A stretch of DNA of 28,761 nucleotides from a candidate division TA06 bacterium DG_78 (GTDB taxonomy: Bacteria; Hydrothermota; Tepidihabitantia; SM23-42): contig LJNI01000005.1 of the NCBI GenBank assembly GCA_001303225.1, forward strand, positions 1 through 28,761. The letters run 5' to 3'. Of this stretch, positions 1-28,761 are shown in pieces (positions within the stretch are counted from its first letter, which is position 1; each line of letters begins with the position of its first letter). The notes under the pieces are model-generated. The model made no database searches, was not told the DNA's origin, and saw nothing but the letters and a program-made list of their open reading frames with translations. Position numbers and translations under genes: made by a program.

Positions 1-651
1 CGGTAGGTCTGGATACATATCGAGGATATCCTCAGCGTGCAAAAAGGTAAGTTCTTCAGGAAAATCAGGATACTTGTCTGTCTTGAGCTCTGGGGAGTTC
101 TCCTGTGCAAACTTTCCTGCACCGCGGATGACCTTCCATATCTTACGTACTATATCTTTTAAAAATTCAAGATTACGTTGGTCAGGGGTCATCACTCTTT
201 CCCAGTCCCACTGGTCGACATAGGCACTGTGGTCGTGGTCCAGAAAATAGTCTTTACGTACGGCTCGCATATCTGTGCAGATTCCTTGGCCAATCTTGCA
301 ATCGAACTGCTTCAAAGCTGGCCTCTTCCACTTGGTTGCTGCCTGTACGATTTGGGCATTAAGCGCCTTTTTGAGCCCTAGGCCACAGGGAAACTCGATT
401 GGTGTGCGTGACCCATCGCGGTCAAGCATATCATTTATCCCACTCTCGCGTTCCACGATGAGAGGAACCTGGACCATCTGCAGATTCAGTTCTTTACACA
501 GGTTCTTCTCAATATATTCTTTAATCGCAAAGAGAGCTTTCATCCGCTGCATTGGTGTCTGTAAGGGCTTATAGTCATTAGGAAGAATTTTTTCTACCTC
601 TTCGTAGGTACTGATGCCAGGACCAGCAAGATCTGCTTTCTTGTCTGCCAT
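1..651 (-). CDS. asnA: Aspartate-ammonia ligase (asparagine synthetase A), 3' end beyond window
   Basis: This gene makes asparagine from aspartate, ammonia and ATP in the cytoplasm; the family is related to class II aspartyl-tRNA synthetase. The reverse strand is open from an ATG at 651 to base 1, giving 217 codons of a family that is usually about 330 residues, so the C-terminal third lies outside the window. The diagnostic stretch is HSAYVDQWDWERVM, which matches the E. coli AsnA block HSVYVDQWDWERVM; KWKRPALKQ also fits the KWKRQTLGQ block. A perfect AGGAGG (660-665 on the reverse strand) lies 8 bases before the ATG and fixes the start. The gene is divergent from rmlD and has its own promoter. 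Its N-terminus carries an extra segment of roughly 25 residues before the conserved core compared with E. coli as I remember it. Confidence 0.93.
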   Translation of the reverse strand, partial: MADKKADLAGPGISTYEEVEKILPNDYKPLQTPMQRMKALFAIKEYIEKNLCKELNLQMVQVPLIVERESGINDMLDRDGSRTPIEFPCGLGLKKALNAQIVQAATKWKRPALKQFDCKIGQGICTDMRAVRKDYFLDHDHSAYVDQWDWERVMTPDQRNLEFLKDIVRKIWKVIRGAGKFAQENSPELKTDKYPDFPEELTFLHAEDILDMYPDLP

Positions 652-748
652 TATTACTACCTCCTCTTACATTTATATCTCATTTGACTTTCTCAACTAT
701 ACAGCAAAGTTAGAAAACATATACAATACAACATATAAACCAAGATGT

Positions 749-776
749 ATTATCTGCAAAAAATGCTAAAAGTCAA
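749..776 (-). promoter_or_regulatory. asnA promoter
   Basis: On the reverse strand TTGACT (771-776) and GATAAT (749-754) are separated by 16 bases. The transcript would carry a leader of about 90 bases containing the AGGAGG site of asnA. It lies back to back with the rmlD promoter, with 28 bases between the two -35 boxes. Confidence 0.75.
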
Positions 777-804
777 GAAGATGTTATCACTGTAATTATT
801 TCAA

Positions 805-832
805 TTGACAAGAGATGCAGGAGGCATATAAT
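805..832 (+). promoter_or_regulatory. rmlD promoter (consensus, leaderless geometry)
   Basis: TTGACA (805-810) and TATAAT (827-832) are both perfect consensus with a 16-base spacer. The -10 ends 6 bases before a GTG at 839, so transcription should begin at or next to the start codon. The AGGAGG-like run at 819-824 is inside the promoter spacer and therefore cannot act as a ribosome binding site. Confidence 0.85.
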
Positions 833-838
833 AAAAAA

Positions 839-1696
839 GTGAAGATTTTCATGAGTGGAGCCAGTGGTGCGCTCGGCACAGCGATGCAGAATCTGCTGCG
901 CAGAGAAAGTATTAATTTTCTCGCCACGGACATCAATCAACTCGATATCACTGATTTTAAGAAAACAAATACCGCCTTACTCAACTACCGACCTGATGTC
1001 ATTCTCAACTTTGCGGCAATGAGCGATGTTGATGCCTGTGAAGAGAATAGCGAACAGGCGTTTCGCGTTCACGCGCTTGGAAGCATGGGACTCGCAACAA
1101 TTGCCAGTAAAATAGGTGCAAAAATTCTCTATACGAGTACCAATTTTGTCTTTGATGGGGAGAGTGAACAGCCATACACTGAATATAGCGAACCTCATCC
1201 AATTAACGAGTACGGTCGAACCAAGCTCCTCGGTGAACACTATATAAAGGATTTGTGTGACCGCTCTTTTATTGTTCGGACGTCCTGGTTGTTTGGGATG
1301 GATTCAAAAACGTTTTTATCAAAATTCCTTGCCTCAAAAGACAAATCACCTTTCATTGATGTTATTTGTGACCAGTTTGCATCATTTACGTATATTCCTG
1401 ATCTTGTTGAAGCCCTCTTTGTATTACTCAAATCAGAACACTATGGAACGTACCACATAGTGAATAGTGGTATAGGTTGCTGGCTCGATTTCGCCTTGAA
1501 GGCAAAAGAACTTATGAATTTCAAGACAGAAATCAGGTCGGTGAAAACCGAAGAGTTGCGTTTGACAGCCCGTAGACCCCGATATACTCCACTCACTTCG
1601 ACCCATTATGAATTTCTTTTTAATCAACGCATGCGTACGTGGGAGAGAGCTCTTGCTGATTTCATTAAATTAACGACTCAAAAACAATCACAATAG
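839..1696 (+). CDS. rmlD: dTDP-4-dehydrorhamnose reductase (RmlD family)
   Basis: An NAD(P)H-dependent short-chain (extended SDR) reductase that performs the last step of dTDP-L-rhamnose synthesis. With GTG 839 as start the protein is 285 residues and opens MKIFMSGASGALG, the expected Rossmann glycine motif. The catalytic YxxxK is present as YGRTK. The usual STDYVFDG block reads STNFVFDG, so the Asp after ST is Asn. Later family blocks DQFASFTYIPDL and ARRPRYTPL are recognisable. A longer frame with ATG at 815 exists, but that ATG lies upstream of the -10 box and would not be transcribed. It heads the cluster rmlD-rmlA-rmlB. A related SDR acting on another dTDP-4-keto sugar cannot be excluded. 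Confidence 0.88.
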   Translation: MKIFMSGASGALGTAMQNLLRRESINFLATDINQLDITDFKKTNTALLNYRPDVILNFAAMSDVDACEENSEQAFRVHALGSMGLATIASKIGAKILYTSTNFVFDGESEQPYTEYSEPHPINEYGRTKLLGEHYIKDLCDRSFIVRTSWLFGMDSKTFLSKFLASKDKSPFIDVICDQFASFTYIPDLVEALFVLLKSEHYGTYHIVNSGIGCWLDFALKAKELMNFKTEIRSVKTEELRLTARRPRYTPLTSTHYEFLFNQRMRTWERALADFIKLTTQKQSQ

Positions 1697-1703
1697 GATC
1701 GTC

Positions 1704-1731
1704 TTGACTTCTTATATATTATTTGTATAAT
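1704..1731 (+). promoter_or_regulatory. rmlA promoter
   Basis: TTGACT (1704-1709), 16-base spacer, TATAAT (1726-1731). The -10 ends 11 bases before the rmlA ATG, leaving a leader of only about 5 bases and no room for a ribosome binding site. Confidence 0.8.
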
Positions 1732-1742
1732 CCAACTGAAAA

Positions 1743-2810
1743 ATGAAAGGATTAATACTTGCTGGTGGATTTGGCACTCGATTACGGCCACTCACCTATA
1801 CCGGAGCAAAACAGCTCATCCCAATCGCCAATAAACCAATAATCTATTATGGTATCGAGTCGTTAGTTAAAGCAAGAATCAAAAAAATTGGGATCGTCGT
1901 TGGTGATACGGCTCAGGAAGTGGAGAATATGGTCGGCCATGGAGAGCGTTGGGGTATTACAATTTCGTATATTCCTCAAGAGGCACCTTTGGGACTTGCT
2001 CATGCGATAAAAATATCCAGAGATTTTCTCGGTGATGAACCTTTTATCATGTACCTTGGAGATAATATTTTGAAGAGTGGGATTGATGAGTTTGTTCGTC
2101 AATTTCAGAGCAACAAGCCGAATGCATTAATATTACTCACCAAAGTTTCAAATCCTCAAGAATTTGGCGTTGCTGTTATTGATGATAAGGGGTACGTTAA
2201 AAAATTGATTGAGAAACCAAAAAAACCACCTTCTGATTTCGCACTGGTTGGTGTGTACCTATTTGATAAACAGATATTTACAGCAATTGAGCACATAAAA
2301 CCATCGTGGCGGAATGAATTAGAAATAACCGATGCAATTCAGTGGTTATTAGATAATAATTTAAAAGTCGAGTCTCACATTGTGAGAGGATGGTGGAAAG
2401 ATACTGGCAAACCAGATGATATCATTGAGGCAAATTTATTAGTGCTCGAGGGTATCGAGTCTTTTAATAAGGGGACTCAAAAAGATTCAACAATTCATGG
2501 CAGGGTTCAGCTTGAAGAAGGTTCACACGTAGAAAAGAGTGTTATCCGAGGACCAGTAATCATCGGGAAAAATGCAAAGATACGTAACGCCTATATCGGA
2601 CCCTTTTCGGCAATTGGTGACAACGTTATAATTGAGAATTCTGAGATTGAATGCAGTGTGATTATGGAAGGAGCACACATAAAGAATCTTGAGAAGAGAA
2701 TTGACCGTTCAATTGTTGGTAAAAATGTTATCTTGGTACAGTCTAATGATTCGCCACGCACATATAAATTCATTCTCGGTGACCAGAGCTATGTCGAAAT
2801 CATAAAATGA
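1743..2810 (+). CDS. rmlA: Glucose-1-phosphate thymidylyltransferase, long form
   Basis: This enzyme joins glucose-1-phosphate and dTTP to give dTDP-glucose, the first step of dTDP-deoxysugar synthesis. The nucleotidyltransferase domain (about residues 1-235) opens MKGLILAGGFGTRLRPLTYT, which includes the GGxGTRLxPxT nucleotide-binding loop, and contains MYLGDN for metal binding, IEKPKKPPSD and WWKDTGKPDDIIEAN. The remaining 120 residues are hexapeptide-like repeats (IRGPVIIGKNAKI, AYIGPFSAIGDNVII), a left-handed beta-helix found in the long-form (StrD-like) branch. Short RmlA proteins of about 290 residues lack it. It has its own promoter and no Shine-Dalgarno sequence. rmlB follows after 37 bases. 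Confidence 0.92.
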   Translation: MKGLILAGGFGTRLRPLTYTGAKQLIPIANKPIIYYGIESLVKARIKKIGIVVGDTAQEVENMVGHGERWGITISYIPQEAPLGLAHAIKISRDFLGDEPFIMYLGDNILKSGIDEFVRQFQSNKPNALILLTKVSNPQEFGVAVIDDKGYVKKLIEKPKKPPSDFALVGVYLFDKQIFTAIEHIKPSWRNELEITDAIQWLLDNNLKVESHIVRGWWKDTGKPDDIIEANLLVLEGIESFNKGTQKDSTIHGRVQLEEGSHVEKSVIRGPVIIGKNAKIRNAYIGPFSAIGDNVIIENSEIECSVIMEGAHIKNLEKRIDRSIVGKNVILVQSNDSPRTYKFILGDQSYVEIIK

Positions 2811-2847
2811 TTACACAGATTGGTTGCACAGATAAAGGACTAAGAAC

Positions 2848-3870
2848 ATGCGTGTTTTGATCACAGGAGGGTGTGGGTTCATTGGTTCAAATTTTATCAG
2901 GTATTACAATAATAAACATCCCTACCATAAAATTTACAACATTGATAAACTTACCTATGCAGGTAATCTGGAGAACCTGAGGGGTCTAGAAAAAAGGAAA
3001 AACTACCATTTTATAAAGGGAGACATCAGCGATGCACTAACAATGAAGAAAATTTTCCGACAATTTCGTCCTGACGCAGTGATCAATTTTGCTGCTGAGA
3101 GCCATGTCGACCGTAGTATTGAGTCACCAGCACTATTCTTGAAGACAAATTTCATTGGTGTCAGTATCTTGCTCAACCTCTCACTCGAATGTAGGATTAA
3201 AAAGTTCTTGCAGATTTCAACCGATGAGATATATGGCTCTATTTTACATGGCAGCTTCCGCGAGAGTAGTCCACTTACTCCATCGAATCCATATTCAGCG
3301 AGTAAGGCAGCAGCAGATGGTTTGGTAATGGCGTACTACAAAACATATACATTGCCAGCGCTCATAACCCGTTCTTCTAACAATTACGGGCCATACCAAT
3401 TCCCTGAAAAACTGATTCCCCTTACAATAATTAATGCCTTACATAATAGAGCAATCCCAGTGTATGGTGATGGTAAACATATCAGAGACTGGCTCTATGT
3501 CGAAGACAATTGTGAGGCAATCGACACCGTATTTCAACGAGGTGCGATTGGAGAGATTTATAATATTGCTGGTGAGAATGAGTTAACAAATATTTACGTA
3601 GTGAAGAAAATATTACAACATTTGGATAAAAATGAATCACTGGTTACTTTTGTTAAAGATCGACCAGGCCATGATCGTCGATACGCGTTATCAATCAGTA
3701 AAATAAGACGTCACTGTGGTTGGCATCCAAAAACGCCTTTTTCAACAGGCATTAAAAAGACAGTTGCGTGGTACCTAAAAAATAAAAGATGGTTAAAGAA
3801 TTGTCAAACCGGCGCGTACCGTAGTTTTTATAAAAAATATTACTCAAAACGTGGCCTAAAGAATATTTAA
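2848..3870 (+). CDS. rmlB: dTDP-glucose 4,6-dehydratase
   Basis: An extended SDR enzyme that converts dTDP-glucose to dTDP-4-keto-6-deoxyglucose using bound NAD. The 340-residue length is normal. Visible motifs are the N-terminal GGCGFIGSNF Rossmann loop, INFAAESHVDRSI, the catalytic STDEIYGS (Thr-Asp-Glu acid/base residues) and PYSASKAAAD (YxxxK), then RSSNNYGPYQFPEKLIPL and the HIRDWLYVEDNCEAI block that marks RmlB. An AAAGGA site at 2834-2839 lies 8 bases before the ATG. No separate promoter was found, so it is probably read from the rmlA promoter. The last roughly 25 residues are basic and look lineage-specific. Confidence 0.94.
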   Translation: MRVLITGGCGFIGSNFIRYYNNKHPYHKIYNIDKLTYAGNLENLRGLEKRKNYHFIKGDISDALTMKKIFRQFRPDAVINFAAESHVDRSIESPALFLKTNFIGVSILLNLSLECRIKKFLQISTDEIYGSILHGSFRESSPLTPSNPYSASKAAADGLVMAYYKTYTLPALITRSSNNYGPYQFPEKLIPLTIINALHNRAIPVYGDGKHIRDWLYVEDNCEAIDTVFQRGAIGEIYNIAGENELTNIYVVKKILQHLDKNESLVTFVKDRPGHDRRYALSISKIRRHCGWHPKTPFSTGIKKTVAWYLKNKRWLKNCQTGAYRSFYKKYYSKRGLKNI

Positions 3871-3903
3871 CACATACATTACTATCATATATATCAGTAG
3901 TTA

Positions 3904-3931
3904 TTGACACAACAGGGTATGTAGATATAAT
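3904..3931 (+). promoter_or_regulatory. tRNA-Lys promoter
   Basis: Perfect TTGACA (3904-3909), 16-base spacer, perfect TATAAT (3926-3931). The mature tRNA starts 17 bases downstream, leaving a 5' leader of about 10 bases for RNase P to remove. Confidence 0.85.
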
Positions 3932-3948
3932 AGATTTGATTTACTCGC

Positions 3949-4021
3949 GGGTCGTTAGCTCAGTTGGTAGAGCATCGGATTTTTAATCCGGTGGCCGCAG
4001 GTTCGAATCCTGCACGACCCA
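3949..4021 (+). tRNA. tRNA-Lys (anticodon TTT)
   Basis: The cloverleaf folds by eye: acceptor GGGTCGT pairs with ACGACCC, the D arm is GCTC/GAGC, the anticodon stem closes the loop TTTTTAA (anticodon TTT), and the T arm is CAGG/TTCGAAT/CCTG. The discriminator is A and no CCA is encoded. No clear terminator follows, so transcription could run on into the next gene. Confidence 0.95.
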
Positions 4022-4108
4022 TTCTTATATGGCTATTAAAGAGCATTTATCATATAAAAAAAAGTATGGAGTGATCCCCAACTGTGGTATTGTATTTATA
4101 GGTGCTCT

Positions 4109-4137
4109 AAATTCCAAATTCCAAATATCAAAATCCC
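4109..4137. repeat. 7-bp imperfect tandem repeat in the intergenic region
   Basis: Four consecutive units read AAATTCC, AAATTCC, AAATATC and AAAATCCC. They lie in the 150-base gap between tRNA-Lys and the thioredoxin/CcdA gene. I see no reading frame or promoter in it. It resembles short intergenic repeat filler; function is unknown. Confidence 0.6.
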
Positions 4138-4171
4138 AATATAAAGACAAAAAACTTAGTATTACATAATC

Positions 4172-5608
4172 ATGAATATTATTCTATTATTGGGTTTATT
4201 AGTCCATTCACAGAATATTACTGTTTACTTCTTCTACTCGCCTGATTGTGAGCATTGCATGGAGATTTTGTCAAAGGATATCCCAATGCTGCAGGAAAAG
4301 TATGATTTTCAGTTCAAAACATATGATATCGATATCCTCGAAAATTACGAACTTTTAGAAAAAATGGAAGAAAATGTAAAAGAAATAGGTGAAGATTTGC
4401 CCATTGTCTTTGTCGGTGATTCAGTTTTTTATGGACCTGATACGTTTCGTGAAAAATGTGAAACGACAATTAAAAGTCTTTTAGATAATTCACCACCAAT
4501 TATTAAAGATACAACAAAGGTGCCAATCGATTCTGTCATTCCTGAACATGGTGATATCAATTTATACTATTTTTATCAGCCTGGCTGTAAAGAGTGTAGC
4601 CGTATTGAAATTCTGCTCGCCAGTCTTCAGTTAAAATATCCTAATATAAAAATTTACAGATATGATATGTTTGAGGATGCAAGTAAGATTTTTTTTGAGG
4701 CATCAGCCGAATACATGGATATACCACCATCGAAACGTCTCGTTTCACCGACAATTTGTATCAGTACAGATTATTTAATTAAAGAAGAAATAACATCGCA
4801 AAGACTCGTAGCATTGATAAAAAAAAACAGTTCAGGTAGTCTCCGGCTTGATACATTAGATATTACACACGGAGAAGAAAATATTCTCAAGAGATTCTCA
4901 CAATTTTCTATTCTCGGAATACTCCTTGCTGGTCTCTTGGATGGCGTGAATCCCTGTGCATTTGCTACATTAGTTTTTTTTGTGAGCTATCTGGTATTCA
5001 TTGGCAGGCGTCGACGTGATATTATTTTAATGGCTATTTTTTTTATTGTTGCAGTATTTATCTCATACCTTGCAATCGGATTCGGCGCCTACAACCTGCT
5101 CAGGTATTTAACAGGATTTGCCTTCATTGCCAGAATAATATTTATTAGTTTTGGCATTCTCGCAATTGTCCTGGGGATATTAAGCCTGCGCGATTATTTC
5201 CTCGCTACGAAGGGAGAGGCTCATAAAATGATTTTACAGCTTCCCCTTGCTATAAAAAAACGTATTCACAAGGACATCAAAGAAAAAACTGCTGTTGGTG
5301 GTATTATATTCGGTTCGCTTTTTGCTGGCTTTTTCATATCCTTTTTAGAATTTGCCTGCACTGGTCAGGTTTATCTGCCAACAATAACCTTTATGATTTC
5401 AAAAGGCGGTCTTACACTCAAACCCCTTGTTGCACTTCTGGCGTATAATATCATGTTTATCGCTCCCTTGATTGTGATTGCAGTGCTGGCGACATTCTTC
5501 ACAACCGAAAAGGTCGCAAAATCACTTGAAAAAAAGATATCTACTGTGAAATTTCTCACCGCATTGTTATTCTTTGCACTCGGTATATTGCTCATCATAC
5601 TATCATGA
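4172..5608 (+). CDS. Tandem thioredoxin-like domains fused to a CcdA/DsbD-type membrane thiol transporter
   Basis: Probably passes electrons from cytoplasmic thioredoxin across the membrane to extracytoplasmic thiols. A short hydrophobic N-terminus (residues 3-11) looks like a signal segment. Two thioredoxin/glutaredoxin-like domains follow, each with a CxxC: C26-E-H-C29 (FYSPDCEHC) and C139-K-E-C142 (FYQPGCKEC). From about residue 245 there are roughly six hydrophobic segments with the CcdA cysteine pair: GVNPCAFAT (C262) and FACTGQVYLP (C396). Standard CcdA is about 230 residues and has no attached thioredoxins, whereas DsbD has one at its C-terminus. Two N-terminal ones are unusual. No clear Shine-Dalgarno or promoter was found, so readthrough from tRNA-Lys is possible. 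Its stop overlaps the next start (ATGA). Confidence 0.82.
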   Translation: MNIILLLGLLVHSQNITVYFFYSPDCEHCMEILSKDIPMLQEKYDFQFKTYDIDILENYELLEKMEENVKEIGEDLPIVFVGDSVFYGPDTFREKCETTIKSLLDNSPPIIKDTTKVPIDSVIPEHGDINLYYFYQPGCKECSRIEILLASLQLKYPNIKIYRYDMFEDASKIFFEASAEYMDIPPSKRLVSPTICISTDYLIKEEITSQRLVALIKKNSSGSLRLDTLDITHGEENILKRFSQFSILGILLAGLLDGVNPCAFATLVFFVSYLVFIGRRRRDIILMAIFFIVAVFISYLAIGFGAYNLLRYLTGFAFIARIIFISFGILAIVLGILSLRDYFLATKGEAHKMILQLPLAIKKRIHKDIKEKTAVGGIIFGSLFAGFFISFLEFACTGQVYLPTITFMISKGGLTLKPLVALLAYNIMFIAPLIVIAVLATFFTTEKVAKSLEKKISTVKFLTALLFFALGILLIILS

Positions 5609-6057
5609 AGAAGATTATCATTATCATCGCCATAATGATTGTTACATTTTTAATCATAAAGGTATTTTTACCAAATGAAAAAAATCTAGTCGCACGAGAT
5701 ATTAAGTCGTTGAAAAATGCTGTAGAGAGAGAAGATAAAATGAGCATTCTTGAATATCTTGATGAAAGCTATATGGACAAGCACAACATAACGTACGAAC
5801 ATATGGTTAATGCAATAGATGAGTTTTTCTTACAGGTTGATTCGATACAAATCTTTAGGAGTGGAATGAAAATATCGATCGATTCGGTTGATGGTGAAAA
5901 TAATACGTATGCATCGTGTAGTTTAGGATTGAAAATTCTCGCCAATCTTGAAGGAGAAAAAGTTCTTGTTTATGGCGGTGTTTTTAAGCCGAGCCCAGTA
6001 CGTGCCTGGTTTAAAAAGATAGATAGGTATTATCGTGTCTATTATGCAGAATACTAA
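5605..6057 (+). CDS. Membrane-anchored protein of unknown function
   Basis: This 150-residue protein starts MKKIIIIIAIMIVTFLIIKVF, a basic start followed by one membrane segment, and most of the rest is soluble and probably extracytoplasmic. The soluble part alternates helix-like (SLKNAVEREDKMSILEYLDE) and strand-like stretches in a pattern that could suit an NTF2/SnoaL-like fold; that is a guess. It overlaps the thioredoxin/CcdA gene by 4 bases (ATGA), so the two are translationally coupled and probably act together. A single Cys (in ASCSLGL) is present, so it is not itself a CxxC redox protein. Confidence 0.7.
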   Translation: MKKIIIIIAIMIVTFLIIKVFLPNEKNLVARDIKSLKNAVEREDKMSILEYLDESYMDKHNITYEHMVNAIDEFFLQVDSIQIFRSGMKISIDSVDGENNTYASCSLGLKILANLEGEKVLVYGGVFKPSPVRAWFKKIDRYYRVYYAEY

Positions 6058-6079
6058 TGGTGTAGGTATATCAAAATCA

Positions 6080-6107
6080 TTGATTTTTAGTATATTCTGA
6101 ATATCAT
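6080..6107 (+). promoter_or_regulatory. Promoter of the cyclase/STAND gene (leaderless geometry)
   Basis: TTGATT (6080-6085), 16-base spacer, TATCAT (6102-6107). The -10 ends 6 bases before the ATG at 6114, so the message should start at the initiation codon. There is no ribosome binding site upstream. Confidence 0.65.
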
Positions 6108-6113
6108 TAAATT

Positions 6114-9100
6114 ATGAAGTGTCCTAAATGCGGCGTTGAGAATCCAGAAAAAAATAAATTTTGCAGTGAATGCGGTTTTAATCTTCAAGAATTATCGATT
6201 GCTGACCGCATGGATCTCGTAAGAAAAGATATTCCTGAATCCCTGGTTAAGAAAATCCTCCTCACAAAAGATACTATCGAAAAAGAACGGAGAGACGTAA
6301 CAGTCATTTTTGTAGATATCTCGGGTTCTACAACGATATCAGAGTCCCTCGACCCCGAGGAATTAACACTCCTCATGAATGATTGTTTCCGCAGATTGAG
6401 TGCCATGGTGTATCGCTACGAGGGCATTGTTGATAAATTTATCGGAGACTGTGTCATGGCAATTTTTGGTGCACCGGTTGCGCATGAAGATGACCCAGAA
6501 CGTGCCATCCTCGCTTGCCTCGATATGCAAACAGCAATTAATGAAATCAATGCGCGTCTGGATAAATCCCAGCGGAAACTCGAGATCCATTCAGGTATTA
6601 ACACTGGTAAAGTTATTGCCGGTAAGGTCGGGTCGGACCTACAAATGGAATATACAGTGATGGGAGATACTGTCAATGTTGCCCAGCGGCTTAAAGATAT
6701 CGCATCACCAGGTACGATTCTCGTTGGCCCAGAAACATATAATCGTACAAAACATGCCTTTGATTTTATGTCTTTAGAGGCAGTGCGTCTCAAAGGGAAG
6801 ACGTTGAGTATTACACCGTATGAAGTCATAGGAAAAAAGTGGGGGTCAGAATTCGGATTAACAGCGATACGGTCTGATCTCATTGGCCGCGATGCAGAGT
6901 TTTCAAAACTCAAGGAGGGATATACGAACCTTCTTAAAGGCCAATCATCAATTTACCTGGTTAAAGGAGACGTCGGTGTAGGTAAGTCAAGGCTCCTCTA
7001 TGAATTTAAGAAATTTTTGACAATTTCCGCTCCTGATGTTGCCTTGATTGATGGGCGTGGTGTGTCATACGAAAGTTCGATTCCTTTTAAATCGTTTGCA
7101 GATAGTCTGAGGAATTATTTGCTTGCCGAGCAATCTCTGGTAACTGACGACGCATCCACCGGTATCAAAGCAAGAATTGAGACGTATTGTGGTGATGAAG
7201 CTGATGAAGTCGCGCCGTACCTTTATAAGCTGCTCAATATTGAACTCAATGAAAAACAGCTTGAGAAAACTCGGCACCTTGATAGTCATTCTCTCCAATT
7301 GCAGATATTCTTAGCGGTGGCAACACTATTTGAGAAACTTGCCGAAGAAAAATCGATTGTGTACATCATCGACGATATTCAATGGATCGATTCTGCATCC
7401 TTGGAGCTCATAAGTTTTCTCGTCCCTCTGACAAAGAAGATAAAGATAATTTTCTATCTGAGTTACCGAATCGGTGAGCTCGCTTCTATAAAAACTTTGA
7501 TCAACACAATTGAACATGAGAGCAGTGACATTACTGAGGAGATTGATCTTAAGAATTTGAACCCTGAACACAGTGTTACGTTGATTAATAACCTTATTGG
7601 TCAAGATATACCAGATTCTTTGCGAGAGTATATTATTCACAAAAGTGGTGGTAACCCGTTTTTTATCGAAGAAATTGTGCGGAGTATTATTGAATCTGGT
7701 ATGCTTGTTGGTAAAGGAGATGTAACACAGGAGATCAAAATCCCCGGTTCTATCGAAGCTGCCGTGACCTCTCGGATCGATAGTCTTAATAAAGAAGCAA
7801 AGTACCTTTTGAAAATTGCGTCAATAATCGGCCGTTCATTTCCTGGGGAATTACTCGAAGAGGTCATTAAAGACAAGGAAATCTATAAACACATCGATGA
7901 ACTCGAAGAAGCAGAATTCATTATAAAAATCAATAAAGATAACAGAATCTATTATGCATTTCGCCATCCACTCTTTCATGAAGCAACGTACGGTAGCCTT
8001 CTCAAGGGTGAGCGTACCATATACCATAAAGTCATTGCCGAGATAATCGAAACCAAATTTAAGGAAAAAATAGATGGATATTTTGCGACATTAGCGCAAC
8101 ATTACTACAATTGTGACAATTTAGAAAAGGCAAGGGAATATTCATTGCGTGCAGGTGATGAAGCAGCAGCGCTCTACGCAAATGACGAAGCACTAACTCA
8201 CTATAACCGGGCTCTGTCAGTCGTTGACGACGAGGTCACTAAGGCAATAATATTTGAAAAAATAGGTGACATTGAATTATTGGTTGGCAGAATTGACGAC
8301 GCTGCTCACCATTTCCATGAAGCGAGACAAATTGTTGAAGATAAACAAATAGAAGCGAGGCTCACTCTCAAAAACGCAATGGTTATGAAAGTGACTGGGA
8401 AGATTGATGAAGGCATTGGTATGATGAGACAGGCACTGGCACGTATTGAAGGTACTGTGACACCAGTCCTCATCGATGTCAAATACAATCTGGCAAATGT
8501 CCTTTTAGAAGCAAAGGCAGAAACAAAACAAGCAGCAACATTGGTTGATGAAGGTATTGAACACGCAAAGAGGCTTAGGGATGCAAAATTGGAGGCGGAT
8601 GGCTTAAGGTTAAAAGGACAAATTTTGTGGCGCATGGGAAAGGGTGAACAAGCAGTTACCAAAATTCTGCATGAATGCCAACGTTTGTATGAAAGATTCA
8701 AAGAACAAAATTCCTTGGCTCAACTCTTTATCTTTATGGGTATTATTGCTCGTTCAGAGGGGCGTTTAAACATAGCAATCGATTACATGAAAAAGGCAAT
8801 CAGTCTTGCGAAGAAGATTGGCCACAAGAGACAACTCTCGATTGCGTATAATAATCTGGGAGTCTATTATGATTTAATTGGTGATTTGAAGAGTTCGCTC
8901 AACTACCATGAAGAGAATTTAGCAATCCGTCAGCAACTCGGTGATAAAAAGGGAGAAGCAATAGTATACTATAATATCGGTACTTTAAAAAAACAAACTG
9001 ACCAACGGAATGTTGGCTTGGATTATTTTAATAAGGCAAAGGAAATTTTTGAGGACATAAATGATGTACGCGGTACGATTATTTCATATCTGACAATTGC

Positions 9101-9716
9101 CGAGGAACTATTTCACCTTAATGAAAAGAAGGAAGCTGTCGAGTACTATGAGAAGGCGTGGCGTATTGCCCAAGAAAAACAGGATAAAATTTTGTTGAGC
9201 GAAGTCTATTATCAATATGGTGTTTACTTCTTGAATATAAAGGATACTAATAAAGCTTTGGAATTTTTCGAATATGCAAGGGCGCCGATACTCGAGGAGG
9301 GCGATAAGACAAGGGTATCACGTTTCTATTCGAGCCTCGCAAAGGTATACATCGAAAAGAAAGATCCTCAAGCCATGCAATATGCCCAGGATGGCCTCAA
9401 CTTTGCAACTGAGGCAAGAGTGAAACAAGATGAGATTGATTGTTTGAAAACACTAGGAAGAGCCCAGGCGCTCGTTACAGGTCAGGTTGATGAAGGTATA
9501 AAAAATATTAAGCGGGCAATTGCAATGGCAAAAGAGAAAAACTATGTTATTCAACGAGCACGGGGATTTTTTGCTCTTGGTGAGGTGTTTATCAAAGACA
9601 ATAAACCACAGCAGGCATTGAAGCATCTCGAACGAGCAAAGAAGATATTTAGTGAATTCAACGCAAAATTTCATGTAGAGGAAACCGAGCAATTAATACA
9701 AAAAATCTCATCGTAG
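6114..9716 (+). CDS. Class III adenylate cyclase fused to STAND/AAA ATPase and TPR domains
   Basis: A 1200-residue cytoplasmic signalling protein, probably making cAMP. Domains in order: a zinc ribbon (CPKC...CSEC, residues 3-20); a class III cyclase (about 60-240) with metal-binding D68 (FVDIS) and D112 (IGDCV), adenine-selecting K108 and D185, and transition-state N188 and R192; a P-loop ATPase (about 255-560) with Walker A GDVGVGKS (285-292) and Walker B ending DDIQWID (D420, D421); then TPR-like helical repeats from about 660 to the end. All key cyclase residues are present, so activity is expected. The layout is that of cyclase-AAA-TPR proteins in which ATPase and repeats sense a ligand or partner. 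No membrane segment is seen. The promoter geometry indicates a leaderless message. A related but GGDEF-headed protein lies at 14643-17870. Confidence 0.9.
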   Translation: MKCPKCGVENPEKNKFCSECGFNLQELSIADRMDLVRKDIPESLVKKILLTKDTIEKERRDVTVIFVDISGSTTISESLDPEELTLLMNDCFRRLSAMVYRYEGIVDKFIGDCVMAIFGAPVAHEDDPERAILACLDMQTAINEINARLDKSQRKLEIHSGINTGKVIAGKVGSDLQMEYTVMGDTVNVAQRLKDIASPGTILVGPETYNRTKHAFDFMSLEAVRLKGKTLSITPYEVIGKKWGSEFGLTAIRSDLIGRDAEFSKLKEGYTNLLKGQSSIYLVKGDVGVGKSRLLYEFKKFLTISAPDVALIDGRGVSYESSIPFKSFADSLRNYLLAEQSLVTDDASTGIKARIETYCGDEADEVAPYLYKLLNIELNEKQLEKTRHLDSHSLQLQIFLAVATLFEKLAEEKSIVYIIDDIQWIDSASLELISFLVPLTKKIKIIFYLSYRIGELASIKTLINTIEHESSDITEEIDLKNLNPEHSVTLINNLIGQDIPDSLREYIIHKSGGNPFFIEEIVRSIIESGMLVGKGDVTQEIKIPGSIEAAVTSRIDSLNKEAKYLLKIASIIGRSFPGELLEEVIKDKEIYKHIDELEEAEFIIKINKDNRIYYAFRHPLFHEATYGSLLKGERTIYHKVIAEIIETKFKEKIDGYFATLAQHYYNCDNLEKAREYSLRAGDEAAALYANDEALTHYNRALSVVDDEVTKAIIFEKIGDIELLVGRIDDAAHHFHEARQIVEDKQIEARLTLKNAMVMKVTGKIDEGIGMMRQALARIEGTVTPVLIDVKYNLANVLLEAKAETKQAATLVDEGIEHAKRLRDAKLEADGLRLKGQILWRMGKGEQAVTKILHECQRLYERFKEQNSLAQLFIFMGIIARSEGRLNIAIDYMKKAISLAKKIGHKRQLSIAYNNLGVYYDLIGDLKSSLNYHEENLAIRQQLGDKKGEAIVYYNIGTLKKQTDQRNVGLDYFNKAKEIFEDINDVRGTIISYLTIAEELFHLNEKKEAVEYYEKAWRIAQEKQDKILLSEVYYQYGVYFLNIKDTNKALEFFEYARAPILEEGDKTRVSRFYSSLAKVYIEKKDPQAMQYAQDGLNFATEARVKQDEIDCLKTLGRAQALVTGQVDEGIKNIKRAIAMAKEKNYVIQRARGFFALGEVFIKDNKPQQALKHLERAKKIFSEFNAKFHVEETEQLIQKISS

Positions 9717-9738
9717 ATTCCTAAGTTTTTTAGAAATC
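9716..9738 (+). terminator. Weak hairpin after the cyclase gene
   Basis: A nine-pair stem with one mismatch (GATTCCTAA / TTAGAAATC, loop GTTTT) begins at the last base of the stop codon. The T tract after it is interrupted, so it is a weak intrinsic terminator at best. Confidence 0.3.
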
Positions 9739-9751
9739 TCATTGTATTTTC

Positions 9752-9779
9752 TTGACAATAAGAAGAAATCTGCTATAAT
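9752..9779 (+). promoter_or_regulatory. ileS promoter (consensus, leaderless geometry)
   Basis: Perfect TTGACA (9752-9757), 16-base spacer, perfect TATAAT (9774-9779), and then 6 bases to the ATG at 9786. The start codon should be the 5' end of the transcript; no T-box leader is possible in this space. Confidence 0.85.
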
Positions 9780-9785
9780 ACAGCT

Positions 9786-12700
9786 ATGATTTTTGCAGAA
9801 GTGACAAAACACTTAAATTTTCCTGAAATTGAACATCTCATCTTGAAGTTCTGGGATGATTGTAATATTTTTGACAAATATAAAGAAAAGAATAAGGGTA
9901 AAAAGAAATGGTCATTTCAGGACGGACCAATCACTGCTAATGGCCCAATGGGTGTGCACCATGCTTGGGGGCGTGCTTACAAAGATATTTTTCAACGCTA
10001 TAAAACAATGAAAGGTTTCTCTCAACGTTATCAGAATGGATTTGATTGTCAGGGTCTATGGGTGGAGGTTGGAATAGAGCGGGAACTTGGGTTCAAATCC
10101 AAGAGGGATATTGAGAAGTATGGCATCGACAAATTTGTAGAAAGGTGTAAGGAAAGTGTACATAAATATTCTATGCTTCAAACTGAGCAGTCGATTAGAC
10201 TTGGCATGTGGATGGACTGGGGTGACTGGAAGACTTCTATGGATGATAACGAGTGGTTACAGAAGAGTCATTCATACTACACCATGAGCGAAGTGAATAA
10301 CTATACAATCTGGCATTTCTTGAAAAAATGTCATGAGCGTGGGTTTCTCTATGAGGGTGTTGACGTAATGCCCTGGTGCGCGCGTTGTGGTACCGCAATC
10401 AGTGATATGGAAATTGCTACTGAAGGCTATCAGGAGCTAACCCATAAGGCAGTGATCATCCGGTTTCCGATCATCGGCAAGAAAGACGAATATCTTTTAG
10501 TCTGGACAACCACACCGTGGACACTTACCTCTAATACTGGCGTTGCAGTTCATCCTGATTTAACCTATGTGAAAGTAAAGAACAATGGTGCAACATATTA
10601 CCTCAGTAAAAACCTCCTCCATGTTTTGAAGGGGAGATATGAAGTATTACAGGAACTTGCCGGCAGAAAACTTTTGGGGTCCACCTATGAAGGCCCCTTT
10701 GATTACTTGCCTGCTCAGAAAGGTATTGTCCATAAAGTGATTCCATGGGAAGAAGTGAGCGAGAGTGAAGGGACTGGATTGGTGCACATCGCTCCAGGTT
10801 GTGGTAAAGAAGACTTTGCCCTAGGTAAGGAATTCGATCTGAAAACTGTTGCGCCATTGGATGAACTGGGTATTTATGTTGATGGATTTGACTGGCTCAC
10901 AGGTAGAGATGTGAAGGATGTTGCCGAACCCATAATTGAAGATTTAAAGAAACGTAACATACTTTATAATGTTGAAGATTATAGACACCGCTATCCAGTT
11001 TGCTGGCGCTGTGATAGTGAATTGATTTTTCGGTTGGTTGATGAGTGGTTTATCAATATGGATAATCTGCGTCATAAAATCATGGATGTTGCAAAACGGG
11101 TAGAACGATGGATACCTTCATTCGGATTGGACCGTGAATTGGATTGGTTGCGTAATATGGCAGATTGGTGTATTTCAAGAAAACGATACTGGGGTTTGGC
11201 ATTGCCGATCTGGAAGTGTCAGTGTGGGTATTTTATGGTCATCGGCTCCAAAGATGAACTGAGAGCGAAAGCCATGGAAGGTTGGAATGAGTTTGATGGT
11301 CATTCACCTCATCGACCGTGGGTTGATAAGATAAAGATACAATGTGAAAAGTGTGGCGCACCTGTTTCGCGCATTCCTGATGTAGGAAGTCCGTGGCTTG
11401 ATGCAGGCATTGTTCCGTATTCAACAATACGACCACCTGATGATATGCACACAATACATAATGGCTACCCATATAATAAGACTTATTGGAAAGAGTGGTT
11501 CCCAGCTGATTTTATTACAGAATCTTTTCCTGGTCAATTCAGAAATTGGTTTTACGCAATCCTCACCATGAGTACGGTTTTAGAAGAGCGGGCACCCTTC
11601 AAAGAAATCCTAGGCTATGCGACAATGCGTGATGAGCATGGCGAAGAGATGCACAAGAGTAAAGGTAATGCCATTGAATTTGATGAGGCCGCTGAGAAAG
11701 TTGGTGCTGATGTGATGCGCTGGATGTTTGCCAAACACAATCCAGTTCAGAACCTCAATTTTGGATATGGTCCAGCGAAAGAAATAAAGAAAATCTTACT
11801 TACACTGTGGAATGTCCATTCATTTTTTGTTACCTATGCCAACATTGATGATTTTAATCCACGAGGAAAGACAATAAACGAAAAGAACCTCACCACGTTG
11901 GATCGATGGATACTCTCACGTCTCAATACGTTCATTGTAAGCGGTGATACATTTTACGAAAAATACGAACTTATGTCAGTTGTCAAAGAGGCTGAGAAAT
12001 TTTTTGATGACCTCTCAAACTGGTATGTCCGTAGGAGTCGTCGCAGATTTTGGAAGTCAGAGAATGATGCAGACAAAGAGACAGCTTATTTAGTACTCTA
12101 CAAATGCTTGTTGCAATTGATTAAAATTATATCACCGATCATGCCTTTTCTTACCGAACACATGTACCAGAATCTTATTAGACGCATTGATAGTGGTGCT
12201 CCTGAAAGTATCCACCTCGTTGATTTCTCTACCGCAGATAAAAATCTGATTGATGCGAGCCTGGAGGATGATGTTACATTCACCCGAACCATTGTTTCTC
12301 TGGGTCGAGCAGCACGCAATAAAGCGAATATTAAAATCCGTCAACCGCTCGGCGAAATGATTGTTACACTTGATGATCGACAATTATCTACTGATGATCA
12401 AGCGATTATTAAACAAGAATTAAACATCAGAACACTTACCTGTGTTGAGGCACAAGAGTTGGATAAGTTACTACAGTATAGTGTCGCGCCAAATTTTACC
12501 ACGCTTGGACCAAAATTTGGGAAATCTGTCAAAAAAATTGCAACGGTCATTACATCACTCAATGAGAAAGAAATTATAACTTTAGACAGCACCGGCGTGC
12601 TACGAAAAAAATGTAATGGTGAGGATATTGAGATACATACGGAAGATGTTGAAATTAAGAGGAGCGAACAACAGGGATGGTCAGTAGTAGTAGAAGAGAA

Positions 12701-13004
12701 AATAGGCGTTGGTATTAGTACAGCAATAACAAAAGAATTAGAGAACGAGGGTCTGGCACGTGAGCTCATCCATAAGATTCAACTGTTGCGTAAACAGGCA
12801 GATTTTAACTTGGTCGATCGTATACGGATTTTTTATCAGACAAGTTCTAAACTCAAAGAAGCAATTCAGGACAACCTTGAATATTTAAAGACTGAAACAC
12901 TGGCAGTGGAGGTGTCAGAAGGTGCGGTTCAGGGAGATATTGAAGAGGTCCTAAATATTAATGGTATAGAAACCAAAATTGCCTTGCAAAGGGTTAAAAA
13001 GTAA
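9786..13004 (+). CDS. ileS: Isoleucyl-tRNA synthetase with GVHH in place of the HxGH signature
   Basis: Charges tRNA-Ile with isoleucine. The 1072-residue length and C-terminal region fit the longer (type 2, eukaryote/archaeon/Thermus-like) branch. The ATP-binding signature, HVGH in Thermus-type enzymes, aligns to G56-V-H-H59 within NGPMGVHHAWGRAYKD. The usual GWDxHGLPxE reads GFDCQGLWVE. The KMSKS loop reads EMHKSKGN with the key Lys at 624. Other family blocks are intact: VWTTTPWTLTSNTGVAV of the editing domain, HIAPGCGKEDF, WCISRKRYWGLALPIWKC, SPWLDAG and FRNWFYAIL. Cysteine pairs (CxC after PIWK, CEKC) suggest zinc binding. It stands alone with a consensus promoter and no leader. It is the only synthetase in the window; whether the genome holds a second ileS cannot be seen. 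Confidence 0.95.
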   Translation: MIFAEVTKHLNFPEIEHLILKFWDDCNIFDKYKEKNKGKKKWSFQDGPITANGPMGVHHAWGRAYKDIFQRYKTMKGFSQRYQNGFDCQGLWVEVGIERELGFKSKRDIEKYGIDKFVERCKESVHKYSMLQTEQSIRLGMWMDWGDWKTSMDDNEWLQKSHSYYTMSEVNNYTIWHFLKKCHERGFLYEGVDVMPWCARCGTAISDMEIATEGYQELTHKAVIIRFPIIGKKDEYLLVWTTTPWTLTSNTGVAVHPDLTYVKVKNNGATYYLSKNLLHVLKGRYEVLQELAGRKLLGSTYEGPFDYLPAQKGIVHKVIPWEEVSESEGTGLVHIAPGCGKEDFALGKEFDLKTVAPLDELGIYVDGFDWLTGRDVKDVAEPIIEDLKKRNILYNVEDYRHRYPVCWRCDSELIFRLVDEWFINMDNLRHKIMDVAKRVERWIPSFGLDRELDWLRNMADWCISRKRYWGLALPIWKCQCGYFMVIGSKDELRAKAMEGWNEFDGHSPHRPWVDKIKIQCEKCGAPVSRIPDVGSPWLDAGIVPYSTIRPPDDMHTIHNGYPYNKTYWKEWFPADFITESFPGQFRNWFYAILTMSTVLEERAPFKEILGYATMRDEHGEEMHKSKGNAIEFDEAAEKVGADVMRWMFAKHNPVQNLNFGYGPAKEIKKILLTLWNVHSFFVTYANIDDFNPRGKTINEKNLTTLDRWILSRLNTFIVSGDTFYEKYELMSVVKEAEKFFDDLSNWYVRRSRRRFWKSENDADKETAYLVLYKCLLQLIKIISPIMPFLTEHMYQNLIRRIDSGAPESIHLVDFSTADKNLIDASLEDDVTFTRTIVSLGRAARNKANIKIRQPLGEMIVTLDDRQLSTDDQAIIKQELNIRTLTCVEAQELDKLLQYSVAPNFTTLGPKFGKSVKKIATVITSLNEKEIITLDSTGVLRKKCNGEDIEIHTEDVEIKRSEQQGWSVVVEEKIGVGISTAITKELENEGLARELIHKIQLLRKQADFNLVDRIRIFYQTSSKLKEAIQDNLEYLKTETLAVEVSEGAVQGDIEEVLNINGIETKIALQRVKK

Positions 13005-13030
13005 TCACTGCTACTTTAGTATTGTATATA

Positions 13031-14426
13031 TTATCTCAATAGTGTTAGTTTCTTGACCTGACTATAATCTGGAATTTCTAATGTATAGAAATAGATCCCT
13101 GCTGGTACGTTTTTACCATTCATGTCAATTCCATCCCAGATGACGTGGTCTGACAGTCGTATCGTCTTATCGTCCCATTGTCTTATCAATCGTCCTGTAG
13201 CATCATACATTTTGAGTTCCACGCTTGGCACTCTACGCTGTACGTGATACGCGATTTCCGTATTTTTAGTGAATGGATTAGGAATGTTTTGCAGTAGCTC
13301 GATATTTTGATACTCTACCAATGCAACATCATTTTCAGTAATGCCAATTAAACTTGTGTCGACAGTAAACCATGACCACTCCATAGCACTTGCGCCATAC
13401 GGTGGATCTTCGTAACCGATAACAGCCCAATAGTATAGTTTACCGTGTTCTAATTGCGTCGTATCTCCAACCAGAGAAAGTGTGGTGTCATCTCCGCTAT
13501 CTGTTGCGTGCCGCCACACAATATGTGCTCCTAATCTGTTCGGCATTGGCATGGTGTCCCAAACAATAACCTCGCAATCAGCACTATTAGAATTCCATAC
13601 GAAATCAGGTTGGAATGTCGTAATGGTGTCATCTTGGGCTGGTTCGATGAGTATCGGAATAGGAGAGTACACCTTCAAGCGCAGGTCGTGCCCAGACTGC
13701 CTCCATGCCAGCTGGCCAAGGTGTATACACGACACCTGCATAGAACAGCCAGAAGTCAACGACACTGAGCCAGATGAACATCTCTGTCGAATCTCTGACT
13801 TGATATCGACCCCAGATGCTATCTCCGGATGCTCCATCCCAATGTAATCCATTATCTTCCATGCGATTGCCCCAGCCCATGATGAGTGGTGCCTTCGAAT
13901 AGGTTGAATCAATATACTCATTCCCCCAGTTATGGTATATGAATACCTGACAGTAGCAGAGATAGTCTTCATTTCCCGGCCAGGCAGACTGCAGCGACGG
14001 TGAGAGTTTGATCGTATGGAAAGCGAGCAAATTTGGAGGATTATCAAGCGATGGATAGTAGTCTAACAATAAGTCAATACCAGCGATTGTATCACCCTGC
14101 ACAATCACACTATCGTCTCTAAAATGAGATGGATCATTAGGTCCAGTATACACGCCATTACTATCAGCATCCATATACCTTGCTATCCAATAGACGCCAT
14201 CTGCTACACTACCAAGTCTGTATGGTCCAGTATCATTCGGCATTACCCAATATACTGGACTTCCTTGAAAATCTGGATTATCATACGCCTCGACATGAAT
14301 ATCACCGTGTTTTGGTCCCCGATAGTAAACAGTACTAGTAATCACACCAACAGCAAATATGTAGTGAACTAAGATGAGATTTATGATTGTAATCCAAGAC
14401 AGTGGGACTACTTTTTTCTTTTTCAC
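13031..14426 (-). pseudogene. Secreted protein with C-terminal sorting-type domain, broken by a frameshift
   Basis: Read on the reverse strand, one protein is spread over two frames. The upstream part starts best at GTG 14426, with AAGGTGG (14432-14438) 5 bases before it, and gives a signal peptide (KKKK then a hydrophobic run to about residue 28). It continues with secreted, Trp/Tyr/Asp-rich sequence through YTPWPAGMEAVW, then degenerates to a stop at 13629. The downstream part, LRLKVYSPIPILIEPAQDD onward, lies in the next frame to 13031. It ends in NIPNPFTKNTEIAYHV...WDGIDMNGKNVPAGIYFYTLE, a FlgD/type IX-like sorting domain. The frames join if one base is dropped in the CCC at 13691-13693. 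This could be a real inactivation, an assembly error or, less likely, programmed frameshifting. A GTG at 14498 would lengthen the N-terminus but has no ribosome binding site. Confidence 0.75.
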
Positions 14427-14642
14427 ACTACCCACCTTGTAAAAAATATAGAGCACCTGTAGCATCTTGAATAAAAGATATAGTATCTGCTCGCCCACGT
14501 AGCAAAATATGTGCCAAGATTACCATTTAAATATCTCGAAATATAACGAGTTTGATCTGGAAAAGTGTTTCACCATGAGGCATTGTTTCATCTCGATACA
14601 CTTAAGTCTTGATTGGAGAGAATAAATATCGGTACCTATGCA
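14427..14642. other. Intergenic gap between two reverse-strand genes
   Basis: About 215 bases lie between the stop of the GGDEF/STAND gene and the start of the secreted-protein gene. Apart from the AAGGTGG site next to GTG 14426, I find no convincing -35/-10 pair with the 16-base spacing seen elsewhere and no clear terminator. Confidence 0.4.
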
Positions 14643-17600
14643 TTATCCATTTTTCTTGAGCATTTTGTCCGCCTTTACTTTCCATCCCTTTGCACCCAAC
14701 GTAGTAAAAACTTTTACTGCTTTTTTCATCTGCTTCTTGTACGCTGTTTTGTCACCTTTTTGTAATTCAGATATTCCCATGTAGTAGTACACAATTCCCG
14801 TGCTCAGACGATCTCCCATGTCATCATATATTGCTAACGCTTTCTTTGCATGCTTGTCTGCCTTTGTGAAATCTTCGATTTCGACAAAGTAGCGAGCCAT
14901 GAAAAGATTACTATCGCCTTCGAATTTTTTGGGCCTCAATGTTTCAGGAATCTCATTCAATTTTTGTATCGTTTCTTCAAACTTCTCAATTTCTTTCTGT
15001 CCTAAATAGAAATCACAGAGAAATGCGAGCGCATCTCGTAGCATTCGCTGTGACTTTAGACTCTTTGCCTGGTTATATACCTTGTCAATATATTCTTTTG
15101 CCTCCGTGTATTTTCCCATCGATAAATAGAGGTAGGCGAGAGACGCGAGATTGATGAACGTCAACTCATTAGACTTTGTCCTTTCGGCTATTTTATGCGA
15201 GTCATCAAAATAGCGTAATGACCTATCGTAATTTCCCAAGTGCATATGGATAGTACCGATATTTTTCAATGCCAATGCTTCACAATATCTGTTCTCAGTA
15301 TCGTTTGCGATTTTTAATGCATCTTCAGAAAATTTCAACCCCTCACTATAATTTCCCCAATCGCCGTTGATGATCCCAATATTGTTGAGCACCAATGCTT
15401 CGCCATACTTGTTTCCAATTTCCCTGAATATGTTTAATGCGTCTTCATAAATTTTTAGCGCTTCTTTGTAATTCCCGAAACTCATGTAAATAAGGCCGAT
15501 GTTATTGAGCGCTGCTCCTTCACGATATTTATCACCGCGTTCAGCCTTTGTTTTCAGTGAGTCTTCAAAATGTCGTAGTGCTTTATTATGGTCGCCCAGG
15601 TTCATATAGATAAGACCTTGATTATTGAGCACCCGGGCTTCAAAATTTTTATCTCCAATTTCCCTGAATATTAAGAGCGATTCTTCATAGTTCTTGAGTG
15701 CATTGTTGTATTCACCGAAGAATCCTTGAGTGTTACCGATTGCGTTCAAGACCAAAGCAATTCCTTTTTTATCACTGAGTTCTTCATAGAGTTTTATACA
15801 CTCATTTGCCTCCTCAGTTGCTTTAGAGTATTGAGAGATATTAACATAGAGAGATGCTTTTCGAAATCTGATATCCACTTCCCGTTTCTTATCGGCGATT
15901 GCTTGTGCTAACTTGAGACCCTCTTCAAAATTCTTCATTGCTCCCTCATTATCACCGATAAAACTCAAGACATCAGCGCGTTTTAACAAACAGTCGATGC
16001 GCGTTCGTTTATGTTCTATGTCGTGCTGGTTTCGCAAAAGCTCTTCAGCCCAGGTGTAGTAGCGAATTGCACTCTGATTTGCATACTGCTCGCGTGCCCG
16101 ATCACCAGATTCTAAACAGTACACAACACCCTTTGTTCTATCCATCCCTCGGTAGAAGTGAAATGCCAATTCCTCAGTAACTTCGTGCTCGCGGCCTTGG
16201 TATTGTTCCTCAATCTTCTCCCCAATTCTCTTATGGAGCATTCTTCCTTTCATGTCTGATACATATCGCTTATAGATGGCACCGCGAGAAATTTCCTCCT
16301 GAAACTCGATACGGTCTTCTCGTTCCTTGATGAATCCCAATCGTTTAATTGTTTCAATCACACCAATTATATGACCTTCGTTGTAACCAGTAATATCTTT
16401 GATGATATCAATATCAAATCTGCCGATGACACTGGCAATCTCTAATATCTCTCGGCCTTCTTTACTCAACCCCTGATATTTACGTTCTGCAATATCGTCA
16501 ATACTCTTCGGAATGATTTTAGCACCTGGTCCCTCAAAATGCCACGTATCACCCTCCACATGGAGATAACCAGCTTCATTCAGTCCCTTGATGATTTCTT
16601 CTACATAGAATGGATTACCACCACTGCCTTGTTCGATATATGTCACCAATTCGTTGTCTGGTTTCTCTCCAATAATGATATTAACCATCTGTTGAATCCC
16701 GCTGCGCTCGAGGGGTTCTAATCCGACCTTCTTCACTGCAGTCTCACGACTGATATAAGAAGTGAAATCTTCCAAGACATCGGTTTTTTCTTCCTGACGA
16801 TAAATAAATATGAACGTAATAGGACTATTACGTAATGACCGTAATAAATACTTAATAACTTCGGTCGTTTCCCTGTCTGACCACTGCATATTGTCGATTA
16901 TAATGATTTTTTTTGTTTCGCCGAGTTCGATGATTCTGCGGATACTCTCGTATAAGCGATATTTATCTAACACCAAACCAATCTCATCGATTCGCTCCTT
17001 CACCTCTTCCATAATCTCGGGAATCAGCTTGCCAATTTCTATTTTGTACGCAAAGGGGATGTCATTAATTATTTTTTTGCCCTGTCGATTTATTTTATAT
17101 TTAATTATTTCACGTATTGGGTAGTATGATATACCCTCAAAAAATGCAAGACAGTCGCTCCATAAAATTTCTCTGCCAGTAATCGTATTTAATACTTCTT
17201 TCACTAATCTCGTTTTTCCAATACCAATATTCCCTTCGATCAGTGCTGCCCGTACGTATCCATTTCCTTCAGTTAAGAACCCTTTGAGTATCTCTTTCTC
17301 TTCTCGCCTTCCAACATACACCCTTGTCGGTAATTCGATCCGTTTCTTGTGGATCGTGCCTATTCTTCCCCTGCCACTCCGCTTTGCGTCGTAGAGTGAT
17401 TCATCCGCAATCTTTAGTAACTCGTCGAACTCTCCGCCATCTGCCGGATATGAAGCAATCCCTGCACTGATACTAATGTTGAGACCTCCAAAATTTCGCT
17501 TTTTACAACGATCAAGAATACGGGCATAAATCTGCTGGGTATCCTTGCTCTCGGTGTTCGACATGACACAAACAAATTCATCACCACCATAGCGTACAAC

Positions 17601-17870
17601 CGTGTCAGTAGCCCGTAATGTGCCCGTTAAAAATTGTGAAAATTCTTTAATAACCTCGTCACCCTTGAGATGTCCGTGGGTGTCATTGATTTCTTTGAAG
17701 TGGTCAATATCAACAATGACGACAGAAAAGGGTATACTCCGTTCTTGGAGTTCTTCTATTTCCTTTTTTGTTTTCTTTAAGTAACGTCGATTATATATAC
17801 CAGTTAAATCATCAAGGTATGCTAAAGACCTTTTTTTGGTTGCTCGACGCTTTTTCGTACCTTCTTTCAT
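14643..17870 (-). CDS. GGDEF diguanylate cyclase fused to STAND/AAA ATPase and TPR domains
   Basis: A 1075-residue cytoplasmic protein, probably making cyclic di-GMP. Domains in order: GGDEF (about 15-175) with D54 and D56 of the VDIDHFKEIND metal site, active site G95-G-D-E-F99 and an inhibitory I-site R86-A-T-D89 exactly five residues before it; a P-loop ATPase (about 185-500) with Walker A GNIGIGKT (213-220) and Walker B ending DNMQWSD (D326); then TPR-like repeats with a 40-residue period (NNIGLIYMSFGNYKEAL and similar) from about 600 to 1060. The ATPase and TPR parts follow the same plan as the adenylate cyclase protein at 6114, with the catalytic head exchanged. The start ATG sits just after a consensus promoter, with a leader of about 5 bases and no ribosome binding site. 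Stop TAA is at 14643-14645. Confidence 0.9.
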   Translation of the reverse strand: MKEGTKKRRATKKRSLAYLDDLTGIYNRRYLKKTKKEIEELQERSIPFSVVIVDIDHFKEINDTHGHLKGDEVIKEFSQFLTGTLRATDTVVRYGGDEFVCVMSNTESKDTQQIYARILDRCKKRNFGGLNISISAGIASYPADGGEFDELLKIADESLYDAKRSGRGRIGTIHKKRIELPTRVYVGRREEKEILKGFLTEGNGYVRAALIEGNIGIGKTRLVKEVLNTITGREILWSDCLAFFEGISYYPIREIIKYKINRQGKKIINDIPFAYKIEIGKLIPEIMEEVKERIDEIGLVLDKYRLYESIRRIIELGETKKIIIIDNMQWSDRETTEVIKYLLRSLRNSPITFIFIYRQEEKTDVLEDFTSYISRETAVKKVGLEPLERSGIQQMVNIIIGEKPDNELVTYIEQGSGGNPFYVEEIIKGLNEAGYLHVEGDTWHFEGPGAKIIPKSIDDIAERKYQGLSKEGREILEIASVIGRFDIDIIKDITGYNEGHIIGVIETIKRLGFIKEREDRIEFQEEISRGAIYKRYVSDMKGRMLHKRIGEKIEEQYQGREHEVTEELAFHFYRGMDRTKGVVYCLESGDRAREQYANQSAIRYYTWAEELLRNQHDIEHKRTRIDCLLKRADVLSFIGDNEGAMKNFEEGLKLAQAIADKKREVDIRFRKASLYVNISQYSKATEEANECIKLYEELSDKKGIALVLNAIGNTQGFFGEYNNALKNYEESLLIFREIGDKNFEARVLNNQGLIYMNLGDHNKALRHFEDSLKTKAERGDKYREGAALNNIGLIYMSFGNYKEALKIYEDALNIFREIGNKYGEALVLNNIGIINGDWGNYSEGLKFSEDALKIANDTENRYCEALALKNIGTIHMHLGNYDRSLRYFDDSHKIAERTKSNELTFINLASLAYLYLSMGKYTEAKEYIDKVYNQAKSLKSQRMLRDALAFLCDFYLGQKEIEKFEETIQKLNEIPETLRPKKFEGDSNLFMARYFVEIEDFTKADKHAKKALAIYDDMGDRLSTGIVYYYMGISELQKGDKTAYKKQMKKAVKVFTTLGAKGWKVKADKMLKKNG

Positions 17871-17881
17871 GTCGATACTTA

Positions 17882-17909
17882 ATTATAATAAAAAGTCTTA
17901 AAATGTCAA
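17882..17909 (-). promoter_or_regulatory. Promoter of the GGDEF/STAND gene
   Basis: On the reverse strand perfect TTGACA (17904-17909), 16-base spacer, perfect TATAAT (17882-17887), then 11 bases to the ATG at 17870. The leader would be about 5 bases long. Confidence 0.85.
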
Positions 17910-17945
17910 CATGTAAACAAACATCCTTAGACGCATTGTTTCTTC

Positions 17946-17966
17946 TAACAGAGGTTTCTCTTGTTA
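17946..17966. promoter_or_regulatory. Imperfect palindrome between divergent promoters
   Basis: TAACAGAG, GTTT, CTCTTGTTA form a palindrome with one unpaired T. It lies roughly midway between the -35 boxes of the divergent GGDEF/STAND gene and the secreted-protein gene. It could be an operator for both; nothing else supports this. Confidence 0.25.
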
Positions 17967-17989
17967 TGAAGAACTACCATAATAATACC

Positions 17990-18017
17990 TTGACACATAA
18001 AAAGAATTTGCTATAAT
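17990..18017 (+). promoter_or_regulatory. Promoter of the secreted-protein gene
   Basis: Perfect TTGACA (17990-17995), 16-base spacer, perfect TATAAT (18012-18017). The start ATG is 17 bases downstream, and the short leader holds a perfect AGGAGG (18025-18030). This gene therefore uses a conventional leader, unlike several neighbours. Confidence 0.85.
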
Positions 18018-18034
18018 TAAGTATAGGAGGATTT

Positions 18035-19045
18035 ATGAGAAAATACGCACTGTTGTTCTCGCTACTCTTTCTCATTCCGTTTCTTGCTCGTGGTGCCAAT
18101 GTTTATATTTGGAACTACGATCCACTCGACACCTTTTTTGATTCTGAAGCTGGTATGACGGTCAACTGTGCTTACGGATTAGAGCAAGCGCTTTCAGCTA
18201 ATGGTCACACCTTTACGACAGGGACGTCCCTGCCCACAACACTCAATGGCTATGCTGCTGTTTTTGTTACGCTTGGCTGGTATCGCTGTTGAGGGGATGT
18301 TTCTATTATTGCTTCGCTGGATCAGACGAAGCTTATAAACTTCTTAAATAGCGGTAAAGCAGTCTATATCGAAGGGTGTGATTTTGGTTATGACAACTGG
18401 TCAAGTTCACTGTATCAGATGTTCGGATGCACGTGGGCTGGTGACGGCGCACTACTCGGTAACGTACAAAATGTAACTGGCCAAGGTGGCTCACTCGGTG
18501 AAGGACTCAGTTATGATTATCTCTATAATCAAGGACCAGATTCTTATGTTGACTATATAAATGCAAACGGTGGGACGATACTCTTCAAATCACAGGACGC
18601 TCTTAATCGGGCGATTTCGTGTGATGGACCGAGTAATAACTATCGTGCCATCCATTCGACCTTTATCTTTGGTGCACTTCGTGATGGGAGTAAGAACAAA
18701 GATGAGTTGATGGCGACCTATATGGATTACGTGCTGAGTGCTCCTGGTGTGGCAGAAACAACACAGGATTACGTGAGAGACGTGATGCTTGGACCGAGCC
18801 CTTTCACACATACTACTAACCTGAGATTTACCTTGACTCAATCTTCCCACGTTACAATACGCATATATAACTCAGTTGGTCAGTTTGTCCGCGAGCTCAT
18901 TGATGCTCGTTTGAATCAAGGTTCTCACCAATTCCTGTGGAATGGTGATGATGATGTAGGCCAAAACCTAAGCAGTGGTACGTATATCGTACGGCTCGAA
19001 ATTAATGAGACGGTAATTAATCAGACAATTGTGCTCATGAAATAA
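18035..19045 (+). CDS. Secreted protein with C-terminal sorting-type domain and one in-frame TGA (codon 86)
   Basis: The reading frame opens at ATG 18035 with AGGAGG 4 bases upstream. A signal peptide (KYALLFSLLFLIPFLARGA) is followed by NVYIWNYDPLDTFFDSEAG. Codon 86 (18290-18292) is TGA, directly after Cys85, and the same frame then stays open to TAA at 19043-19045. Sequence on both sides is clearly one protein: GYAAVFVTLGWYRC before, then GDVSIIASLDQTKLINFLN and GKAVYIEGCDFGYDNW after. The last 80 residues are a FlgD/type IX-like sorting domain (VTIRIYNSVGQFVREL, FLWNGDDDVGQNLSSGTYIVRL). Explanations are a nonsense mutation, a sequencing error, or selenocysteine; a hairpin 18 bases after the TGA (18311-18332) has bacterial SECIS-like geometry. 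If TGA is a true stop, the gene is a pseudogene. Function is unknown; surface or secreted location is inferred. Confidence 0.75.
18311..18332 (+). other. Hairpin downstream of the in-frame TGA (SECIS-like candidate)
   Basis: GCTTCG pairs with CGAAGC and CTG pairs with CAG. This gives nine pairs with one bulged A (18326) and a GAT triloop starting with G at 18320. The loop is 27 bases after the TGA. Published bacterial SECIS models place a G-containing apical loop about 16-37 bases from the UGA. A chance hairpin inside coding sequence is possible. Confidence 0.35.
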
Positions 19046-19069
19046 CTCAGTAGTATTTTCAACCGAGGT

Positions 19070-19105
19070 ACAATATCCGACGCACCAGCGTCGGATATTG
19101 TTTTT
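19070..19105 (+). terminator. Strong intrinsic terminator
   Basis: A perfect 14-pair stem (ACAATATCCGACGC / GCGTCGGATATTGT) with loop ACCA, ending in a run of five T. It ends the secreted-protein transcript immediately before the MFS promoter. It is the only strong intrinsic terminator I found in the window. Confidence 0.93.
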
Positions 19106-19108
19106 GTG

Positions 19109-19136
19109 TTGACTTCTCGGCAAAGATAATTAAACT
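19109..19136 (+). promoter_or_regulatory. Promoter of the MFS gene
   Basis: TTGACT (19109-19114), 16-base spacer, TAAACT (19131-19136), which matches four of six -10 positions. The GTG start is 5 bases later, implying a leaderless or nearly leaderless message. Confidence 0.6.
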
Positions 19137-19141
19137 TCATT

Positions 19142-20392
19142 GTGTTCAATCTCTTAAAAAAGAGAGGGGTCCTTTTTTTGGGACTTTCTAATGCGGTCTC
19201 GCAACTGGGTGACAGACTCACCTACATGGTAATCATTACGTTAATTGGTATCGTATCTCCAGGCAATATTTTTGCGTTTAGTCAATTCGCTATCACCTTT
19301 ACTCTACCGATCATTATTCTTTCTCCATTTGCAGGTGTCCTGCTTGACCACAGCAATAAACAAATCATTATGTTTCGCTGCCACCTCCTACAGTCAATCC
19401 TCATTTTTTTGACACCAACGTTTATTGTGCTCACTAAGAGTACAGCTCCGATATGGGTATTGGTTGTACTCTTTTACTCTCTCGAGGTGTTTAACAATAC
19501 AGCAAAGAATAGTGTCATACCAGACTTAGTTGAATACGGTAATTTAGTGCCAGCGAATTCGATTATTATTACCCTGGCTAGGATTGCTACATTTATCGGA
19601 ATGGTTGGTGGTGGCGTTCTCATTGCTCGAGTTGGTTGGCGATTCGGTTTTTATATTGATGCCACGACTCACCTTATTGCTGGTTCACTCGCGCTCGGCA
19701 TGGGAGCTCGAATACTCTTTGACCCAGTAAAAAAACTGGAGTTCTCGATAACCAAACAGCTAGGAAAATCCCTCAATCTTTTTCTCAATGATTTAAAAGA
19801 ATTGGGAATCTTGTTGTCAAAAGACCGCATGGTTATATTTGTGATGATTTCTGTGTTTGTTCTTCCATTTGTCGCGGCAATTGCGCACACTGTTTTGATT
19901 TATCTTATTCAGCAGGAATTTGGTCTTGGCACAGCTGGTGTCGGCTGGCTCGGCGGTGTTATAGGTGGAGGTATGCTCGTAGGCGGTGTTTTGATGGGCT
20001 TTTTTGGGAAAAAAATAAGCCGTGCGAAAATAATCATTGGTAGTATCATCATTCTAGCAGCTCTCTTTTTGATTGGACCTGTCTTTGTGACGCCAATTTT
20101 TCTCTATACCATAGCTTTTGTTTCAGGGATAATGTTTTCTTTTATCGGTATTGCCCAGGATACAATCCTTCAAGAAGATGTTATGAGGGAAATAAGGGGG
20201 CGGATATTTGCAACAAAGGAATTTTTCATAAATGTAGCTTTTTTAACCAGTGCTATTGTGGTTGGCATAATATCAGGTGTTCTTGCGACCTATACGATTA
20301 TCCGCTTTATCGGAATCATTCTTCTTGTCATATTAGTCTTCGCTATATTTATCTATCGGTCTATACCATATGAAATACGATCTAAATTGTAG
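19142..20392 (+). CDS. MFS transporter
   Basis: A 416-residue integral membrane protein with about twelve hydrophobic segments. The motif A region between segments 2 and 3 is GVLLDHSNKQIIMF, the usual Asp plus basic-residue loop. The N-terminus SNAVSQLGDRLTYMVI resembles the branch of the major facilitator superfamily that contains drug and siderophore exporters such as EntS. The second half has the GGxxxGGxxxG-rich segment typical after the central loop (GWLGGVIGGGMLVGGVLMGFF). Substrate cannot be told. It starts with GTG and has no ribosome binding site, matching the leaderless promoter. It is followed by the first antiporter, which has its own promoter. Confidence 0.88.
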   Translation: MFNLLKKRGVLFLGLSNAVSQLGDRLTYMVIITLIGIVSPGNIFAFSQFAITFTLPIIILSPFAGVLLDHSNKQIIMFRCHLLQSILIFLTPTFIVLTKSTAPIWVLVVLFYSLEVFNNTAKNSVIPDLVEYGNLVPANSIIITLARIATFIGMVGGGVLIARVGWRFGFYIDATTHLIAGSLALGMGARILFDPVKKLEFSITKQLGKSLNLFLNDLKELGILLSKDRMVIFVMISVFVLPFVAAIAHTVLIYLIQQEFGLGTAGVGWLGGVIGGGMLVGGVLMGFFGKKISRAKIIIGSIIILAALFLIGPVFVTPIFLYTIAFVSGIMFSFIGIAQDTILQEDVMREIRGRIFATKEFFINVAFLTSAIVVGIISGVLATYTIIRFIGIILLVILVFAIFIYRSIPYEIRSKL

Positions 20393-20403
20393 ATAGATTA
20401 TGC

Positions 20404-20431
20404 TTGACTTAAGAAGAGAGAATTATATACT
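20404..20431 (+). promoter_or_regulatory. Promoter of the first antiporter gene
   Basis: TTGACT (20404-20409), 16-base spacer, TATACT (20426-20431). The ATG is 18 bases downstream with no Shine-Dalgarno sequence in between, so the leader is about 12 bases. Confidence 0.75.
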
Positions 20432-20449
20432 TGTAAAACATTATTTCGT

Positions 20450-21667
20450 ATGCAACCACTGATAACAGTTGGAATAATCATTTTAATTGGGTTTATCTTT
20501 GGTGAAATCGCCAACAAAATCAGATTACCTAAAGTCACCGGTTATATTTGTGCTGGGATTCTTTTGAATCCTGGTCTATTTAACATTATTCCTCAAGATT
20601 TTGTAATCCATACGGATCTCGTTACGAATATAGCGCTCTCATTTATTACTTTTTCTGTAGGTGGCACATTATTCTATTCTCACATTAAACGAATGGGTAA
20701 AGGAATAAGCTACATAACAATATGTGAAGCAGAGTGCGCGTTCTTAATAGTAATTTTGGGATTTCTGTTATTATCACCGGTCTTCATCCATTTCCCTGGC
20801 GCTTCGTGGCTCACTACATTCATTCCGATAAGCATACTGGTTGGTTCTCTTGCGTCACCCACTGATCCTACTGCCACGTTGGCAGTCGTTCATGAATATA
20901 AAGCAAAGGGAGATGTTACTTCAACAATAATGGGTGTTGCTGCATTTGATGATGCATTAGGTATAATAAATTATAGTTTCGCATTCACTATAGCAGGCGT
21001 CTTGATACTTCACAAAAATTTTAGTGTACATTCTTCATTATTACAACCCTTTATTATCATCTTTGGATCAATATTTGTAGGTTGTATGTTTGGTGTTGTG
21101 TTAAATTGGGTAACAATGATTACTAAAAAAGAAACTGAGGGGACCTTGATTGTAGTGATATTTGGATTTCTATCACTCTGTTTTGGCGTTGCGAAAGTGC
21201 TTGGAGTTGATGCATTATTGACCACCATGGTGATGGGTATAGTGGTGGTTAATTTTAATCCCTTACGCGCGAAAATATTTAAAGTTTTGGAACGATACAC
21301 AGAGGAATTAATATTTATTTTATTTTTTACACTGAGTGGTATGCATCTAAAATTTTCTGTCTTGGCGAATTTTTATATACTTGTTTTCTTCTTTGTTGTA
21401 CTAAGAACCATCGGAAAATTTTTAGGAGTAATTATCGGCTCTCATATTTCGAAAACATCAAGAAAAATAAGAAAATATACAACAGGTGGTTTGATTCCAC
21501 AGGGTGGTATTGTGGTTGGTCTCGCCTTGCTCATTAAACAGAACCCTGCCTTTGATACTATTGCAGATATTATTATAGGTATCATCATCGGCGCAACAAT
21601 TATCCATGAGCTCATAGGACCTATTTCTGCAAGATTATCCCTTAAAAAAGCAGGTGATATAAAGTGA
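20450..21667 (+). CDS. Cation:proton antiporter, CPA family (paralog A)
   Basis: A 405-residue membrane protein with about 12 hydrophobic segments that probably exchanges Na+ or K+ for protons. The crossing-helix motif is SPTDPTATLAVV (T138-D139-P140) and the ion-binding pair is D167-D168 in AAFDDALGI. The double Asp points to the electrogenic CPA2-like type. The C-terminal signature is GLIPQGGIVVGLALL and HELIGP. N-terminal repeats such as IRLPKVTGYICAGILLNP align with the three paralogs downstream, but those have TAPA where this has TDPT. The conserved tail LKKAGDIK is shared by all four. It precedes the CBS gene by 191 bases with an independent promoter between them. Confidence 0.88.
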   Translation: MQPLITVGIIILIGFIFGEIANKIRLPKVTGYICAGILLNPGLFNIIPQDFVIHTDLVTNIALSFITFSVGGTLFYSHIKRMGKGISYITICEAECAFLIVILGFLLLSPVFIHFPGASWLTTFIPISILVGSLASPTDPTATLAVVHEYKAKGDVTSTIMGVAAFDDALGIINYSFAFTIAGVLILHKNFSVHSSLLQPFIIIFGSIFVGCMFGVVLNWVTMITKKETEGTLIVVIFGFLSLCFGVAKVLGVDALLTTMVMGIVVVNFNPLRAKIFKVLERYTEELIFILFFTLSGMHLKFSVLANFYILVFFFVVLRTIGKFLGVIIGSHISKTSRKIRKYTTGGLIPQGGIVVGLALLIKQNPAFDTIADIIIGIIIGATIIHELIGPISARLSLKKAGDIK

Positions 21668-21809
21668 GGGAACAAATTATCTCAGATTAATTATCCTTAT
21701 AGAATTTATTTCACCGACCCCTCTGCGAGAATTATAGTATCGTTCTTCTTTATTAAACCTATCCCTTTAGAGTTTTTCAGTAATGTTTCGGCTAAAATTT
21801 AATAGCCTA

Positions 21810-21837
21810 TTGACAATCATAGTTTTCCGGGTATGTT
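21810..21837 (+). promoter_or_regulatory. Promoter of the CBS/antiporter B operon
   Basis: Perfect TTGACA (21810-21815), 16-base spacer, TATGTT (21832-21837). The first ATG after it (21843, 5 bases on) opens a nine-codon frame. The CBS gene ATG (21859) follows with an AAGGG 6 bases upstream. Confidence 0.65.
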
Positions 21838-21842
21838 CAATT

Positions 21843-21872
21843 ATGAAAAGGGTGCTTCATGAAACACGTTAA
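21843..21872 (+). CDS. Possible leaderless nine-codon upstream peptide
   Basis: ATG 21843 lies 5 bases after the -10 box in the leaderless position and encodes MKRVLHETR before TAA. It overlaps the start of the CBS gene in another frame. It could be a leader peptide that couples translation, or the chance product of an ATG in the leader. It is too short to judge by sequence. Confidence 0.25.
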   Translation: MKRVLHETR

Positions 21873-22329
21873 AGATGTGATGTTCAGACAAGTAATAACA
21901 GTGCATAGACATACGACTTTGAGACAATTACTTAGCAAATTTGCAGAATTCCATACGTTCCCTATAGTTCCAGTGGTTGAAAGAGATAACATTTTGGTGG
22001 GTATCATTACTCTTAAAAATTTATTAGATCTGTTGAAACCAGCAGAACCTGAAATACTTAAAACGATACCATTCTTAGATGAAAAACCCATTGAGATATC
22101 AAGTGTAGAACTTTCACCAGAAATGGGTCATCTCGTTGTCGTAGATGATATTATGGAAAATAAGTTTTTTGCAATTCAAGAGGATATGTCTATTGAAGAA
22201 GCACTGAGGTTGATGAGACTGCATAATAAAGAGCAACTTCCGGTCATAAATAAAGATAAAAAATTCACTGGTGTTATTGGTATATTCGATATTGTAACCC
22301 ACCTTTTCAGTGGGAAAGGAATTTTTTAA
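21859..22329 (+). CDS. Tandem CBS-domain protein
   Basis: A 156-residue soluble protein with two CBS domains, a Bateman module that usually binds adenine nucleotides or similar ligands. CBS1 is about residues 1-58 (KDVMFRQVITVHRHTTLRQL), CBS2 about 94-155 (VVDDIMENKFFAIQED, SIEEALRLMRLHN). Between them is a 35-residue linker ending in LSPEMGHLVV (85-94), which is also present in the second CBS protein of the window. It is followed 3 bases later by antiporter B, so the pair is one operon and the CBS module probably gates that antiporter. AAGGG at 21848-21852 could serve as its ribosome binding site. Confidence 0.88.
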   Translation: MKHVKDVMFRQVITVHRHTTLRQLLSKFAEFHTFPIVPVVERDNILVGIITLKNLLDLLKPAEPEILKTIPFLDEKPIEISSVELSPEMGHLVVVDDIMENKFFAIQEDMSIEEALRLMRLHNKEQLPVINKDKKFTGVIGIFDIVTHLFSGKGIF

Positions 22330-22332
22330 GAA

Positions 22333-23544
22333 ATGTTCAACACCATTCTTAGTCTCGGTACTGTATTGATCATCGGACTATTCGGTGCTAGAATTTTTAG
22401 CAAGATTAGTCTTCCTTCGGTGACTGCTTATATAGTATTCGGAATTATTCTAGGCCCCTATGTACTAAATTTTGTTTCTCCAGATATGCTCCGATCATCA
22501 GCACTGATTTCAACTATTGCATTAAGCTTGGTTGCATTTAGTCTTGGCCAAAATTTCACGATTTCGAAATTGCATAATATTGGAAAATCCATATTTGCGA
22601 TATCGATTGGTGAAGTCTTAGGTTCTTTTATTTTGGTTTCGCTCGCAGTATTTTTAATCGCAAGACAGTCATTATCAATAGCTCTTATTCTCGGCGCAAT
22701 TGCACCAGCAACAGCACCTGCAGCCGTCGTGATGGTTACACGAGAATATAGAGCAAGAGGGCGATTCACAGATACGCTCTTAGGTGTGGTGGCGATCGAT
22801 GATGCCTGGAGCATTATGCTTTTTGCATTCTGCATCGCTATTGCAAAGAGTCTCACTGGAGCACATACCGGAATATTTGCTACTATCTTTTCTGATATAA
22901 TCCATGGATTTTGGGAAGTTTTGGGTGGTTTAGCACTCGGGGTCATAATAGGTTTCATATTTTCATATTTTCTAAAGTACATTAATACATTACCACATCT
23001 TTTAATATATATTTTAGGGCTAATATTTATCAATACAGGGGCATCTATTTTACTCAATGTTTCTTTACTTTTGGCAAATATGGCACTGGGTGCTACTGTG
23101 GCAAATAAAGTGAAGATGAGTGAGAATATTTTCGATGTTCTCAGGGGATTCGATCCCCCAATATATTTACTCTTTTTTATACTTGCCGGTGCGAATCTTG
23201 AAATCCCGAGTATATACTCACTTAGTATTCTTGGGATACTATATGTCTTAACAAGACTCCCGGGCGAAATGCTGGGTGCATTTATTGGCGCGCATATTGC
23301 AAAGGCGGATAAGAACATCAAGAAATATTTGGGACTGGGGCTTGCACCGCAAGCAGGTGTCGCAATAGGACTTGCATTATTAACTAAGAGCTACTTCCCT
23401 GGTGCTATTGGAGACAAGATTCTTTCAACAATTATTGTTACTACAATTATCTATGAACTCATTGGGCCATTTCTCGTAAGGATAGCACTCAAAAAAGCCG
23501 GGGAAATTGATAAATTACCACACGACTACAGGAAGGTTCAGTAA
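22333..23544 (+). CDS. Cation:proton antiporter, CPA family (paralog B)
   Basis: A 403-residue membrane protein of about 12 segments. The crossing-helix motif is APATAPAAVVMV (TAPA 127-130), and the ion pair is D156-D157 (VAIDDAWSI). The late signature is GLAPQAGVAIGLALL and YELIGP. It is closer to paralogs C and D than to A: all three share REYRARG-type loops, the DDAW motif and TAPA. The CBS gene is immediately upstream (3-base gap), with an AAAGGA inside its end as ribosome binding site. No terminator is visible after it; 42 bases downstream is the next promoter. Confidence 0.88.
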   Translation: MFNTILSLGTVLIIGLFGARIFSKISLPSVTAYIVFGIILGPYVLNFVSPDMLRSSALISTIALSLVAFSLGQNFTISKLHNIGKSIFAISIGEVLGSFILVSLAVFLIARQSLSIALILGAIAPATAPAAVVMVTREYRARGRFTDTLLGVVAIDDAWSIMLFAFCIAIAKSLTGAHTGIFATIFSDIIHGFWEVLGGLALGVIIGFIFSYFLKYINTLPHLLIYILGLIFINTGASILLNVSLLLANMALGATVANKVKMSENIFDVLRGFDPPIYLLFFILAGANLEIPSIYSLSILGILYVLTRLPGEMLGAFIGAHIAKADKNIKKYLGLGLAPQAGVAIGLALLTKSYFPGAIGDKILSTIIVTTIIYELIGPFLVRIALKKAGEIDKLPHDYRKVQ

Positions 23545-23585
23545 CCCTCTTCAGAAGACATATATAGATAATTAATCTGCATATC

Positions 23586-23613
23586 TTGACATATGCGAGG
23601 GGTTAGATATACT
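23586..23613 (+). promoter_or_regulatory. Promoter upstream of the tRNA-Pro leader
   Basis: Perfect TTGACA (23586-23591), 16-base spacer, TATACT (23608-23613). A second TATACT lies at 23618-23623 without a matching -35. The tRNA is about 180 bases downstream, so this promoter would make a long leader or a separate small RNA. Confidence 0.7.
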
Positions 23614-23683
23614 CTGCTATACTCGTCCACAGTTTATAGTTCGGGATACGGAATGTTCAATAAGGTTGCCCTGACTTTTTTTC

Positions 23684-23704
23684 GATACGATTTTTTTTCG
23701 TATC
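23684..23704 (+). other. Hairpin with an all-T loop in the tRNA-Pro leader
   Basis: GATACGA and TCGTATC form seven perfect pairs around a loop of seven T. An alternative pairing of TTCGAT (23681-23686) with ATCGAA (23710-23715) would exclude it. No T run follows, so it is not a typical terminator. It may be part of a structured leader RNA. Confidence 0.4.
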
Positions 23705-23762
23705 TAGGGATCGAATGAAAAAATCAACATCCCATCGCGTTGTCGGGAAAAGCCAGGACGCT

Positions 23763-23799
23763 GAATTTTTAGCCTAAATTCGAAATTTAGTAAAAATTC
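23763..23799 (+). other. Long hairpin abutting tRNA-Pro
   Basis: GAATTTTTA (23763-23771) pairs perfectly with TAAAAATTC (23791-23799). Inside it, CTAAATT pairs with AATTTAG around a CGA loop, with only a two-base GC bulge. The structure ends one base before the mature tRNA. It could guide 5' processing or be a mobile palindromic repeat. Confidence 0.6.
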
Positions 23800-23800
23800 G

Positions 23801-23874
23801 CGGGGCGTGGCGCAGTGGATTAGCGCGCCAGCTTGGGGTGCTGGAGGTCGTCGGTTCAAATCCGATCGCCCCGA
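23801..23874 (+). tRNA. tRNA-Pro (anticodon GGG)
   Basis: Acceptor CGGGGCG pairs with CGCCCCG. The D arm is GCGC/GCGC, the anticodon stem CCAGC/GCTGG closes TTGGGGT (anticodon GGG), and the T arm is GTCGG/TTCAAAT/CCGAT. The discriminator is A and CCA is not encoded. It lies between the two antiporter operons, which converge on it. Confidence 0.95.
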
Positions 23875-23936
23875 TTTACCCCCACACCTATTTATTGGTA
23901 TAAGGAAATCCGAAATTCTCACTGGTACAATAAACT

Positions 23937-24013
23937 GAAGTTAAGAACTTATGAAGATATGAGGTTGTGATATCTTAACTGTATACTTCTAAACCTCTCA
24001 ACTTCGTAGGTTC
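23937..24013. repeat. Two facing arrays of 8-bp repeats
   Basis: 23937-23968 is four units of 8 (GAAGTTAA, GAACTTAT, GAAGATAT, GAGGTTGT). 23982-24013 is four units of 8 in the other orientation (TATACTTC, TAAACCTC, TCAACTTC, GTAGGTTC). A 13-base spacer separates them. The two arrays are imperfect reverse complements and could fold on each other. They lie between tRNA-Pro and the 3' end of antiporter C. No T tract is present, so a terminator role is unproven. Confidence 0.6.
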
Positions 24014-24032
24014 CATTTTCCGTAGGATGTAA

Positions 24033-25208
24033 TCAGATCTCGCCTGCTTTTTGCAAACCGTATTTAGCACACAATGGTCCAATCAATTCATAAATAACAG
24101 TAGTTGCAGTAATGGTGGTGAATATAAATTCACCATATTTTGGATATAATTCCTTTGCAATGAGCGCGACCCCCAGGGCTACTCCAGCTTGAGGAACAAG
24201 TCCCCATGCTAAATACTGACCGATATTTTTTTCGGCATGGCTTAATGCAGCACCCAATTTGACACCAATGAATTTTCCGATAACTCTGAAAATAATATAG
24301 AGGATACCCACTAACCCAATACGCGGTATCATGCTGATTTCAAGATTCGCTCCGACGAGCACAAAGAAACTCAAGAAAAGCACTGGGTCGACTCTGCCGA
24401 GCGTATCGAAAAAAATGGTTCTCTCTTTTGATATATTAGCGATTATTAATCCTAATGCCATATTTGTTAATAAGGGCGATACGTGAAATGTGATAGATAA
24501 ACCAACTGATAAGAGGATAAAACCTGCAGTTACCGTTAATAACTCATCTTTCGTCGTGACAAATCGTGCGATGAAATGGAGAGCCAAACCTACCAAGCCA
24601 CCGAGAACTACAGCCGCGATAATTTCTAAAAAAGCTTCCAGAATAACACCTGCTGTAAAAAAACCGACAGAGATGGCACTTGCAATGGTAATAGCAAATG
24701 CAGAGAAAATAAGACACCATGCATCGTCGAGCGCAACAACTCTCAAGAGCATATTGGTCACAGGACCACGTGCCCGAAATTCTCTGATAATCATTACTGT
24801 AGCAGCTGGTGCTGTTGCCGAGGCAGCAGCACCCAAAACGAATGCTGGGTGGATCGGCAGGTGATTCAAAATCAAATAGAGTATCATTATTACTGTAACG
24901 ATGGCCCACGCAAAACCTGCTTCTAACACAGAAATCCAGATGACTGGTTTCCCTGCTGCTTTGAGGTCTTTAAGTGTGAAATGTGTACCGAGCATGAAGG
25001 CGATGATGCCCAAAACAAAGTTTGAGATGAAATCAGATGCATTGATTAACTGTACTGGGATAAAATTGAGCAGCCGAGGTCCAATAAGAATGCCGATTAA
25101 GAGATAGGCAGTTACCGCAGGAAAATTTATTTTGTGCAGTATTTTCGCGCCTGCATACCCCGCCACGACAATTATTGCTAAGCCGAGAATACTATTCTGT
25201 AGCAGCAA
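24033..25208 (-). CDS. Cation:proton antiporter, CPA family (paralog C)
   Basis: A 391-residue membrane protein, about 12 segments. The crossing-helix motif is ASATAPAATVMI (TAPA 132-135) and the ion pair is D161-D162 (VALDDAWCL). The end signature is GLVPQAGVALGVALI and YELIGP, with tail LQKAGEI. It is most similar to paralog D, with shared runs such as GAAASATAPAATV and DDAWCLIF; the two look like a local tandem duplication. The likely start is TTG 25208, which overlaps the end of paralog D by 17 bases and has only a weak AGG upstream, so expression depends on coupling to D. The exact start is uncertain. Confidence 0.87.
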   Translation of the reverse strand: MLLQNSILGLAIIVVAGYAGAKILHKINFPAVTAYLLIGILIGPRLLNFIPVQLINASDFISNFVLGIIAFMLGTHFTLKDLKAAGKPVIWISVLEAGFAWAIVTVIMILYLILNHLPIHPAFVLGAAASATAPAATVMIIREFRARGPVTNMLLRVVALDDAWCLIFSAFAITIASAISVGFFTAGVILEAFLEIIAAVVLGGLVGLALHFIARFVTTKDELLTVTAGFILLSVGLSITFHVSPLLTNMALGLIIANISKERTIFFDTLGRVDPVLFLSFFVLVGANLEISMIPRIGLVGILYIIFRVIGKFIGVKLGAALSHAEKNIGQYLAWGLVPQAGVALGVALIAKELYPKYGEFIFTTITATTVIYELIGPLCAKYGLQKAGEI

Positions 25209-26370
25209 TTTCGCCTGCTTTTTGTAGACTGTATTTTGTTAAGAGTGGTCCAAATAATTCAAAAATCACAGTTGTTGCGGCAATGATAGTGAAGATAAAA
25301 TTGCCGTAGTCTGGAAACGTGGATTTTGCGACAAGCCCAATACCGAGGGCGACACCAGCTTGTGGTGTTAACGCCAAGCCGAGCCAATTTTCCGCTGGTT
25401 TTGGTGCACTACTTATTTTTGCTCCAATTTTTGCACCATATACTTTACCAATTATCCGGAAGAGGACATAGAGTATACCGACGATTCCCATATTATAGAG
25501 AATACCAAAATCCAGGTGAGCACCGGATAGGATAAAGAAAACAAGATATAGTGGTGCATCAACAGAGCGCAATTCTTCAAAGAATTTATAATTTTCCCGG
25601 GCACGATTGATTACCATGAGTCCCATAGTCATTGACGACAAGAGGACAGAGAGCTTGAACGCAATGGAGAGACCAACGTTGAGTAGTATGAAGCCTAAGA
25701 TAAGAATGATTAATTCATCTCTCGTTGTCACGAAGCGACTGAAGAATGACGTAATGTAACCGAGTAGTGCACCAACAATGATTGCGCCAAAAATTTCTCC
25801 TAACCCAGCAAAGATAATTACCATATCGAATACTTCAGCACGCATCGCATTACCGAAGGCAATTGCCATCGCGGCAAATATCAGACACCAGGCATCGTCG
25901 ATTGCGACAACTTTAAGCAAGAGTTCAGTTACATAACCAGTAGACCGATACTCCCTGATAACCAAGACAGTTGCGGCTGGTGCGGTCGCTGATGCTGCGG
26001 CGCCGAGCACAAGAGCAGGGTAGAGAGGCAATTTGATAATTACGAAGTAGATAATGAGTGCAGCAGAAACTAATACCCACGCGCCGAGTGCTGCAATGAT
26101 TGAAATCCAGATGACCTGTTTCATACCTTCTTTAATTTTATCGAAACGGAAATTTTCACCCAGACTGAACGCGATAATGCCCAATACTAAGTTTGTAAAA
26201 AAATCAGCACCAGCAAATATTTCTTCGGTCACAAGATTGAATACATGGGGACCGATGAGAATGCCGACGAGAAGGAATGCAGTTACACTTGGCAGCCGAA
26301 CGTATTTTAAAAGGCGTGCGCCGACAAATCCTAATAATAGAATTAAACCAGCGCTCAGGAGGTTGTTCAC
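25192..26370 (-). CDS. Cation:proton antiporter, CPA family (paralog D)
   Basis: A 392-residue membrane protein, about 12 segments. It has TAPA at residues 129-132 (ASATAPAATVLV), the ion pair D158-D159 (VAIDDAWCL) and late motifs GLALTPQAGVALGIGLV and FELFGP, where the paralogs have YELIGP. The N-terminus VRLPSVTAFLLVGILIGP matches the other three. The start is GTG 26370, overlapping the CBS stop by four bases (GTGA), so translation is coupled. The gene order CBS-D-C makes a single reverse-strand operon that mirrors the forward CBS-B operon. Confidence 0.88.
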   Translation of the reverse strand: MNNLLSAGLILLLGFVGARLLKYVRLPSVTAFLLVGILIGPHVFNLVTEEIFAGADFFTNLVLGIIAFSLGENFRFDKIKEGMKQVIWISIIAALGAWVLVSAALIIYFVIIKLPLYPALVLGAAASATAPAATVLVIREYRSTGYVTELLLKVVAIDDAWCLIFAAMAIAFGNAMRAEVFDMVIIFAGLGEIFGAIIVGALLGYITSFFSRFVTTRDELIILILGFILLNVGLSIAFKLSVLLSSMTMGLMVINRARENYKFFEELRSVDAPLYLVFFILSGAHLDFGILYNMGIVGILYVLFRIIGKVYGAKIGAKISSAPKPAENWLGLALTPQAGVALGIGLVAKSTFPDYGNFIFTIIAATTVIFELFGPLLTKYSLQKAGEIAATE

Positions 26371-26858
26371 TTTTCTATGATGTCGAGCTCTTTAAAGATG
26401 TATACGAGAATGTCGAGCAAAGAGAGCATGCCGACCAATTTTTTCTCCGAGACAACTGGGAGTATTTCAACATTATGGAGCCTCATGAGCCGGCGCGCCT
26501 CTTTGATCGTATCGGTTTCCTTAATAGAGATAAATTTTGTGTTGATAATATCATCAACAACAATGAGTGTCCCCATCTCTGGAGAGAGGTCGAGGTCGAG
26601 ATCCTCATCAGCAACTTTTTCGACAAAGGGCATTCTTTCTACAATTTCACTGACTGATTGCGAGAATGGTCTGAAGATGTTGAGAATTCCCCTGTAGTTC
26701 ACGATACCTAAGAGCACACCATCTGTATCGACGACAGGCAGCATATGTCGGTTGGTTTTCTGCATCAATTTTATTAGTTGCATAAGGGTAGTCGACGGTT
26801 TCACGGTGACAACATCTCGACGCATCACTTTGTTAACTGATAGGTTTTCTATTTCCAT
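26367..26858 (-). CDS. Tandem CBS-domain protein (second copy)
   Basis: A 163-residue Bateman-module protein. CBS1 is about residues 7-62 (VNKVMRRDVVTVKPSTTLMQL, LPVVDTDGVLLGIV), CBS2 about 100-158 (VVDDIINTKFISIKETDTIKEARRLM, EILPVVSEKKLVGMLS). The linker ends LSPEMGTLIV (91-100), matching the first CBS protein. It is the first gene of the reverse operon and is joined to antiporter D by a GTGA overlap. The ATG lies 6 bases after a -10 box, so the operon message is predicted leaderless. The likely role is nucleotide-responsive control of antiporters D and C; this is inferred from position and fold. Confidence 0.88.
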   Translation of the reverse strand: MEIENLSVNKVMRRDVVTVKPSTTLMQLIKLMQKTNRHMLPVVDTDGVLLGIVNYRGILNIFRPFSQSVSEIVERMPFVEKVADEDLDLDLSPEMGTLIVVDDIINTKFISIKETDTIKEARRLMRLHNVEILPVVSEKKLVGMLSLLDILVYIFKELDIIEK

Positions 26859-26864
26859 ACGTTT

Positions 26865-26892
26865 ATTATAAGTATATTTTATTTTTTTTCAA
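26865..26892 (-). promoter_or_regulatory. Promoter of the reverse CBS/antiporter operon (leaderless geometry)
   Basis: On the reverse strand TTGAAA (26887-26892), 16-base spacer, perfect TATAAT (26865-26870), then 6 bases to the ATG at 26858. There is no ribosome binding site. Confidence 0.8.
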
Positions 26893-26950
26893 TAGACAGA
26901 TTTGCTAAAAGATAATACAGAACCTTCTCTAACAGAAAGTATTTTATTTA

Positions 26951-28357
26951 TTAGGATCTAGTGGATTTTGCTACGACGACCTTATCTCTGCCTGATAATT
27001 TACCCTCGTACATAGACTTGTCTGCCTTACCAATAAGATCATCACGGTTTGTCGCATCTTGAGGATAACTCGCAACTCCCAGGGTTACTGTGATATTGAA
27101 TCTTTTATTGGCAAATGCGTAAAACGGCTCCTTGCTTATTTCTCGTCGTATCCTTTCTGCAATTACGGTTGCTGTTTTCTTGTCTGTATTGGGTAGTACG
27201 ACAATATATTCATCACCACCATAGCGCACAACAATATCGCCGTCTCGTACAACACGTTTCAACCGCGCTCCGACCATCCTCAGTGTTTCACTTCCAACGA
27301 GGTGCCCAAAGTTGTCATCGACTAGTTTAAAAAAGTCTATATCAAGAAAAATTAATGATATTATCCCTCGAGCATTTTTCCTGTCCATGAGGAAATTATC
27401 TAAGAATTGATTACAATAGCGACTATTGTACAATCCTGTAAGATCATCGTGTTGACTCGCTTCTTCCATTTTGCGGTACACATTAGCATTTTCTAGTGCA
27501 ATAGTAATATGGGCAACGAGGTTTTCAAATATTTCGAGATCGGCTTGGGTAAATGGTTCACCACCGATCTTATTGACGACTTCAACGACGCCAATAATTT
27601 TATCGCGGCTTTTCATGGGTACGCAGAGAATTGATTTTGTAGTAAATTTTGTCTGCTTGTCCACGCCCGAGTAAAATCGGGGATCCTTTGTGACATCAGG
27701 AACGATGAGCGATTGCCCATACCGAGCAACCCATCCTGCGACACCTTGCCCGATCTTTAATCTCATTCCCAAGAGCTTTAATCCTGCTTCACCAGCCACT
27801 GCTTCAAAAATAAGTTCTCGTTTCTCATAATCGAGGAGTAACACTGACCACCCTTCAGCCTTGATTAAATCGGCAGTTTTTTCCATAATAATACGTAGAA
27901 TTTCCTTAGGTTGCAGTGAAGAATTAATTGCCTGGACTACCTCATTGAGTGTCTGGAGTTCCTGAACTTTTTGTTTTAATGATGCTACGATTTTCAGATT
28001 TGATAGAATTTCACTTCGTTTTGTAATTGCCTTTTCAATAATTTTTTTGAAAGTATCGATCTTATACGGCCTCAAAACAATTCCTTCAACGCCTTCAAAA
28101 ATAATTTTCTCGTAATCAATGTGTGAATCTTTTTCGACAATAAAAATAATGGGTACGCCAGCGCCAAATTTTTTTAATTGACTCATTATTTTAATAGCTG
28201 AACCATCGAGGACGAGGAGATCAAATTGTTTTTTCTTTAATTCTTTTTGGACATCATCAAGCGAAGTCAACGAAATCCACTTTAACCCTAAGTCATGTAC
28301 ATCTCGCGCCAGGGTCGCGAGTCTCATGCGGTCTGAATCATAGAGTAAGGCGTTCAT
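26951..28357 (-). CDS. Receiver-like/GAF/GGDEF diguanylate cyclase
   Basis: A 468-residue cytoplasmic signalling protein, probably making cyclic di-GMP. It has a receiver-like domain (about 1-112) with acidic D7 and D9 and phospho-acceptor position D51 (LLVLDG). The switch Lys-Pro reads R97-P98, so phosphorylation may be lost or altered. A coiled-coil linker (about 115-148) leads to a GAF domain (about 150-290; GQGVAGWVARYGQSLIVPDV and SILCVPM are typical) and then GGDEF (about 300-465) with G380-G-D-E-Y384 and an I-site R371-D-G-D374 five residues before it. Tyr in the last position is an accepted active variant. The start overlaps the upstream gene (ATGA), so the two are coupled. No PilZ or EAL/HD-GYP partner is seen in the window. 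Confidence 0.9.
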   Translation of the reverse strand: MNALLYDSDRMRLATLARDVHDLGLKWISLTSLDDVQKELKKKQFDLLVLDGSAIKIMSQLKKFGAGVPIIFIVEKDSHIDYEKIIFEGVEGIVLRPYKIDTFKKIIEKAITKRSEILSNLKIVASLKQKVQELQTLNEVVQAINSSLQPKEILRIIMEKTADLIKAEGWSVLLLDYEKRELIFEAVAGEAGLKLLGMRLKIGQGVAGWVARYGQSLIVPDVTKDPRFYSGVDKQTKFTTKSILCVPMKSRDKIIGVVEVVNKIGGEPFTQADLEIFENLVAHITIALENANVYRKMEEASQHDDLTGLYNSRYCNQFLDNFLMDRKNARGIISLIFLDIDFFKLVDDNFGHLVGSETLRMVGARLKRVVRDGDIVVRYGGDEYIVVLPNTDKKTATVIAERIRREISKEPFYAFANKRFNITVTLGVASYPQDATNRDDLIGKADKSMYEGKLSGRDKVVVAKSTRS

Positions 28358-28761
28358 GAGATATTCAGTACTTCGTATATTAATTTAATCTTCTTTTTAT
28401 GTTCATTATAGAGATTGCCATATTCGTCGAGGAGTAAATCGGTACCGTGTTTGCCCACGAGCGCCTTCTTCTTATCCAATTCTTCGAGAATGTGTATTCC
28501 TTTCGGTTCGATTGTTATTTTATGGTCAGAAAATTTATAGCTGTGTTCTTTTCCCCGTACAACGTCAACAAGCTTGATATATTTTTCAAATTCTGTTTCA
28601 TCTACTGGATAGTTGAAGCTTTCAATATTCAAAATTACATTGATGAGCGATGGTAAATCACAGGTAATGACTGACCGGCCAGGCTGTCGCTCCATTGAGT
28701 AGAGATGTGCATCTGATAGGATTGGTCCAACCAAATCTGGATCACCGTACGAGTTAGCAGC
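28354..28761 (-). CDS. Unknown protein, N-terminus beyond window
   Basis: The frame is open from the right edge (AANSYGDPDLVGPILSDAHLY...) to TGA at 28354, so at least 135 residues are C-terminal sequence of a longer protein. A TTG at 28734 could be read as a start, but codons remain open upstream of it and it lacks a ribosome binding site. The sequence is soluble, charged and without membrane segments or a motif I recognise. The last 60 residues (about KITIEPKGIHILEELDKKK and after) are helical and Lys-rich. The ATGA overlap with the GAF/GGDEF gene suggests a shared signalling pathway. I cannot assign a function. Confidence 0.65.
   Translation of the reverse strand, partial: AANSYGDPDLVGPILSDAHLYSMERQPGRSVITCDLPSLINVILNIESFNYPVDETEFEKYIKLVDVVRGKEHSYKFSDHKITIEPKGIHILEELDKKKALVGKHGTDLLLDEYGNLYNEHKKKIKLIYEVLNIS

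Follow-up and report, generated by a model that had tools for sequence, protein, structure and literature searches.

The HIGH motif is a textbook signature of class I synthetases. For the type 2 isoleucyl-tRNA synthetases (IleRS2), Brkic et al. (2023, PMC10485003) described G/AXHH in 86 sequences against HXGH in 77, recognized two clades, and placed at least two origins of G/AXHH and one reversion, the latter in Deinococcus-Thermus. GXHH was tied to mupirocin hyper-resistance in IleRS2, with a Ki raised up to 1000-fold, and the authors proposed mupirocin-type selection for it. The Deinococcus radiodurans enzyme is naturally ALHH and fully active, and its mupirocin Ki falls from 6.6 mM to 8.1 µM, with kcat going from 45.5 to 24.4 per s, when the motif is changed to HVGH; for the enzyme of Streptomyces griseus, also naturally G/AXHH (PMC10485003), the mupirocin Ki is about 10 mM (PMC4861432). 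A first-pass annotation of the gene studied here had cited Priestia megaterium IleRS2 as an enzyme in which the exchange gives extreme mupirocin resistance while activity is kept. The published link between GXHH and mupirocin in IleRS2 bears this out in part, but the natural P. megaterium motif is HVGH, and GVHH is a laboratory mutant whose Ki rises from 1.08 to 460 µM while kcat drops from 66 to 6.2 per s. Engineered GVHH lowers the activity of both the P. megaterium and the Thermus thermophilus enzymes (PmIleRS2 and TtIleRS2), and crystal structures of the engineered P. megaterium enzyme show the third-position His taking over the job of the missing first His (PMC10485003). That paper states HXGH for all IleRS1, but sequences without the catalytic motif had been removed.

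The window, that is, the whole stretch of 28,761 nucleotides that was analysed, carries an ileS gene with the following features (Tt, numbering of the T. thermophilus enzyme, 1ILE).

9786..13004, + strand: ileS, isoleucine--tRNA ligase type 2, 1072 residues (TIGR00392 match and tree position)
9951..9962, + strand: GVHH, residues 56-59, the swapped HXGH motif (sequence and alignment; helix 57-75 in the model)
10038..10067, + strand: GFDCQGLWVE, residues 85-94, matching GWDTHGLPVE; Q89 corresponds to Tt H87 and W92 to Tt P90 (alignment)
10503..10523, + strand: WTTTPWT, residues 240-246, the Thr-rich strip of the editing site, unchanged (alignment)
10785..10814, + strand: editing-domain H334 to D343 (Tt H319 and D328), both residues kept (alignment)
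11394..11408, + strand: WLDAG, residues 537-541, matching Tt W518-Y-D-S-G, Trp retained (alignment)
11520..11549, + strand: ESFPGQFRNW, residues 579-588, matching Tt EGIDQTRGW with one residue more; Gln and Trp retained, Asp gone (alignment)
11646..11660, + strand: EMHKS, residues 621-625, matching KMSKS, second Lys retained (alignment)

The reading frame (9786-13004) comprises 1072 codons and a stop, with no internal stops. The first-pass annotation had named the protein an IleRS, and this holds both by its TIGR00392 score (729.9 bits against a cut-off of 621.4) and by its place in the tree, where it groups with IleRS2 and apart from the IleRS1 rows, which form a group of their own with support 100. 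As type 2 requires, the C-terminal four-Cys zinc cluster is absent, and the last CxxC pair (C520/C523) lies before the KMSKS loop. The gapless alignment of GPMGVHHAWGRAYKD with GLPHVGHAQARSYKD of Thermus 1ILE, from which an exchange of the first His and the Gly of HXGH had been read, was reproduced: the protein has Gly at position 1 and His at position 3, and thus belongs to G/AXHH (Gly or Ala at position 1, His at position 3). Its counterparts in 1ILE are HVGH at 54-57, GWDTHGLPVE at 83-92 and KMSKS at 591-595, and the two further changes that had been listed, GFDCQGLWVE for GWDTHGLPVE and EMHKS for KMSKS, are real as well.

In 29 fetched relatives (L005-L033, 62-81% identity), GVHH and DCQGLW occur together in 28, the 29th being without its N-terminus, and EMHKS or DMHKS is present in all 29. 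A motif state common to these relatives is neither a sequencing error nor chance. Among 120 homologues listed, 19 had an organism in the source name: ten were candidate division WOR-3, seven plain 'bacterium' and two Latescibacteria, which makes WOR-3 the probable host group. In the AlphaFold2 model of the window IleRS (mean pLDDT 89.5), GVHH (56-59) lies at the start of a helix spanning 57-75; the structures that match the model best are those of P. megaterium IleRS2, including the engineered GVHH mutant 8c8w.

The P. megaterium enzyme (8c8u, 8c8v, 8c8w, 8c9d) has the same fold, and its mutant 8c8w has the same GVHH, whereas the natural enzyme differs by HVGH, GWDTHGLPVE and KMSKS and is 32-34% identical to the window protein. 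T. thermophilus IleRS2 (1ILE) is alike in fold, pocket and editing residues and differs by HVGH, DTHGLP, KMSKS and its place inside clade B, defined below. The IleRS2 of D. radiodurans (ALHH) and S. griseus share with the window enzyme a natural G/AXHH, and for those two a mupirocin Ki in the mM range is reported (PMC10485003, PMC4861432).

Sequences for the phylogeny came from homologues, a genome scan, relatives, and genomes of other phyla. From 588 proteins, 12 shorter than 800 residues were dropped, and the remaining 576 gave 518 unique sequences, 519 with 1ILE, and 231 representatives by shared 4-mers; L071 was then dropped, leaving 230 rows in a tree built without the motif columns. Two scan patterns, M[GM]VHHAW, which favours GXHH, and QNGFDCQ, supplied part of the clade-A sample; the scan returned at least 569 matching stretches, where one gene may yield two, and 80 loci were kept (L082-L161). 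Three check loci (L355-L357) were read after the trees and are absent from every one of them.

Placing the protein in a tree and tabulating HXGH, HGLP and KMSKS states over its rows, the check suggested by the first-pass annotation, put the window protein within an IleRS2 clade that we call A, which comprises 124 of the 230 rows, one of them without its N-terminus. Its sister, clade B, consists of the 58 other bacterial IleRS2 rows, including Thermus. Each has support 100 in FastTree and in a 59-row LG+C20 tree, in which the archaeal rows are weakly placed (support 8). Since the tree was made without the motif columns, the uniform XHH of clade A is not circular. A single clade of all XHH sequences was rejected (AU p 9.5e-63; 32 rows against 27). 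The swap therefore does not have a single origin without loss, in agreement with PMC10485003. Judging from taxa and topology, clade A is probably the 'minor IleRS2 clade' of that paper, which likewise is a deep IleRS2 branch with ancestral GXHH, the legend naming Planctomycetota and Chloroflexi as undersampled. The published clade differs in its few sequences and low bootstrap, and the text available does not mention the HGLP motif.

The two clades differ well beyond the swap. Among the 123 clade-A rows with an N-terminus, position 3 is His without exception and position 1 is Gly in 116, Ala in six and Met in one; Gln stands at Tt 87 in all 123, and the Pro of Tt 90 has given way to Trp in 120 rows and to His in three. 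In the KMSKS loop, the first Lys is present in one of the 123 and the third position is His in 118, while Tt D553 is Gly in 110 of 123 and Glu in 11. Clade B divides into 31 XHH and 27 HXG rows, all 58 of which have DxHG[LM]P and the first Lys, and none MHK. Up to Tt 649, 20 columns separate A from B (thresholds 90% in A and 80% in B), among them P47I, P53M, W84F, H87Q, P90W, Y519L, S521A and S593H. Trp or His at Tt 90 is found only with XHH, being absent from the 31 XHH rows of B and from all 73 HXG rows, and Gln at Tt 87 without Trp at Tt 90 occurs in six of the 73 HXG rows, every one of them obtained in the search around one genome (G111, record title Bathyarchaeota).

The IleRS2 of D. radiodurans and S. 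griseus probably belong to the B type, and their motifs would resemble HGLP and KMSKS. Natural GXHH enzymes that keep DTHGLP and KMSKS are common. Acetoanaerobium noterae (L081) together with its best 120 listed relatives makes up 121 GIHH rows with DTHGLP and KMSKS. Ktedonobacter racemifer (G109) has two GXHH IleRS2, one with A motifs (L168: GVHH, DSQGLW, PMHKS) and one in clade B (L175: GVHH, DTHGLP, KMSKS). Furthermore, an A-like fragment of 480 residues at a contig end (L356, genome G199) has GIHH with DCHGLW, that is, the Trp without the Gln, and perhaps represents an intermediate state; the Gln of DxQGLW is thus not universal in A-like sequences.

A profile search of the window's genome (2.09 Mb, 79.5% complete), made as the proposed check for a second ileS, found one IleRS only; three other matches are two ValRS pieces and one LeuRS, named from their motifs. 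With the IleRS model, a second ileS was seen neither in this 79.5%-complete genome nor in ten relatives of the same family, six of which have a single full-length IleRS above the cut-off, three (G004, G005 and G018) an ileS in pieces, and one (G012) no IleRS match. We rejected a truly split ileS in the one-contig genomes G004, G005 and G018: each break coincides with, or is no more than about 25 bases from, a stretch of exactly 100 N, and is therefore a scaffold gap. Altogether, the window gene is very likely the sole IleRS of its bacterium.

In most of 60 genomes from the wider phylum, the IleRS model gave a score above that of clade A; the 30 loci fetched from this set (L034-L063) have IleRS1-type motifs. 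One genome of this phylum (G099) has both an IleRS1-type and a clade-A IleRS (C270 and C223; L051 and L066); with a contamination of 9%, it may be a mixed bin.

We consider it likely that the window enzyme is the housekeeping IleRS2 of an uncultured bacterium, probably of WOR-3, and very likely the only IleRS of the cell, in a deep clade in which all sampled members are G/AXHH (once MXHH) and the active site is rebuilt; in other words, an ordinary IleRS2, presumably essential, whose motif swap has been published. By analogy with the engineered P. megaterium GVHH enzyme, H58, the third-position His, would replace the missing first His in amino-acid activation. The residues of the substrate pocket and of the editing site are retained, and we therefore expect an active enzyme that proofreads. 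Rebuilding has affected the HGLP turn, the strip that precedes the HIGH motif, the DQTRGW block and the KMSKS loop; GXHH can function without these changes, yet together they probably lock GXHH in, as the lack of reversals in clade A suggests.

The evidence for such a lock comes from the distribution of state changes. Parsimony places six in clade B over a tree length of 31.6, five of them forced by well-supported branches, and none in clade A over 56.6. Given six changes, the probability of finding every one of them in B is 0.002 for the full set of rows, 0.014 without L082-L161 and 0.024 when database proteins are also left out; these conditional values replace a plug-in Poisson p of 2e-5 for zero reversals, which we discarded. 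Moreover, in the phylum of G108, [G/A]XHH followed by AWGRx[YF]KD is present in 92 of 201 genomes, and none of the 201 has HXGH in that context. Both patterns require the AWGR context and 109 of the 201 genomes match neither; the A-like sequences read among those 109, which lack the AWGR context, are also XHH (L337, L338, L355 and L356). We infer this phylum to be Chloroflexota because it includes Thermogemmatispora (G115), although the record of G108 itself bears the title Rubrobacter. The absence of reversals in A fits entrenchment but, drawn from parsimony counts over one clade pair with a modest p (0.024 in the least biased subset), does not prove it.

One may go further and propose, tentatively and with the balance tilting somewhat against it, that in clade A the class I active site has a second stable design and is no mere copy of the first with a swap: the Gln and Trp of DxQGLW, together with the GPITANNPM strip, the GQFRNW block and the extra His of the KMSKS loop, would make GXHH irreversible, while the two states would remain interchangeable in B and mupirocin insensitivity would be a by-product rather than the selected trait. 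If entrenchment is true, restoring HXGH would cripple a clade-A enzyme. Clades A and B thereby offer a natural experiment, with one swap that is reversible in B and apparently fixed in A, and through them the entrenchment of a catalytic motif becomes directly testable.

Because mupirocin would clash with a third-position His, strong insensitivity would be expected as a by-product. By extrapolation from other branches, hyper-resistance of the window enzyme is plausible; mupirocin data from those branches may, on the other hand, not transfer to clade A. The altered motif could instead have been selected and maintained by mupirocin-like antibiotics in the habitat, as the authors of PMC10485003 proposed; with GXHH the Ki is up to 1000-fold higher. 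We think this improbable here. Among the 80 loci kept from the scan, the titles point to many bacterial phyla, largely uncultured, along with a few archaea; with such a spread, steady exposure to a single Pseudomonas product is unlikely. In addition, a resistance trait should vanish wherever the drug does not occur, which may be happening in clade B, but no reversal is seen in clade A.

The first-pass annotation had suggested that the HGLP and KMSKS changes may be compensating. Taken strictly, this would make the three motif changes mutually compensating, with GXHH working only through the changed HGLP and KMSKS. All 123 clade-A rows do combine XHH with Gln at Tt 87 and Trp or His at Tt 90, 118 of them also having the His of the KMSKS loop, and engineered GVHH costs PmIleRS2 and TtIleRS2 activity (PMC10485003). 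However, 31 of the 58 clade-B rows, among them A. noterae L081 and the second K. racemifer IleRS (L175), have G/AXHH with an intact DxHGLP and no MHKS, and the changes in HGLP and KMSKS are thus not needed for GXHH. DrIleRS2, which has ALHH and probably motifs of the B type, shows full activity (PMC10485003); in clade A, the His of xMHKS is missing from five rows, and the A-like fragment L356 pairs GIHH with DCHGLW. We consider mutual compensation quite unlikely, and the claim is not supported insofar as compensating means required. The link that survives is one-way: Trp, rarely His, replaces the Pro of HGLP only in the presence of XHH.

That three signature motifs of the window IleRS deviate together might also point to a decayed or moonlighting IleRS that has lost tRNA charging. 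This is very improbable, given that it is the sole IleRS found in the genome, that its reading frame is intact, that its motif context is shared by 260 of the 519 unique sequences, and that the pocket and editing residues are kept. Finally, an acquired resistance gene of the MupA/MupB type can be set aside with near certainty: the MupA model does match the window protein at 652.6 bits and the MupB model at 645.4 bits, but both scores are far under the NCBIfam cut-off of 1900, identity to plasmid MupA is about 34%, and the same gene is the only full-length IleRS seen in six of ten family relatives.

For the housekeeping IleRS2 of clade A, the GXHH exchange as such is not new, since G/AXHH has already been reported (PMC10485003). 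What is new is the wider rebuilding of the active site that goes with the swap in clade A and is not undone among the relatives sampled. In the literature searched, as far as its text was available, we found no description of linked HGLP and KMSKS changes accompanying GXHH, and nothing on an MHKS variant of KMSKS or on a WOR-3 isoleucyl-tRNA synthetase.

We also considered MHKS as a marker of GXHH and abandoned it: outside clade A, xMHKS is found in 23 of 73 HXG rows and accompanies loss of the fourth His in 21 of those 23 (Fisher 4e-10), in about two lineages, so that the association is not independent evidence. Rows with xMHKS and without the fourth HIGH His belong to the phylum of G111 (e.g. 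L272-L287, L345) and to IleRS1 (e.g. L038-L068). In 24 of 28 IleRS1 representatives (among L034-L068, and L352; all but one of the 24 from the window's phylum), Thr, Gln or Leu replaces the fourth His of HXGH; the motifs of the 28 are HLGQ in eight, HIGT in seven, HLGT in six, HMGT in two, HMGL in one, HIGH in two and HLGH in two.

Four clade-A IleRS (L137, L148, L149 and L154) lie on contigs titled Brockarchaeota, Bathyarchaeota or Thorarchaeota, and a fifth (L271) comes from the phylum of L148; all five nest among bacterial rows and likely reflect bacteria-to-archaea transfer or mis-binning. In the phylum of G111, a match above 1000 bits was found in two of 51 genomes.

Around ileS, the window encodes large regulator-like proteins at 6114-9716 (+), with a resemblance to the TOMM kinase/cyclase model below its cut-off and TPR-type matches, and at 14643-17870 (-), with GGDEF and TPR-type matches. 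Between ileS and the latter, at 13031-14498 (-), two overlapping reading frames of 338 and 289 residues in different frames are possibly one frameshifted gene, the first with a C-terminal CHU_C sorting domain barely above cut-off. Further along, at 20450-23544 (+) and 24033-26858 (-), two clusters face each other, both of which encode a pair of Na+/H+ exchangers and a single protein carrying two CBS stretches.
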